Source: Polynucleobacter asymbioticus QLW-P1DMWA-1 (GTDB lineage: Bacteria; Pseudomonadota; Gammaproteobacteria; Burkholderiales; Burkholderiaceae). From it: DNA of 64,000 nucleotides. The position numbers and the translations under genes were made by a program. The DNA is taken from positions 1,302,001-1,366,000 of the forward strand of contig NC_009379.1 of the NCBI RefSeq assembly GCF_000016345.1. The letters are read 5' to 3'. This document shows positions 1 to 64,000 of the stretch, piece after piece (positions within the stretch are counted from its first letter, which is position 1; every line of letters starts with the position of its first letter). The notes below the pieces were generated by a model. That model ran no database searches, was not told the origin of the DNA, and was given only the letters and a program-made list of their open reading frames with translations.

Positions 1-42
1 CTGAGCACCCTGGGCCAGATTACTCTCAAGCCCTACCAGTAA
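1..42 (+). CDS. 3' end of an unidentified gene (partial)
   Basis: The first 14 codons read LSTLGQITLKPYQ followed by TAA. The reading frame is open from the window edge, and about 100 bp of non-coding sequence follows before fabI. The tail is too short to assign a family. It is called a gene end because a clean stop is followed by a typical intergenic gap on the same strand. It could be a chance open frame. Confidence 0.35.
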   Translation: MSTLGQITLKPYQ

Positions 43-143
43 GGCTAATAGCAAGAATTGGGTAAATTGGTGAAAAGGGTTTGGGGTCGGCATATATGCA
101 ACAATTGTAGATAGCAAATCATATTTGAAGCAAAGGACTCAAC

Positions 144-929
144 ATGAGCTTTCTCTCCGGCAAAAAAATCCTCATTACCGGCCTCCTCTCCAACCGCTCC
201 ATCGCCTATGGTATCGCCAAAGCCTGCCATCGCGAAGGTGCTGAACTCGCCTTTACCTACGTAGGTGAGCGCTTTAAGAGTCGTATTGTCGATTTTGCAC
301 AAGAATTCAACACAAAACTGATTTTTGACTGTGATGTTGGCAGTGATGAACAAATTAGTGCCCTATTTAAGGATCTAGCTAAATCTTGGCCTCAGTTTGA
401 CGGTTTTGTCCACGCGATTGGCTTTGCTCCGCGCGAAGCAATTGCTGGCGACTTTTTAGAAGGTCTATCTCGTGAAGGCTTCAAAATCGCCCATGACATT
501 TCTGCTTACAGCTTTCCTGCAATGGCTAAAGAAGCATTACCAATGTTGCGCGATAAATCCTCTTTGCTCACATTGACCTATTTGGGATCTATGAAAAATG
601 TTCCCAACTACAACACGATGGGTTTAGCGAAGGCATCACTCGAGGCTTCTGTTCGCTACCTTGCTGGCTCTGTAGGTCCTAAAGGTATTCGTGCGAACGG
701 TATTTCTGCTGGCCCGATCAAAACCTTGGCTGCTTCTGGCATTAAAGGCTTTGGAAAAATCCTTGAAGCCGTTGAGCAAACTGCACCATTGCGTCGAAAC
801 GTTACCATTGACGACGTTGGCAATACAGCCGCGTTTCTGTTGTCTGATTTAGCAAATGGTATTACTGCTGAAATCATTTATGTGGATAACGGCTTTAGCC
901 AAGTGGTTGGTGGAATGGATGAGGTTTGA
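144..929 (+). CDS. fabI: Enoyl-[acyl-carrier-protein] reductase (NADH), FabI
   Basis: This enzyme performs the last reduction in each round of type II fatty acid elongation, turning trans-2-enoyl-ACP into acyl-ACP with NADH in the cytoplasm. The 261-residue protein is the usual FabI length. It has the variant nucleotide-binding motif ITGLLSNRSIAYGIA at residues 11-25. The FabI catalytic set is at the same positions as in E. coli: Tyr146, Tyr156 and Lys163 (YNTMGLAK). An AAGGA ribosome-binding site lies about 8 nt before the ATG. The stop overlaps the TTG start of the next gene, so the two are translationally coupled. Family assignment is firm. Confidence 0.96.
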   Translation: MSFLSGKKILITGLLSNRSIAYGIAKACHREGAELAFTYVGERFKSRIVDFAQEFNTKLIFDCDVGSDEQISALFKDLAKSWPQFDGFVHAIGFAPREAIAGDFLEGLSREGFKIAHDISAYSFPAMAKEALPMLRDKSSLLTLTYLGSMKNVPNYNTMGLAKASLEASVRYLAGSVGPKGIRANGISAGPIKTLAASGIKGFGKILEAVEQTAPLRRNVTIDDVGNTAAFLLSDLANGITAEIIYVDNGFSQVVGGMDEV

Positions 930-2254
930 GCGTACCACTTCGTGAGGCCCTCAAATTCTGGACCAAACTAGGCTTTATTAGTTTTGGTGGGCCCGCTGGA
1001 CAAATCGCTGTACTGCACCAAGAGTTAGTTGAAAAGCGTCGCTGGATTTCAGAGCGGCGCTTTTTACATGCCTTAAATTACTGCATGTTGTTGCCGGGTC
1101 CAGAAGCACAGCAACTGGTTACCTACATTGGCTGGCTCATGCATCGGAGTTGGGGCGGTATTCTTGCTGGCACTTTATTCGTTCTCCCTTCGTTATTGAT
1201 TCTGATTGCGCTTTCCTGGATTTACCTCACATTTGGTCAGGTACCCTGGATAGCAGCAATCTTTTTTGGCATCAAGCCAGCCATTACTGCGATAGTGATG
1301 CACGCTGCAGTCCGTATTGGTAAACGCACCATTCACAATCAAGCCCTTAAATGGATTGCTTTAGGATCCTTTCTGGCGATCTTTGTTTTGAACTTAGCGT
1401 TTCCGCTCATTGTTTTGATTGCTGCTGCTGTTGGCATTTGGGGTGGTAAGCGCTACCCAGAATATTTTCAGCAAACCCATTCACATGGCAAAATTCAAGG
1501 CACCCATTTAGGTGCAGCCATTATTGATGATGACACTCCAACTCCTGAGCATGCACAATTTTCATATCAGAAAACATTGCTACACAGCGCAGTTGCTCTG
1601 ACTTGCTGGCTTATTCCCGTTGGTTTACTGGTTGGATTCTTTGGCTGGAAAACGCTCTATCCACAATTAGCCTGGTTCTTTACTAAAGCAGCCTTCCTCA
1701 CTTTTGGGGGTGCGTATGCAGTCCTCCCTTATGTTTATCAAGGTGCAGTCGATCATTTTCACTGGCTTAGCGCCGGTCAAATGATGGATGGTCTTGCACT
1801 TGGTGAAACTACGCCCGGCCCACTCATCATGGTGGTTGCCTTTGTAGGTTACCTGGCCGGACACATACAGCATCTGATTGGCTACAGCAATCCATTTTGG
1901 TTCGGCGTACTGGGTGCCTGTGTAGCTACCTGGTTTACTTTTCTGCCTTCCTTCTTTTTTATCTTGGTAGGTGGCCCCATTATTGAGTCTACCCATGGAA
2001 AGCTTGCTTTTACAGCGCCACTGACCGCAATTACTGCTACAGTCGTTGGTGTAATTGCCAATCTGGGGCTCTTCTTTGCTTATCACGTCTTCTTGCCTCA
2101 TGGCCTAGGTGGTTCCATCTCATGGGTCTCCATGGTGATCTGTGGGTTGGCTGGGCTGGCTCTGTTTAAGCTCCAAAAAGGGGTTATTCCTGTGCTGGGT
2201 GGCTCAGCATTAGCCGGTCTATTGGTCTACTTTGTAGCCACGCTCATCAATTAA
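926..2254 (+). CDS. chrA: Chromate transporter-like protein (ChrA/CHR family)
   Basis: This is a predicted inner-membrane protein of the CHR family, whose characterised members export chromate. The 442 residues form two homologous membrane halves. The first carries the family signature around residues 10-60 (FGGPAGQIAVLHQELVEKRR, LPGPEAQQL). The second repeats it near residues 255-300 (FLTFGGAYAVLPY, GLALGETTPGPLIM). The start is a TTG inside the last codons of fabI (TTGA overlap), with no closer ATG covering the conserved N-terminus. IS30 copy 1 begins only 6 bp after the stop. The family is clear; chromate as the true substrate is not shown by sequence. Confidence 0.88.
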   Translation: MSVPLREALKFWTKLGFISFGGPAGQIAVLHQELVEKRRWISERRFLHALNYCMLLPGPEAQQLVTYIGWLMHRSWGGILAGTLFVLPSLLILIALSWIYLTFGQVPWIAAIFFGIKPAITAIVMHAAVRIGKRTIHNQALKWIALGSFLAIFVLNLAFPLIVLIAAAVGIWGGKRYPEYFQQTHSHGKIQGTHLGAAIIDDDTPTPEHAQFSYQKTLLHSAVALTCWLIPVGLLVGFFGWKTLYPQLAWFFTKAAFLTFGGAYAVLPYVYQGAVDHFHWLSAGQMMDGLALGETTPGPLIMVVAFVGYLAGHIQHLIGYSNPFWFGVLGACVATWFTFLPSFFFILVGGPIIESTHGKLAFTAPLTAITATVVGVIANLGLFFAYHVFLPHGLGGSISWVSMVICGLAGLALFKLQKGVIPVLGGSALAGLLVYFVATLIN

Positions 2255-2260
2255 ATATTG

Positions 2261-3319
2261 GGTGGATTCAACTACGAAGTGCAACTTTGAACAACTAGTT
2301 AAGGAGGCTAAGGATGTTTTAGTATCCAAAGCTTCTAGACCTGCAAGTCAAAGTAGCCATGACCTATCAACACCTTAGCCAAACTGAACGATATCAGATT
2401 TATATCCTCATGAAAGACGGAAAAACCCAAACTCAAATAGCCCAACTGATGGATCGGCATAAGTCGACCATTAGCCGAGAGCTTGCTCGCAATACGGGGC
2501 TCAAAGGTTACCGTCCCAAGCAAGCCTGCCTGTTGGCAGAAGAACGCTCATTAGGCTGCCGTAATGCCGCCCAAATAACAGCCGATCAATGGAATCAGAC
2601 AGTGGATTGCCTCTTAGCTCAGTGGAGCCCCGTCCAAATTGCCAATCAGGTTGGCATTAGTCATGAGACCATCTACCGCCATGTCTACGCCGATAAAGCC
2701 GCTGGCGGCAATCTTTACCAGCAGCTGCGTTGCCAAAAAAAGCGCAAGAAACGCTATGCCAGCGGCCGTGATCGCAGAGGCCAAATAGTAGGTAGGCGGC
2801 CGATCAGTGAGCGCCCAGCGCACATTGAGACAAGATCCCAAGTCGGCCACTGGGAAGGCGATACTGTAATTGGAGCGGCCCACAGGCAAGCTGTTGTGAC
2901 CTTGGTTGAGCGCAAGAGTGGCTATGTCGTTTTGGCTAAGGTCAAGAACAAGACGTCGGATTTAGTCAGTAGCGCCATCATCACTAAATTAAACGCCGTG
3001 ACCCCACTCGTTAAAACCCTGACTTTTGACAACGGCAAGGAATTTGCCGAGCACGCCAGGATTGATACAGCTCTTCAATCAACGACGTACTTTGCGGATC
3101 CGTTTGCTAGTTGGCAACGTGGATCAAATGAAAACTTCAATGGTCTATTGCGGCAATACATCCCCAAAAAGAGACCGCTATCTACTGTGACCGATAAGGA
3201 GCTTAGAATGATCCAAGACCGTTTAAACAACCGACCTAGAAAACGATTAGGATTTAAAACCCCCAATGAAGTATTTATGCAGTCCTTAAACCGTGTTGCA
3301 CTTCGTGTTTGAATCTACG
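2261..3319 (+). mobile_element. IS30-family insertion sequence, copy 1 (intact)
   Basis: This is a 1059-bp element with imperfect terminal inverted repeats: left GTGGATTCAACTACGAAG, right (reverse complement) GTAGATTCAAACACGAAG, both continuing TGCAAC (21 of 24 match). Counting one further base at each end, it is flanked by a 3-bp duplication TTG (2258-2260 and 3320-3322), the size expected for IS30. It carries one transposase gene. Removing the element and one TTG would place chrA and the next gene about 26 bp apart, so the insertion split what looks like a continuous operon. A second copy at 12276 differs by one silent base in the parts compared, so transposition is recent. Confidence 0.95.
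2359..3312 (+). CDS. IS30-family transposase (DDE), intact copy
   Basis: This 317-residue DDE transposase catalyses movement of the element. An N-terminal helix-turn-helix occupies about residues 20-45 (TQTQIAQLMDRHKSTISREL), with a second HTH-like part near residues 90-108. The catalytic residues are Asp168 (GHWEGDTV), Asp224 (TFDNGKEF) and Glu258 (SNENFNGLLR). The ATG at 2359 is the first start after an in-frame stop. No good ribosome-binding site lies directly before it; the strong AAGGAGG at 2301-2307 instead serves a two-codon ORF (ATG TTT TAG, 2314-2322), which could dampen transposase translation. The frame is complete and probably active. Confidence 0.95.
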   Translation: MTYQHLSQTERYQIYILMKDGKTQTQIAQLMDRHKSTISRELARNTGLKGYRPKQACLLAEERSLGCRNAAQITADQWNQTVDCLLAQWSPVQIANQVGISHETIYRHVYADKAAGGNLYQQLRCQKKRKKRYASGRDRRGQIVGRRPISERPAHIETRSQVGHWEGDTVIGAAHRQAVVTLVERKSGYVVLAKVKNKTSDLVSSAIITKLNAVTPLVKTLTFDNGKEFAEHARIDTALQSTTYFADPFASWQRGSNENFNGLLRQYIPKKRPLSTVTDKELRMIQDRLNNRPRKRLGFKTPNEVFMQSLNRVALRV

Positions 3320-3339
3320 TTGTTCTTAAGATTGGCATA

Positions 3340-4224
3340 ATGGAAGTTATGCGAATCGAACCTCAAACCATCACCCATCTTCAAGAGTGGCTTGGTAAAA
3401 CAGAATCCCTTTCTGATACCGTCACCGCTGCACCAGTACGTGCTTTATCAGCCACCTTGGATCGCGTCGACCCAGAGCCAAGCAAAGGAACTTTTTTACC
3501 TGAGCTATGGCATTGGCTCTATTTTTTACCGCATGCACGAGAATCCGATATTGGCCCCGATGGCCATCCTAAACGTGGTGGATTTTTGCCTCCGGTTCCA
3601 CTACCGCGTCGCATGTGGGCAGGCAGTCGTATTAAATGGCTTGCGCCACTTTCCGTGGGTGATGAGATTGAGCGAGTGTCAACCATTCAATCGGTTACTC
3701 ATAAAGCGGGTCGAACCGGCGACTTAATTTTTGTCCTAGTTAAACATGACATCTCCAATCAGAATGGTTTGGCTATTACTGAAGAGCATGACATTGTGTA
3801 TCGTGATGCACCAGAACCAGATGACAAGCCTGTCGCCCCTACTCCTGCACCAAGCGATGCCGCATGGACAAAGACCATCACACCAGATGACGTTTTACTC
3901 TTTCGTTATTCAGCATTAACGTTTAATGGCCATCGTATTCATTACGATCGTAAATACGTCACAGAAGTTGAAGGCTATCCCGGTTTAATTGTGCATGGAC
4001 CTCTCATTGCCACACTCTTAGTGGACTTGGTGCGGCAAAGTATTCCCGACTCTAAGCTGAAAAGTTTTGAGTTCCGCGCCATTCGCCCTACTTTCGATAT
4101 CAATATCTTTAAAGTTAGCGCCAAACCTGATTTAGAAAAAGACCTTTCAGGTAAAACCATTTCAATCTGGGCACAAGATCATGAAGGCTGGCTAACAATG
4201 CAGGCTAGTGCAGTGCTAGCCTAA
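3340..4224 (+). CDS. MaoC-family hydratase, itaconyl-CoA/mesaconyl-CoA hydratase-like
   Basis: This is a 294-residue double-hotdog protein of the FAS1-dehydratase/MaoC type, related to itaconyl-CoA and mesaconyl-C4-CoA hydratases, which add water to a C5 enoyl-CoA. The N-terminal hotdog (about 20-160) contains GHPKRGGFLPPVPLPRRMWAG. The C-terminal hotdog (about 165-290) has FNGHRIHYDRKYV and the VHGPL segment expected around the active site. It is followed at 24 bp by an MmgE/PrpD gene and then a CitE-like lyase, which fits a hydratase-lyase pathway. The start is uncertain: ATG at 3340 or at 3349, neither with a clear ribosome-binding site. IS30 ends 20 bp upstream and probably replaced the native upstream DNA. 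Confidence 0.8.
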   Translation: MEVMRIEPQTITHLQEWLGKTESLSDTVTAAPVRALSATLDRVDPEPSKGTFLPELWHWLYFLPHARESDIGPDGHPKRGGFLPPVPLPRRMWAGSRIKWLAPLSVGDEIERVSTIQSVTHKAGRTGDLIFVLVKHDISNQNGLAITEEHDIVYRDAPEPDDKPVAPTPAPSDAAWTKTITPDDVLLFRYSALTFNGHRIHYDRKYVTEVEGYPGLIVHGPLIATLLVDLVRQSIPDSKLKSFEFRAIRPTFDINIFKVSAKPDLEKDLSGKTISIWAQDHEGWLTMQASAVLA

Positions 4225-4248
4225 GTTCACCCCTCTAATCAATTGACT

Positions 4249-5625
4249 ATGACCTCTGCACACTTATCCCGAGAACTTGCTACCTTTGCCTCTCAATTAA
4301 AACTGGAGGATATCCCCCCTGAGGTTATCGAACGCGCTGAAGATTTATTGGTCGACTGGTTTGGTTCTGCGGTTGCAGGCAAAGGAGCACGGGCTGTAGA
4401 AATCATTACTCAATTTGCGCAAAATATGGGCGGCTTTAATGATGTACATAGAGGCCCCTCCGAAATCATCTCCTCTCGCAAAACGAGTAGCCCATTTTTT
4501 GCGGCCATGGCTAATGCTGCAGCCTCACATGTGGTTGAACAAGATGATCTTCATAACAGCTCAGTTTTTCATCCGGCAACTGTTGTCTTTCCACCTGCGC
4601 TCTCTTGCGCGCAAGCGATAGGTGCCTCAGGCAAAGAGTTTTTATTGGCCGCTATTGCTGGTTATGAAGTTGGTATACGTGTTGGTGAATTTTTAGGTCG
4701 CTCACACTACAAGATTTTTCACACTACCAGCACAGCGGGAACGCTTGCTGCAGCCGCCGCTGTTGGACGCTTGCTCAAGCTCAATCCCGAACAAATGCTG
4801 CATGCTTTTGGGTCGGCTGGAACGCAATCTGCTGGCTTATGGGAATTTTTACGCGACGCTGCTGACTCCAAGCAACTCCATACAGCGCATGCTGCTTCGA
4901 CCGGTTTAATGTCAGCCTATATTTCGCAAGCTGGCTTTACTGGAGCCCAGCATATTCTTGAGGGTAAGCAAGGTTTGGCTGCCGGCATGTCAAACGATGC
5001 TGATCCTAGCAAGCTCACTGATCGCTTAGGCGCTCGCTGGGCCATCGCAGAAACTAGCTTTAAATATCACGCCTCTTGTCGTCATACACACCCAGCGGCT
5101 GATGCCTTACTGCAAGTCATGCTTAGCAACCATCTTCATGCGGATGACATTGCTAAAGTAGACACCTTCGTTCATCAAGGTGCAATTGATGTATTAGGTC
5201 CTGTGACCAACCCTAATACAGTTCACCAATCGAAGTTTTCCATGGGTACAGTATTAGCATTGGTTGCTTATTATCGATTTGCTGGTCTGCAAGAATTTGA
5301 TGAGCATTTTCATGATCAAGCCATTTGTGCATTTCGAGATCGCGTGACGATGACTTTAGATCCAGAAGTAGATGCCGCCTATCCACAACGTTGGACCTGT
5401 AAAGTCAAAGTACATCTCCATACTGGCCAAATATTAGATGGTCGCATTGATGAGCCTAAGGGCGATCCAGGTAATTCACTGACTCGTGCAGAACTTACTG
5501 ATAAGGCAATGCGTCTGGCAGCCTATAGCAAAGGCGCCAGCCCAGAAGAAATGCAAAAGGCCATTGATCGCTTGTGGAATATCCGCAAAGAGGTCAAGAT
5601 GGGTCCATTGCTTCCACAAGCTTAA
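4249..5625 (+). CDS. MmgE/PrpD family protein
   Basis: This family includes 2-methylcitrate dehydratase (PrpD) and cis-aconitate decarboxylase, both acting on tricarboxylates without a metal centre. The protein (about 458 residues from the ATG) has the all-helical PrpD domain, with the active-site stretch EQDDLHNSSVFHPATVVFPP near residues 100-120 and the conserved FHTTSTAGTLAAAAA helix near residue 160. The lid domain follows from about 270 (SFKYHASCRHTHPAADAL). An in-frame TTG lies two codons upstream, but the ATG at 4249 is preferred. Its place between a hydratase and a CitE-like lyase suggests C5/C6 acid breakdown. Whether it is a dehydratase or a decarboxylase cannot be told from sequence. 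Confidence 0.8.
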   Translation: MTSAHLSRELATFASQLKLEDIPPEVIERAEDLLVDWFGSAVAGKGARAVEIITQFAQNMGGFNDVHRGPSEIISSRKTSSPFFAAMANAAASHVVEQDDLHNSSVFHPATVVFPPALSCAQAIGASGKEFLLAAIAGYEVGIRVGEFLGRSHYKIFHTTSTAGTLAAAAAVGRLLKLNPEQMLHAFGSAGTQSAGLWEFLRDAADSKQLHTAHAASTGLMSAYISQAGFTGAQHILEGKQGLAAGMSNDADPSKLTDRLGARWAIAETSFKYHASCRHTHPAADALLQVMLSNHLHADDIAKVDTFVHQGAIDVLGPVTNPNTVHQSKFSMGTVLALVAYYRFAGLQEFDEHFHDQAICAFRDRVTMTLDPEVDAAYPQRWTCKVKVHLHTGQILDGRIDEPKGDPGNSLTRAELTDKAMRLAAYSKGASPEEMQKAIDRLWNIRKEVKMGPLLPQA

Positions 5626-5650
5626 TTAAAAAACCTATTTACCAGTCCAT

Positions 5651-6499
5651 ATGAATCCACTAGAAACGTCTTTAGGCTTTAGTACTAATTTTTTATTTGT
5701 TCCTGGCACTCGCCCGGAACGTTTTATCAAGGCGCTAGAGAGTGGTGCAAGCGGCGTGGTATTAGATTTAGAGGATGCGGTCGCAGAAGAAGATAAAGAA
5801 GCTGCCAGAGATGCAATTCGCACGGCATGGCCAAATTTTTCGGATGAACAAAAGAAGCACTTAGTCATTCGAACGAATGCCCCCGGCACAAAGTTCTATT
5901 CCAAAGATTTGATTTTGGCGCAAGAGTTAAAAGTGGGCTGCTTATTAATTCCGAAAAGTGAATCACTCGATCAGATTAATGGTGCCGCAATGATATTACC
6001 TAACACTGCCATTATTCCGATGATTGAAAGTGCCATTGGATTGGATTGTCTGCGCGAAATTGCTAACGCTAACCAAGTACTCCGTCTTGCTCTGGGAAAT
6101 TTAGATTTACAAGCTGACCTGGGCATGGTGTGCGACGCACAAGAATCTGAATTACAGTTTGCTCGATATCAAATTGTGTTGGCCTCGCGTGTCGCTCAAA
6201 TTGCCCCTCCTATTGATGGGGTTACACCATCTACTGATGATCTACCCCGTATTACTCAAGATGCAGAGCGCGCTAAACGCATCGGCTTTGGTGGGAAGCT
6301 ATGCATACACCCCATACAAGTGGCAGCTGTGCAAGCGGCATTTATGCCTACGGCAGAAGAACTCAGCTGGGCCCAAAGAGTGGTCGAGGCCGATCAGGCC
6401 TCTAGCGGTGGTGTAGCGAAGCTAGATGGACGAATGATTGACCGTCCCGTGGTCTTGCTAGCCAAAAGAACGCTTGCTGTTGCTGGTAAACACCAATAA
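5651..6499 (+). CDS. CitE-type acyl-CoA lyase (HpcH/HpaI aldolase superfamily)
   Basis: This is a 282-residue TIM-barrel lyase of the CitE/citramalyl-CoA or malyl-CoA lyase group, which splits a 3-hydroxyacyl-CoA in a Mg-dependent retro-aldol reaction. Visible motifs are FVPGTRPERF (residues 17-26), VVLDLEDAV (metal-site region, about 35-43), PMIESAIGL (about 120-128, with the conserved Glu) and LGNLDLQADLGM. The CIHPIQV segment near the end is typical of CitE-like proteins. In this context (S)-citramalyl-CoA cleavage to acetyl-CoA and pyruvate is the most natural reaction, but malyl-CoA or methylmalyl-CoA are possible. It lies 25 bp after the PrpD-like gene and is probably co-transcribed with it. 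Confidence 0.82.
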   Translation: MNPLETSLGFSTNFLFVPGTRPERFIKALESGASGVVLDLEDAVAEEDKEAARDAIRTAWPNFSDEQKKHLVIRTNAPGTKFYSKDLILAQELKVGCLLIPKSESLDQINGAAMILPNTAIIPMIESAIGLDCLREIANANQVLRLALGNLDLQADLGMVCDAQESELQFARYQIVLASRVAQIAPPIDGVTPSTDDLPRITQDAERAKRIGFGGKLCIHPIQVAAVQAAFMPTAEELSWAQRVVEADQASSGGVAKLDGRMIDRPVVLLAKRTLAVAGKHQ

Positions 6500-6590
6500 A
6501 ACTTTTACTTCATTTTGATCCAAAAACTGGCAAAATAAGCGTTACAAGTTTGCCAGGCACGCTTTCAATAATTAATACTCGAGACTAAAA

Positions 6591-7583
6591 ATGAAATTTC
6601 GTAAATCCTTATTAACCAGTTTATGCCTCATCGCCGCCGCCACCCTGCTTGGTAATAAGAGCGCGTTGGCTGCAGATCCATACCCAAATAAACCAGTGAC
6701 TTTGGTAGTTCCTTTCTCTGCTGGTGGCCCCACTGATGCTGTTGCTCGTCTCATCGCAGTTCCTATGGGTAAAGAATTAGGTCAAACAGTCATTGTTGAA
6801 AATACAGTTGGTGCTGGTGGCACCATTGCAGCTACTCGGGTAGCACGCTCCAATCCAGATGGTTATATGATTTTTATCCATCACATGGGAATGGCAACTG
6901 CACCTGCGTTATACAAAAAGCTTCCATTTGATCCTATGAAGGATTTTGAATACATCGGTCAAGTAGTGGATGTTCCAATGGTGCTCTTAGGCCGCAAAAA
7001 CTTTCCACCAAATAACTTTAAAGAGTTAGAGGCTTACATTAAGGTCAATAAAGAGAAGGTGACACTAGCCAATGCTGGTCCTGGCGCAGTTTCTCAATTG
7101 TGCGGCCTTTTGTTTATGTCTCGCGAAGGTGTTGAGCTCACTACCGTTCCTTATAAGGGTACTGGTCCAGCTTTAACCGACCTTTTAGGCGGTCAAGTGG
7201 ATTTACTGTGCGATCAAACTACTCAAACCATTCCTTACATTAAAGATGGTTTAGTGAAAACTTACGGTGTTACCACTCCTAAACGTTTGCCAGCACTACC
7301 AAACGTACCAACACTGGATGAACAAGGCCTCAAAGGCTTTGAAGTGAGAGTGTGGCATGGCATGTATGTATCTAAAGGCACCCCTCCAGCAGTCGTCGCT
7401 AAAATTAATAAAGCTTTGAATGTCGCTTTAAATGATCCAGAGGTTAAAACGCGTTTGGCTGAGTCTAATATTGAAATCGCTCCACCTGCAAAGAGAACGC
7501 CAAGCGGCCTTAAAGATCACCTCGAAGCAGAAATCAATAAATGGGGTCCTGTGATTCGTAAAGCCGGAGCATACGCTGACTAA
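6591..7583 (+). CDS. Tripartite tricarboxylate transporter receptor, Bug/TctC family
   Basis: This is a periplasmic solute-binding protein of the Bug family, very abundant in Burkholderiales. The 330 residues begin with a Sec signal peptide (about 27 residues, KSALA before ADPYPNKP). The family start PVTLVVPFSAGGPTD follows, then the ligand-loop region ETVGAGG-type (VENTVGAGGTIAATRVA) and NAGPGAVSQL. Known Bug proteins bind carboxylates or amino acids. No TctA or TctB membrane subunit is present nearby, so it may work with subunits encoded elsewhere. It is the last gene of the catabolic cluster and ends in a strong terminator. Confidence 0.9.
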   Translation: MKFRKSLLTSLCLIAAATLLGNKSALAADPYPNKPVTLVVPFSAGGPTDAVARLIAVPMGKELGQTVIVENTVGAGGTIAATRVARSNPDGYMIFIHHMGMATAPALYKKLPFDPMKDFEYIGQVVDVPMVLLGRKNFPPNNFKELEAYIKVNKEKVTLANAGPGAVSQLCGLLFMSREGVELTTVPYKGTGPALTDLLGGQVDLLCDQTTQTIPYIKDGLVKTYGVTTPKRLPALPNVPTLDEQGLKGFEVRVWHGMYVSKGTPPAVVAKINKALNVALNDPEVKTRLAESNIEIAPPAKRTPSGLKDHLEAEINKWGPVIRKAGAYAD

Positions 7584-7602
7584 AACGGTCTAGCTCTTCA
7601 AC

Positions 7603-7635
7603 AATAAAGCCAGCATCGAGCTGGCTTTATTGTTT
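7603..7635 (+). terminator. Rho-independent terminator after the TctC gene
   Basis: A perfect 12-bp stem (AATAAAGCCAGC / GCTGGCTTTATT) with a 5-nt loop is followed by GTTTT. It closes the operon that ends with the TctC-like gene and lies just before the end of a convergent operon, so it may also weakly stop transcription from the other side. Confidence 0.9.
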
Positions 7636-7649
7636 TCTGATTGCAATAC

Positions 7650-8270
7650 TTAACCTGCTCTAAATAGGTAGCCCGAGCGCGCCTTGTCTCTACGCTTTTG
7701 ATAAATCATGGCAATCAATGCAGCGACTGCCCAGATCGCCAGAAGTGGGTCAAGCAGGTAATCCCATAGGTTTGCTGACTCATGCCAATGCGCTGCCCAG
7801 GCGATAATCGCAATGGCAATAATCCAAACACCCCTACTCCAATTTCCTAAGCCACATATCAAGGCAATGAGTAACACTGCAATCAAAAATGGTAGAGAGG
7901 CATAACCCCACGCATATGGATCTGTCATTCCAAAGCCTAAAGCCAGGGGATAGAAAATAATCGCAACGATCACAATGAATGCCTTAAAGCTTGTTGGCGC
8001 TGGCTTAGTACTAAGGAGAACTGCAGACCACAGCAATAATGTGGTCACTATGCTCAGATCGCCCACCATGCCTCGGACATAGGCTACTAACGGCAACTCC
8101 AATGAAAAGCCTAGAGGCCAGAAAAAGAGGTTGCCCAGCACTACAAGCAGAGTCACCTTGAGTGCCAATGGAAAATCTTGTGGAGAGGCTTTTTGAAGAA
8201 TCCAAATGATTACAAGCGCACAAGTCATTGACATCTCTACCAACGGAAAGATTGGCATCAAGGAATTCAT
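7650..8270 (-). CDS. Uncharacterised multispanning membrane protein
   Basis: I do not recognise the family. The 206-residue protein is strongly hydrophobic with about six or seven predicted transmembrane helices (for example LVEMSMTCALVIIWILQ at the start and LLDPLLAIWAVAALIAMIY near the end) and a short basic C-terminus (QKRRDKARSGYLFRAG). Its start overlaps the stop of the sialidase-like gene by 4 bp, so it is translationally coupled as the third gene of a glycan-type operon. A role as partner or flippase-like component of the upstream glycosyltransferase is only an inference. Confidence 0.75.
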   Translation of the reverse strand: MNSLMPIFPLVEMSMTCALVIIWILQKASPQDFPLALKVTLLVVLGNLFFWPLGFSLELPLVAYVRGMVGDLSIVTTLLLWSAVLLSTKPAPTSFKAFIVIVAIIFYPLALGFGMTDPYAWGYASLPFLIAVLLIALICGLGNWSRGVWIIAIAIIAWAAHWHESANLWDYLLDPLLAIWAVAALIAMIYQKRRDKARSGYLFRAG

Positions 8271-9520
8271 TGTTGCACCTCCTGACCAGCAGCACTAGAC
8301 TCGCTTACAGACTGGCGAGGCAATTGATTAAATGCATTTTCAAGCCATGGGGCAGATAAATAGACATGGCGTATTTTTTTTCGATCCCAGGTGTAGACCA
8401 AGTGGGCATCATTGCCGTTAGCACTTAATAAATAAGGATAGGAATATTCTTTACGTTGATCATCAGGCAATGCTTCATCATTTTCCAGCACATCGACTAC
8501 ATGCCATTGACCCGATTTGGGATCACTCATCATCAGCACCAAACGATGGCGACCGGTTTCAATATTATTGAGAGCCAACAAACGGGCGCCATTAGATAAA
8601 GTCAATCCCGCAACCGCAGAATTGGGGTTAGCGATCTCTAGATCGCCAGCGGCTTGCCAAGATTGGCCAGCATTCTGCGTCTGACTCACAGGAATATGTT
8701 TAGCCAAGCCAGCACTCCTGGTTTGACGGAAATAAGCTGATGCGTCTTGAGCACTATTTACAAATACTACCGGCTGAATAGCGCTACGCCCCGAGCTCAT
8801 TCTGCGCTTATCAATTACCTGCGCACCTTCGATACGTAAGAACTCGCCAAAGCGTCCTATCCACTCATGATAAGCAGGCAATCCCAGTCGACCATCAGTA
8901 AATTGCAATGCGGGTGACTTCACGAGCGTACTCAAGTTCAGCAATGGCGAACTAATCAGTCGTTGTGGCTTACCCCAAGATAAACCTTCATCTTCTGAAA
9001 TGACACTCGAGATTGAACTACCTGCCCACCCACCAAGCGACACAGTGACAAAAAATAATTGCAGCCGCCCATCAGCCAATCTACTGGGAACTGGATTACC
9101 CAGCTTGGCAATATAGCGACCCAAGCCCTTTTCCGCTGTCACCCTGTCCATCACAACTGCTGGTGCACTCCACTTGCCAGACTTGTCTAATGCGGAGGTG
9201 TTGATCACTACATCTGGAGCGCCCTCTCGACTGCCAGCAAACCAGAAAGCACGAATTCCACCATCCTTTAAAGCAATTAACGAAGCAGCGTGTACGGAAC
9301 TAGTCCCTGTATCAGGCAGCCAATTGAACTGGGGCTTGGAAGCAATGGGATCAGATTTATTGCTGCCTTTTACTTTAGTGATTAATGGTGATTCCGCCTC
9401 GATCTCGGTCACTATTGTTTCAGTGTCTATAAACGGTGCCCATACTGGACGACTATCTAGATGCAAAAATCCGATCACTGCAGCTAGCAATAAAAAACAT
9501 AAGGCGATGACACGACTCAT
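8267..9520 (-). CDS. Membrane-anchored sialidase-like (BNR repeat) protein
   Basis: This 417-residue protein has an N-terminal membrane anchor or signal (residues 1-20) and then a six-bladed propeller of the BNR_2 putative sialidase type. Two Asp-box-like motifs are visible (SEDEGLSWGKP and TQNAGQSWQAA), plus the family's C-terminal VYTWDRKKIRHVYLS. It is probably exported and held at the periplasmic face of the inner membrane. Related proteins are usually annotated exo-alpha-sialidase, but activity on sialic acid is unproven for this group. It sits between a lipid-linked-sugar glycosyltransferase and a membrane protein, with 4-bp overlaps on both sides, pointing to a shared role in surface glycan handling. 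Confidence 0.75.
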   Translation of the reverse strand: MSRVIALCFLLLAAVIGFLHLDSRPVWAPFIDTETIVTEIEAESPLITKVKGSNKSDPIASKPQFNWLPDTGTSSVHAASLIALKDGGIRAFWFAGSREGAPDVVINTSALDKSGKWSAPAVVMDRVTAEKGLGRYIAKLGNPVPSRLADGRLQLFFVTVSLGGWAGSSISSVISEDEGLSWGKPQRLISSPLLNLSTLVKSPALQFTDGRLGLPAYHEWIGRFGEFLRIEGAQVIDKRRMSSGRSAIQPVVFVNSAQDASAYFRQTRSAGLAKHIPVSQTQNAGQSWQAAGDLEIANPNSAVAGLTLSNGARLLALNNIETGRHRLVLMMSDPKSGQWHVVDVLENDEALPDDQRKEYSYPYLLSANGNDAHLVYTWDRKKIRHVYLSAPWLENAFNQLPRQSVSESSAAGQEVQQ

Positions 9521-11238
9521 CTACAGACATCCTTCACATTCAGTAACTCAGGATTTGATACGGGAGTAGAAATTAAATACTCAGTAACAAAAAGATGTTC
9601 GCCTATCTGACCTTGCAGCATTAATTTAATCTCTTCATCAGAATGGCGGGCACGCATTTCCATGCGTTGACCCACAATTTGGCAAGACTCACAGATTTCG
9701 GGCTTTACCCCCAATGGCGAGTGAACGGCCACCACAGGATAAGTGCCAATGAGTTCACCGACATTACCGGCGTCCTTAGCTAAGTAGCCATGAAGATGAG
9801 CCCCTGGTAATAGTAATCCGTACTCTTCATCTTTAGCGCGATAGTCACAGGGAATCCAGATATCCTTGTCCTTTACTTGAGTAATAGTCTGAGCAGAGTA
9901 ACGTCCCAACTGACCCTCTAGAGGGCTTAAACTGCTCGTTAATGCGCAATAGAGCAGGAAACAGCTCATGAGAGCGAAGGCCTTGCACTGCTGTGGTCTT
10001 GCTAAGCCAAGAACAGTGACTATTAAAGCCGCCCCCATCAATATCCAGTGCGCGTAAGAATATGTCCAAGCTACTGAATCGACTGCAAATTTGGAGAATT
10101 CTAAATTAGCTCCTAAGTACGTTAAGACTGCTAAGACGACAAATTGCAAAATCAACGCAATCCGAAATCCCCACAAGGGCAAGCGCTCCCAGTGCAGTGC
10201 AATTACAGCAGCAAATGCTGGCATCACCGGTAATAGATAACGACCTGAACGCTGACTAGGCAAACTAAATACCAATAAGAAAGCGCCGATCAATAAAAAT
10301 AGAAGGACTTCTTGCGCAGATAAAAAACGGCGCTCACGCCATGCTTGAATCAAAGTCGATAGAAGCACGAATGAAAAGAGGCCTGCATTAGTTAACGTCG
10401 TGAGAAGCAACATCCAGATACTATCGCCACCTCGCACTAAATCGAGCAAGTAATTTGAGCTACGTGCTGCAAATTTTCCGGCATTCTCACCCAAGACAAA
10501 CTCCTTCCAAACAGCCTCAGGCTGTGGGTCTAGAGCAAACCAAAGGCTAAAAACGCCTAAAGCCAAGATGCCAATCATGAGCAGCTTGTAAAGATCAAGT
10601 GTAAGAACTTTTTTAATACTCCAATCGCGCCAATACCAAAAGTACAAACCTAAAGCAACAGTGGCCGGAACAATATAAGCAAATGATTTTGCAAAGAGTG
10701 CTAAACCAAAACAAAGTCCTGCTAGAACAGGAAAAAATAATTTAGATTCAAACGCGCATTTACCCCAATACAGTAATGCAAAAAATGGCAGGCTAATCCA
10801 GAAAACCTCAGGAGGGTCAGTAAGAAATGGGCGCCCATAACGGTAGGTCGCAAAAAAGGAGAGCCAGACTAATCCAGCCAACAATCCAGTGTGCGTTTTA
10901 CCGCTAAATCGTCGAACCGCTAAAAATAAAAAAAATGAGGTCAGCGCTGTATAGAGAACGCTAGGCCAACGTAAATTGAATAAAGTCCAATCGCTTGCCC
11001 AATAAGTACTAGCTATACCCTGCCAAAAGATTAATGGTGGCTTCGTATTTTTGATGCCATCCATCTGTGATTGCAGTGGCAACCAATGGCCTGAATCTGC
11101 AGTCATCCTCACGATATGCATGTAAGGATATTCATCACCGTTTTTAGGGGCAAAGCGGCTATCCAAGCCGTAGCAATAGGCGAATATAGCTAAAACCAAG
11201 CTAAGGAGTGCATAACGAAGGGTAAAGGAACTGCGCAT
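9517..11238 (-). CDS. ArnT/PMT-like glycosyltransferase (GT39/GT83 type)
   Basis: This is an integral membrane glycosyltransferase of the GT-C fold, which takes sugars from a polyprenyl-phosphate carrier on the periplasmic side. The 573 residues begin with a transmembrane helix. A periplasmic loop with the acidic pair in APKNGDEYPYMH (about residues 31-42) and KNTKPPLIFWQGIA (about 63-76) corresponds to the ArnT-like active-site region. About ten further helices and a soluble C-terminal part follow from about residue 455. It is the first gene of a three-gene overlapping operon. The acceptor is unknown; no lipid A modification genes (arnB-type) are nearby. Confidence 0.82.
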   Translation of the reverse strand: MRSSFTLRYALLSLVLAIFAYCYGLDSRFAPKNGDEYPYMHIVRMTADSGHWLPLQSQMDGIKNTKPPLIFWQGIASTYWASDWTLFNLRWPSVLYTALTSFFLFLAVRRFSGKTHTGLLAGLVWLSFFATYRYGRPFLTDPPEVFWISLPFFALLYWGKCAFESKLFFPVLAGLCFGLALFAKSFAYIVPATVALGLYFWYWRDWSIKKVLTLDLYKLLMIGILALGVFSLWFALDPQPEAVWKEFVLGENAGKFAARSSNYLLDLVRGGDSIWMLLLTTLTNAGLFSFVLLSTLIQAWRERRFLSAQEVLLFLLIGAFLLVFSLPSQRSGRYLLPVMPAFAAVIALHWERLPLWGFRIALILQFVVLAVLTYLGANLEFSKFAVDSVAWTYSYAHWILMGAALIVTVLGLARPQQCKAFALMSCFLLYCALTSSLSPLEGQLGRYSAQTITQVKDKDIWIPCDYRAKDEEYGLLLPGAHLHGYLAKDAGNVGELIGTYPVVAVHSPLGVKPEICESCQIVGQRMEMRARHSDEEIKLMLQGQIGEHLFVTEYLISTPVSNPELLNVKDVCR

Positions 11239-11388
11239 ACCACTAGTTTATAGGTCTTGGCCTTATAGACCCAAGAAAGGCCAATAAAAGGGGGTGAAAT
11301 ATCTCAGGTGACCATCCTCCCATGCCAAATATTGTTTGATGGGCAAATATCAAGTTATTTAATCCACCAGTACCCTTAAGAATCCACC

Positions 11389-11511
11389 CTAAAAGGACTT
11401 TCCGAAAGAAATTAATTCAGCCTCAAAATAATTAGGGCCGATCTTTCCCTTATAGGAATATTCAAGGCTCAAATTAAAAAAATGACCGATATAAATGAAC
11501 TGACGATACAT
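11389..11511 (-). CDS. Short ORF resembling the tail of an outer-membrane beta-barrel
   Basis: The 321-bp stretch between the glycosyltransferase and the outer-membrane gene holds this 40-codon ORF, not seen as a classical gene. It reads FNLSLEYSYKGKIG in the middle and ends ISFGKSF, with a C-terminal Phe as in barrel proteins. The open frame extends upstream, in phase, to just behind the stop of the preceding beta-barrel gene (11560), with a GTG at 11556 followed by a hydrophobic stretch. It may be a remnant of a duplicated barrel gene or a small secreted protein. No ribosome-binding site is evident, so confidence is low. Confidence 0.3.
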   Translation of the reverse strand: MYRQFIYIGHFFNLSLEYSYKGKIGPNYFEAELISFGKSF

Positions 11512-11559
11512 AAAGTAACTCAGGCTTGAAAAAATAAGGAGCAGAAAGCACAACACTAT

Positions 11560-12255
11560 TTAAAACTTATACCCAAGCCCAAGAACTAAATTTTGAACAG
11601 AAGACTGATTTGAGTTATACAGCGTTAGCCCGCCAGTACCCTGAAATTGGGTGGTCGTCTTTTGATAAATCAAATAGTTATACTCAGCAAAACCATAAAT
11701 ATTTCCAGAAAGATATTGCTTGTACCCTATACCAAAAGATGGGCCTAGTGGATTCGAGACCGTGCCGCCAATCGGTAGTGCTCCTTGCACCATGGTTTTC
11801 ACTGAAGCACGGGTATAGCCAGCCTTTAAGTAGGCCAAGCCATCTTCGCCTAAGGTCACTCCCGGAGCAACAAATAGGTTATACATATTTTGCGTGTGAT
11901 AACTTCCGTTTCCAGTGCTGCAACTAGGAGTGCAGGAGGTTAATGTGTAATTTCCTGGAGGCCCTACTACCGGGTAATACTCAGCACCCGCTCCAATAGT
12001 AAATCTATCATTTATAGAATAGGTATAGCCAGCACCTACATTCCCCGTAATACCATAAGAAGGGCCTGAGCCAGGAGCAAGGCTGATGTTACTGGGCGCC
12101 CCAGGAACTACCCCAGAATAAGTGATGTTAGTTATTTGATACCCTACACCAATCTGACCGTAGAATCCTTCAAAACTTCTTTTTTGACCATCGGTAGATT
12201 GGGCATGAGCGCTGAGAGACAAAATACATAAGATTACGAAAAATAAATATTTCAT
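11560..12255 (-). CDS. Outer-membrane beta-barrel protein
   Basis: This is a 231-residue predicted outer-membrane protein. It has a clear signal peptide (MKYLFFVILCILSLSAHAQS), then an 8-strand OmpA/opacity-type barrel opening with FEGFYGQIGVGYQI and closing with LVLGLGYKF, ending in the Phe needed for barrel assembly. Gly/Ser/Pro-rich extracellular loops contain a Cys pair (TSCTPSCSTG). Function is unknown. IS30 copy 2 ends 21 bp before its start and separates it from a good promoter now at 14934-14962, so expression is probably reduced or depends on read-through from the insertion. Confidence 0.85.
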   Translation of the reverse strand: MKYLFFVILCILSLSAHAQSTDGQKRSFEGFYGQIGVGYQITNITYSGVVPGAPSNISLAPGSGPSYGITGNVGAGYTYSINDRFTIGAGAEYYPVVGPPGNYTLTSCTPSCSTGNGSYHTQNMYNLFVAPGVTLGEDGLAYLKAGYTRASVKTMVQGALPIGGTVSNPLGPSFGIGYKQYLSGNIYGFAEYNYLIYQKTTTQFQGTGGLTLYNSNQSSVQNLVLGLGYKF

Positions 12256-13049
12256 TTTGGAGCCTAAAAATGATAGGTGGATTCAACTACGAAGTGCAAC
12301 TTTGAACAACTAGTTAAGGAGGCTAAGGATGTTTTAGTATCCAAAGCTTCTAGACCTGCAAGTCAAAGTAGCCATGACCTATCAACACCTTAGCCAAACT
12401 GAACGATATCAGATTTATATCCTCATGAAAGACGGAAAAACCCAAACTCAAATAGCCCAACTGATGGATCGGCATAAGTCGACCATTAGCCGAGAGCTTG
12501 CTCGCAATACGGGGCTCAAAGGTTACCGTCCCAAGCAAGCCTGCCTGTTGGCAGAAGAACGCTCATTAGGCTGCCGTAATGCCGCCCAAATAACAGCCGA
12601 TCAATGGAATCAGACAGTGGATTGCCTCTTAGCTCAGTGGAGCCCCGTCCAAATTGCCAATCAGGTTGGCATTAGTCATGAGACCATCTACCGCCATGTC
12701 TACGCCGATAAAGCCGCTGGCGGCAATCTTTACCAGCAGCTGCGTTGCCAAAAAAAGCGCAAGAAACGCTATGCCAGCGGCCGTGATCGCAGAGGCCAAA
12801 TAGTAGGTAGGCGGCCGATCAGTGAGCGCCCAGCGCACATTGAGACAAGATCCCAAGTCGGCCACTGGGAAGGCGATACTGTAATTGGAGCGGCCCACAG
12901 GCAAGCTGTTGTGACCTTGGTTGAGCGCAAGAGTGGCTATGTCGTTTTGGCTAAGGTCAAGAACAAGACGTCGGATTTAGTCAGTAGCGCCATCATCACT
13001 AAATTAAACGCCGTGACCCCACTCGTTAAAACCCTGACTTTTGACAACG

Positions 13050-13273
13050 TACTAAATGCAAGAACTTTTTCCAGCGATAGGCAAAGCCATACCGTAACTG
13101 CAATTTGCAGTTAAAAAATCAAACTTACTACTTGTCTATACCCAAACGGTCACTTCCACAAATAAATCAGGGGTCCCGATTAACCATAATGAACACAAGA
13201 TCCGCCACTTCACGTTTTGGTCTTTACCCTACTTAAAACAATCTGAGGTCCCAGTGGAAGGTCCAAACATTAT
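13050..13273 (-). ncRNA. Candidate bridge RNA/seekRNA region of the IS110-type element
   Basis: The 224 bp downstream of the recombinase hold no gene. In IS1111-type elements this is where the guide RNA (seekRNA/bridge RNA) that selects target and donor sites is encoded. Paired segments are visible: CTTCCAC (13153-13159) with GTGGAAG (13254-13260), enclosing about 95 nt, and a tight palindrome AACTGC/GCAGTT at 13096-13112. I could not identify convincing guide segments that match the target GACAACGGCAAGG. The call rests on position, length and folding potential only. Confidence 0.45.
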
Positions 13274-14560
13274 CTACGAGGTCCTTGCGGCCTCTACGGC
13301 CCTACAGAGAGGGATCGATCCACTGGGTAAAGCTTTTTCATAGTAACCTTGATACATCTGTTTTGACTTCACTAATCCATACACTACACGCGCCATCTTC
13401 GCTGCCACCGCAGTCCTAGCCTTGCGCTGTAAATCCTTATCCTGTGGTGCGCCTTTAATATAGCGGCTATATTTTTGCTGGAAACTATTTTCTGGTTGAG
13501 CGATAGCAGTGTTCACTGCCATCCATAACGCCAAACGTAAACGCGCATTACCTCGTTTGGAGATTTGTTCTTGACCACGATAGTTGCCTGATTGATTTTT
13601 GGCTAGATCAAACCCACAATACTTCAAGAACTGACGATGATGGCTAAAGCGACGTAGATCCCCGCCTTCCGCCAGAATCGTTAGGGCATTAATCGGGCCA
13701 ATCCCCGGAACACTTTGCAAGATGGCAGAGTCCGGGTTATCGGCCAATACTGCTTGAGCCGTCTCTTCTAATTGCTTGCGACAAGCATTGATCTCTTGAT
13801 AGCGTCTCAGTTGTATTTGAAAGGTTTTGCAAGCCAAGGAATCTGCCTCAACAGGTAGTCCAATGCTATGCAAGGCGGTCTCATAGAGCTCAATAAGCTT
13901 AGCCGCTTTATTAACCTTGCGGCCAATGACAGGGCTGGCAATCTCGCAAAACGCTTCTTGAGAGTGCTTCGTTACTGCGCTAGGGATGGGGAAGCGCAAA
14001 AGATAATTAATCCACCAGTCTGCGCGAGTACTGTTCCACCATTTACCCATCTCCGGAAAATACAAAGGCAGGTAATGAGTGAGGATGGAATGCTGCAGGC
14101 GCGTGCGACTCAAGGTCACTTGATAGTAGGTTTTAGATAACTCTTGGAGATCATGATGCCCTGCAATTAATGGGTCAACATAACGTTGAGTAATCCCTTG
14201 CTTAAGCAGCTCTAAAAGCACTGCAGCATCCTTGGGATCATTTTTATCCCAGGAGTTGAACATCACCTCCCGATACCGGGCGCTCGCTACCGAGGAAATA
14301 AAACAGACTTCAAACCCCGCCGCTACCAAGCGATGCCCTAATGCGCGGTGGTAATTGCCGGTTGCCTCAAACCCAATAATGCAAGGCGGCGGTAAGCTCT
14401 TTAGAAAAGCAATAAAACGATCATGATCGGCAGCAGAATTAGCCATCCGAAAATGCTGCCTTTTACCCGCCTTGGTCTCGCTTAACACGGCATTAAAGTC
14501 CTTGGCAATATCGATTGCAATCCATGCCCCAAAGGGTTTATTGTTTAAGTGGTCAGCCAT
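13274..14560 (-). CDS. IS110-family transposase/recombinase (DEDD + serine type)
   Basis: This recombinase has an N-terminal RuvC-like DEDD domain and a C-terminal Transposase_20 domain. Visible catalytic regions are WIAIDIAKDFN (first Asp), IGFEATGNYH (Glu) and NDPKDAAVLLE (two Asp). In the C-terminal part PGIGPINALTILAE and CGFDLAKNQSGNYRGQEQ carry the helix-hairpin-helix and the conserved Ser region. I start it at the ATG at 14560 (MADHLNNKPFG) because AAGGAG lies 7 nt upstream; the open frame reaches 13 codons further. It gives 428 residues, the normal size, with no frameshift, so the element is probably functional. Confidence 0.92.
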   Translation of the reverse strand: MADHLNNKPFGAWIAIDIAKDFNAVLSETKAGKRQHFRMANSAADHDRFIAFLKSLPPPCIIGFEATGNYHRALGHRLVAAGFEVCFISSVASARYREVMFNSWDKNDPKDAAVLLELLKQGITQRYVDPLIAGHHDLQELSKTYYQVTLSRTRLQHSILTHYLPLYFPEMGKWWNSTRADWWINYLLRFPIPSAVTKHSQEAFCEIASPVIGRKVNKAAKLIELYETALHSIGLPVEADSLACKTFQIQLRRYQEINACRKQLEETAQAVLADNPDSAILQSVPGIGPINALTILAEGGDLRRFSHHRQFLKYCGFDLAKNQSGNYRGQEQISKRGNARLRLALWMAVNTAIAQPENSFQQKYSRYIKGAPQDKDLQRKARTAVAAKMARVVYGLVKSKQMYQGYYEKALPSGSIPLCRAVEAARTS

Positions 14561-14933
14561 AGCAATACTCCTTATTGATGATCTCGCAATCACCAGCATG
14601 GCTTAAATTGCTGCGGCTGACTACCATTCTGCATGTACTACGGCAAGGAATTTGCCGAGCACGCCAGGATTGATACAGCTCTTCAATCAACGACGTACTT
14701 TGCGGATCCGTTTGCTAGTTGGCAACGTGGATCAAATGAAAACTTCAATGGTCTATTGCGGCAATACATCCCCAAAAAGAGACCGCTATCTACTGTGACC
14801 GATAAGGAGCTTAGAATGATCCAAGACCGTTTAAACAACCGACCTAGAAAACGATTAGGATTTAAAACCCCCAATGAAGTATTTATGCAGTCTTTAAACC
14901 GTGTTGCACTTCGTGTTTGAATCTACGATAGGA

Positions 14934-14962
14934 ATTAAAGTAGATATTTTTTGGTTTGACAA
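14934..14962 (-). promoter_or_regulatory. Displaced promoter of the outer-membrane protein gene
   Basis: On the minus strand TTGTCA, a 17-bp spacer and TTTAAT form a sigma70-type promoter matching 5 of 6 consensus bases in each box. Removing IS30 copy 2 and one ATA would put its start site about 25 nt before the outer-membrane gene. In the present arrangement it fires into the right end of the IS30 element, antisense to that transposase and in the same direction as the IS110-type recombinase. Confidence 0.55.
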
Positions 14963-14984
14963 ACTAATACAGACATCTCAATAG

Positions 14985-15833
14985 CTACTCCTTTGCGATC
15001 TCTGCGACAACGGGGGCATGATCAGAAGGTTGCTCCCAACTTCTGGGAAGTTTATCAACAAAACTGGCACTGCATTTTTCTTTTAGGGGGTCGCTGAGCA
15101 AGATATGGTCTATCCGCATACCGGCATTTCTTCTAAAGCCCATCATGCGGTAATCCCACCAGCTGTAAGTCTTAGGTGTTTGCTCAAATATCCTAAAAGA
15201 ATCGCACAAGCCTAATTTAATGAGCGATTCAAATGCAGCTCTCTCTGGAGGAGAAACTAAATTCTGGCCTTCCCACGCTTTTGGATCATGTACATCTGCA
15301 TCGGCCGGAGCAATATTAAAGTCCCCCAATAAAGCTAAGCGAGTATTACTTTGTAACTCTTGCACGAGCCAGTCTTCTAATGACTGCATCCAATTGAGCT
15401 TGTACGCAAACTTGTCGCTATCAGGGGACTGTCCATTAGGGAAGTACGCCGAAATCAAACGAATAGGCTGCATTCCTGCAAATGGAATCGTGGCAGCCAA
15501 TATGCGCTGCTGCTCATCTTCGAAACCAGGAATATTTCTGGCCTGTTTTAAGAAAGTGGTTGATTCATCAGATGCAATTGGTGCCAATGCAGCTTTGCGA
15601 ACAATAATGGCTACACCGTTATAGGTTTTTTGTCCTGCTGCCAAGCTGACATAACCTTCGTCTTCTAGTTCTTGATGGGGATACTTGTCGTCAGTGAGTT
15701 TAAGTTCTTGCAAGCAAAGTGCATCAATTGGCTGGTTTGCTTGTTCCTGATCTTTTAACCACCGAATAACGTGTGGAAGGCGAACCTTTAAGGAATTCAC
15801 ATTCCATGCGGCGATTCGAATTGAATCAGTCAT
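14985..15833 (-). CDS. xth: Exodeoxyribonuclease III / AP endonuclease
   Basis: This is a DNA repair enzyme that cuts 5' to abasic sites and degrades duplex DNA from the 3' end. The 282-residue endonuclease/exonuclease/phosphatase fold shows AAWNVNSLKVRLPH (residues 8-21), LQELKL with the metal-binding Glu, GDFNIAPADADVHDP (Asp-Asn pair), MRIDHILLS and the terminal SDHAPVVAE with the catalytic His. Length is a little above E. coli Xth (268). Its start overlaps the end of ntrC by 8 bp, so it is translated with the nitrogen-control operon, though a functional link is not evident. Confidence 0.94.
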   Translation of the reverse strand: MTDSIRIAAWNVNSLKVRLPHVIRWLKDQEQANQPIDALCLQELKLTDDKYPHQELEDEGYVSLAAGQKTYNGVAIIVRKAALAPIASDESTTFLKQARNIPGFEDEQQRILAATIPFAGMQPIRLISAYFPNGQSPDSDKFAYKLNWMQSLEDWLVQELQSNTRLALLGDFNIAPADADVHDPKAWEGQNLVSPPERAAFESLIKLGLCDSFRIFEQTPKTYSWWDYRMMGFRRNAGMRIDHILLSDPLKEKCSASFVDKLPRSWEQPSDHAPVVAEIAKE

Positions 15834-17280
15834 CTATCCCCAATTCCTGTAATTTTCGTGTGATGGTATTGCGACCGATACCTAATCGCTGAGCCGCCTC
15901 GACTCGACGGCCACGAGTAACCTCTAGAGCTGCTAGCAATACGGCTTTTTCAAAACGCGAACATAAAGCATCGAAAACCTCTTTATCGCCATCCTGAAGC
16001 ATTTTGACAGCCAAACGACCAAGACCCGCTTCCCAATCACCAGGGGCAGTCTTGCTAACCACTGTAGCGCCAACTGAAGATTCACCCTGCGATGTAGCGA
16101 TAGGTAATTCGCTAGCCTGCGCAACAATATCTGCCGGTAAATCGCTCAAGCCAATGATATTAGCTGGTGTCATCACCGTTAGCCAATGGCATAAATTTTC
16201 CAGTTGACGTACATTTCCAGAGAAAGGCATGGCGCTCATCTCTTTCAAAACCTCGTCTGATAATTTCTTAGGTTCTACACCCAAAGATTTAGCGCATGCC
16301 AGCATAAAATGCCTTGCCAACATGGGAATATCCTCATTACGCTCACGCAACGATGGCATTCTTAGGCGAATGACATTCAAGCGATGTAATAAATCTTCCC
16401 GGAATAAACCTGCAGCAACACGACTCTCTAGGTTTTGATGTGTCGAGGCAATAATGCGCACGTTTGCCTTAATAGGATCGTGACCGCCAATGCGATAGAA
16501 ATGACCATCAGTTAAAACGCGCAAGAGTCTTGTTTGCAAATCAAATGGGAGGTCACCAACCTCACCTAAAAATAGTGTGCCACCATCAGCCTGCTCAAAG
16601 CGACCACGACGTAAAGCTTGGGCACCGGGGAAGGCACCACGCTCATGTCCGAATAATTCAGACTCAAGCAAATCTTTTGGTACTGCTGATGTACTCAATG
16701 AAACAAAAGGACCTTTAGCGCGCGGGCTGTGTTTATGCAAAGCATGTGCAATCAATTCTTTCCCAGTCCCAGACTCACCGGTAATTAATACGGTGGCATG
16801 AGACTGCGCTAAGCGGCCAATAGCGCGAAATATTTCTTGCATCGCAGGTGCTTGGCCAATAATCTCTGCGTCATTTAACCTAAAACCGGCCATTTCCTTG
16901 GAGCCTGACTCACTACGAATACCCTGCTCTACTGCACGATGAATTAGCTCAACTGCTTTTTCTACATCAAAGGGTTTAGTGAGGTATTCAAATGCACCAC
17001 CCTGAAAGGAAGAGACAGCCGAATCCAAATCGGAGTACGCAGTCATGATGATGACTGGTAATTGTGGGTGGCTAGCTTTAACGTGCTGCAGCAAATCCAA
17101 GCCATTCCCGCGAGGCATACGAATATCTGAAATCAGTACCTGTGGGGTTTCTTTTTCCAAGGCATTAAGCACATCATTTGGGTTAGAAAAGCTCTTATGC
17201 GGAATATTCTCTCGCGCTAAAGCCTTTTCTAAAACCCAACGAATAGATTGGTCATCGTCGACGATCCAAATTGGTTTCAT
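15826..17280 (-). CDS. ntrC: Nitrogen regulator NtrC (response regulator) with altered AAA+ motifs
   Basis: This is the two-component response regulator partner of NtrB. The receiver domain (1-120) has Asp52 as phosphorylation site (LISDIRMPRG) and Lys in LTKPFD. The AAA+ domain (about 140-370) has an intact Walker A (GESGTGKE). The C-terminal Fis-type HTH reads GIGRNTITRKLQELG. Two positions are odd: the sigma54-contact motif GAFTGA reads GAFPGA, and Walker B reads LFLGEVGD where NtrC proteins have LFLDEIGD, losing the first Asp. Both changes are direct codon readings (CCC and GGT). The protein otherwise aligns well to NtrC, so DNA binding is probably kept while sigma54 activation is doubtful. 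Confidence 0.92.
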   Translation of the reverse strand: MKPIWIVDDDQSIRWVLEKALARENIPHKSFSNPNDVLNALEKETPQVLISDIRMPRGNGLDLLQHVKASHPQLPVIIMTAYSDLDSAVSSFQGGAFEYLTKPFDVEKAVELIHRAVEQGIRSESGSKEMAGFRLNDAEIIGQAPAMQEIFRAIGRLAQSHATVLITGESGTGKELIAHALHKHSPRAKGPFVSLSTSAVPKDLLESELFGHERGAFPGAQALRRGRFEQADGGTLFLGEVGDLPFDLQTRLLRVLTDGHFYRIGGHDPIKANVRIIASTHQNLESRVAAGLFREDLLHRLNVIRLRMPSLRERNEDIPMLARHFMLACAKSLGVEPKKLSDEVLKEMSAMPFSGNVRQLENLCHWLTVMTPANIIGLSDLPADIVAQASELPIATSQGESSVGATVVSKTAPGDWEAGLGRLAVKMLQDGDKEVFDALCSRFEKAVLLAALEVTRGRRVEAAQRLGIGRNTITRKLQELGIDD

Positions 17281-18410
17281 GATGTTTTCTCCTGCTTGCG
17301 GTATGGAATTTGAATATGAAAATCAGTACGGCCTGGGCGACTATCGCATGCGATAAATCCCTGGTGCTGTTGAACAAAAGTTTGCGCCAAAGTAAGGCCT
17401 AAACCACTACCTCCTTCGCGCCCTGAAACTAATGGAAAAAAGATACGCTCAATAATCTCTTCCGGAATCCCCGGCCCGTTATCAATTACATGTAAATCCA
17501 TGGCTAACTTATAGCGATGTTTAGCAATCGTGACGGAACGCGCTACCCGGGTCTTTAATTCAATCTGCGCAACACCCAAACGAATCTCCTCGGAGAGTGC
17601 TTGCGCAGCATTATGAACAATATTGAGGGTTGCCTGAATCAATTGCTCGCGATCCCCCATGACATCGGGTAGACTGGTGTCATAGTTGCGAATAATTCGC
17701 AAGCCTTTAGGGAATTCCGCTAACACCAAACTACGCACACGCTCTAAGGCTTCATGTACATTAAAAGCCTCAATGACATGGGCCTTGCGGTGCGGCGCTA
17801 AAAGGCGATCAACCAAACTCTGTAGACGGTCAGACTCTTTAATAATGACCTGGGTATATTCATGTAAGCCCTTTTCAGAAAGCTCAAACTCTAATAATTG
17901 AGCAGCCCCACGAATACCCCCTAAGGGATTTTTAATTTCATGCGCCAAATTACGCATTAACTGCTTATTTGCTTCAACCTGTTGTGTTACACGTTCATCG
18001 CGCTCACTACGCAACTGCTGATCGATTGGAAACCATTCCATCATGATCAAACTAGGATCCTCAAGGGAAGCGATGACAACATGAGCTGGGACAGTGCCTT
18101 GATGAATGCTTCCTGGTACTGAATGCAACAACATTTCTTGACGTTGAGTGGCTACATGGCCATGACTGACTTCGCTAATCATGCTTGCAAGTGCCTCATT
18201 CTCACCAAATAAATCATGCACAGATTGACCCTCAAGTGATTTACGCGAAAGATCGAGTGCTGACTCAGCAGACTGGTTCACATAAACCAATTGTTGGTTC
18301 TGGGCCTCAAAAACCACGATGGCATTGGGCATTTGATCGAGCAATGTCGGAAAAAAAGGAGCAGCCGAAGCTGCTCCCTTGAACGAATTGCGCAATTTTC
18401 CTGCGCTCAA
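17277..18410 (-). CDS. ntrB: Nitrogen sensor histidine kinase NtrB
   Basis: This cytoplasmic histidine kinase controls NtrC phosphorylation in response to nitrogen status through PII. The 377 residues comprise a PAS domain (about 25-140), the H-box NLAHEIKNPLGGIRGAAQLL (phospho-His near residue 155) and an ATPase domain with N-box IVHNAAQAL, G1 VIDNGPGIPEEI and G2 GGSGLGLTLAQ. All kinase boxes look intact, unlike the partner NtrC. Its stop overlaps the ntrC start by 4 bp, and it begins 14 bp after glnA, giving the operon glnA-ntrB-ntrC. Confidence 0.94.
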   Translation of the reverse strand: MSAGKLRNSFKGAASAAPFFPTLLDQMPNAIVVFEAQNQQLVYVNQSAESALDLSRKSLEGQSVHDLFGENEALASMISEVSHGHVATQRQEMLLHSVPGSIHQGTVPAHVVIASLEDPSLIMMEWFPIDQQLRSERDERVTQQVEANKQLMRNLAHEIKNPLGGIRGAAQLLEFELSEKGLHEYTQVIIKESDRLQSLVDRLLAPHRKAHVIEAFNVHEALERVRSLVLAEFPKGLRIIRNYDTSLPDVMGDREQLIQATLNIVHNAAQALSEEIRLGVAQIELKTRVARSVTIAKHRYKLAMDLHVIDNGPGIPEEIIERIFFPLVSGREGGSGLGLTLAQTFVQQHQGFIACDSRPGRTDFHIQIPYRKQEKTS

Positions 18411-18424
18411 GTTCTTTCCTTCGC

Positions 18425-19840
18425 TTACAGGGAGTAGTACATATCAAATTCGATTGGATGTGTAGTCATACGGAAACGTGTGACATCTTCCATCTTCAAA
18501 TTGATATAAGCATCAATCATAGATTCAGTAAATACTCCACCGCGAGTCAAGAACTCGTGATCTTTCTTCAATGCATCCAATGCCTCTTCCAAGCTCGCGC
18601 AAACAGTTGGGATCTTTGCATCTTCTTCTGGTGGCAAGTCATACAAGTTCTTGTCAGCAGCGTCGCCAGGATGAATCTTGTTCTGTACGCCATCCAGACC
18701 CGCCATCAACAAGGCAGAGAATGCCAAGTATGGGTTAGCTAATGGATCAGGGAAGCGAGTCTCAATACGACGGCCCTTAGGGCTTGGAACGTGTGGAATA
18801 CGAATAGAAGCTGAACGGTTACGTGCAGAGTAGGCCAATTTCACTGGGGCCTCAAAGCCTGGAACCAAACGCTTGTATGAGTTTGTGCCTGGGTTAGTAA
18901 TCGCGTTCAATGCCTTAGCGTGTTTAATGATGCCGCCAATATAGAACAATGCGAATTCTGACAAGCCTGCGTAACCATTACCAGCAAACAAGTTCTCACC
19001 ATTCTTCCAAACGGATTGGTGAACATGCATACCAGAACCGTTATCGCCAACCACTGGCTTAGGCATAAATGTTGCTGTCTTGCCATAAGCATGCGCTACG
19101 TTTTGAATGACATACTTCTGCCAGATAGTCCAGTCAGCGCGTTGTACCAATGTGCTGAACTTAGTACCCAATTCGTTTTGGCCTTGACCAGCAACTTCAT
19201 GGTGATGCACTTCGACTGGAATTCCTAATGATTCGAGAATCAAACACATTTCAGAGCGCATATCTTGGAATGTATCTACTGGTGCTACTGGGAAGTAACC
19301 GCCTTTTTTACCTGGACGGTGACCAGTATTACCACCTTCGATTTCTGCGCCAGATGACCATGGAGCTTCTTCGGAATCAATCTTCACGAAGCAACCCTGC
19401 ATGTCGGCACCCCAACGAACGCCGTCAAAAATAAAGAATTCTGGCTCTGGACCAAAGTAAGCAGCATCACCTAAACCGGTGCTCTTCAAATACGCTTCAG
19501 CGCGTTTAGCGATAGAACGTGGATCGCGATCGTAACCTTTGCCATCAGCTGGCTCGATAACGTCACATGTGAGAACCAAGGTTGGCTCTTCATAGAATGG
19601 ATCAATGTAAGCAGCTGTTGGATCTGGTCTCAACAACATGTCAGAAGCTTCGATACCTTTCCAGCCGGCAATAGAAGAACCGTCAAATGCATGACCGCTC
19701 TCAAATTTATCTTCGTCAAAAGCAGAGATAGGAACTGTCGTGTGCTGTTCTTTACCCTTTGTATCTACAAAGCGGAAATCAACGAATGTACATTCTTTCT
19801 CTTTAACCAACTTCATCACATCAGCGACGGTCTTCGTCAT
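18425..19840 (-). CDS. glnA: Glutamine synthetase type I
   Basis: This enzyme makes glutamine from glutamate, ammonia and ATP and is the entry point of ammonium assimilation. The 471-residue GSI-beta length is usual. Visible motifs are FDGSSIAGW (52-60), the metal-site [24 protein letters not shown] (His and Glu ligands), the ATP-site segment [16 protein letters not shown] and the adenylylation site [10 protein letters not shown] (Tyr near 400). A good GAGGAG ribosome-binding site lies before the ATG. The 200-bp upstream region has NtrC-type palindromes and a weak sigma54-like promoter. Confidence 0.97.
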
Positions 19841-19875
19841 GCAAATCTCCTCTATTAACTAAATTTGGAATTCCT

Positions 19876-19892
19876 AAGCAAGGCATACACCC
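19876..19892 (-). promoter_or_regulatory. Sigma54-like promoter of glnA (weak match)
   Basis: On the minus strand GGGTGTATGCCTTGCTT keeps the essential GG-N10-GC spacing and a perfect TTGCT at -12, but the -24 box reads GGTGT against the usual GGCAC. A start site near 19866 would leave a leader of about 26 nt before glnA. Given the changed NtrC motifs, a sigma70-type promoter in the same region (TTGAAT, 18 bp, TGTATG) is an alternative. Confidence 0.4.
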
Positions 19893-19969
19893 TTGTTCAT
19901 TCCAGGCATTCAACATGCCTAACGGATGTATCTAATTTACTGAAGCAAACAACAGGGAATGATCATTAT

Positions 19970-19986
19970 TGCACTGTTTAAGTGCT
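19970..19986 (-). promoter_or_regulatory. NtrC-type operator site, promoter-proximal
   Basis: The palindrome GCACT-GTTTA-AGTGC (19971-19985) fits the NtrC consensus TGCAC-N7-GTGCA apart from the last base. Its centre lies about 112 bp upstream of the predicted sigma54-type start of glnA and 52 bp from the second site, which is close to five helical turns. Confidence 0.7.
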
Positions 19987-20020
19987 CAATTACCCGTTTT
20001 ATAGCCTGAAAATATCCTTT

Positions 20021-20039
20021 TTGCACTAGATTAGTGCAA
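20021..20039 (-). promoter_or_regulatory. NtrC-type operator site, promoter-distal, perfect palindrome
   Basis: TTGCACTA-GAT-TAGTGCAA is a perfect 8-bp inverted repeat around 3 bp and matches the strong NtrC site of enteric glnA enhancers. Its centre lies about 164 bp upstream of the predicted glnA start. It abuts the 3' end of the CinA-type gene. Confidence 0.8.
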
Positions 20040-20046
20040 ATTAGAC

Positions 20047-20910
20047 TCAGGTGATATCGTGAATCTCATAACCCAGCTCTTGAGTGCCAGCTCGCAAGGC
20101 AATCCAGGCGCTTTCCAGCAAATTGGCATTGCCTTTAATACCCAGTTCAATGTGTCTTTGGGCGTAAACGCCGTCCTTAGAGGCGTCTCCTACGGAGGGC
20201 AGGCTAAACACCTTTACCCCAGGGAAATTGGCCTCAATATTCTCCATCAGCGGGGTTAAGGTGGACTCAATGCCCTTGGGAACAATAAAGCTCTTCTCCA
20301 CCTTATTTTCTTGATGGAATAAATCCTTGTAATAGGTGTCTAAGCACCAAGCCATCATCGGCGCTGCCATCACTGGGAAGCCCGGTACAAAGTGATGCTC
20401 TTTGATCCGAAAACCCGGAATTTGGTTATAGGGATTGGGAATAATTTCACTACCAATGGGAAACTCCCCCATCTTGAAGCGATGTTGATTCTCTGGAGTA
20501 TTCAGATCAGATTTAATCGGATCACCTTCGGCCATCGATTGAATGCGGCCAGCAATCAACTCTTGCGCAGAAGGATGCAATTCTGTTTTAGTTCCTAATG
20601 CAAGCGCCGCACACTGACGCGTGTGATCATCTGGAGTGGCACCAATACCGCCCGTACTAAACACCACGTCACCACTTGCAAAACTCTCTTTGAGAGTGGC
20701 AGTAATTTGCTCTGGATCATCAGCAACATATTTTGCCCATGCAAGGCTCAGGCCTCTTTCGTTTAATAAATCAATCAAAGTAGCCATGTGCTTGTCTTGA
20801 CGGCGTCCCGACAAGATTTCGTCGCCAATCACGATCAAACCAAAACGCCTAGCCGCTTTAGCATCACTTGCCGGCTCATCAATTACCACTTTTTTCAATG
20901 CATCAACCAT
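20047..20910 (-). CDS. CinA N-terminal-type molybdopterin-binding domain protein
   Basis: This is a stand-alone MoCF/CinA N-terminal domain of 287 residues with no C-terminal nicotinamide-mononucleotide deamidase domain. The family motifs FGLIVIGDEILSGRRQDKH (near the start), VFSTGGIGATPDDHTRQ and IPGFRIKEHHFVPGFPVM are clear. Related proteins are annotated as competence/damage-inducible protein A or as nucleotide-cofactor pyrophosphatases; the real function here is not known. I prefer the ATG at 20910 (MVDALKK) over the ATG at 20931, because it gives an 8-bp overlap with the upstream gene typical of translational coupling. Confidence 0.82.
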   Translation of the reverse strand: MVDALKKVVIDEPASDAKAARRFGLIVIGDEILSGRRQDKHMATLIDLLNERGLSLAWAKYVADDPEQITATLKESFASGDVVFSTGGIGATPDDHTRQCAALALGTKTELHPSAQELIAGRIQSMAEGDPIKSDLNTPENQHRFKMGEFPIGSEIIPNPYNQIPGFRIKEHHFVPGFPVMAAPMMAWCLDTYYKDLFHQENKVEKSFIVPKGIESTLTPLMENIEANFPGVKVFSLPSVGDASKDGVYAQRHIELGIKGNANLLESAWIALRAGTQELGYEIHDIT

Positions 20911-21772
20911 GGTACGGAAGCTCCAAATCAATTACACGAGTTTCTACTGTTAAGGCTTTATCCAATTCTTGTTGGCGCAATGTTTTTAATGCATCGAGCA
21001 AGAAGTGACTAAACCATAAGGCAGCAAAGACAAAAATTAAGGAATAGATCCACAACGCCACAAAGCTGACAATCGGAAACAAAACCAATGCTAGCGCTGA
21101 AGTAGCCCAAAAGAAGGTAGGAACTGCGCCCAGCATGCCTGAGGCTATACCCATACACAATAAGGGCCAACGGTATTTTTCCAATAATAAATCTCGCTCT
21201 TGGGAGCTCGCATGTTTCGCCAGCACGTCATACGACATGAGGCGCATGGTTAACCATCCCCAAAGTAGCGGAGGCAATACTGCTACGAGGGGTGGCAACC
21301 ACCAAACCGGTAGCGTCAATATCACCAAGACCAAACAAAGCAAAGCAGACCAAAGTGTGTAAACCAGACTTCCCCAAAAGCCCCCACCCCGTTTAATTTC
21401 TAGGCCTTGATACCCGGCCTGTCTTGCAACAATATTCACGATTGCAGGCACGGTAGTAAAAGCAATAAAAACTAAGAGACTAATGGTGATCAAAGGAATG
21501 ATCAGCATTACAAAAAATAAAGGGGCAATCCATGCTCTCGCATTTTCAAAGCCAGCCCAAATCAACCCGTCTTGAATCCAACTGGTAAAGATGGAATTAG
21601 TAAGAAAGATGCTCAGCATTTCTAAGGCGGGCGTCCACGTCAACCAAATCAGACATCCCCACAAAATTGACACGATCAAAAATGGTCGCAAACTGAGCCA
21701 GAGCATTCTGGGGTGCATCGTTCCTACGAGCGCTAACCCAAAAGACTTCACCACCTGTTGCAATCCGATCAT
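20903..21772 (-). CDS. EI24-domain (CysZ-like) membrane protein
   Basis: This 289-residue inner-membrane protein of the EI24/CysZ family is related to the sulfate permease CysZ. Several long hydrophobic helices are visible. The family segment PAIVNIVARQAGYQGLE is followed by GGGFWGSLVYTLWSALL, and a later helix pair LLWGWLTMRLMSYDVLAKHA matches the conserved YxxL-type region of the family. A sulfate transport role is not shown, because no cys genes lie nearby. It overlaps the CinA-type gene. Confidence 0.8.
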   Translation of the reverse strand: MIGLQQVVKSFGLALVGTMHPRMLWLSLRPFLIVSILWGCLIWLTWTPALEMLSIFLTNSIFTSWIQDGLIWAGFENARAWIAPLFFVMLIIPLITISLLVFIAFTTVPAIVNIVARQAGYQGLEIKRGGGFWGSLVYTLWSALLCLVLVILTLPVWWLPPLVAVLPPLLWGWLTMRLMSYDVLAKHASSQERDLLLEKYRWPLLCMGIASGMLGAVPTFFWATSALALVLFPIVSFVALWIYSLIFVFAALWFSHFLLDALKTLRQQELDKALTVETRVIDLELPYHG

Positions 21773-21802
21773 AAAACTCCTATTACACGCTCAGAGACGT
21801 GT

Positions 21803-22774
21803 TTATTTGGGCAATAATTCTTTAACGGAACGTACCAAACCTTGCCACTGCTGAGTAATCACATTATTAGACACAGTTAAGTTTCGCACGCCTGTGGGGT
21901 AAACCTCTTTTGGAAAGATTGCAGTGCTAAAAAGCATATCCCACCAAGGAAACAAAATCCCAAAGTTACAGCCACCCAAAACACCTGGCTTACCAATTGC
22001 TTCATGTCCATAACCTACCGCATGGTGCAGGCGGTGATACATCGGTGAAATCAATACAAATCTTGCGGCACCAAGATGAACCTTGATATTGGCATGCTGC
22101 CAGCTCTGAATAAATTGACTTAATGCAATCAGCATGATGAATTGACCGGGAGATACTCCAAACAATAGCGCGAAGAAAGCCATCAAGGTCGTGCGCATGA
22201 TGTCATCTAATACGTGATTGCGATTGTCTGACCAAGCAGTCATAACGGTTTGACTATGGTGCAAGGTATGTAACTGCCACCACCAATTAAACGTATGTGA
22301 AGCGCGGTGATACAAATAATCAACAAAATCGAGCAAGATGAGATAAATCACAAAACTCACTACAGGAATGGAGGTCACCCCAGGCCACCATGACTCTACA
22401 TTGAGACGATCAAAGCGAAAGTCATGCAGGATGGAATCTAGCTCAAAAAAGAATCCTGAAAGTGCAATAAACATCAAGCCATGAAATATTCCTAGGCGAT
22501 GAAAAAAAGTATAAAAAAGATCTGCCTTACTAGAAGAGGAAAACCGTTCTTGAGTTTCCGCAGGGGCAATGCGCTCCCACACCCTTAAAACAATCATGAT
22601 TAAGAAAATCTGTACGCAACCAAATAAAAACCAATCTATTCCGTCGAACGCATCTTCTGCCCATGACATTAAATCAAACTGATAAAGAATAGGTCCTACG
22701 ATCGCGGCAAAAATCCACTCCTGAGCACTTCCATAAGCGCTAGAGATTGCTGAAGTGATGGCGTTGAAATCCAT
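21803..22774 (-). CDS. Sterol desaturase/fatty acid hydroxylase family protein
   Basis: This is a membrane-bound di-iron oxygenase of 323 residues. The eight-histidine signature appears as YLYHRASH, HTLHHS and MYHRLHH, with additional His in QSWQHANIKVH. Hydrophobic helices surround these motifs. Family members hydroxylate or desaturate lipids, including fatty acyl chains, sterols and carotenoids; the substrate here is unknown. It follows the deacetylase-like gene by 3 bp, in a three-gene operon. Confidence 0.85.
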   Translation of the reverse strand: MDFNAITSAISSAYGSAQEWIFAAIVGPILYQFDLMSWAEDAFDGIDWFLFGCVQIFLIMIVLRVWERIAPAETQERFSSSSKADLFYTFFHRLGIFHGLMFIALSGFFFELDSILHDFRFDRLNVESWWPGVTSIPVVSFVIYLILLDFVDYLYHRASHTFNWWWQLHTLHHSQTVMTAWSDNRNHVLDDIMRTTLMAFFALLFGVSPGQFIMLIALSQFIQSWQHANIKVHLGAARFVLISPMYHRLHHAVGYGHEAIGKPGVLGGCNFGILFPWWDMLFSTAIFPKEVYPTGVRNLTVSNNVITQQWQGLVRSVKELLPK

Positions 22775-22777
22775 GTC

Positions 22778-23557
22778 TTATTTTGATGGATTAGTAGGAT
22801 TTTTGGGCAGTAAGCCAAAACAAAACCCGCGACCCTTGAGATTAGCAATTAACTGCTCCAAAACAGCTGGGGCCCATGGGTCCTTCCGAGACCAAATACC
22901 TAGGTGAGCCATCGTAATATCCCCATCAGCCAGATCTCGACTGGTCTTTGCTAATAAAACGTCGTTCGGATAACGATCAGAATTGAGTTCATCACCTGAA
23001 AAACCAGCGGGTGCCCAGCCAATATGTTGGTAACCACATAAATCGCCGATCCGAATTAATGTAGGCGAGGTTTTTCCACCAGGTGCACGCCAGATTCTTT
23101 GTAGGGGCTGATTTGTCATTTCCTGAAAGCGTTGATCTACACGACGAATTTGCTTACACATCATCGCTTCGTTGTAGAGAATGGTTTCCCCCGCCTTTGG
23201 ACCAAACTGCGGCTTTTCATACACCGCACCCTTAGGGCCATCTTTCACAAAGTAATCATGATCATAGGTATGGCTACCGAAGTGATGACCCTCATGAGCC
23301 AACTCTTGCCAAAATGGCTTCCATGAGTCTTCCAAGGCGAAGTCACCTCGAAAAGTTTTTTCATTGGCGAGAAAAAAAGTTGCTTTTACATTTTGGCGCT
23401 TCAGTATTTCCGCCACTTTATGTGCAACTGACATATTGCCGGTGTCAAAAGTGAGGTAAACCGTTTTATTGCACGCAGGCGTCTGAGCACTAATTCCAAA
23501 GGAAAAAAAGCCGAGCAAAAGCACGGCTGCAATACGGATAAAAACTGTATGACTCAT
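22778..23557 (-). CDS. Polysaccharide deacetylase-family protein, exported
   Basis: This 259-residue protein has a signal peptide (cut near GISA-QTPAC) and a NodB-homology domain. Motif 1 reads VYLTFDTGNMS: the catalytic-base Asp is kept, but the second, metal-binding Asp of the usual TFDDG is Thr. Motif 2 GSHTYDHD, motif 3 WRAPGGKT and motif 5 TMAHLG are present. Loss of one metal ligand suggests altered metal use or a changed substrate rather than standard chitin-type deacetylation. It is separated by 9 bp from the upstream propeller gene and by 3 bp from the desaturase gene. Confidence 0.82.
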   Translation of the reverse strand: MSHTVFIRIAAVLLLGFFSFGISAQTPACNKTVYLTFDTGNMSVAHKVAEILKRQNVKATFFLANEKTFRGDFALEDSWKPFWQELAHEGHHFGSHTYDHDYFVKDGPKGAVYEKPQFGPKAGETILYNEAMMCKQIRRVDQRFQEMTNQPLQRIWRAPGGKTSPTLIRIGDLCGYQHIGWAPAGFSGDELNSDRYPNDVLLAKTSRDLADGDITMAHLGIWSRKDPWAPAVLEQLIANLKGRGFCFGLLPKNPTNPSK

Positions 23558-23566
23558 TCCGAGCTC

Positions 23567-24604
23567 TTACTCCCATCCTGCTCTTGGAGTGAAGAACACA
23601 CCATGCGGTGATTTACCAACCGGAATAACGGCCACCAACTTCATTGATGGGATATCAATTACGCCAACCTTTTTCGAGAAACGGAAAGTGACCCACATGG
23701 TCTTGCCGTCTGGCGTGATCTCCATGTCATCCGGGCCGGCTGGCAAGCCAGTAATATCTCCCACCTTTTCTAGGGTTTGCATATTAATCAAGCTAATCGT
23801 AGAACCAATACGGTTACTCACAAATACATGCTTCTTATCCCCAAGTGGACGGAAGTTATGCGCGCCCTTACCTGTATAGATTCGCTTTACTTCCTTGCGA
23901 TTTTTCCAGTCAAATACTTGTACATTATCTTCGCCAGTAATGCCAACCAATAAATATTGATCGCCAGGAGTCATCCACAAACCAGCGGGCACTTTTCCAG
24001 TGGGTATTACCCACAAGACATTTTGTGTTTCTAGATCAATTGCTGCCAACTCACTAGAATCTTGCAAGGTAATAAAAGCAATTTTGCTATCCGATGTAAA
24101 GGCAATGTGACTTGGTGTTTTAGGTAACTTAAGAGTTTTAACTAATTTCAGATTAGCGCTATCAGCAGAATAAATATCTACACGATCCAAGCGATTACCA
24201 TTTGCAATAAACCACTTGTGATTCGGTGAATAGCCAATTTGGTATGGGTCAATGATGTTTGGAATCTTGCCGGTTAACTCACCAGTAGTAGGATTCATGA
24301 GAACAACATCGTTACCGGCAGCATTTGCAATCAATAGGGTTTTTTGATCCGGCGTCATCATCAAGTGATGGGGCTCTTTACCAACGGGAATGGTTTTAAC
24401 CACTTCGCGTGTATTCATATCAATCAGACTGACAGAGGCTGCACCCGAATTCAGAATTACCGCTAACTTTGGTTGTGCGGCAGGATTTGAAGGGGAACTA
24501 GGGTTGCCAGCCTGTGCAAAAGCATTTTGATTCGCCAACAGAAGAGCAAATACAGCGGAAGTCGCAAGTATGCGAAATCCTCTAATCTTGTTAAATGTAT
24601 ACAT
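23567..24604 (-). CDS. Exported YVTN-family beta-propeller protein
   Basis: This 345-residue protein has an N-terminal signal peptide (ending near NAFA-QAGN) followed by seven repeat units of the YVTN/cytochrome-d1-like propeller. The repeated phrase is recognisable as VSLIDMNTREVVKTIPVG, then HHLMMTPDQKTLLIAN and so on to the final VIPVGKSPHGVFF. Such propellers bind partners or redox cofactors in the periplasm; no haem-binding CXXCH is present. It is the first gene of the operon with the deacetylase-like and desaturase genes. Confidence 0.82.
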   Translation of the reverse strand: MYTFNKIRGFRILATSAVFALLLANQNAFAQAGNPSSPSNPAAQPKLAVILNSGAASVSLIDMNTREVVKTIPVGKEPHHLMMTPDQKTLLIANAAGNDVVLMNPTTGELTGKIPNIIDPYQIGYSPNHKWFIANGNRLDRVDIYSADSANLKLVKTLKLPKTPSHIAFTSDSKIAFITLQDSSELAAIDLETQNVLWVIPTGKVPAGLWMTPGDQYLLVGITGEDNVQVFDWKNRKEVKRIYTGKGAHNFRPLGDKKHVFVSNRIGSTISLINMQTLEKVGDITGLPAGPDDMEITPDGKTMWVTFRFSKKVGVIDIPSMKLVAVIPVGKSPHGVFFTPRAGWE

Positions 24605-24663
24605 CCCTCTATTGTAAGCAATTGGAAGGCTTTAAAAGCCCTCTAAGCATCAATGGATTTGAT

Positions 24664-27600
24664 CTAGCGCAAGCTGGCTAAAACCTTTTCGAGACGCTTT
24701 AAGGACATAGGGGTTGGTGTTTTAAGCTCCTGAGCATATAAAGCTACCCGTAACTCTTCTAGCTGCCATCGAAAATCAGTTAAGGCCTGGTCTTCAGTCA
24801 TTGCATACGAAGCAGCCCCTTTATTTCCTTGCATGAGCTTTTGCCATGGACGTGCAACGGATTCCCAGTCTTTCTGGCACTGAGCATCGCGACTCGGGTT
24901 AGAGCGTAATTTATCAATTCGCATCGCAATCGCTTTTAAATACCGTGGCACATGAACCAATTGGGCATAAGGTATATCAGCCACAAACTTCGGAAAGATT
25001 AATCCCTGCATCTGCGCTTGAATATCAGCATAAGCACTTGGTGAGGCGGCTTTTGCACTGGCTATCTTTTTCTGAAGATCTGCATGGGCCTGCAATGCAT
25101 TTAAAGCATGACGAGAAATCTCTTGGGCAATCAGCGCTAACCTAGGTTTACCTGCTTGCAATCGCTCTGTAAATTGTTCGGCGTTTACTGGAAGGGATTC
25201 ACCCATGAACGCACGCTCGAGTGCAAGATTGAGAATGTGATCTATTAAACCTTCTACTGAACCGACATTAATAAAAAGCAATCCCAATTCTCGAATGCCG
25301 GGCAACTGTTTTTGTAATGCCTTGAGCGTATCTTTATTACTCAACGCAAACAAGCGACGCAATCCTAAAGCATGCTGTTTACGAGCCTCCAGCAGATCAT
25401 CAAATACCTCTAGATCACAATAATCGATACGGTCCACTAAAGCGGGATAGCCAAATAAAGTTTTGTTGCCTTTTTGAATCTCTAAAGTTTCAGGTAGCTC
25501 ACCAAATTCCCATGCGCGATAGCCGCCCTGCTCTACCTTGCGGGCATTAGCCTCGTTAGAGCTGTTACTGCCAGCCTTCTGGGTAGGCTCAACACCTAAC
25601 TCTACTTGCGCAGTCTCTTGGGCTATTGCCTGGAAGGCGCTACGGGCCGTCTCACCATACTCGGAACGCAAGCGAGATAAGTTACGCTCTACCTCCAACT
25701 GACGGCCATGTTCGTCAATGAGGCGAAAGTTCATTGATGAGTGCAGCGGCAAAGATTCAGGCCTAAAGTCTGTACGTTTAATTTCGAGCCCGCGCTCTTT
25801 GCGGATGTCACTAATGAGGCTATCTAGAAAGTCGCCTACTCCAAATTGCTTCTCTTCTAGTTTTCGCTCAAGAAAAGATTTTGCATAATCGGGTAGCGGC
25901 ACACAGTGACGTCGTAACTTCTGGGGCAATGATTTAAGCAATAGATGAACCTTTTCCTCACACATGCCAGGCACTAACCATTCACAACGGCGGCCATCCA
26001 CCTGATTTAGTTGGGTCAAAGGAACGACTAGCGTCACACCATCCTTAGGGCTGCCGGGCTCAAAGTGATAAGTCAGACTGAGCTGTGCACCACCTACCAA
26101 CATATTTTTAGGATAACGATCTACTGTGATACCAGCCGCTTCATGTCGCATCAAATCGGCTTTTTCTAAGCGGAGCTGACTATCTAATTCAGGGTCTTTA
26201 CTAAACCATGCTTTGAGACTTTCACGACTACGCACCTCTTTTGGAATTCTGGAGTCGTAAAAGGCAAAGAGTAGATCGTCATCTACCAATACATCAGGGC
26301 GACGCGAGCGATGCTCTAGCGCTTCAATTTCTTTAATAAGTCGACGGTTATGCCAAAAGAAGTTAAAGAGATTGGGATACTTTTTCTTGGCATCTGTTTC
26401 GGTCTCTCGCTGAAGTGCTGGAGTATCCATGCGCCCAAACATCTCTTCTTGCACTAAAGCCTGGCGAATAAATAATTCTCTCGTTTCATCGGGGTTATGG
26501 GGCTCATAACGGACTCGGCGACCATGGTAGATGGGTAAGCCATATAAAGTGCCCCTCTCAAAGGCCATGACCTCACCTTGGCGGTTGTCCCAAAATGGAT
26601 CACTGAGGGATTTGATCAGGCGATGTGCAGCAACTCGTTCCACCCATTGGGGTTCTATTTTGGCAATCGTGCGTGCATACATGCGATTGGTTTCTTGTAG
26701 CTCACCAGCCAGAATCCAGGCGCCTGCCTTTTTACCTATCGTTGATCCCGGCCAAATAAAGGGGCGAATCCCACGTGCGCCAACATACCCGCCGGTTTTG
26801 CTATTGCGGTCTTGGGATTTTTCATCCTCTTCTTTTTTGGCAACATAACCAAGCAAACCCGTTAGCAGGGATAGATGTACCTGCTCATAAGTTGCAGCTA
26901 AGCCGTTCTCTTTCCAGCCCTTCTCGCCTAACATCGTGTGCAACTGACCATGAATATCACGCCACTCACGCAGACGGCGCGGTGACAGAAATTTACTTTT
27001 ACAGAGAGTCTCTAGCTGACGATTGCTATGCTTATGTTGCAAAGCATCTTGATACCAATTCCACAGCTTAACGAAACTCAAAAACTCTGAGCGTTCATCC
27101 GCAAACTGCAAATGAGCTTGATCTGCCGCCGTAGCTTGATCCATGGGGCGATCGCGAGGGTCTTGCGTAGCTAATGCAGAAGCAATAATGGTCACTTCTT
27201 TTAAGGCGTTCTGTTCTTTTGCCGCTAAAAGCATTCTGCCAATACAGGGGTCAAGCGGTAAATCTGCTAATTGCTTACCAATGGCGGTGAGCTTAAAGCT
27301 ATTGTTAATATCTTTTCCATCTGCCGGCTCAGATTCGTCAAATTCAATGGCGCCCAACTCATCTAGAAGTTGCACACCATCGGCAATCGCTCTTCCTAAA
27401 GGTTTATCAATAAAAGGAAAGTGTTGAATCTTAGGCAAACGCAATGAACTCATACGTAGAAGCACTGAAGCCAAAGAGCTTCTCAGAATTTCAGGGTCGG
27501 TAAATTGAGAGCGGCTTTGATAATCCAGCTCACTATAGAGACGTACGCAGATACCATCCGAGACACGACCGCAGCGGCCTGCCCTTTGATTGGCCGCCGC

Positions 27601-28704
27601 TTGAGAGATGGACTCAATCTGGAGTTGCTCTACCTTATTGCGATAGGAGTAGCGCTTTACCCGTGCCAAGCCACTGTCAATGACATAACGAATATTAGGA
27701 ACGGTTAAAGAGGTCTCGGCAACGTTGGTCGTCAAAATGATGCGGCGTCCATTTCCTGGGCTGAATACTCTTTCTTGCTCCGCAACCGATTGACGGGCAA
27801 ACAAACTCAAAATCTCTGGGTGAAAGCGTTGCTGCAACACGTGGTCCTTGCGCAAAGCTTCCGCGCAATCTCGGATCTCACGTTCGCCCGGTAAAAAAAC
27901 CAGCACATCTCCTGAACCAGCGGCACCTTCACGCCATAAGCTCGCAATCTCTTCTGTCACCGCATCCGAAATTTCCTTGGCAGCCTTGGATGCCTTTTTA
28001 CCATCAGGTTTAGCGTCTGGTTCCAAGGGTGAGTAACGCTGCTCTACTGGGAACAAACGGCCGCTCACTTCAATGACTGGTGCGACTTTGCCATTTATGG
28101 CGAAGTGCTCTGCAAATCTCTGGGCATCAATGGTTGCTGAGGTGATGATCAGCTTAAGATCTGGCCTCTTGGGCAGCAGCTGGCGCAAATAACCTAATAA
28201 GAAATCAATATTGAGACTACGTTCATGAGCCTCATCAATAATGAGTGTGTCATAGGCACGTAGTTGAGGATCGCGCTGAGTTTCAGCCAGCAAGATGCCA
28301 TCAGTCATCAACTTGATTGAAGCGCTATGACTAGTCTTGTCAGCAAAGCGTACTTGGTAGCCCACATCCTGACCAATAGGAGAGCCTAGCTCTTGAGCAA
28401 TTCTCTTTGCTGTGGCAGTGGCTGCAATTCGGCGAGGCTGTGTGTGGCCGATTAGCTTGCCGCCATTGATCGTCCCACGACCCAGATCTAGGCAGATCTT
28501 TGGAAGCTGGGTGGTCTTACCTGAACCCGTCTCACCGCATACGATCACTACCTGGTGGCTCTGCAGGGCATCCTTGATGATCTGACGCTGACCTGAGACA
28601 GGTAATTCTTCCGGAAAGCGGATTTCTAGCTTGCGCCGGGTGTTGGAGGCAGGCACAGGCTGTGAGATAACTTTGGGTTTTTGTTGGTTTATAGGCTCTT
28701 GCAC
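24664..28704 (-). CDS. hrpA: ATP-dependent RNA helicase HrpA
   Basis: This DEAH-box RNA helicase of 1346 residues is slightly longer than E. coli HrpA (1300). The helicase core shows GETGSGKTTQLPK (motif I), DEAHERS (motif II), SATIDAQRF (motif III) and QRAGRCGRV (motif VI). The winged-helix, ratchet and long HrpA-specific C-terminal regions follow. It acts on structured RNA and helps resolve stalled ribosomes. The start is GTG at 28704, 17 bp from the divergent argA gene; no later Met would preserve the N-terminus. Confidence 0.94.
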   Translation of the reverse strand: MQEPINQQKPKVISQPVPASNTRRKLEIRFPEELPVSGQRQIIKDALQSHQVVIVCGETGSGKTTQLPKICLDLGRGTINGGKLIGHTQPRRIAATATAKRIAQELGSPIGQDVGYQVRFADKTSHSASIKLMTDGILLAETQRDPQLRAYDTLIIDEAHERSLNIDFLLGYLRQLLPKRPDLKLIITSATIDAQRFAEHFAINGKVAPVIEVSGRLFPVEQRYSPLEPDAKPDGKKASKAAKEISDAVTEEIASLWREGAAGSGDVLVFLPGEREIRDCAEALRKDHVLQQRFHPEILSLFARQSVAEQERVFSPGNGRRIILTTNVAETSLTVPNIRYVIDSGLARVKRYSYRNKVEQLQIESISQAAANQRAGRCGRVSDGICVRLYSELDYQSRSQFTDPEILRSSLASVLLRMSSLRLPKIQHFPFIDKPLGRAIADGVQLLDELGAIEFDESEPADGKDINNSFKLTAIGKQLADLPLDPCIGRMLLAAKEQNALKEVTIIASALATQDPRDRPMDQATAADQAHLQFADERSEFLSFVKLWNWYQDALQHKHSNRQLETLCKSKFLSPRRLREWRDIHGQLHTMLGEKGWKENGLAATYEQVHLSLLTGLLGYVAKKEEDEKSQDRNSKTGGYVGARGIRPFIWPGSTIGKKAGAWILAGELQETNRMYARTIAKIEPQWVERVAAHRLIKSLSDPFWDNRQGEVMAFERGTLYGLPIYHGRRVRYEPHNPDETRELFIRQALVQEEMFGRMDTPALQRETETDAKKKYPNLFNFFWHNRRLIKEIEALEHRSRRPDVLVDDDLLFAFYDSRIPKEVRSRESLKAWFSKDPELDSQLRLEKADLMRHEAAGITVDRYPKNMLVGGAQLSLTYHFEPGSPKDGVTLVVPLTQLNQVDGRRCEWLVPGMCEEKVHLLLKSLPQKLRRHCVPLPDYAKSFLERKLEEKQFGVGDFLDSLISDIRKERGLEIKRTDFRPESLPLHSSMNFRLIDEHGRQLEVERNLSRLRSEYGETARSAFQAIAQETAQVELGVEPTQKAGSNSSNEANARKVEQGGYRAWEFGELPETLEIQKGNKTLFGYPALVDRIDYCDLEVFDDLLEARKQHALGLRRLFALSNKDTLKALQKQLPGIRELGLLFINVGSVEGLIDHILNLALERAFMGESLPVNAEQFTERLQAGKPRLALIAQEISRHALNALQAHADLQKKIASAKAASPSAYADIQAQMQGLIFPKFVADIPYAQLVHVPRYLKAIAMRIDKLRSNPSRDAQCQKDWESVARPWQKLMQGNKGAASYAMTEDQALTDFRWQLEELRVALYAQELKTPTPMSLKRLEKVLASLR

Positions 28705-28712
28705 CCTATAAT
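28684..28712 (+). promoter_or_regulatory. argA promoter, giving an almost leaderless transcript
   Basis: A perfect -10 box TATAAT (28707-28712) is preceded at 17 bp by TTGGTT. The predicted start site near 28719 lies only about 3 nt before the argA ATG at 28722, and no ribosome-binding site is present. Confidence 0.5.
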
Positions 28713-28721
28713 TTTCTCACT

Positions 28722-30086
28722 ATGCCGACAAATGCACCAAACCTAGCGCCCAGCGCCGAAGAATCTGCCTCCAATTTCCCATTTGTGGGCTGGTTGCGCG
28801 ATGTTGCGCCCTATATTCATAGCTTTCGAGAAAAGACCTTTGTTATCGCTTTTGCAGGTGAACTCGTCCAAGAAATCGGCTTAGAGAACCTGATTGAGGA
28901 TATCGCCATGCTGCATGCTATGGGTATGCGCATCGTATTGGTACACGGTATTCGCCCGCAGATTGAAGAGCAGCTTATGCTGCGCAAGATTAAGAGCAAA
29001 TTTGGCAAGAGCACAATGCACAGCTATCGAATTACTGATGCTGCCGCTTTAGAGTGCGTTAAAGAAGCCGCTGGTGAATTGCGCCTCGATATCGAAGCAG
29101 CATTTAGTCGTGGCCTACCCAACACCCCAATGGCAGGATCACGCATTTCGGTGATTTCCGGAAACTTTATTACCGCTATGCCAGTAGGCGTTGTTGAAGG
29201 AATCGATTACATTCATACCGGCTTAGTCAGAAAAGTAGATTCCTCTTCTATCAAGCAATCTTTAGATAGCAACAAAATTGTGCTGCTTTCACCTTTGGGT
29301 TTTTCACCAACAGGCCAGGCCTTCAATCTAGCCTATGAGGATGTAGCAGCCTCGACCGCTGCTGCTCTCAAGGCGGATAAGCTCATTTTCTTAAGCCCTT
29401 ACCCAGGCCTGAAAGATGCCGAAGGTGACATCATCACCGAGCTTTCTTTACCACAGCTCCAGGAATATGTGAGCCAGAATAAAGAGATGGAGATTGGAAT
29501 GAAGGGCTTACTGAATATTGCGGGTAAAGCCATTCGTGCCGGTGTTAGCCGTGTTCACTTCTTGCCTTCAAATCAAGATGGCGCTTTACTTGAGGAACTC
29601 TTTACGCATGATGGGATCGGCATGATGCTAGCCTCTTCCGACATTGAGAATTTGCGTGAAGCTAGCCAAGATGATGTTGGCGGCATCTTGCAGTTGACCA
29701 TGCCTCTTGAAGATGAGGGTATTTTGGCTGCACGCGGCCAAGATGTCATCGAACGGGATATTCAACGATTCTCAGTGATTGAGCATGATCGTGTTCTTTT
29801 CGGTTGCGCTGCCCTCTTCCCCTTCCCCAATGGCGTAGGTGAACTCGCCTGTTTAGCTGTTGATCCTGATGTACAAGGCTCGGGGGATGGTGAACGTTTG
29901 CTCAAACGCATTGAGATGCGCGCGAAGCAAGAAGGCATCAAAAAATTATTTGTTCTCACAACAAGAACAGAGCATTGGTTTTTGAAGCGCGGCTTTAAAC
30001 GTGCCACGGTAGATGATCTACCAGAAGAAAGAAAACAAATTTACAACTGGGACCGCAAGTCCATGGTTTTAACTAAAGATTTATAA
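28722..30086 (+). CDS. argA: Amino-acid N-acetyltransferase (N-acetylglutamate synthase)
   Basis: This is the first enzyme of arginine synthesis, acetylating glutamate with acetyl-CoA. The 454 residues combine an amino-acid-kinase-like domain (about 25-290, with FVIAFAGE and [14 protein letters not shown]) and a C-terminal GNAT domain (about 310-450, with [20 protein letters not shown] as acetyl-CoA loop). The domain order and length match ArgA of proteobacteria. The conserved region starts by residue 22 ([16 protein letters not shown]), which supports the chosen ATG. yggX follows after 14 bp. Confidence 0.95.
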
Positions 30087-30100
30087 GAAAGGCATTACAG

Positions 30101-30373
30101 ATGGCACGCATGGTTCAATGTATTAAGTTAAATAAAGAAGCAGAAGGAATGGACTTTGCTCCACTACCAGGCGAACTTGGTAAAAAGATTTGGAATCAAG
30201 TATCTAAAGAAGCTTGGGCTGCCTGGTTAAAACAACAAACCATGTTAATTAATGAAAATCGCCTCAATATGGCTGATCCTCGTGCACGTCAATACCTATT
30301 AAAGCAAGTTGAGAAGTACTTCTTTGAAGGTGGCGCGGATATGGCGCAAGGTTACGTTCCTGAAGCCGAATAA
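30101..30373 (+). CDS. yggX: Probable Fe(2+)-trafficking protein
   Basis: This is a 90-residue YggX-family protein, linked in other bacteria to protection of iron-sulfur clusters and iron handling. The start [21 protein letters not shown] (first 20 residues) carries the single conserved Cys7. [22 protein letters not shown] and the LINENRLN segment are family hallmarks. An AGAAAGG site lies before the ATG. It is probably co-transcribed with argA. Confidence 0.95.
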
Positions 30374-30435
30374 TTGGCCGTATGTTGGGTATTGCGGTAC
30401 AGCATAAATAAATTGATAAAAATTGTTTATAGCTG

Positions 30436-30464
30436 TTGACACTCTGAATTTGCAGGCATAGGAT
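30436..30464 (+). promoter_or_regulatory. Strong sigma70 promoter of an RNA gene
   Basis: A perfect TTGACA (30436-30441), a 17-bp spacer and TAGGAT (30459-30464) form a near-consensus promoter in the yggX-rpiA gap. The predicted start is about 30471. No ORF with a ribosome-binding site follows. Confidence 0.75.
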
Positions 30465-30470
30465 GTAATC

Positions 30471-30628
30471 GTAGTGAGGCAGTTTGAGTGTCCCGCTACA
30501 TTGGCGAAAGCCACTTCAAATAAGTACATCTATGTACTTATAGGCTAAGGAACTAAATACCTTCCGAGCGTCTACGCCGTGGATACCACGGCAAATAACC
30601 CGATGGGCATACCCCGTCGGGTTTTTTT
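30471..30628 (+). ncRNA. Structured small RNA gene of unknown class (6S-like layout possible)
   Basis: The stretch between yggX and rpiA is transcribed from its own strong promoter and ends in its own terminator, giving an RNA of about 155 nt. Visible pairing: an outer stem CGTAG/CTACG (30470-30474, 30572-30576), a GGC-GAAA-GCC tetraloop hairpin (30503-30512), a perfect 10-bp apical stem (30520-30529 with 30532-30541), a small AAGG/CCTT hairpin (30547-30563), and GCCGTGG-ATA-CCACGGC (30576-30592). One long hairpin with an interrupted middle and a small hairpin on the 3' side resembles 6S RNA, but I see no decisive conserved sequence. Confidence 0.6.
30597..30628 (+). terminator. Rho-independent terminator of the small RNA gene
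   Basis: AACCCGA...TCGGGTT with an inner GGG/CCC pairing forms a strong stem followed by seven T residues. It ends just before the 3' end of the convergent rpiA gene. Confidence 0.9.
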
Positions 30629-30632
30629 ATTC

Positions 30633-31343
30633 CTAAAGTACGATGCGATCTACGCCAGCAGCATTACTCACCAGCAAAATGTTTGCTTTTTCTTTGGCGA
30701 ATAAGCCCACTGTGATTACACCAGCGATTTGATTGATTTGACTCTCGATCTTTAAAGGGTCAGCGATCTGTAGTCCAGCGATATCTAGTATCCACCCACC
30801 GTTATCGGTTACAAATGGCTCACTCGGTGTTTGGTTTAAATCTGCACGAGTAGACTTAGCCAAGCGTAAAGTGACTTTCCCGCCAAGCTTTTCTAGCTCA
30901 CGCGTGACAACACCTTTTGCAAGCGGAATAATTTCTACCGGGAGAGCGAAGTTACCTAAAACAGGCACTTGCTTTGACGAATCGCAGATGCAAATAAATT
31001 GCTGCGCCATAGATGCAATAATCTTTTCACGGGTTAAAGCCCCGCCGCCACCTTTAATCATGTGGCCCTGAGGATCAATTTCATCTGCACCATCGACATA
31101 AGCGGGTAAGCTAACAACATCGTTGGGATCCAACACTTTGAATCCATGCTTAAGTAGGCGCTCGGTAGTGGCATTGGAACTAGACACAGTACCCGCAAAA
31201 TGATCTTTGTGAGGAGCTAAGGCATCAATAAAACAATTAGCCGTTGAACCTGTACCAACGCCTAATATTTGTCCAGCAGGCAGCTTTAATACCTCATCAC
31301 GTGCCGCATCACCCACCATTTTCTTAAGTTGATCTTGATTCAT
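30633..31343 (-). CDS. rpiA: Ribose-5-phosphate isomerase A
   Basis: This enzyme interconverts ribose-5-phosphate and ribulose-5-phosphate in the pentose phosphate pathway. The 236 residues include the phosphate loop GVGTGSTANCFIDAL (about 28-42), DGADEIDPQGHMIKGGGGA (about 85-103) with the catalytic acidic residues and Lys, and the C-terminal GLFAKEKANILLVS. Length is typical of RpiA. It is divergent from the transaldolase gene, so two non-oxidative pentose phosphate enzymes share an intergenic region. Confidence 0.95.
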   Translation of the reverse strand: MNQDQLKKMVGDAARDEVLKLPAGQILGVGTGSTANCFIDALAPHKDHFAGTVSSSNATTERLLKHGFKVLDPNDVVSLPAYVDGADEIDPQGHMIKGGGGALTREKIIASMAQQFICICDSSKQVPVLGNFALPVEIIPLAKGVVTRELEKLGGKVTLRLAKSTRADLNQTPSEPFVTDNGGWILDIAGLQIADPLKIESQINQIAGVITVGLFAKEKANILLVSNAAGVDRIVL

Positions 31344-31435
31344 TGCTTTACCAAAGGCCTTTACTGGAACTGAATAGTTAATCCATCTATCATATGATAT
31401 TCAGAAAAAACCATTTGAGAACTGCCTCCAAGCCC

Positions 31436-32413
31436 ATGAATAGTGCTACTTCAACCCAAAACCAACTAGAGCAACTGAAAAAACTCACTACGGTCGTTGC
31501 CGATACAGGTGATTTTGAGCGCATGCAGGCCTTTCAACCTCAAGATGCCACCACCAACCCTTCCTTAATCTTGAAGGCGGCTCAGCAGAGCAATTACCAG
31601 TCTCTAGTGAACGCAGTTAAGGTGGCTCACCCCGGAATGAGCACTACCGATTTAGTGGATTACATCTTGGTGGCTTTTGGTTTGGAGATATTAAAAATCG
31701 TTCCTGGCCGCGTCTCTACTGAAGTCGATGCCCGGCTTTCTTTCGATACCAAAGCAACTATTGCAAAAGCAAAACATCTTATTGCCCTTTATGAATCTCA
31801 TGGGATTGATCGCAATCGTATTTTGATCAAACTAGCAGGCACTTGGGAAGGAATTGCCGCCGCTAAAGAATTAGAAGCTGACGGCATCCACTGCAATATG
31901 ACTTTGCTGTTCTCATTAGTTCAAGCTGCAGCCTGTGGTGCTGCGAACGCCAAATTAATATCCCCTTTTGTGGGGCGCATTACTGATTGGTATAAGGCAA
32001 AGTTGGGAGCCAATTGGAATGATATCAATAATGGCGGTGAAAATGATCCTGGCGTCACTTCAGTAAAGCGCATTTTTCATTACTACAAACACTTTGGTAT
32101 CCCTACTGAAATCATGGGTGCTAGCTTTCGTAACACCAGCCAAATCCTTGAGCTAGCTGGTTGTGATCTATTAACTATTAGCCCAGAGCTATTGGCTGAT
32201 CTTCAAGCGAGCGGCGCTAGCGTTGATAAAAAATTAGATCCGATCAATGCGAAGGCTGCATTGACTGCCGAAGGAATAACAGCCCTTAAGTTAGATGAAT
32301 CCAGTTTCCGCCTACAACTCAATAATGATGCAATGACTACAGAAAAGTTAGCGGAAGGTATTCGTAACTTCTGCATTGATACAGAGAAATTAGAGGCGCT
32401 CCTAGCTAAATAA
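31436..32413 (+). CDS. tal: Transaldolase
   Basis: This transfers a dihydroxyacetone unit between sugar phosphates in the non-oxidative pentose phosphate pathway. The family signature [14 protein letters not shown] is near the N-terminus, the Schiff-base Lys is in [11 protein letters not shown], and GRITDWYK lies further on. I prefer the ATG at 31436 ([17 protein letters not shown]), giving 325 residues, over the ATG at 31394, whose extra basic segment is not part of the family. The gene ends at a strong terminator. Confidence 0.95.
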
Positions 32414-32432
32414 CCATTTAGCGCCAAAAAGA

Positions 32433-32457
32433 AAACCCGCCGAAGCGGGTTTTTTTA
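32433..32457 (+). terminator. Rho-independent terminator after tal
   Basis: The stem AAACCCGC/GCGGGTTT with a CGAA loop is followed by a T-run. It separates tal from the convergent amidohydrolase gene. Confidence 0.92.
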
Positions 32458-32479
32458 TTTGATATCTTACAGCCTAGAA

Positions 32480-33823
32480 CTACAGAGTAGTTTTGTAAAT
32501 AGTTCCGTCTTTCATGATGACGCGGAAGTTCTTTTGAGGATCGGCAATGATGTCGAGATTAACGGTAGGGTCACCGTCAACTAACAGTAAATCTGCATAA
32601 GCACCCTCTTGCACTACCCCCAACTTACCTTCTGTATAAGGGTTACGCTTACCCGATAAGGCAAAAAGCTGAGCATTGTCGTGAGTCACAATCTTAAGAG
32701 CATGAGCCGGAGTCATGAACTGTTTCATTTCAACTAACTCAGTATTTTGCATGTACATATTTTGCGGCTCAAACAATAAATCTGTTCCCCAGGCTAACTT
32801 GACATTATTTTTTACAGCCCATCTCCACACATTGCCCTGGTTTAGTACCAGCTCATGCTTTCTTGCGCGTACGTCAGGTGGAAAGGATGGGCCAGCCTCA
32901 TCAAAGACTTGGGTGCTCAACCAAATACCTTTATCGGCCATATACTTGACTGTTGCTTCATCCAAGAGCTGACCATGTTCAATCACTGTGACGCCGGCAT
33001 CAATTGAGCGACGTACAGAATGCGGCGTATACGAATGTACTGATACATAAGTTCCAAAATCAGTCGCCGCCTCAACAGCAGCCTTAATTTCGTCTGAAGT
33101 AAATTCATTCACATAAAGCGGGTCCATATGGGACTCGCCACCACCACTAGTAGCCAACTTAATTTGAGTGGCGCCATTGCGCAAATTAAACCGTGTTGCC
33201 GTTAAAACCTGTGCACGTCCATCCACAATGGATGAGAACCGTACTTGCTCAAGGGGTGTCAAAGGCCCTCCGAAGCTACGCGGTAATTGTTCTGGTGGAG
33301 TAAAGTCGCAGTGTCCAGAGGTTTGACAAACCATCGAGCCGCTTGGATAAATACGCGGTCCAATTACCTTGCCTTGATCAATAGCATCCTTAACTCTAAA
33401 AATAGGGCCTGCCATGTCTCGAATAGTGGTAAAGCCGCGCATCAACATGGCCTGTGCCTGTTCTGAAGCAACTTTATCTAAAAATGCTATATCTGGATTT
33501 GGAACAATAATTTGATCTGCTGTAACGCCAGCAATATAAAGATGGGCATGCGCATCACTTAAACCCGGCATCAGCGTACGACCACCACCTGCAATAAAGG
33601 TAGCAGTTGTGCCGCTCGGAATTTGAATAGGTTTAACTGAAATAGTCTGAATCACATTCCCAACTACCAATACATTGATTGGGGGTGTTAATTTCTCTGA
33701 AGTACCATCAAACACTCGTACATTTTCATAGAGCGTTGCGGTCTTTGGTGCCGCCTGAGAATGGCAAGAAAGCGCGGCAGTCAGTGTACTTAAAACAAAT
33801 AGGGATTTAGCTATGGTTTTCAT
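32480..33823 (-). CDS. Exported metal-dependent amidohydrolase
   Basis: This 447-residue protein has a signal peptide (hydrophobic stretch ending near SQAAPK) and an amidohydrolase domain of the imidazolonepropionase/prolidase-like group. Metal-site motifs are GLSDAHAHLY (about residue 90), the SVHSYTPHS and IEHGQLLD segments with two His ligands, and LAWGTDLLF with the catalytic Asp. The C-terminal part returns to the composite beta-sandwich (GVVQEGAYADLLLVDGDP). The substrate is unknown; periplasmic cleavage of a peptide or amide is likely. It follows the CoA-transferase gene by 61 bp on the same strand. Confidence 0.82.
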   Translation of the reverse strand: MKTIAKSLFVLSTLTAALSCHSQAAPKTATLYENVRVFDGTSEKLTPPINVLVVGNVIQTISVKPIQIPSGTTATFIAGGGRTLMPGLSDAHAHLYIAGVTADQIIVPNPDIAFLDKVASEQAQAMLMRGFTTIRDMAGPIFRVKDAIDQGKVIGPRIYPSGSMVCQTSGHCDFTPPEQLPRSFGGPLTPLEQVRFSSIVDGRAQVLTATRFNLRNGATQIKLATSGGGESHMDPLYVNEFTSDEIKAAVEAATDFGTYVSVHSYTPHSVRRSIDAGVTVIEHGQLLDEATVKYMADKGIWLSTQVFDEAGPSFPPDVRARKHELVLNQGNVWRWAVKNNVKLAWGTDLLFEPQNMYMQNTELVEMKQFMTPAHALKIVTHDNAQLFALSGKRNPYTEGKLGVVQEGAYADLLLVDGDPTVNLDIIADPQKNFRVIMKDGTIYKTTL

Positions 33824-33884
33824 AATTACTCTTTTTAATTACATTGGAATATTGGGTAGCGCTTTTTAAAATCTAGAGGGAGAT

Positions 33885-35885
33885 CTATTTTGAAACATCT
33901 AGATGACCGCGTGCATCCATCAGCGTTTCATATATCTTAGGATCTACAGAATGTTTTTTTAGTGCCTCATTAAGCTTAGCTCGCAAGAAAGTGCTCGACG
34001 TATAACGCGTAACTTCACTATAAAAACGATCTGCTAAGCATTTAACCATATCTGCGTAGCGATCAATCCACTCTGGGCTGATATCGAAACGGTCATAGTT
34101 CACAATTGCGGCAACTTTATGTGGAATAGCTTTTAAAGCCTCTTCTACTGCCCTGCGGATATTTTCAACATCTGCATCCGCTCGTACCATGAAGCCTTCT
34201 AAATTGACGAAGAGGATATTTTTAAGTGGGTCATAGATGAATCGATCACCAAAGGGAATATCTAGCAGCTCAGAACGTAAACCCATAGTTTCTGGATAGA
34301 AAATGCGTTGATCCATCAACTTGAGATGGGCATCAACTAAGGGTTGAAAATCCATTTTTTTAAGAATATCTTTTTCAAGATCGATACCAGGCGCTATTTC
34401 GATCAGCGCAACACCTTCTTGGGTGAGCTTAAAGACACAACGCTCGGTAATGTAGATGACCTCTTGCCCTTTTTTCAAAGATTGCTCAGCGCTAAATGTG
34501 CGATGCTCGACCTCTTTGACGAATTTATTCCCCATACCCTCACGCTCAATTACCAGCTTTCCATGGGCTATAACAAGATGTGACTTTGCTGCCATAAAGC
34601 TGCCAACAAATACAACTTTTCTGGCATTTTGGGAGATATTAATAAACCCACCTGCTCCTGCTAACTTATCGCCAAACTTAGATACATTCAAATTCCCGCT
34701 TTCATCCATTTGGGCCAACCCCAAAATGGCAATATCCAATCCTCCACCATCATAAAAATCAAATTGGTAAGGCTGATCTAAGATTGCCTGAGTATTGACT
34801 GCGGCACCAAAATTTAGGCCGCTCGCAGGAATTCCTCCGATCACGCCTGGTTCAGTCGTAAGCGTGAATAGATCGGTCACATTTTCTTCTGCTGCTACTG
34901 CCGAAACTCCTTCGGGCATCCCAATACCTAGATTAACTACATCATTTGGTCGCAATTCCATTGCCGCTCTACGGGCAATGACTTTACGAGAATCTAAAGG
35001 CATATCTTGACGAGTGGAATGCGGAACTCGTATTTCACCAGAAAATGCAGGGTTGTATGGCTCTATAAAAGTTTGCATATGGTATTCAGGCTTTTCTGAA
35101 ACCACTACGCAATCAACCAATACCCCTGGAATTTTTACTTGCCGAGGATTAAGACTGCCGGCAGCACAAATCCGCTCAACCTGCGCTATCACAATGCCGC
35201 CAGAATTATGAGCAGCCATAGCAATTGCTAAAGCCTCTAAGGTCAGCGCTTCTTTTTCCATGGTGATATTGCCATCAGGATCAGCGCTCGTCCCACGAAT
35301 GATGCCGACATTAATGGGCAATGCCTTGTAAAAAAGATAATCCTCGCCACCAATCTTGACCAACTCCACCAAATCTTCTACCGTCTTTTCATTGAGCTTT
35401 CCACCACCAAAACGTGGATCAACAAATGTACCAAGCCCAACATGAGTCAAGGTTCCGGGCTTGCCAGCCGCGATATCTCTAAATAAGTGACAAATAACCC
35501 CTTGAGGCAAATTCCACGCTTGTATTTGATTGCTGATTGCCATCATTTGTAATTTGGGCACTAATCCCCAATGACCACCAATGACACGAGAAACTAAGCC
35601 GGGGTGAGCCAAATGATTAAGGCCTCGATCTTTTCCATCGCCTTGGCCAGCTGCATATACCAAGGTTAAATTTCTTGGTCCCCCTTGATGCTCAAGAGGT
35701 GACTTCAACCCCTCTAAAAATAAATCTTCAAGAGCAACGGCTATATTCTCTGCAAATCCAATTCCCACAAAGCCGCCGGTGGCGATGGTATCCCCATCCT
35801 GAATTAGTTGCACAGCCTCATGGGCCGCCATAATTTTTCCGGAACTACCCGCATGCAATAAGGGTGATAGATGTGAATGGGGCAA
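33885..35885 (-). CDS. Acyl-CoA:carboxylate CoA-transferase (YdiF-type) with C-terminal extension
   Basis: This is a family I CoA-transferase with alpha and beta halves fused. The N-terminal half carries [18 protein letters not shown] (about 31-48). The second half has [14 protein letters not shown] and the Glu-bearing [16 protein letters not shown] that should hold the covalent CoA. YdiF-like proteins are about 530 residues; this one has 666, with an extra C-terminal domain from about residue 530 ([20 protein letters not shown] onward). It is located between a GntP-type permease and an exported amidohydrolase. It may activate short carboxylates such as 3-oxoacids, or supply the CoA-transfer step missing in the hydratase-lyase cluster at 3340-6499. 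Confidence 0.85.
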
Positions 35886-35936
35886 AAAATCCTCGAGTTA
35901 TAAATTAGATGGTCAAATGCCTGATGCGCTGACTGT

Positions 35937-37337
35937 TTAGACCCAACCAGTTAAATAAAACGTAGCAATAACAAAAAATACTGCCATTGTTTTAATACAA
36001 GTAATGGCAAAAATATCTTTGTAAGATATTTTGTGGGATAGGCCGGTAACCGCAAGTAATGTAATTACTGCACCATTGTGTGGGAGAGTATCCATGCCGC
36101 CGCTCGCCATGGAAGCAACTCTGTGCAAAACCTCCATTGAGATGCCTGCCGCTTGCGCTCCTTGAATAAAGAAATTGGACATCGCAGCTAAAGCAATGCC
36201 TAAACCTCCTGAAGCGGAACCAGTTATTCCCGCTAAGGCTGTGACGGTCACAGCTTCGTTTACCAAGACGTTAGGTACGGACTTAAGAGTATCGGCAACA
36301 ACTAAGAAACCAGGTAGTGCAGCGATCACAGCCCCAAAACCATATTCAGAAGCTGTATTCATCGAAGCAAGAAGCGCGCCACTTACCGCCGCTTTAGAGC
36401 CCTCAGCAAAACTTTCAAAAATACGTTTGTGTGCGAACAAAATAACGGTCAGAATACCCAGCAGCAATGCACCCTCGACAGCCCATATTGCAGAAATTTT
36501 TCCGACCTCCTGAACAACTGGAGCGGGGCTTCCAATAACAGCAGGTATAAATGAAACAGTGTCTCCATAAACCTTTGGCAACCAATCGGTAAAGATCCTA
36601 TTGGCAAATGCCACTATGAGCAAAGGAAGAACAGCGATTAAGGGATTGGTAAGCTTTTCAGTTAAATCAAAAGCTACCGGCTCATTGATGTGGTTGGTAC
36701 CATAACCTTCATTTAACTTCTGAGCAGATCTGCGACGCCACTCTAAATAAAACATACCCAGCGTCAAAATAAAGATGGACCCCATAATGCCCAATACTGG
36801 CGCAGCATAAATATTTGTCTTGAAAAAGGATGTGGGGATCACGTTTTGGATTTGAGGGGTTCCAGGCAATGAATCCATCGTAAAGGTGAATGCCCCTAAT
36901 GCAATCGTGCCGGGTATTAAGCGCTTTGGAATATCACCTTGGCGGAAGAGTTCGGCAGCAAATGGATACACCGCAAAAACAACTACAAATAGTGAGACAC
37001 CACCATAGGTCAATAGAGCGCAGACTAAGACAATAGAGAGCATGGCTCTTTTAGCCCCCACTATCTTGATTACTGAAGAAACGATGGCCTTAGAAAAACC
37101 CGAAAGTTCGATCACTTTTCCAAATACTGCGCCTAATAAAAAGACTGGGAAATAGCTTTTCACAAAGCCGACCATCTTATCCATGAATAAGCCGGTAAAC
37201 ATCGGGGCTACTAAAGTGGGATCGGTTAAGAGCACCGCGCCAAGGGCGGCAATGGGAGCAAAAAGAATGACACTATAGCCGCGATAAGCTACAAACATCA
37301 GGAAAACTAAAGCGGCAACTACGATTAGAAGGGTCAT
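35937..37337 (-). CDS. GntP-family permease
   Basis: This 466-residue inner-membrane transporter has about 12 helices and belongs to the GntP family, which imports gluconate, hydroxybutyrate and related hydroxy acids by proton symport. The segments LLTYGGVSLFVVVFAVYP, TMDSLPGTPQIQNVIPT and ASGGMDTLPHNGAVITLLAV are characteristic. A long hydrophilic loop lies near residues 200-225. The CoA-transferase gene follows after 51 bp, suggesting uptake and activation of one carboxylate, possibly a 3-hydroxy or 3-oxo acid. Confidence 0.88.
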   Translation of the reverse strand: MTLLIVVAALVFLMFVAYRGYSVILFAPIAALGAVLLTDPTLVAPMFTGLFMDKMVGFVKSYFPVFLLGAVFGKVIELSGFSKAIVSSVIKIVGAKRAMLSIVLVCALLTYGGVSLFVVVFAVYPFAAELFRQGDIPKRLIPGTIALGAFTFTMDSLPGTPQIQNVIPTSFFKTNIYAAPVLGIMGSIFILTLGMFYLEWRRRSAQKLNEGYGTNHINEPVAFDLTEKLTNPLIAVLPLLIVAFANRIFTDWLPKVYGDTVSFIPAVIGSPAPVVQEVGKISAIWAVEGALLLGILTVILFAHKRIFESFAEGSKAAVSGALLASMNTASEYGFGAVIAALPGFLVVADTLKSVPNVLVNEAVTVTALAGITGSASGGLGIALAAMSNFFIQGAQAAGISMEVLHRVASMASGGMDTLPHNGAVITLLAVTGLSHKISYKDIFAITCIKTMAVFFVIATFYLTGWV

Positions 37338-37448
37338 CTAACTACCTTAAATAATGGTTCAGCAAGTATCTTGATCATAAAGCTCAATTGCTTAAGCTAA
37401 ATAAGTATTAACCCTCCGCCATTCGATAGTGCCGCCACATTCTTAGGC

Positions 37449-37634
37449 TTATTTTTTAGCTGTATTAATACCTAGCAAGGTATATGCAGGACAGTTACCA
37501 ATCATGCCTGTCAATAATGGAAGTATGCCAATCCATGCCCAGGGGCCAGTGATACCAAAACCGGCTAATCCCATCAGCGTTACACCTACGGTCATACGTA
37601 CAACGCGTTCTGTGTGACCAACATTGCATTTCAT
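37449..37634 (-). CDS. DUF2892 (YgaP-like) small membrane protein
   Basis: This 61-residue protein has the DUF2892 pattern: an N-terminal CNVGHTERVVRMTVG, two transmembrane segments, and the conserved GNCPAYTLLGI near the end. Such domains form a membrane hairpin, in some proteins joined to a rhodanese domain, which is absent here. It lies 16 bp downstream of rlmB. Confidence 0.88.
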   Translation of the reverse strand: MKCNVGHTERVVRMTVGVTLMGLAGFGITGPWAWIGILPLLTGMIGNCPAYTLLGINTAKK

Positions 37635-37650
37635 AAGAACCCCCTTAGAG

Positions 37651-38406
37651 TTACTTCGCTACTTTAGTAAGACGCTGTCTAAGCGCTTCATATAAGCATA
37701 CGCCACTTGCTACAGAAACATTCAAGCTTTCTACTACACCTTGCATAGGGATGCGTACGAGCTCATCACAGGTTTCACGGGTTAGACGACGCATACCCTC
37801 ACCTTCAGCCCCCATCACAATAGCGATAGGACCGGTAAGATCAAGATCGTAGATAGATTTCTCAGCTTCATCATCGGTACCCACCAACCAAACACCCGCC
37901 TCTTGCATTTCTTTCATGCTACGCACAAGATTGGTTACGGTAATAACGGGTATGACCTCAGAAGCTCCACTAGATACCTTACTGACAGTGGCATTAATAG
38001 AGGCAGAGCGATCCTTAGGAATGACTACCGCATCGACGCCGGCACCATCGGCAACACGTAAGCAGGCGCCAAAGTTATGGGGATCAGTCACACCATCTAA
38101 AACCAAGAACAATGGTTTCTTCTGAGCACTCTCTGCATCTTCCACCACTTCAGTGATGGTGCGAGCAACAGTGATTTTTTCTGCAAGAGCGACCACTCCC
38201 TGGTGTCGATCATGACCCGCTAATTTATGAAGACGCTCTGCATCAGCTGCATGCAAACGCTCTCCCAAAATCTCTTCGGCTTGCTTTAAGAAATCTCCCA
38301 TGCGTCGATCGCGACGACTGGGATCAAAATACACCGACTTCAAACTATCTGGGTCAACGCGTAAGCGCGCTTGAACCGCATGAAAACCCACTAATATTTG
38401 TTTCAT
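37651..38406 (-). CDS. rlmB: 23S rRNA (guanosine-2'-O)-methyltransferase RlmB
   Basis: This is a SPOUT-family methyltransferase that modifies G2251 in the P-loop of 23S rRNA. The 251 residues have an N-terminal substrate-binding domain with [11 protein letters not shown] and the knotted SpoU domain with [15 protein letters not shown] (motif 1), [12 protein letters not shown] (motif 2) and [17 protein letters not shown] (motif 3). Located 19 bp after rnr, as in many proteobacteria where rnr-rlmB form an operon. Confidence 0.95.
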
Positions 38407-38425
38407 CTTTTTTAAATCACTTTTT

Positions 38426-40813
38426 TTATTTACGGCGCGCTTTGGTACTGCGAACAGGCGGCTTGCTACCAGCGGGTTTGCCTACAGGGCGACTTGGCTT
38501 AGCAGCCTTGCTGCTCTTGCGACTTGCCTGACTCTTGGATTGGTTGGCACCCAAAGTCCCCGCCGATTTAGCTGCATTCACATTAATGCCGCTTGGTTTT
38601 TGGGGTGCTTTATGGGCAGGTCTACTTTTATTGGGGGCAGCCTTCTTATTGGGTCTACCAGTATCGGCAGCTAATAACACCTGACGTCGACCAGAAGATC
38701 CACCGCCCCCTTCTGCGCCAAAACTTTTAACTAAACTAAATTCAATTTTGCGCGCATCTAAATCAACCCGGCTGACCAATACATGTAGGCGATCACCTAA
38801 GCGGTAACGAATACCTGTACGCTCACCGCGCAATTCTTGACGAGCCTCATCGTATTGGAAGTAGTCCCCACCCAACTCGGTTACGTGAACCATGCCTTCT
38901 ACAAAGAGATTTTCCAACTGAATGAATAATCCAAAATTGGCAACACCTGTAACGGTGCCGGAATACTCTTGACCCAAATGATCGCGCATGTAATAGCACT
39001 TCAACCATGCCTCGACATCGCGCGATGCTTCATCAGCACGGCGCTCATTTGATGAGCAATGTACGCCCAGCTGACCCCAAATTGGTAAAGCGGCATTGGC
39101 GCCTTTGGGAACTTTTACACCCTTTGCTGCACCAGCTTTTGCATCGCTTTGAGATTTCTTGGCATTAACTGCGTTCTCACGACCCTTACCCTTGCGTGGC
39201 AAGGTAAGGTTAAGCGGAACCTTAGGCGGCAAGACCGGTACATAAGGCTTTTTCTGCAGAATCGATTTGATGACTCGATGAGTTAACAAGTCTGGGTAGC
39301 GACGAATTGGGCTCGTGAAATGTGAGTAAGCGGGATAAGCCAAGCCAAAGTGGCCTTCATTATCTGGCTGGTACATCGCCTGTTGCATTGCCCGTAGAAC
39401 AACCGATTGCAGCATATTGGCGTCCGGACGATCTTTAATCTCCCGAATCAATTTAGCAAAGTCACGCGGCTTTGGTTTGTCGCCACCGCCTAGAGAAAGG
39501 CCTGAAGTTCTCAGCACCTGACGCAAAGTCACCAACTTCTCTTCTGAAGGCTCACCGTGTACACGGTACAAACTGAGATGCTTGTTCTTATCAATAAAGT
39601 CAGCTGCACAAACGTTTGCAGTCAACATACATTCTTCAATTAAGCGATGTGCATCATTACGAATGCGCGGCTCAATACGTAAGATCTTGCCAAGCTCGTT
39701 GCTAATAATTTGGGTCTCAGTCGTTTCAAACTCAATTGCGCCACGCTTCTCACGAGCAGCCAATAAAATTTTGTAAAGAGAATATAGATTCGTTAATAAA
39801 GGACGGAACTGTGCAAAGCGCGTAGCCTCTGGCCCTTTACTGTTGGAGAGAATTTCCCAAACAGTGTCATAGGTAAAGCGCTGAGCCGAATGCATGACTG
39901 CTGGATAGAACTGGTATGCCAATACGATGCCATTGTTGTCCACTACAGAATCACAGACCATGCAAAGGCGATCAACCCCAGGATTTAAAGAGCAAAGACC
40001 ATTGGAGATCTTTTCTGGGAGCATCGGGATAACGCGGCGCGGGAAGTAAACGGAGGTTGCACGCAATAAGCCTTCGTCATCCAATGGTTGTCCAGGCTTA
40101 ACGTAATGCGAAACATCGGCAATCGCGACAATTAAACGCCAAGCCTTAGTTTGCCCATACATTACTGGCTCGCAATAGACGGCATCATCAAAGTCACGCG
40201 CATCTGCTCCATCAATCGTCACTAGAGGTACGTCGCGTAAATCAACGCGGCCCTCTAAGTCCCCCTGCTGCACAGTATCTGGCAATGCTGCCGCTTCTTT
40301 TAAGGCAGCTGCTGAGAATTCATGAGGAACGCCATACTTACGTACCGCTATTTCGATTTCCATTCCGGGATCATCAATCTCACCTAAAACCTCAACTACA
40401 CGACCTACCGCCTGGCGATAGCTATCTGGGTAATCAATGATTTCAACGCTAACTACTTGCCCTAATTTGGCGACACCTTGGCCTTTAGGTGGAATCAAAA
40501 TATCGTGGCCAATACGTTTATCCTCTGGCGCAACAATTAATACACCATTCTCATTTAAGAGACGACCGATCACCACTTTGTTAGCGTGCAGAACTACCTC
40601 AACAATTTGCCCTTCCGGACGGCCTCGTCGATCTGTTCCTAATACTCTGACATTGACTCTATCGCCATGCATGACGCGTGACATTTCTCTCTCGGAGAGA
40701 AAAATATCTTCACCACCATCATCGGGAATAACAAATCCAAATCCATCTCGATGCCCCTGAACTGTTCCTAATCGGTCAGCCTCACGCGGCATCAAGTCTT
40801 TTGCTTTACGCAT
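38426..40813 (-). CDS. rnr: Ribonuclease R
   Basis: This 3'-5' exoribonuclease degrades structured RNA. The 795 residues show cold-shock domains (about 15-160), the RNB catalytic domain with [12 protein letters not shown], the S1 domain ([20 protein letters not shown]) and a basic, Ala/Lys/Ser-rich C-terminal tail from about residue 705. The tail is low complexity and typical for the family. An internal low-complexity insert (about 545-580, rich in Lys and Ala) interrupts the RNB region and is unusual. Confidence 0.95.
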
Positions 40814-40956
40814 TTAATTCCTTCGGCAATACATGCCCTATCTATATATCTAGTGATATCTGTTTTTGTTATGAATAAGACTACTGTATCAAACCACCAA
40901 GTCTGAAGAGAAAAAGCCATATTGAGCTCAAATAAGCCCTAAAACGCCCATCCCTC

Positions 40957-40962
40957 TATAAT
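40957..40962 (+). promoter_or_regulatory. -10 box of the tRNA-Leu gene
   Basis: A perfect TATAAT ends 8 bp before the first base of the tRNA. No clear -35 box lies 16-18 bp upstream. The 361-bp gap between rnr and the permease gene holds only this promoter and the tRNA. Confidence 0.6.
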
Positions 40963-40970
40963 AGAGGCAT

Positions 40971-41057
40971 GCCCAGGTGGCGAAATTGGTAGACGCACCA
41001 GCTTCAGGTGCTGGCGATCGTAAGGTTGTGGGGGTTCGAGTCCCTTCCTGGGCACCA
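40971..41057 (+). tRNA. tRNA-Leu (anticodon CAG)
   Basis: The cloverleaf can be drawn directly: acceptor GCCCAGG/CCTGGGC, anticodon stem CCAGC/GCTGG around the loop TTCAGGT, a long variable arm as in class II tRNAs, and a TTCGAGT T-loop. The 3' CCA is encoded. The anticodon CAG reads CUG leucine codons. Confidence 0.97.
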
Positions 41058-41174
41058 AACACCTTTACTAGACCTTATATGAGGTCAATACGCTCGAATG
41101 CAAGCCCCCCGCTTAATCTGCCAGCCTGCATAATAGAATCCCATCATCTGCCGTAAAGAAACTCCGAAGATCCT

Positions 41175-42470
41175 GTGAATACCGCTCTCCTTAAAAAACC
41201 GAGCAAAAAAGCCTCCCAAATTAGCCTGTTTTCAGCTACTGCCCTAGGTATCGGCGGCATGATGGGTGCTGGGCTATTTTCACTTCTAGGCACTGCGAGC
41301 GTTCATGCTGGCACACATATACCTATCGCTTTTTTAATTGGAGCCATAGCCGCCTCATTTTCGGTCTACTCCTATGCCAAATTAGGTGCCACTTTTCCAA
41401 GTAGTGGTGGCGGCGCGACTTTCACAGTGATGTGCTTTGGTCCCGGCGTCATTTCTGGCGGCCTCAATATTTTTCAATATATCGCCTACTTGATTGCCGC
41501 AGCTCTTTATGCAGCCGGCTTTTCAGAGTATGCAAATACTTTATTAGGGAACCCGCTATCACCGCTTGAAGTCAAAATGGTTGGGGCTGCTATTGTGGTG
41601 TTTTGTGCTGGCATCAATTTATTAGGCACGAGTATTGTTGGTCGAGCGGAAACTGTTGCCATTGGTTTTGTCGTCATAGCCCTATTGATATTTTCTGCAA
41701 AAGGCATACATGCTTCTAGCGGCGCCATGTTCCATTGGTCAGATTGGTCGATCAATGGCATCGCTATCGCAACCGGCATTCTGTATATCAACTATCAAGG
41801 CTTTGGGGTTGTAACCAACTCCTCTAACGCAATGGCGCAGCCACAAAAAGAATTGCCGCTAGCCATGTTTTCTGCGCTCATTTTAGTAACGTTTGCCTAC
41901 CTCCTAGTCAGTACTGCAACTGAGCTTTTACTGACCCCAGCTCAAATGATTGCGTTTAATGGTCATGTTTTAGCCGATGCTGCTGAAATGGTTACCGGAA
42001 GAACAGGTTTTGTTGTGATTGGCGCCTCTGCATTATTGGCATGTGCAGCAGCACTAAACGCCACTATCTTTGCCGCATCGAATATTGCTGCGGACATGGC
42101 AAGCAAAGTTTCTATTTCTAAAACCTTGGGTAATACCGTTTTAAAAACACAGATGCGGGCCTTAACTATTTCAGCGCTAATTGTGGTTGTGTTGGTATGC
42201 GCCTTTCCTTTAGATGTAGTCGGGAAAATGGCTAGTCTAGCTTTCTTGCTCGTTTATGCAGCAATCACTGCCGGCCACATAAAAGTGCGCAAACAAACCG
42301 GCGCAAAGCTTTGGCCACTTTGGGCAGCGATCATCATCAACTTAGGACTATTCATCACGCTCTTTATTAATGTTGTTGAAACCGCACCCGGAAGTGCCAT
42401 TGCATTGATCGGTGCGCTTATAGGCTCCTTTGCACTAGAGGCAGTATCCAGAAAATATCGGGGAAAGTAA
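41175..42470 (+). CDS. APC-family amino acid permease
   Basis: This 431-residue transporter has about 12 transmembrane helices. The N-terminal ALGIGGMMGAGLFSLLG is the conserved unwound helix 1 of the amino acid-polyamine-organocation family, and SGGGATFTVMCFGPG follows in helix 3. The substrate cannot be deduced. The gene starts with GTG at 41175; no ATG lies before the first helix, and a weak GAAG precedes it. It is transcribed alone after the tRNA gene. Confidence 0.87.
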   Translation: MNTALLKKPSKKASQISLFSATALGIGGMMGAGLFSLLGTASVHAGTHIPIAFLIGAIAASFSVYSYAKLGATFPSSGGGATFTVMCFGPGVISGGLNIFQYIAYLIAAALYAAGFSEYANTLLGNPLSPLEVKMVGAAIVVFCAGINLLGTSIVGRAETVAIGFVVIALLIFSAKGIHASSGAMFHWSDWSINGIAIATGILYINYQGFGVVTNSSNAMAQPQKELPLAMFSALILVTFAYLLVSTATELLLTPAQMIAFNGHVLADAAEMVTGRTGFVVIGASALLACAAALNATIFAASNIAADMASKVSISKTLGNTVLKTQMRALTISALIVVVLVCAFPLDVVGKMASLAFLLVYAAITAGHIKVRKQTGAKLWPLWAAIIINLGLFITLFINVVETAPGSAIALIGALIGSFALEAVSRKYRGK

Positions 42471-42506
42471 TGCTGGGCTTAGTCTGAGTTACTCAGCTTA
42501 TGTGAG

Positions 42507-42842
42507 TTATAGCCAAAATCTGGCTGCGGTAAAAACACCCATACCAACAATCAAGGTAATGAGCATTTTTCGTGTCAAATAAAAAGCAATGATGGCCGCC
42601 ACGCCTCCCCAAATATTTGGCAGCCTGAGATTAAATTGGGCAACGCTACTAGCACTAGCCGGCAAAAAAATCTCCGGAGCCAAAATTGCTACCATTGCCG
42701 CCAAAGGCGCAAAACGAATTGCCTCTAGCGCCCAATCCGGAACCTTTACGTGCTCGCCCAAAATCAAAAAGAAGCTTCTTGACCATGCAGTTACCCAAGC
42801 CATGCCAATAATCAATAAATAAATATTGAGATCAATTTGCAT
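42507..42842 (-). CDS. azlD: Branched-chain amino acid exporter subunit AzlD
   Basis: This is the small partner of AzlC, 111 residues from the ATG at 42842. Four hydrophobic helices and the AzlD pattern ALEAIRFAPLAAMVAILAPE are visible. The start shares a base with the azlC stop (TAATG), giving strict translational coupling; a longer start within azlC is unlikely. Confidence 0.9.
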   Translation of the reverse strand: MQIDLNIYLLIIGMAWVTAWSRSFFLILGEHVKVPDWALEAIRFAPLAAMVAILAPEIFLPASASSVAQFNLRLPNIWGGVAAIIAFYLTRKMLITLIVGMGVFTAARFWL

Positions 42843-43567
42843 TAAGGCGCAACCCACCTAGGGGTGCGATCGGTGACCATCCCTACTATTAATGCAGCCA
42901 CAATAGCTAAAACAATATTTAACCGAAATGGCAAACCATAAGTAGCCACCGCAACGACGGTAGCAGCTAGTGCCGCCCAACGTGCAGCAGCTCGATCCAG
43001 CATTGGGATAATAATTGCCAATAAAGCAATGGCACCTGCAAACTCTAACCCCCAGCTATTCGGAATTTGGCTAGCCAAGAAAATTCCTGCAATAGATCCT
43101 ACTTGCCATAGCGCCCAATTAGAAAACTGCATTCCGATTAACCAATACAAACGGACATGGTCTTTATCGGCATGGCGCTCGGAAGTGGATTGCGGTGTGG
43201 GGTAACGTTTAATGTAGAAGAAATAACTAAAGTCAGCAGTCATATAACCCAGAAGAATTCTGCGCCACATGGGTAAATATGAAAAATGGGCTTGCAATCC
43301 CAAGCTAAAAATAACAAAGCGTAGATTCACCATAAAAGAGGTGATTAATATCATCCAGATCGGCAGACCTACTGTGATTAGCGGAAGTGCTGCTAACTGG
43401 GATGACCCCGCATAAACTAAAAGACTCATTGTCAAAGCTTGGTGTACCGTCAGGGAAGACTTGGCCATGGCAATACCAGTCACAAACCCCCAAGTGAGAA
43501 TCGTCACACCGAACCGTGACATCTCTTTAAAGCCTTCTATAAAGGCCCGCTTCTGTTCCGAGGTCAT
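42842..43567 (-). CDS. azlC: Branched-chain amino acid exporter subunit AzlC
   Basis: This 241-residue membrane protein belongs to the AzlC/YgaZ family, which exports branched-chain amino acids together with AzlD. The segments FGVTILTWGFVTGIAMAKSS, LVYAGSSQLAALPLI and INLRFVIFSL-type (MVNLRFVIFSLGLQAHF) are family hallmarks. It is followed by azlD with a one-base overlap. Confidence 0.92.
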   Translation of the reverse strand: MTSEQKRAFIEGFKEMSRFGVTILTWGFVTGIAMAKSSLTVHQALTMSLLVYAGSSQLAALPLITVGLPIWMILITSFMVNLRFVIFSLGLQAHFSYLPMWRRILLGYMTADFSYFFYIKRYPTPQSTSERHADKDHVRLYWLIGMQFSNWALWQVGSIAGIFLASQIPNSWGLEFAGAIALLAIIIPMLDRAAARWAALAATVVAVATYGLPFRLNIVLAIVAALIVGMVTDRTPRWVAP

Positions 43568-43575
43568 TCTAATAA

Positions 43576-44073
43576 CTAGATTCCCATTTCTCTGTGCAAA
43601 ATCTTAGATTTCATCTCCTCCCAGAGGCTTTCAAAATCTTCAACCTTGGCTTCAGAAAGCTCAATAGGATCGTAGAGCCTTCCAAATACAATCGACTCTC
43701 TTTTAACCATTGTCTTTTCAAATTCCGTTAAACCGATTGGCTTGTCGTCTATATCGCGTGTCAACTCTGCTGAGCAAACAATCGCCTGCTCATCGTCTTT
43801 ATCCACTACCGCATACTCGATGAACTGCTCATGCTTTTGAACAATCACTAAGGTACCTCGGGCATAAGAAACTGCGTCATGTGCCTGAACAATATAGGAC
43901 AAAAACTGATCCTCTTCTTCCTTTTCCATCCTGAGGTCATCAACAAAGAAAAGGTATTGGTCACCATCACCATTCACCAAGGTAAAGATCTTCGGAATCA
44001 CGCCGTGAGCCAAAGCAAGGTTACGGTAGTAAGAAGCAATTTCTAGTGCGAGGTTTTCTGAAAAGAGGTGCAT
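43576..44073 (-). CDS. Uncharacterised acidic protein
   Basis: I do not recognise this 165-residue protein. It is soluble, rich in Glu and Asp, without signal peptide or membrane helix. It alternates beta-type segments (KIFTLVNGDGDQYLFFVDD, GTLVIVQKHEQFIEYAVVD) with a helical acidic C-terminus. It ends 8 bp before the azlC start and could be co-transcribed, but codon usage and composition look ordinary. No function is suggested. Confidence 0.72.
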   Translation of the reverse strand: MHLFSENLALEIASYYRNLALAHGVIPKIFTLVNGDGDQYLFFVDDLRMEKEEEDQFLSYIVQAHDAVSYARGTLVIVQKHEQFIEYAVVDKDDEQAIVCSAELTRDIDDKPIGLTEFEKTMVKRESIVFGRLYDPIELSEAKVEDFESLWEEMKSKILHREMGI

Positions 44074-44096
44074 CGTGAATGAATTTAAAAGTAAAG

Positions 44097-44780
44097 TTAG
44101 GCCAAATTCTTTTTCAAGAAATCAAAAGTTCTTTCCCAAGCCAACTTGGCAGCTTCTGGGTTGTACTGCAATGGGGGGAGCCCACGAGAATCAGACTTAG
44201 GGTTAGCAAAAGCATGCTTAGCGTCATAGCGCTCAAAGTCATAATTTACACCAGCCTCTTTTAACTTTGCCTCGAGTTGATCCACCCCAGATATGGCAAA
44301 GAAATCATCATGAGTGGCCCAATGTGCGAGCATCGGTTTCTGAATAGCTGCTGCGTCGACATACTCCAACGGAGGGTAACCATACCAAACCACTGTGCCA
44401 TCTAGCTCTGGAACATTACAAGCAGCTAAAACGGTTAAAGCACCACCCATACAAAATCCTGTGACGGCCACTTTTTTACTGCCAGTAGCTTTCAGGTATT
44501 GCACTGCGCCACGAATATCTTGACCCGCTGCATCGCCAAAGTTCAGATCACCCATGAGGTGCTCTGCCTCTTTGGCTTCTAAAGCCAACTTACCCCGGTA
44601 AAGATCGGGTACCAGTGCACGATATCCCGCTGCCGCTAAACGATCGGCTACCGATTTCACTTCGTCATCTAAGCCCCACCACTCTTGAATCACGACTACG
44701 CCAGGGGCGTTTTCTGCACTCGCGGGCTGCGCTAAATATCCTTTAACGGATTGACCATCTGGTCTTTTGTATTCAATCAT
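44097..44780 (-). CDS. Dienelactone hydrolase-family protein
   Basis: This 227-residue alpha/beta hydrolase has the Cys-His-Asp triad of dienelactone hydrolases: GFCMGGAL (nucleophile Cys), THDDFF (Asp) and AKHAFANP (His). The N-terminal GVVVIQEWWGLDDEVKSVADR is the family oxyanion region. The substrate is unknown, because no ring-cleavage genes are nearby. It lies 10 bp downstream of an MFS transporter gene, so both may serve one small-molecule route. Confidence 0.9.
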   Translation of the reverse strand: MIEYKRPDGQSVKGYLAQPASAENAPGVVVIQEWWGLDDEVKSVADRLAAAGYRALVPDLYRGKLALEAKEAEHLMGDLNFGDAAGQDIRGAVQYLKATGSKKVAVTGFCMGGALTVLAACNVPELDGTVVWYGYPPLEYVDAAAIQKPMLAHWATHDDFFAISGVDQLEAKLKEAGVNYDFERYDAKHAFANPKSDSRGLPPLQYNPEAAKLAWERTFDFLKKNLA

Positions 44781-44790
44781 GTCTGCTTTC

Positions 44791-46023
44791 TTATGCTTTT
44801 TTTGTATCGGAATGAATATATCCTACCAGCCAGAATGTGAGCAAGCCACACACTGCTGCCCCATATCCAACTAAGTTGTAATGCTCCATCTTGCCATCTG
44901 CTGCAATAGTAACCACGGCACCCGCTACTACCGAGGCTATACCCGAGGCTAACATTTGAACTGAGCCAACGAGACTCATAAATGTTCCTCGAATCTTGGG
45001 TTCTACCATTTGACTTACGATAGCCATCGTTGGAATCATACGGCCAGAGATCAAAATAAAGAATGCCGTTTGGTTTATTAAGACAATCCACAGAGGAACA
45101 GGGCCGAGATTGGTAGTGATTAATATGGGTGCCAGACTAATAATTGCTAAGACTTGAAACACCCTTACTTTGCCAAACTTATCCGCCATATGGCCAATAA
45201 ACCTTGAGCTCATGAGGGTGGCCACACCACCGCAAAGGTAGATGAGCGAAATGTAGGAGTTAGCAACACCCACATTGGCAGTGAGATATAGGGCGATATA
45301 AGGGATAACTGAAAAACCAGTCATCATCACCAAGCCAATGAACAAAAAGGCGCGTAAATGGCGATGGGCAATCAATACCTCATAAATTTGTTTAAACCGA
45401 CTCCCCTCCTGCACATGATGTAAATGCCCAGAGATCTGTGGAATATTGCGATAGGCGATATAGAGAATCAAAAGAGATATGAGCCCAATAAACATAAATG
45501 GCGCACGCCAACCCAAAGAACTAATGTGATTGGCTAAAAATAAACTGAGCGGAACTCCGGCAACTGTTGAAACAGAAAATGCGGCCATCACTGTTCCCAG
45601 GGCCTTTCCTCTGCGCTCAAAGGGAATCGAATCGGCAACAATGGTCTGCACCAGTGAGCCCAATATTCCACCGAATGCTCCCGCACAGGCGCGTGCAAAA
45701 AATAGAGTATGGTAATTGGGTGCAAAGCCGCAAGCTACTGTCGCAATAATGAAGCATATATACAAGCGAAGTAAAAGCGTACGACGCTCAAACCGATCGA
45801 TGTAATAGGTTGCAAACACTCCTGCGATTGCAGCGGCAAAAGTATAAGAGGAAAGTAACAAGCCAAACTGATGAGTGTTAATGGACAATGCTTGTATGAA
45901 CTGAGGCCCTAAAGGCATCATGATCATAAAGTCCAGAATATGGGTAAATTGAATTCCAGATAACGCGAGGAGAAAAAAGCGCTCCTGTTTGGTGGATTCA
46001 AAAAGGTGGGATTGCTGTGTCAA
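44791..46023 (-). CDS. MFS transporter (DHA1-like)
   Basis: This 410-residue transporter has 12 predicted helices. The motif between helices 2 and 3 reads YYIDRFERRTLLLRLY, and ACAGAFGGILGSLVQTIVAD matches the motif C-like part of helix 5 region. Members often export drugs or metabolites. It is followed at 10 bp by the dienelactone hydrolase gene. Confidence 0.87.
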   Translation of the reverse strand: MTQQSHLFESTKQERFFLLALSGIQFTHILDFMIMMPLGPQFIQALSINTHQFGLLLSSYTFAAAIAGVFATYYIDRFERRTLLLRLYICFIIATVACGFAPNYHTLFFARACAGAFGGILGSLVQTIVADSIPFERRGKALGTVMAAFSVSTVAGVPLSLFLANHISSLGWRAPFMFIGLISLLILYIAYRNIPQISGHLHHVQEGSRFKQIYEVLIAHRHLRAFLFIGLVMMTGFSVIPYIALYLTANVGVANSYISLIYLCGGVATLMSSRFIGHMADKFGKVRVFQVLAIISLAPILITTNLGPVPLWIVLINQTAFFILISGRMIPTMAIVSQMVEPKIRGTFMSLVGSVQMLASGIASVVAGAVVTIAADGKMEHYNLVGYGAAVCGLLTFWLVGYIHSDTKKA

Positions 46024-46094
46024 GGTTTTCTTTACATGCTTTAGTCAATATGACATTATCCCCCTTGATACAAATACTTGCAGGCTCTTAATAT

Positions 46095-46610
46095 ATGCTA
46101 ATCCCTCCAGAATCAATATCTCAGACAGCCGTACTGGGTCTCCCCATAATGCCTCTGATAGTTGAGGTCTTTTTTGGAATACTGGGCCTCATTCTCGTCC
46201 TAATGTATCACGGTGTTGCCATCAATCACATCATCATGCGCTTTGAAAAGCAGGCAAATAAACACTTAAGGCTAGGGCGATATAACTACGTATTTATGCA
46301 TTTTTATGCTTCCTTTTTCTTTATCGCCTTAATGCATATCTGTGAAATCATCATTTGGTGTTTTTTTATAACGGGATTGGGCCTCATGGATGATTCTGTT
46401 CATGCTTTATTATTTGCGGGCAGCTGCTATACCACCGTGGGTTTTGTTCCAGATACACTTCCCATGGGATGGAAAAGCTTAGCCTTCTTTATTTCTTTTT
46501 CAGGTCTATTTTGTCTGGCATGGACAACGTCCGTCATGATTGGCATGACTAATACTTATAAAAACGCATGGAATTTGAAGTACGGCCAAAAAGACCTTAG
46601 TTCTTCTTAA
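46095..46610 (+). CDS. Small membrane protein with a K+-channel-like pore motif
   Basis: This is a 171-residue protein with an N-terminal helix (residues 16-42), a second helix (69-97), a pore-loop-like segment LLFAGSCYTTVGFVPD (about 105-120) and a last helix (128-150). TTVGF resembles the potassium selectivity filter TTVGYG, but the second Gly is Val. This arrangement suggests an ion-channel-2-like protein; I am not sure it conducts ions. Its 3' end overlaps the convergent gene by 14 bp. Confidence 0.65.
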   Translation: MLIPPESISQTAVLGLPIMPLIVEVFFGILGLILVLMYHGVAINHIIMRFEKQANKHLRLGRYNYVFMHFYASFFFIALMHICEIIIWCFFITGLGLMDDSVHALLFAGSCYTTVGFVPDTLPMGWKSLAFFISFSGLFCLAWTTSVMIGMTNTYKNAWNLKYGQKDLSSS

Positions 46611-47091
46611 TGTAATACCCATAAACGCAACGACTTCCTCCACGCGAGGGGTTATGCGTATCCTGAATAACACCATCAATCACTGCCGTGAGGTGTTTCG
46701 AGACTTTCACAATCAGTACTCCTGAGGGCAACTCGTCAGGTCTCAGATGCACCTGACAGCCTGCCCCAATTTTCATGGTGGGCACCCACTCAAATCCATG
46801 ACTCAAGATGTAATCATGAAATACGTTACGGTGATTGCCATTACGCGGCGATGAGCCTTTTTCATTCAAGCGCTTCGCCAAGCGATCATTTCTTTTTTCA
46901 GCATAACGCGCGTTGGCATCACGCAGATCCTCATAGACTTGGATATAAGGTAGCTTAGCAGCAATCGCAATCGATCTCACAACACAGTCCCCTGCTCCTC
47001 CCTTAAAGCCGGCAGCATCCCTTCCCCCATCATTCAGTTGAAATGGGAAGTGACTATGGGATTTAGAGAAAGGATTTAAAAAACTAAACAT
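46597..47091 (-). CDS. Uncharacterised protein with papain-like Cys-His pattern
   Basis: This is a 164-residue soluble protein. The segment GGAGDCVVRSIAIAA (about 31-45) has a Cys at a helix start, and SKHLTAVIDGVIQDT (about 130-144) supplies His and Asp, the order seen in papain-like peptidases and peptidase-like phage proteins. No signal peptide is present. Function is not known. It stands alone, convergent to the channel-like gene. Confidence 0.65.
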   Translation of the reverse strand: MFSFLNPFSKSHSHFPFQLNDGGRDAAGFKGGAGDCVVRSIAIAAKLPYIQVYEDLRDANARYAEKRNDRLAKRLNEKGSSPRNGNHRNVFHDYILSHGFEWVPTMKIGAGCQVHLRPDELPSGVLIVKVSKHLTAVIDGVIQDTHNPSRGGSRCVYGYYIKKN

Positions 47092-47105
47092 AAGAGATTG
47101 CCCAA

Positions 47106-47142
47106 TAAAAAATGGATTTGCTTTTTGGGCAAATCCATTTTA
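47106..47142 (-). terminator. Rho-independent terminator after glcB
   Basis: Read on the minus strand, AAAATGGATTTGC pairs with GCAAATCCATTTT around a short loop, followed by TTATT. The perfect 13-bp stem closes the malate synthase gene. Confidence 0.88.
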
Positions 47143-47164
47143 ATGAAGCATCAGATTTAAATGA

Positions 47165-49384
47165 CTATGCGTTCGCCTTCTTTACTTCTAAGCGCCAAGC
47201 GTGCAACAAAGGCTCTGTGTAGCCATTGGGCTGCTCGAGACCCTTGAAAATCAAGTCGCTTGCAGCTTTATAAGCGTAAGAATCTTTGTAATGGGGCATC
47301 ATAGGCTTGTACAAAGAGTCACCAGCATTTTGCCCATCAACCACTTTAGCCATACGTTGCAATGTCTCGTTGACTTGATCGGCAGTAACAACGCCGTGCA
47401 ATAGCCAGTTTGCAATATGCTGACTGGAAATACGCAATGTAGCGCGGTCTTCCATGAGGCCAACGTTATGAATATCAGGAACCTTGGAGCAACCAACGCC
47501 TTGATCAATCCAACGAACTACATAACCCAAGATACCTTGGCAGTTGTTATCTAATTCTTGTTGAATTTCTTCTTTAGACCAATTTGCTTGCTCTGCTACC
47601 GGAATCGTTAAGAGATCATTCAGCAATGCTTCAGCTTCCGCTGCCGTATCAACCTTTTCCATTTCTTTTTGGAGTTCCGCTACATTGACTTGGTGGTAAT
47701 GAAGCGCATGCAAAGTAGCAGCTGTTGGTGATGGAACCCAAGCAGTATTTGCACCTGCTTTCGGGTGAACGATCTTCTGCTCAACCATGGCTTTCATCAA
47801 GTCTGGCATAGCCCACATGCCCTTACCAATTTGGGCGCGACCACGTAAACCACAGTCTAGACCTGCAAACACATTGCGACGCTCATAAGCGGATAACCAT
47901 TTGCTGGCTTTCATATCGCCCTTGCGAATCATTGGGCCCGCATACATAGAGGTGTGCATTTCGTCGCCAGTACGGTCCAAGAAACCGGTATTAATAAAGG
48001 CTACGCGTGCACCAGCCGCTGCAATTGCTGCTTTGATGTTGGCGCTCATACGACGCTCTTCATCCATGATGCCTAACTTCACTGTATTGGCTGGTAAGCC
48101 TAACAATTTCTCAACACGTCCAAACAATTCGCCTGCAAAAGCAACCTCTTCAGGGCTATGCATTTTTGGTTTAACGATATAAACAGAACCCTTACGTGTG
48201 TTTCCAATAGCCTGAGTCGCTGGACGATTAATGTCGTACAACGCAATCAATACTGTAACTACTGCATCCAAAATACCTTCGTAAATCTCTTTGCCTTCGC
48301 CAGTGATGATTGCTGGGTTGGTCATGAGGTGGCCAACGTTACGAAGGAACAAGAGTGAGCGGCCATGCAAAGTCACAACTCCATCTTTTGCATTTACGGC
48401 ACCAATACCTGCCTTGTACTTGCGATCAGGATTCAAGGCACGGGTAATAGTTTTTCCACCCTTACTTACCTCTTCAACCAAAGTACCTTTTAGGATGCCA
48501 AGCCAGTTTTCATAGGCCAGCACTTTGTCATCGCCATCTACTGCAGCAATAGAGTCTTCCAAATCCAAAATGGTAGAGAGTGCTGCTTCGAGTACTACGT
48601 CATTAATACCAGCAGGATCGCCTGAGCCAATCGTTTTGCTCTTATCAATTTCGATATCAATATGCACACCGTTATTGCGCAACAAAATTGAGCTGGGCGC
48701 AGCCGCATCGCCCTGGTAGCCTACGAATTGTTTCTCATCTGCCAGGCCTGTTGTGCTGCCATCCTTGAGCTTGATTGATAATTTATTGCCATCAACCGTA
48801 TATGAAACGGCATCGCGATGAGAGCCTTTAGCCAAAGGGGCGGACTGATCCAGGAAATTGCGAGCAAAGGCTACAACCTTCGCACCACGTATTGGGTTGT
48901 ATGCGCCCGCTTTTGTAGCGCCGTCTTCTTCAGAAAGTACGTCAGTGCCGTACAGAGCATCATATAAAGAACCCCAACGAGCATTGGCCGCATTTAATGC
49001 ATAACGCGCGTTGAGAACTGGAACCACGAGTTGTGGGCCAGCTTGCAATGCCAACTCATCATCCACATTCTCGGTAGTGCCCAATACTTTTCCTGGAACA
49101 TCATCTAAGTACCCAATTTCTTTTAGGAACTTGCGATAAGCAGGCATATCTTTAATTGGGCCAGGATTAGCTTGATGCCATTTATCCAAGTCCACCTGAA
49201 TGCGATCGCGCTTAGCTAGCAATGCTTCATTTTTAGGGGTGAGGTCTTTAACAATTTCATCAAAGCCTTTCCAAAAGTCAGCACTCTTAATTCCAGTTCC
49301 TGGAAGGACTTTGTCTTCAATAAAACGGTATAGAGGGGTTGCCACTTGAAGGCTATTGCAGGTAGTGCGCGCAGTCATGTTCAA
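47165..49384 (-). CDS. glcB: Malate synthase G
   Basis: This condenses glyoxylate with acetyl-CoA to malate in the glyoxylate route. The 739 residues are the usual MSG size (E. coli 723). Recognisable are the catalytic TIM-barrel parts [38 protein letters not shown] (Glu region), [18 protein letters not shown] and the C-terminal [19 protein letters not shown]. It is monocistronic with its own terminator. Isocitrate lyase is not in this window; in MSG-type organisms the enzyme often serves glycolate use. Confidence 0.96.
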
Positions 49385-49438
49385 AACCTTAATTTTTGAT
49401 ACAAAAGTTAATAAATAGGGTTAATCGATTATTTTCCA

Positions 49439-50800
<1,362 letters not shown>

Positions 50801-50835
50801 TTACAAAAAATGAATAATTGCTTTACTGCGCTGCT

Positions 50836-51999
50836 TTATTTCTTCTTCAATTCCCAAGAGTTGCCTTGCTTTACCAACTCTCGATCACATTCATACTCGG
50901 CAGCCTCAAGCACTTCACCAGGAAGCACCTGAATGACTACCTCACCACGATTACGCAAATCTGCAATGACTTGATTAAGGTCTGCATCATCAATCCAAGG
51001 AGCAAGCACTGCTAGCTTGCGACAGTTCAGTGGCGATAAACCAGCTAAGGTCAGCAAATCTAATGAAAAACCAGTTGCTGGACGTGAACGACCGAATGCC
51101 TTACCGACTTGGTCATAGCGACCTCCTCTTGCAATTGGTTGCGGCAATCCGTCTACATAGGCCGCAAACATCACACCGCTGTGATATTGATAACCCCGTA
51201 AATCCGCTAAATCAATGCTGAGCTCTACGCCACTTAATGATTTAGAGGCAGCAGATACGACACACTCTAAATCAGCTAGAGCTTGGTCAACTGCTGCATG
51301 CCTTGGCAATACCTTTTTCGCGTTGGCAATAACCTCAGTACAAGGACCATTGAGCTCAGTCAAAGCAAGTAGATCTGCGGCTAATTTTGCCGGTAAGCAA
51401 GTCGCCCACTGCCTTAGGCGAGGGCGATCTTTGCTCTGCAATAAGCCATATAAAGTTTCAATGGATTCTTTATCAAGCTGCTGCCCTTCTAGGATGCCGG
51501 TCAAGATGCCAGCATGAGAGAGATCTAAATAGACCTTCTTTAATCCAGCAAGATCCAAAGTCTTTAGTAATAAGGTAATCGCCTCGAAATCCGCTTCCCC
51601 ATTAGCGCAACCATATATCTCAGCACCTAATTGCAATTGCTCACGTGAAGAGCCACCAACAGGTGTAAGAGCCTGCGCTACTGAACCAGCATAGCAAAGA
51701 CGAGTTACGCCAGCACGATTTAAGAGATGGGCGTCAATACGGGCTACTTGTGGGGTGATATCCGCACGTAGGCCGAGAGTGCGGCCTGATAACTGATCCA
51801 CTAACTTAAATGTTTGTAAATTAAGATCTGAGCCAGTTCCAGTTAATAAAGAATCTAAGAACTCCAAGATAGGAGGAGCGACAAGCTCATAACCATAGGA
51901 CTGATAAAGATCCAAGATGGCGCGACGTAAAGTCTCTACCTTGCGCGCTTGAGCCGGCAAAACATCTGCAATATCTTCAGGAAGTAACCAACGGTTCAT
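50836..51999 (-). CDS. hisZ: ATP phosphoribosyltransferase regulatory subunit
   Basis: This is a HisRS-like protein without tRNA-charging ability that supports the short-form HisG enzyme in histidine synthesis. The 387 residues share class II synthetase motifs in weakened form (SYGYELVAPPILEFLDSLL, LRADITPQVARIDAH, ARGGRYDQVGKAFG), but the anticodon-binding domain and parts of the His-specific loops are missing. A true hisS is present at 59275, which supports the HisZ assignment. It sits between hflC and purA. Confidence 0.94.
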   Translation of the reverse strand: MNRWLLPEDIADVLPAQARKVETLRRAILDLYQSYGYELVAPPILEFLDSLLTGTGSDLNLQTFKLVDQLSGRTLGLRADITPQVARIDAHLLNRAGVTRLCYAGSVAQALTPVGGSSREQLQLGAEIYGCANGEADFEAITLLLKTLDLAGLKKVYLDLSHAGILTGILEGQQLDKESIETLYGLLQSKDRPRLRQWATCLPAKLAADLLALTELNGPCTEVIANAKKVLPRHAAVDQALADLECVVSAASKSLSGVELSIDLADLRGYQYHSGVMFAAYVDGLPQPIARGGRYDQVGKAFGRSRPATGFSLDLLTLAGLSPLNCRKLAVLAPWIDDADLNQVIADLRNRGEVVIQVLPGEVLEAAEYECDRELVKQGNSWELKKK

Positions 52000-52019
52000 G
52001 ATTGGGAATATTCGCTTTC

Positions 52020-52889
52020 TTATTTTTTATGCAGGTACTTGAAAAACTCGCCGTTAGGCTCAACCACCATCACATCTTTCTTATCCTTAAAGGAATTGCG
52101 ATAGGCCTCAAGACTTTGATAGAACTGAGCAAATTGGGGATCACGCCCAAATGCCTCAGCATAAAGCGCGGTTGCCTTGGCATCCCCGGCTCCTTTGATT
52201 TTTTGTGCATCACGATAAGCCTCAGCCAAAATCGTATCGCGTTGACGCTCTGCATTCGCACGTATCTTGTCAGACTCTGCGGCACCCATAGAGCGCAATT
52301 CATTTGCTACGCGCTTACGCTCCGCCTCCATACGGCGATATACCGAATCACTAATCTCTGCCAGCAAGTCAACTCGCTTTAAACGAACATCGACAATCTC
52401 AACACCAATGTCCGAAGCATCAACAGCTACTTTTTTCTGGATACCCTGCATCACCTCTTCACGTTGCTCAGAAATCAACTCACGTACAGTGCGTTTAGTG
52501 AACTCTTCATTTAAAGCCGAACGTACCAGCTGAGTAAGACGATCTTGTGCTAAACGCTCATCACCCTTAAAGCTAATGAAGAACTTGCGCGGGTCAACAA
52601 TACGCCACTTCACATACGAGTCGACCAATAGGTTTTTCTTTTCGGCAGTAATAAAGCGCTCTGCCTCTGGATTATCGATTGTCAAAATACGGCGATCAAA
52701 GAAGCGCACACTCTCAAATGGCGCTGGATATTTAATCTGCAATCCAGGCTGCTCAATCACGCGTACGATTTGTCCAAATGAGAACACGACCGCAAACATG
52801 CGTTGATCAACAATAAAAATGCTTGAAGAAAGCACATAGATCAAGGCAATGAAGGCGATACCAGCAGCAATCAGGCGATTCTTATTCAT
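52020..52889 (-). CDS. hflC: FtsH protease modulator HflC
   Basis: This membrane-anchored SPFH protein forms a large complex with HflK around FtsH. The 289 residues start with a transmembrane helix (LIAAGIAFIALIYVLSSSIF) followed by the periplasmic SPFH/band-7 domain (FVVDQRMFAVVFSFGQ-type) and a coiled coil rich in Glu and Arg (EAERKRVANELRSMG). Its start overlaps the hflK stop by one base. Confidence 0.95.
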   Translation of the reverse strand: MNKNRLIAAGIAFIALIYVLSSSIFIVDQRMFAVVFSFGQIVRVIEQPGLQIKYPAPFESVRFFDRRILTIDNPEAERFITAEKKNLLVDSYVKWRIVDPRKFFISFKGDERLAQDRLTQLVRSALNEEFTKRTVRELISEQREEVMQGIQKKVAVDASDIGVEIVDVRLKRVDLLAEISDSVYRRMEAERKRVANELRSMGAAESDKIRANAERQRDTILAEAYRDAQKIKGAGDAKATALYAEAFGRDPQFAQFYQSLEAYRNSFKDKKDVMVVEPNGEFFKYLHKK

Positions 52890-54400
52890 TAACGAGAATC
52901 CCGATCACGACTACGCAAACCATCGCGCTTATCAACTGTTTTTTCAATCGCTGGAGTGCTGCTAGAGGCGGATGCTGGTGCAGTCGATGTGCTTGTAGTT
53001 GCAGGAGCAGTGGTTCCAGTTGCTCCGCCAACAGTGACAGAACCTGTTGGGGTTGTGGCACTACCTTGAGTCACTTGAGTGTTCGCTGCCTGCGAACTCT
53101 CAGCGCTCACTTGCGCAATGATTTTATCGAGCGGCAAAAACAAGAGATTATTGCTCTTGGTGGTATCAACCAAAATCTTAGTGACGTTGGTGTACATCTC
53201 ACGCATGGTATCGATGTACATCCGATCACGAGTGACTTGGGGAGCTTTAGAGTATTCCACCAAAATTTGCTTAAAGCGAGCTGCGTCGCCCTCTGCCGTT
53301 GCCACAACTCGTGCCTTATAGCCTTCAGCCTCCTGAATTAAGCGAGCTGCAGTTCCCTTAGCACGGGGAATGATGTCATTGGCATAGGCCTGCCCTTCGC
53401 TCTTTAGACGCTCTTGGTCTTGACCAGCCTTCACTGCATCATCAAAAGCTGCCTGCACTTGTTCTGGTGGCTGTACATTTTGTACGGTGACGCTAGTGAC
53501 ATAGATGCCTGTCTTGTAACTATCCAATATCTTCTGAATGGAGGCCGCTAAATCTATCCCGATCTTTTCGCGCCCTTCGTAGAGAACGGTATCCATCTTG
53601 CTACGAGCAACGATCTCGCGCACGGCCGTCTCTGCTGCAAGAACAACCGCTGCATCAGGATCACGATCATTAAATAGATAATCTGTTGGATCTTTTAAGC
53701 GGTATTGCACAGCGAAGCGAACATCAATAATGTTTTCATCTTCAGTCAACATTGAAGAATCTTTTTGATTGGTTGCCTTAATCAAAGTAGGACGCCCCAC
53801 CTCAACTGAGCGTACCCCAGAAAGGTTGACCGTTTCAGCTGACTGAATCGGCCAAGGCAGGTGCCAATTAATGCCTGGCTTAGCGGTGTAATCGTACTTT
53901 CCAAAAGTCATAACGACTCCGGCTTGACCTTCTTGAATAATGAAGAAGCCACTGCATACCCAAATAAAGAAGACGGCTGCAATTGCGACCAATGAGCCGC
54001 TCTTGGAACTAAATGGGTTTGTGAAATTGAAGTTCGGCGCTGAAGGTCCGCCATTGCTACCGCCACCATTTCCGCCACGCTCTGAGGGAGGAGGAATATC
54101 TGAGCTATTTGGCTTACTAGTCGGTCTACTTGCAGCATCACCCGGTTTTTTCTTGCCACCAAAAATGCCCGCTAATCGGTCATTAAAATCCCGCCATAAT
54201 TCATCGAGATCAGGAGGGCCATCTGGTTTAGATGGCTGACCGGAAGGCTGCTTATTTGGTGAAGTCGCTGGATCTGGATCTACTTTTGGAGCTTGTTCAC
54301 TGCCCTGCCCATCTTTGGCATCTTTAGATCCACCGGTATTGGGGTTATTGCCCCAACCTGGATCATTGACCGAAAATAGGCCGAGAAATTTACGTGTCAT
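52889..54400 (-). CDS. hflK: FtsH protease modulator HflK
   Basis: This is the partner of HflC. The 503 residues are longer than E. coli HflK (419) because of a Pro/Gly/Asn-rich cytoplasmic N-terminal arm (about 1-130) and an Ala/Thr/Ser-rich C-terminal tail (from about 430). Between them lie a transmembrane helix (SLVAIAAVFFIWVCSGFFII) and the SPFH domain (EGQAGVVMTFGKY onward). It overlaps the hflX stop by 11 bp. Confidence 0.94.
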   Translation of the reverse strand: MTRKFLGLFSVNDPGWGNNPNTGGSKDAKDGQGSEQAPKVDPDPATSPNKQPSGQPSKPDGPPDLDELWRDFNDRLAGIFGGKKKPGDAASRPTSKPNSSDIPPPSERGGNGGGSNGGPSAPNFNFTNPFSSKSGSLVAIAAVFFIWVCSGFFIIQEGQAGVVMTFGKYDYTAKPGINWHLPWPIQSAETVNLSGVRSVEVGRPTLIKATNQKDSSMLTEDENIIDVRFAVQYRLKDPTDYLFNDRDPDAAVVLAAETAVREIVARSKMDTVLYEGREKIGIDLAASIQKILDSYKTGIYVTSVTVQNVQPPEQVQAAFDDAVKAGQDQERLKSEGQAYANDIIPRAKGTAARLIQEAEGYKARVVATAEGDAARFKQILVEYSKAPQVTRDRMYIDTMREMYTNVTKILVDTTKSNNLLFLPLDKIIAQVSAESSQAANTQVTQGSATTPTGSVTVGGATGTTAPATTSTSTAPASASSSTPAIEKTVDKRDGLRSRDRDSR

Positions 54401-55631
54401 TAGAAAGATAACTTCGATTGGGAATAGGGTTAAATTCAGCTGTTTCTGGTCGTTCGGGTAAAGGGGCTAAAAACTCGTCCGGGGCCATTTGCTTCTTGGC
54501 ACGGTTGTGTTCGACCCTTATTCTATCAGTCATTTGAGAGCATTCCGCTAGGGCTGACCTGAGTAAATCGAGGCCTAAGCCCGTCTGGGCGGATAGGAAA
54601 ACCTGGCTTGGGAAGCCCTGCCCATCACGCTCCAAAACCGCACCCCGAGTAAAGGTTTGCGGCATCAAGTCAATCTTGTTCATCACCTCGATCCGAGGGA
54701 TGTCATCTGCCCCAATTTCTTCTAAAACAGCCTCTACTTCGGCCTTTTGCTCCCTAGCAACTGGACTACAGGCATCAATTACGTGCAGAATCAGGTCAGC
54801 ATGAATGGTTTCATCCAAAGTTGCCCTAAAGGCCTCTACCAATTGATGGGGCAAATCTCGGATAAATCCTACGGTATCTGACACCACAATCGACCCCACC
54901 CCCTCCAAATGAACTCTCCTAGAAGTGGTATCGAGAGTGGCAAAAAGCTGGTCGGCAGCATAGGTGCCCGCTTTAGTTAAGGCGTTAAATAAGGTTGATT
55001 TTCCGGCATTGGTGTATCCAACCAAGGATACAGAAAACACATCCTTACGATTGCGCGCCCTTCTTTGGGTGCGTTGTTGGCGCTGAAGTTTTTCCAATTC
55101 ATTTTCTAAACGCTTTGCTTTGGTCGCTAGCATCCGGCGATCCAACTCCATCTGCGTTTCACCTGGACCACCACGCACACCAATACCGCCTCGTTGACGT
55201 TCCAAATGACTCCACGCTCTTACTAAACGTGACATGCGATATCGAACCTGCGCGAGTTCAACCTGAGTTTTACCAATATGACTTTGTGCCCGTTGACTAA
55301 AGATATCCAAAATCAAACCGGTGCGATCCATCACATGTCGACCAATATGACGCTCTAGATTTCGTTGCTGCGTTGGAGATAAAGGGTGATTGAAGATGGC
55401 TAATTCGGCTTCTTGTTCTTCCATCACCTTCTTGAGCTCATTAGCCTTTCCGGAGCCGATAAATAAGGCGGGGTCTGTCCTACCTTTACGAGCAATGACA
55501 CTGGCTGTGGGTATGGAGCCGGCGCTATCAGCCAAGAGACTGAGTTCGGCCATGCTATCTGCAAAATCTTCGCGTCCTGTATCTACGCCAACCAGGACAG
55601 CGCGTGCCGCATCTACTCCAGTTTTATACAG
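54390..55631 (-). CDS. hflX: GTPase HflX (ribosome rescue/splitting factor)
   Basis: HflX splits stalled or heat-damaged ribosomes. The glycine-rich linker, GERG-type segment ([19 protein letters not shown]) and G domain ([28 protein letters not shown]) are all clear. The first ATG is at 55553, but the open frame upstream encodes [15 protein letters not shown], which aligns with the conserved N-terminal strand of HflX (AVLV in E. coli). No ATG, GTG or TTG precedes it; a CTG at 55631 with AAGAAG upstream, overlapping the end of hfq by 8 nt, is the best candidate start. If it is not used, the protein begins at 55553. Confidence 0.93.
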
Positions 55632-55866
55632 GGCTGGCTTCTTCTAAACGAAAGTCAATTGCACGAGCAGGAACAATCGTGGAAATTGCGTGTTTATAGA
55701 CCATTTGCGTCACGGTATTACGCAGAAGCACAACATATTGATCAAACGATTCAATATTGCCTTGCAATTTAATACCATTCACAAGATAGATGGAAACAGG
55801 TACATGCTCTTTACGCAATGCATTCAGAAATGGATCCTGTAGTAATTGAATTTTATTGTTATTCAT
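55624..55866 (-). CDS. hfq: RNA chaperone Hfq
   Basis: This is a hexameric Sm-like chaperone that assists small-RNA regulation. At 80 residues it has a full Sm core: [27 protein letters not shown] and [12 protein letters not shown] (Sm1), and [13 protein letters not shown] (Sm2 with the YKHA proximal site). The short tail [10 protein letters not shown] is reduced compared with E. coli (102 residues), as is usual for betaproteobacteria. An AAGGAGCAGT site precedes the ATG. It forms the operon hfq-hflX-hflK-hflC. Confidence 0.97.
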
Positions 55867-56028
55867 ACTGCTCCTTATTTGCTTTTACTTGCTTTGTTTT
55901 ATTTTGGGAGTCTTGCTTTTTTTATTAAGTACTTACCTTCAATACACAACTCTATTACAGCTATATTGGGCCTAATCTACTAAAAATCAAGCCCAAATGT
56001 AGCTTAAGAACAAAAGCTTATCTCAAAA

Positions 56029-57393
56029 TTAGTGCTTTTTGCCCTTTTTACCCTTATCCGCATCAACATAAGGGTTCTTGGCGGTATTCATTTGAATTCT
56101 CAAGGGGGTGCCGCGTAACTTAAAGACATCTCTAAAACGGCCTTCTAAATAGCGCTTATAGCTATCGGTCACGCCACTCAGTGATGTGCCATGAATTACC
56201 ACAATGGGGGGATTCATACCACCTTGGTGCGCGTAACGCAATTTAGGGCGGCCCATGCCGACACGTTTAGGCTGCTGATGCTCGATCGCCTCTTGCAAGA
56301 TACGAGTCAAACGTGGGGTTGGCAACTTAGCCATAGCAGCTGCATAGGCTGCATCCACATCCTTAAAGAGGTCTTTGAGGCCAGTACCTTTTTTAGCAGA
56401 AATCGGATGGACATTTGCAAAGTCCAAGAAACGAAGTTTTTGGGCGATCTCTAAACGCGCACGCTCTTTAACGTAAGCATCAAGACCATCCCATTTATTA
56501 ACAGCCACTACAAGCGCTCGCCCTGCTTCAACAATAAAGCCAGCAATGTGTGCATCTTGCTCAGAAATATCTTGCTGCGCATCTAACATCAAGATCACCA
56601 CATTGCAATCTGCAATTGCTTGCAAGGTTTTCACTACTGAGAATTTCTCAATCGCTTCAAATACTTTGCCACGACGACGCAAGCCGGCAGTATCAACCAA
56701 GATATACGGCTTGCCATTGCGCTCAAAAGGAACTTCGATGGCATCACGAGTAGTACCTGGCATGTCAAATGCAATAACGCGTTCTTCACCGATTAACTTA
56801 TTAATCAATGTGGACTTACCCACGTTTGGACGCCCCACTACAGCAATCTTCATTGGACGATTAGGATCGTTCGCTAATTCATCTTCATCGGGTTCTGCAA
56901 TTCCCAATGAATCGAGTGCATCATCGATCAAGCCTTTAACGCCATCACCATGCGCTGAAGAGATTGGGAAAGGCTCACCTAAACCAAGCTCATGAAAGTC
57001 TGCAGTAACAATACCGGATTGCATGCCCTCAGTTTTATTGACTGCCAAAATGACTGGTCGACCAGTCTTGCGCAAGAAATCAGCAATCACGCGATCTTGC
57101 GGAGCCATTCCAAGTCGGCCATCCACCAAGAAAATCACAATGTCTGATTCAGCAACGGCTTGTTTTGTTTGTTTGGCCATCTCGGCCACAATGCCGGTCT
57201 TTGCTACTGGTTCAAAACCGCCGGTATCAACGCAAATAAAAGCACGTTCGCCAATGCGGCCCTTACCGTAGTGGCGATCTCGCGTTAAGCCTGAAAAATC
57301 GGCAACTAAAGCATCACGCGAACGTGTGAGGCGATTAAAGAGTGTGGACTTCCCAACATTAGGGCGCCCGACAATAGTGATGACTGGATTCAT
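56029..57393 (-). CDS. der: GTPase Der (EngA)
   Basis: This tandem-G-domain GTPase is essential for 50S ribosome assembly. The 454 residues carry two G1 loops ([14 protein letters not shown] at 8-21 and [14 protein letters not shown] near 188), two NKxD motifs (NKTEG, NKWDG) and the C-terminal KH-like domain ending with a basic Lys-rich tail. It overlaps the bamB stop by 4 bp. Confidence 0.96.
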
Positions 57394-58559
57394 TTTGGAC
57401 TGTACGCCGCTATTTTTCCACCTTGAGATTGAATCAAGATGAGACCGCCTACTGCAATCGGGGCGGCTGTGATTGGACTGCTATCGTGACGGATACGCGC
57501 AAGCATCTTGCCATCCGCCTGTGAAAGTGCATGCACGTAACCTTGCGCATCACCCATGAGTAATACCTTGCCAATTGCGAGCGGTTCACCCACATCGCGG
57601 AAAGTCATCTGAACGTTTTCCCAGACCTGAGTGCCATCTTTGGTTGCAAAAGCGGTGACATACGATTTTTCATTGGCTGAAAATACAAGCTCAGGACTTT
57701 GAGCGGTTCCGGTATAACTTGAATAATCCTTAAACCACAAAAGATTGCCGGTACGCGCTTGGGCACAACCAATTCGCCCTTGATAAGACACTGCACACAA
57801 TGTGTCGCCTTCCATGCTAGGTCTAGCAGACACATCATTTAAGCGTTCAATTTCTGAAAATCCTTTAGGGAAAGATACCGGTGTTTCCCAAATCAATCCG
57901 CCATTGGCAATCGCGATCATGCCAAAACGTCCACCAGCAAAACCAGTCACAATCACTTCATTGTTGATTGGCAGCATGCCATATCCAACTCGTAATGAGA
58001 GAGCAGATTGTTGGCGCTGGTAAATCCATTTACGCGCACCCGTTTGGGCATCTAAGCCAACAAATCGATTGTCTAGAGTGCGAATCACCACAATGCCAGA
58101 AGCAACTACAGGCTCACTTAAGACTTCGCTACCTACACCGACATTCCATAACGGTTTACCGGTGTCGTCATAGGCATAAACAAGGCCCTTTGTGGTTACA
58201 GCGACTGTGGTTCGACCATCGGATCCCGGACCAACAGCCAGATTTTCTGGAACAGAAACTTCCCATGCCTTGGCGCCTGACTGCAAATTGATCTTCGCTA
58301 GATTGCCACTGTGTGAAGCAACGTATACAGCATCTCCAGCCACTACAGGATGAAAGTTATAGGGCTCTGAGGAGCCAATACTAGTAGACCAAACAGGCTG
58401 TAAATCAAACTGATTAGAGACTGGGACCAAAGCTGCTGGTTGACGTACCCGTGAATTTCCAGAGCATGCTACTAAAGCAAGTGCAGCAGTACCAATCAAT
58501 AAAGTACTGCACAGTATTTTTGGTAAACGCTTCATCGCCTTTATCCCTGTAGTCATCAC
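57390..58559 (-). CDS. bamB: Outer-membrane assembly lipoprotein BamB
   Basis: This is a lipoprotein of the BAM complex that helps insert beta-barrel proteins into the outer membrane. The signal peptide ends at the lipobox LVAC (Cys near residue 32), followed by an eight-bladed PQQ-type propeller with repeats such as [20 protein letters not shown] and GARKW. The start ATG overlaps the yfgM stop (ATGA). An internal ATG at 58535 would shorten the signal; the first is preferred because GGAGGAG lies in front of it. Confidence 0.92.
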
Positions 58560-59215
58560 TGAGCAACTCCTCCAACGGCATCCAACTTCACCTTCAATAG
58601 GCGACGCGCCTCTTCTGGAAATTCTTTATCTTGGTCTAATTTTTTCCACGCCGCTTGATAACTATTCTTGGCTTCAGGAATATTCTTTTGAGCCAAGTAC
58701 CAATCGCCGCGACGCTCAAGCCATAGCGCCTCAAATCCAGCAACTGGCTTATCTTTTAGAATTTGATCTGCTTCAGCAAAATCCTTCTCGCTGCCCCGCT
58801 CAATTAACTGAGAGACCAAACGCATTTTTGCCAAAGCTAAATATCCCTCATTGGATGCGTTCTTAGCAGTCCAGCGTAAATAATCTAATGACTTGGCACT
58901 ATCCCCAGCGTCCGCCGCAATTCTGGCGGCAACCAAACTCGACATCGGAGCATATGGTGTACGACCAAAGTCTTTTTGCAAGTCGTCAGCAGCACGCAAA
59001 GTCTGCTCCTTATCGCCTTTAGCAATCGCACTGACCATCGTTTCATAAAGCTTGGATGCTTCAAGAGCTTGGTTATTACGCCACCACTGGTATCCACTGT
59101 AGGCAGCATAAGCAAACAAAGCAGCAGTCGCCACCCCAGTAATCAAGTTACGGTATTTTTGCCAAAACGCTTTAAATTGGTCTAACTGTTCTTGTTCTTC
59201 TAGGTCTAAAGGCAT
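58556..59215 (-). CDS. YfgM-type TPR protein
   Basis: This inner-membrane protein has a single N-terminal transmembrane helix (ITGVATAALFAYAAYSGYQWW) and a periplasmic TPR domain of about 160 residues. YfgM homologues link the Sec translocon and periplasmic chaperones. Start residues MPLDLEEQEQLDQFKAFWQ match the family. It lies between hisS and bamB, the usual place. Confidence 0.9.
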   Translation of the reverse strand: MPLDLEEQEQLDQFKAFWQKYRNLITGVATAALFAYAAYSGYQWWRNNQALEASKLYETMVSAIAKGDKEQTLRAADDLQKDFGRTPYAPMSSLVAARIAADAGDSAKSLDYLRWTAKNASNEGYLALAKMRLVSQLIERGSEKDFAEADQILKDKPVAGFEALWLERRGDWYLAQKNIPEAKNSYQAAWKKLDQDKEFPEEARRLLKVKLDAVGGVAQ

Positions 59216-59274
59216 GTCAATCCAGGGTAATTATTAGTAATTAAAGGCTAATTCAGTTGTTTACTAGTCTTATT

Positions 59275-60603
59275 CTATTCGGAGGCGCCTACTAAGGCAT
59301 CAATTGCTGCTCCCAGGACCTCATCCAGCGGGACAGACTTCTGCTCCCCGGTACCCCTTAGGTCTTTGAGTTGAGCTTCATTTTTGGCCAGTTCATCAGG
59401 CCCAATAATCACAGCAAAAGCAGCACCACTAGCATCTGCCTTCTTCATTTGCGACTTAAAACTGGCAGATTGACCATCTGGAGGGCAAAAAAGGATGGTA
59501 TCGATTCCAGCGCTACGCAAACGCTCAGCAATAATCATTGCTGCAGTCAAGGTTTCTCCGCCCTGATGCAATACAAAAATATCGCATTGAGCTTGGGCTT
59601 CTGGTAAAGAACCAGAAACCTTCATCAACTCTAAAACCCGTTCCATTCCCATTGCCCAACCACAAGCAGGGGCAGCTTTACCACCCATACGCTCAATCAG
59701 GGGATCATAACGACCACCGCCTGCAATAGTTCCTTGTGCGCCCAACTCTTCAGTCACCCATTCAAACACGGTGAGGTTGTAGTAATCGAGTCCACGAACT
59801 AAACGAGGATTAATCTTGCACGGAATATTATTTGCTTTTAGTAAGGCTTGTACTGCATTGAAGTGCTTGAGCGACTCTTCACCCAAAAAATCTAATAGCT
59901 GTGGTGCACCGTCAATTAATGTCTGCATTTCGGGATTTTTAGAATCCAAAATACGCAAAGGATTGGTAAGAAGGCGACGTCGTGAATCTTCATCTAATTG
60001 AGATTGATGTTTCTCGAAATATTTAATCAAGGCTGCACGATGTTCAGCGCGCTCATTGGCTTGCCCTAGGGAGTTAATTTCTAGACGAACCCCTTTAAGA
60101 CCCAATTCATCCCAAAGACGTTGACCCATCAAGATGATCTCAGCATCAATATCAGGACCTGCAAAACCTAAGGCCTCAATCCCGAACTGATGAAATTGAC
60201 GATAACGACCGCGCTGTGGACGCTCATGACGGAACATAGGGCCTGTATACCAAAGGCGCTTTGGTCCTTCGTACAGTAAATTATTTTCAATTACAGAGCG
60301 TACTACTGCAGCTGTTCCCTCGGGACGTAAAGTGAGTTGCTCACCATTTAATCGATCCTCAAAGGAATACATTTCTTTTTCAACAATGTCGGTGACTTCA
60401 CCAATACCGCGTTGAAATACTGCTGTTGCCTCAACAATGGGCGTTCTCAAAAATTCATAGCCATAGGCACGGGTTAAATCGCGTAGCACATGATCAAGGT
60501 GTGCCCAATGCGCAGCATCTGCTGGCAGCAAATCATTCATGCCGCGCACGCCATTTATTTTTTGCGTCTTCTGGACTTTTTCTGGTTTGTTTTGATCAGT
60601 CAT
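59275..60603 (-). CDS. hisS: Histidyl-tRNA synthetase
   Basis: This is a class II synthetase, 442 residues. Visible are motif 1 region ([19 protein letters not shown]), motif 2 ([21 protein letters not shown]), His-specific [13 protein letters not shown], motif 3 ([31 protein letters not shown]; key Arg in GMER) and a C-terminal anticodon-binding domain. It lies between ispG and yfgM in the conserved cluster. Confidence 0.97.
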
Positions 60604-60627
60604 TTTTATTCTTGTTCTAGCGTGGCT

Positions 60628-61899
60628 TTAGTCAACTTTTGCTGCGTAGTTCTGTTTCACATAATCATCAACAATCACCTGAAACTCCTGCGCAATGTTT
60701 TCGCCGCGCAATGTTTTTACTTTGACACCATCGACAAATACGGGGGCGGCGGGTGTTTCACCCGTTCCCGGCAAAGAAATACCTATATTGGCATGCTTAC
60801 TCTCGCCGGGGCCGTTGACAATGCAGCCCATCACAGCCACATTCATTTCTTCCACACCAGGATGGGTCTTTTTCCAAACCGGCATCTGTTGGCGCAAATA
60901 GGACTGAATATTGGCTGCTAACTCTTGGAATGTCGTACTAGTTGTTCTGCCACAACCTGGACAGGCAATAACCATTGGTGTGAAATTACGTAATCCCATG
61001 GTTTGCAAAATCTCTTGAGCAACAATCACCTCGTTCTCACGTGGCGCGCCAGGATCAGGGGTTAATGACACTCGAATCGTATCGCCGATACCCTCTTGCA
61101 ACAAAATACCCATAGCTGCTGTCGAAGCAACAATCCCTTTGCTTCCCATGCCTGCTTCAGTTAAGCCTAAATGGAGCGGGTAATCAGAGCGACGTGAGAG
61201 ATCGCGATAAACAGCTACCAAGTCCTGCACATTACTCACCTTGCAAGACAGCAAAATTTGGTCTGGATTCATACCCAGCTCTACTGCTTTTTCTGCAGAC
61301 TGCAAGGCCGATTGAATTAATGCTTCGATCATGACTTCTTGAGCTGTCTTTGGGGTAGCTAGTGCTGCGTTGCTATCCATAATGCTCGCTAACAGCTCTT
61401 GATCCAAGCTACCCCAATTCACACCAATGCGGACTGGCTTGTCGTACTTGCAGGCCACTTCAATCATCTGCGCAAATTGTGGGTCACGCTTAGCGCCCTT
61501 ACCCACATTGCCTGGATTGATGCGATATTTGGAGAGTGCTTTAGCGCACTCTGGAAAATCATTTAATAAAGTATGGCCGTTGTAATGAAAGTCGCCAATC
61601 AACGGCACCAACACATCCATCTTGTCTAGCTGTTCACGAATGTAAGGCACGGCTGCCGCAGCAGCTGGCGTATCTACAGTAATCCGCACCATCTCTGAAC
61701 CAGCGCGAGCCAATTCTTTTACTTGAATCGCAGTGCCAATTACATCGGCAGTATCGGTATTTGTCATAGACTGCACGCGGACTGGCGCGTTGCCACCAAC
61801 CGTAATAACGTTTGTTTTCCAGGCAACCGTTGCTTGACGTGTTGCTCTCTTAGGGGATGGTCCTAATGGTAACTTTGGTAAAGAATTATTCGAGCTCAT
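60628..61899 (-). CDS. ispG: 4-hydroxy-3-methylbut-2-enyl-diphosphate synthase
   Basis: This is a penultimate-step enzyme of the MEP isoprenoid pathway, using a [4Fe-4S] cluster. The 423 residues start with a TIM-barrel ([12 protein letters not shown]) and end with the cluster domain: [14 protein letters not shown] with two Cys and [16 protein letters not shown] with the third Cys. The length is typical of beta/gamma-proteobacterial IspG with a small insert. It follows rlmN by 13 bp. Confidence 0.96.
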
Positions 61900-61912
61900 C
61901 GAGGTTAAATTT

Positions 61913-63121
61913 TTAAGTTAACTTTTTGAGCCATTCAATTGGCTGCTCGTTAGGTTGTACATCAGACTCTACTTCTGCAATTTCGATCTCAGCGCTATGT
62001 ATATCGCGCTCACGCACACGAGTACGGTCAACAACATCGCCAGCCAACTGACCGCACGCAGCGGCAATATCGTCGCCGCGTGTTTTACGCACAGTGGCTA
62101 CCATTCCAGCATCTAACAGAATGCCAGCAAAGGCATTGACTCGCTGAGCCGATGAACGCTTTAACCCAGATTCAGGAAAAGGATTAAATGGAATGAGATT
62201 GATCTTGCACTTAATATTTCTCAGCAAGCGAACCAATTCTTTCGCCTGAATATCCGAATCATTAACGCCGTCAAGCATGCAGTATTCAAAGGTCAAGAAA
62301 TCTCTTGGTGCAAATGGCAAGTAGCGCTCACAGGCATCAAGCAATTCACGCAATGGATATTTTTGATTTAGAGGAACCAACTGATCTCGCAAGGCATCGT
62401 TAGGCGCATGCAATGAAACTGCCAAGGCAACTGGACAATCTTGCGCTAGACGATCAATCATCGGCACAACACCTGATGTAGATACTGTGACACGACGGCG
62501 AGACAATCCATACGCTCTATCGTCGAGCATTAAACGCAATGCAGAAACAACATTGTCGTAGTTCAGTAAAGGCTCACCCATACCCATCATCACCACATTG
62601 GAAATGACACGTCCAGTGTGCTCCCAGCCTGGGGTGGGATATTTTTCAATTCTGCGAATAGCCTCGGGATCGTTGCGCAAAAGATGCTCTGCAAACCAGA
62701 GTTGGCCAATGATTTCACCTGAGGTGAGATTACGTGAAAAGCCTTGGCGGCCTGTCGAGCAAAAACGACAATTGACAGCACAGCCTGCCTGAGAAGAGAT
62801 GCACAATGTACCTCGATCATCCTCGGGAATAAATACGGATTCAACCGCATTACCGGCGCCGACATCCAGCAACCACTTGCGTGTGCCGTCTGTAGCATGT
62901 TCATCTTTAATTACGGGGAGAGATAGGACTTCTACTTTATCGAGCAAAGTTGCTCGAAAGCTTTTTGCTAAATCACTCATGTCATTAATGTCGGATACAC
63001 CACGTTGATGTATCCATTGCATGAGTTGTTTTGCCCTAAAGGGCTTTTCATTCAACCCCGCGACATACGCTGCCATTTGGTCAGCGTCAAAATCTAAGAG
63101 ATTTACGCGCGGGGAGGTCAA
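61913..63121 (-). CDS. rlmN: Dual-specificity 23S rRNA/tRNA methyltransferase RlmN
   Basis: This is a radical SAM enzyme that methylates A2503 of 23S rRNA and A37 in some tRNAs. The 402 residues show the CxxxCxxC cluster in [20 protein letters not shown], the [12 protein letters not shown] motif and the catalytic C-terminal Cys in [15 protein letters not shown]. It is encoded after ndk, with a 34-bp gap. Confidence 0.97.
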
Positions 63122-63155
63122 TGCGCCTACTTATAAATTAAATAGGTTTATAAAA

Positions 63156-63581
63156 TTAACGATTGAAAACATTCATGCCAGGGAAGAAGAAAGCAACTTC
63201 CACAGCAGCTGTTTCAGGAGCGTCAGAACCATGTACTGCATTAGCATCAATGCTGTCAGCAAAGTCAGCACGAATAGTGCCTTTATCTGCCTTCTTAGGA
63301 TCAGTAGCGCCCATCAAATCGCGGTTCTTAGCAATGGCGCCTTCGCCTTGCAATACTTGAATCATGACTGGACCAGAAATCATGAAGCTCACCAAATCTT
63401 TAAAGAAAGGACGATCTTTATGCACACCGTAGAACTGCTCAGCTTCATTTTGTGACAAATGCGCCATTCTGGAGGCAATGATCTTTAAACCAGCTGATTC
63501 GAAACGGTCATAGATTTTGCCGATGACGTTCTTAGCAACAGCATCAGGTTTGATAATAGAAAGGGTGCGTTCAATTGCCAT
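63156..63581 (-). CDS. ndk: Nucleoside diphosphate kinase
   Basis: This balances NTP pools by phosphate transfer. The 141 residues from the ATG at 63581 ([19 protein letters not shown]) are the standard size; the ATG at 63605 would add eight non-conserved residues. The catalytic His lies in [20 protein letters not shown]. The segment [15 protein letters not shown] and [16 protein letters not shown] are typical. It starts the ndk-rlmN-ispG-hisS cluster. Confidence 0.96.
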
Positions 63582-63777
63582 GCAAGACTCCAATAGTGAT
63601 TTCAAAGGTATTTGTTGAATAGGCGCCGCAAGAATCCTAAAAGGACTCCATGCCCCGCCCTACTTCAACGACCCCCGAATTATACAATGCCTGACCGTAT
63701 TTACCCCTATAGGGGCTAGGCTAAGCCCTTGAATTTACAAGGCATAACCCCTCAAGCTGTAGTCTTTTTGCTCCTAA

Positions 63778-63806
63778 ACTTGAAATTGGGGTGTTTTGTC
63801 TATACT
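63778..63806 (+). promoter_or_regulatory. Likely promoter of the Bax-inhibitor-1-like gene
   Basis: The 280-bp gap between ndk and the last gene contains a -10 box TATACT (63801-63806) with ACTTGA 17 bp upstream (or TTGAAA at 15 bp). The predicted start leaves a leader of about 50 nt. GCCCCTATAGGGGC at 63706-63719 is an inverted repeat of unknown role. Nothing else was found in the gap. Confidence 0.45.
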
Positions 63807-63861
63807 TACTGTCAACAGCCCTTCATGGGCTCATGAGTTTAATTAAAAAGAAGGAGTCAAT

Positions 63862-64000
63862 ATGAGTGATCTGAACTCTTACGGCTTTGGGCAATCTAGC
63901 TCGATTAGCAATATCCAGGTTCGCAACCGCGTACTTCGAAATACCTATGCATTACTGGCCCTCTCCATGGTGCCAACAGTCATTGGTGCATGGCTTGGCG
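63862..64000 (+). CDS. Bax inhibitor-1/YccA family membrane protein (5' part)
   Basis: The gene begins with ATG at 63862, 6 nt after AAGGAG, and runs off the window after 46 codons. The visible start MSDLNSYGFGQSSSIS and RNRVLRNTYALLALSMVPT lead into the first transmembrane helix (VIGAWLG), as in the YccA/YbhL group. Only the N-terminus is available, so subgroup and length cannot be judged. Confidence 0.85.
   Translation, partial: MSDLNSYGFGQSSSISNIQVRNRVLRNTYALLALSMVPTVIGAWLG

Follow-up and report, generated by a model that had tools for sequence, protein, structure and literature searches.

Substitutions in the ATPase motifs of a Polynucleobacter NtrC point to a nitrogen regulator decoupled from sigma-54

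The NtrC protein encoded in the window, by which we mean the whole stretch of 64,000 nucleotides analysed here, is decoupled from sigma-54 and is probably an ATP-binding, phosphorylation-gated activator of the housekeeping RNA polymerase. The decoupling is well supported; the activation of sigma-70 polymerase is inferred. The NtrC of many other freshwater Polynucleobacter appears to have taken the same course. A sigma-54-independent NtrC had been proposed in a preliminary description of this DNA, and the proposal has gained support: the window genome has no rpoN, the canonical GAFTGA loop occurs in none (0/59) of the genus genomes without a found rpoN, and the sigma-54 promoter of torF is absent from all 37 non-canonical genomes read.

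Altered motifs in an otherwise intact NtrC

In the window, ntrB and glnA lie upstream of ntrC in the same orientation, giving the gene order glnA-ntrB-ntrC (Table 1); the ntrC reading frame is on the minus strand, and the plus-strand reading of 15826–17280 contains many stops. Of the 115 genomes whose locus was retrieved, 108 have all three genes there and the other 7 have ntrB and ntrC only. An Rfam scan around glnA-ntrBC yielded nothing credible, its 8 matches all being well under the gathering scores.

Table 1. Features of the glnA-ntrB-ntrC locus (positions in the window)
Feature	Position	Strand	Description
ntrC	15826..17280	-	484 aa: receiver, AAA+ (GAFPGA, GE Walker B), Fis-type HTH
Walker B LFLGEVGD codons	16552..16575	-	residues 236-243; Gly239 at Asp position
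L1 loop GAFPGA codons	16621..16638	-	residues 215-220; Pro218 at GAFTGA Thr position
Residue 196 codon	16693..16695	-	Ser; Asn in 34/34 canonical NtrCs
Walker A GESGTGKE codons	16756..16779	-	residues 168-175, intact
Phospho-acceptor Asp52 codon	17125..17127	-	invariant in 115 aligned NtrCs
ntrB, histidine kinase NR(II)	17277..18410	-	NF008293 300.8 bits, cut-off 240
glnA, glutamine synthetase	18425..19840	-	Pfam glutamine synthetase
28-bp non-coding block	19925..19952	-	conserved in 51 aligned genomes; candidate housekeeping promoter
NtrC box 2	19971..19985	-	GCACTTAAACAGTGC; 52 bp from box 1
NtrC box 1	20023..20037	-	GCACTAATCTAGTGC; starts 197 bases before glnA ATG

The window protein is a true NtrC orthologue, matching the NCBIfam model TIGR01818 (NtrC) over its full length with 647.3 bits (cut-off 558.6). 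Both altered motifs that the preliminary description had read from the letters, GAFPGA and LFLGEVGD, were confirmed, and so was its statement that the receiver Asp52, the Walker A motif (GESGTGKE), the Fis-type HTH and NtrB (identified by NF008293) are intact. Residue 196, equated by offset with the “glutamate switch” N64 of PspF, is a third change, being Ser in 63 of the 70 genus NtrCs with a loop of the type GA[FV][PQNL]GA. Alignment of related NtrCs, suggested earlier as a way to see whether both motif changes are fixed, showed them to be widespread but not equally so: Pro occupies the loop position in 63 of these 70 proteins, but Gly the Walker B position (GE) in 36. Because so many species of the genus share them, a sequencing error or a mutation of one strain can be ruled out.

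Of the features of a sigma-54-dependent bacterial enhancer-binding protein (bEBP), the window NtrC thus lacks the GAFTGA loop, the Walker B DE and the glutamate-switch Asn, and it keeps Walker A and the arginine fingers. As in the type known from Rhodobacter capsulatus, a non-GAFTGA loop is combined with retained ATP-binding residues, here by substitution, not deletion. Among the 70 proteins, the Walker A Lys (K174) is kept in every one, as is the first Arg of the arginine fingers (FREDLLHR), and the second Arg in 68.

It is very improbable that ntrC has begun to decay as a relic and survives in small genomes only by chance since the loss of rpoN. Three coupling or catalytic residues have indeed changed, the NtrC of one genome (G023) is cut short at 447 aa, and 21 of 37 non-canonical genomes yielded no box at torF. 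Yet the gene is open, with a length of 478–498 aa, in 94 of 95 genus genomes, five of the six loop residues are at least 99% conserved across the 70 genomes, and the boxes at glnA are conserved. Furthermore, rough dN/dS estimates for the AAA+ domain are 0.017 and 0.014 in the two GA[FV][PQNL]GA groups, whereas the canonical native group has 0.023; equally rough values, from few pairs, are 0.037 for a group with AQFGNT and 0.024 for one with GAFANA. The near invariance of the GAF-GA residues in the main clade suggests that the loop may have found a new contact.

Loop sequence and rpoN across the genus

The window genome (genus Polynucleobacter, 2.16 Mb, one contig, 99.98% complete) gave no rpoN with the Pfam models PF04552 and PF04963, and its lptB-hpf gap measures 176 bp without an rpoN match; a hidden rpoN was rejected on these two grounds. 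NtrC is the only Pfam Sigma54_activat match at E<1e-30, a threshold at which there is no second GAFTGA activator. The search for rpoN and other such activators that had been proposed at the outset therefore found neither in this genome, for the activators at that threshold. Three weak PF00158 matches were taken for unrelated AAA+ proteins.

The ancestral rpoN (lptB-rpoN-hpf) is missing from most genomes of the genus. A canonical loop is found in 10/10 genus genomes with rpoN at its ancestral place and in 4/26 with rpoN elsewhere (in one of them as GSFTGA), as well as in 20/20 aligned outgroups from the order and in 67/67 further records from other taxa. Since the other 22 of the 26 genomes with displaced rpoN are non-canonical, rpoN presence as such is no predictor of the loop. 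Canonical relatives do exist within the genus, and each of these 14 genomes has rpoN. A strain-specific mutation among canonical relatives with a working rpoN, which the preliminary description had weighed against its own proposal, is not what the data describe: the window genome is without rpoN, and the changes occur in many species. The displaced rpoN copies are flagellar only in part.

Promoters and NtrC boxes

In genome G000 the pattern GCACY-N5-RGTGC occurs 10 times and the reversed control 3 times. Of the 10 sites, two precede glnA, and urtA and torF are preceded by one each; torF is followed by glnK and amtB (an order checked in G000 only). At glnA, all 66 non-canonical genomes read carry one or more NtrC boxes that match at no fewer than 8 of the 10 positions. 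At torF, a box of relaxed pattern was found in 16 of 37 non-canonical versus 10 of 11 canonical genomes. The sigma-54 site of torF scores at least 10.4 in all 11 canonical genomes, and none of the 37 non-canonical ones, including 8 with rpoN elsewhere, reaches 9.7. The glnA leader has, at -80, an element matching GG-N10-GC that is found again in most of the clade; its score is 9.1, and 9% of shuffles attain 9.0. A good sigma-54 site at glnA is already missing from four canonical genomes (G062, G067, G068 and G148).

This retained GG-N10-GC element, together with the non-canonical loops in most genomes with displaced rpoN, is what might be expected if NtrC still used a missed sigma-54, or the displaced RpoN in other genomes, with GAFPGA as a tolerated variant. 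We regard such use as highly improbable overall and as hardly tenable in the window genome, which is complete and negative for both RpoN models. Against it also stand the loss of the torF sigma-54 site in all 8 rpoN-bearing non-canonical genomes read and the report that sigma-54 activation is mostly lost when the Thr of GAFTGA is changed (PMC3162934, in excerpt).

The conserved promoter-like block is found downstream of both glnA boxes, and in it the candidate housekeeping promoter reads TTGTTT-16-TACATC, a weak match to consensus. A consensus sigma-70 scan of window positions 19700–20200 returned 0 promoter-like sites and did not pick up this block, and a textbook sigma-70 promoter at glnA was rejected accordingly. 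The upstream position of the boxes argues against the view that NtrC now acts chiefly as a repressor, or as a dual regulator, at constitutive sigma-70 promoters and, lacking sigma-54, only blocks or tunes glnA and glnK-amtB. So does the retention of ATP-binding and phosphorylation residues, for which a protein that represses simply by binding DNA would have no use. We consider this view unlikely, though less so than decay or continued sigma-54 use: in several GAFPGA genomes the torF box adjoins an A+T-rich AATAT(A/T)AA stretch, a possible -10 element, and Caulobacter NtrC acts on sigma-70 promoters and represses some of them (PMC10274813, in excerpt).

As a phosphorylation-gated activator, NtrC would be phosphorylated by NtrB under nitrogen limitation, and NtrC-P would then bind ATP and oligomerise on the two boxes, which would lie ~60 and 112 bp before a glnA start inferred near window position 19918. 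Through contact it would recruit or stabilise the housekeeping (sigma-70) RNA polymerase. In the subclade with the Walker B Gly, little or no ATP hydrolysis would be needed, as reported for R. capsulatus NtrC, which is without GAFTGA, acts with sigma-70, and requires phosphorylation and bound ATP without having to hydrolyse it (PMC10274813, in excerpt, citing Bowman and Kranz 1998). Gly239 would predict such independence from hydrolysis by analogy with the D107A variant of PspF; that variant keeps its Km (300 vs 250 µM), and its Vmax drops to 0.23 per min from 39.5 (PMC3419264, in excerpt).

Order of the changes

The GAFTGA Thr is lost, in a subclade the glutamate-switch Asn is lost as well, and in a further subclade also the Walker B Asp. 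The changes look staged, with Thr218 first, then Asn196 to Ser, then Asp239 to Gly, and there were at least two loop losses within one genus. A FastTree of GlnA and NtrB alone places the canonical genomes G062, G067, G068 and G148 within the non-canonical clade, the nodes that enclose them having supports of 0.92, 0.71 and 0.98; more losses or a regain would follow from this placement. With NtrC added, the four become sister to that clade (support 0.97), likewise with IQ-TREE (SH-aLRT 95). In both of these trees NtrC carries the trait itself, and the columns removed for the IQ-TREE run were just those of the loop and Walker B. An independent-pairs test of the association between loop and promoter could pair only 2 independent loop losses and is therefore unable to reach significance on the tree.

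We tentatively propose that, within one genus, a sigma-54 remodeller that hydrolyses ATP was converted, in stages and repeatedly, into an ATP-gated activator of the housekeeping polymerase. The conversion may have begun with glnA leaving sigma-54 under a canonical NtrC; the promoter of torF-glnK-amtB and the Thr of the loop may then have been lost together, and the glutamate-switch Asn and after it the Walker B Asp could have gone later.

Relation to known systems

Compared with canonical betaproteobacterial NtrC, the window protein shares the glnA-ntrB-ntrC order, the receiver, the HTH and the kind of DNA box before glnA, but has lost GAFTGA, Asn196, Asp239 and the sigma-54 promoters. The cases of NtrC off sigma-54 that we found described, in excerpts of the source, are two alphaproteobacterial proteins, both with loop deletions (PMC10274813), and the earlier suggestion of an independent solution by point changes fits this comparison. 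R. capsulatus NtrC is likewise an orthologue without GAFTGA, but its L1 loop is deleted, whereas in most Polynucleobacter genomes loop length is kept and the Thr replaced; in Polynucleobacter, moreover, subclades also have changes at the Asp of Walker B and the Asn of the glutamate switch, and rpoN is gone from many species. Caulobacter crescentus NtrC also lacks GAFTGA, is needed for glnA expression and works at sigma-70 promoters; it differs in its eight-residue loop deletion, in needing the Walker B Asp235 (Gly in the window NtrC), and in a genome that also carries the GAFTGA activators FlbD and TacA (PMC10274813, in excerpt). TyrR, DhaR, HupR and VpsR have the AAA+ activator fold without a working GAFTGA and are bEBP paralogues off sigma-54, the first three being given as sigma-70 dependent (PMC3162934, in excerpt); they are, however, other regulators, not NtrC.

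These findings bear on how an AAA+ activator built for sigma-54 promoters switches to the other polymerase class. In Polynucleobacter, every stage (canonical; loop; loop and switch; loop, switch and Walker B) is represented among close relatives, with and without rpoN, so that natural proteins can be used to test in which order the steps came and whether ATP must be hydrolysed. The family model labels the protein an ordinary NtrC, and a sigma-54 regulon predicted from that label would be wrong. Among ~110 deviant homologues, which may or may not include Polynucleobacter, replacement of Thr/Ser by Pro has been described as the preferred change at the fourth loop position (PMC3162934, in excerpt).

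Altered residues in NtrC

The NtrC encoded in the window is very probably decoupled from sigma-54. Below, canonical means a GAFTGA-type L1 loop, non-canonical a loop without the Thr. Both motifs named in the preliminary description, GAFPGA (residues 215–220) and LFLGEVGD (236–243), are read in the translated minus-strand ORF, and ntrB, there called intact, was identified together with glnA upstream of ntrC in the same orientation. Residue 196, now Ser, is a further change in addition to these two. The PDB listing pairs PspF chain residues 7–234 with NtrC 139–365; by an offset of 132, Lys174, Pro218 and Glu240 correspond to PspF K42, T86 and E108, residues given by name in PMC4132715 and PMC3419264, and Ser196 and Gly239 would correspond to N64 and D107.

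Coordinates of features in the window
Feature	Position	Strand	Remarks
Transposase frame, taken as IS30-like	12374–13114, with C-terminal piece 14633–14920	+	our reading
IS110-family transposase	13274–14599	-	PF02371
ntrC	15826–17280	-	484 aa; TIGR01818 score exceeds cut-off
Palindrome AGGCATGTTGAATGCCT	19904–19920	-	near inferred 5' end of glnA transcript; mostly kept in 51 aligned genomes

Asn, Thr and Asp are found in all 34 canonical NtrCs, and Asn and Asp are also kept in four AQFGNT and seven GAFANA/GAVPNA genomes. The 70 genomes with a GA[FV][PQNL]GA loop comprise 7 with Asn196 and Asp239, 27 with Ser196 and Asp239, and 36 with Ser196 and Gly239. On a GlnA, NtrB and NtrC tree (76 rows picked from 108; loop and Walker B columns removed), the loop state requires at least two changes and the Walker B state a minimum of one; a FastTree of GlnA and NtrB only places the group of G062, a canonical genome, differently. 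Since G215, A216, F217, G219 and A220 are each conserved in at least 99% of these 70 genomes and Pro218 in 90%, the loop is not drifting there; it can be lost, as in the AQFGNT and GAFANA types. Median dN/dS of the AAA+ domain, rough because pairs with dS outside 0.1–2 were removed, is 0.017 for the Gly239 group (133 usable pairs out of 630), 0.014 for the second GAF[PQN]GA group (120/528), 0.023 in the canonical native group (7/36), 0.037 for AQFGNT (4/6), 0.024 for GAFANA/GAVPNA (1/21) and 0.105 in the outgroup (90/190).

Loss and displacement of rpoN

The preliminary description had proposed searching the genome for rpoN and aligning NtrC from relatives, and the outcome of both supports its reading. 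The window covers positions 1302001–1366000 of a Polynucleobacter genome (2,159,490 bases, single contig, 99.98% complete), and a profile search of this genome gave no match to PF04552 or PF04963. Within the genus, 40 of 101 genomes, an even draw from a larger group, match PF04963, and 46 of 48 order genomes match PF04552; the two exceptions, G111 and G112, have no close NtrC (best E 1.3e-13 in one, no match in the other). We extracted 115 NtrCs, 95 from the genus and 20 from outgroups picked from the 48 order genomes. None of the 59 genomes without a found rpoN has GAFTGA (44 GAFPGA, 3 GAFQGA, 2 GAFNGA, 1 GAFLGA, 1 GAVPGA, 4 AQFGNT, 4 GAFANA), the absence of rpoN being less sure in 11 that are less than 90% complete. 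GAFTGA is present in 10 of 10 genomes with rpoN at its ancestral place (from two more, G009 and G056, a complete NtrC was not obtained), and G[AS]FTGA in 20 of 20 outgroups; where rpoN lies elsewhere, 4 of 26 are canonical (3 GAFTGA, 1 GSFTGA) and 22 non-canonical. We kept 80 further NtrC records: all 67 at 68% identity or less, by title mostly betaproteobacteria with a few broad titles and one Akkermansia, have GAFTGA, Asn196 and DE, and the 13 at 74% or more have GAFPGA (12) or AWYGAT (1). The last is a further loop type, from a Polynucleobacter-like MAG (bin-0185, locus L368, NtrC match 5001–6449).

The gene order is lptA-lptB-rpoN-hpf in outgroup G079 and lptA-lptB-rpoN-hpf-ptsN-hprK in G026 and G062 (lptA, lptB, ptsN and hprK, not rpoN and hpf, were named by us from sequence). 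By rpoN and hpf coordinates, rpoN is ancestral in 12 genus genomes, elsewhere in 27 and unplaceable in one (G122); for 15 of the 27 the class was assigned on coordinates alone, and context was inspected in G010, G018, G035, G048, G060, G064, G030, G143, G068, G003, G045 and G067. In the studied genome only 176 bp separate lptB from hpf, and no rpoN match lies between them. Among 42 such junction rows, that of G062 is intact, and the other 41, from 40 genomes (G016 twice), all lack an intact rpoN, with gaps of 48–413 bp, clear remnants in G068 and G053, and marginal matches in G130 (E 0.004) and G072 (E 0.01).

Displaced copies fall in several groups of the RpoN tree. In G018 rpoN adjoins flgA, a neighbourhood common to G035 and G048, and G003 and G045 share one further context. 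In G010 about 28 kb separate rpoN from the genes for FliF, FliG, a FliI-type ATPase and another bEBP, and no flagellar family is seen among the rpoN-side neighbours tried. In G143 (L219, G143:C1:1325000-1342000) a second rpoN adjoins genes for a NifA-like bEBP and for a substrate-binding protein of the sulfonate type. In G062 (L205) the ancestral rpoN is long-branched, and this genome has a perfect sigma-54 site at torF and no good one at glnA; its rpoN is possibly on the way out.

Promoters of glnA and torF

A sigma-54 score of 10.4 is reached by 0.5% of shuffles. At glnA, at least 10.4 is attained in 9 of 10 ancestral-rpoN genomes (exception G062) and at least 9.7 in 14 of 17 outgroups; all three readable canonical genomes with rpoN elsewhere stay below 9.7, and among 66 non-canonical genomes three lie between 9.7 and 10.4 and none above. 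As the G062 group combines low glnA scores with a canonical loop, glnA seems, judging from four genomes, to have left sigma-54 in this group ahead of the loop change.

All 66 non-canonical glnA regions have an NtrC box with at least 8 of 10 matches. Of the 70 genomes with a GA[FV][PQNL]GA loop, 57 were readable; after leaving out G010, G044, G063 and G144 (box spacing 42 bp), G016 (52) and G033 (51), 51 aligned GAF[PQNL]GA genomes share two boxes at a spacing of 52 bp and, after them, a 28-bp block that is conserved. A consensus sigma-70 scan did not pick up this block, which in our own reading is a candidate housekeeping promoter, a weak one, that would start transcription near 19918; the palindrome AGGCATGTTGAATGCCT could represent either a hairpin at the 5' end or what remains of a GG-N10-GC promoter. 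GAFANA-type genomes have one box about 98 bases upstream of glnA.

In the studied genome, genes for a P-II protein and an ammonium transporter come after torF (TIGR02001). From 92 genomes with a match we sampled 50 upstream regions (30 closest, 20 hand-picked); G056 (39 bases only) was dropped and G009 has a sigma-54 site and no NtrC, which left 48. All 11 canonical genomes score at least 10.4, against 0 of 37 non-canonical ones at 9.7 or above, and a relaxed-pattern box precedes torF in 10 of 11 versus 16 of 37; near-matches to it occur in other genomes. Upstream of torF, several GAFPGA genomes have an A+T-rich stretch, AATAT(A/T)AA, between a pair of box-like palindromes spaced by about 21 bp.

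The pattern GCACY-N5-RGTGC has 10 sites in the genome versus 3 for the reversed control: two before glnA, one each before urtA (TIGR03407), torF and a PF14403 gene, and five intragenic, one in a cobA-like gene. The PF14403 box (L302, position 1501) precedes a gene for a circularly permuted ATP-grasp protein, which is possibly under nitrogen regulation.

Mechanistic reading

According to PMC10274813, which cites Bowman and Kranz 1998, R. capsulatus NtrC requires the binding of ATP rather than its hydrolysis, and Caulobacter NtrC depends on its Walker B Asp235. The NtrC studied here fits the R. capsulatus-type model and is probably an activator at sigma-70 promoters, a reading in which our confidence is slightly lowered by the torF box being found in just 16 of 37 non-canonical genomes. 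According to PMC4132715, the PspF N64-E108 pair connects the nucleotide to the loop, and N64S still engages sigma-54 polymerase and supports transcription; Ser196 alone would thus not end sigma-54 use. A table of PMC3419264 gives PspF D107A with apparent affinity kept and more than 99% of turnover lost, and for the Gly239 group it is likely, by analogy, that ATP hydrolysis would be dispensable. None of the open-licence papers listed by literature searches on NtrC, rpoN and GAFTGA, in Polynucleobacter and more widely, describes this case.

Neighbouring genes

The 3' end of ntrC shares 8 bp (15826–15833) with the start of ORF 14985–15833, which encodes an Exo_endo_phos protein, probably exodeoxyribonuclease III. 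Nearby, the IS110-family transposase splits the IS30-like frame (window 12374–14920).
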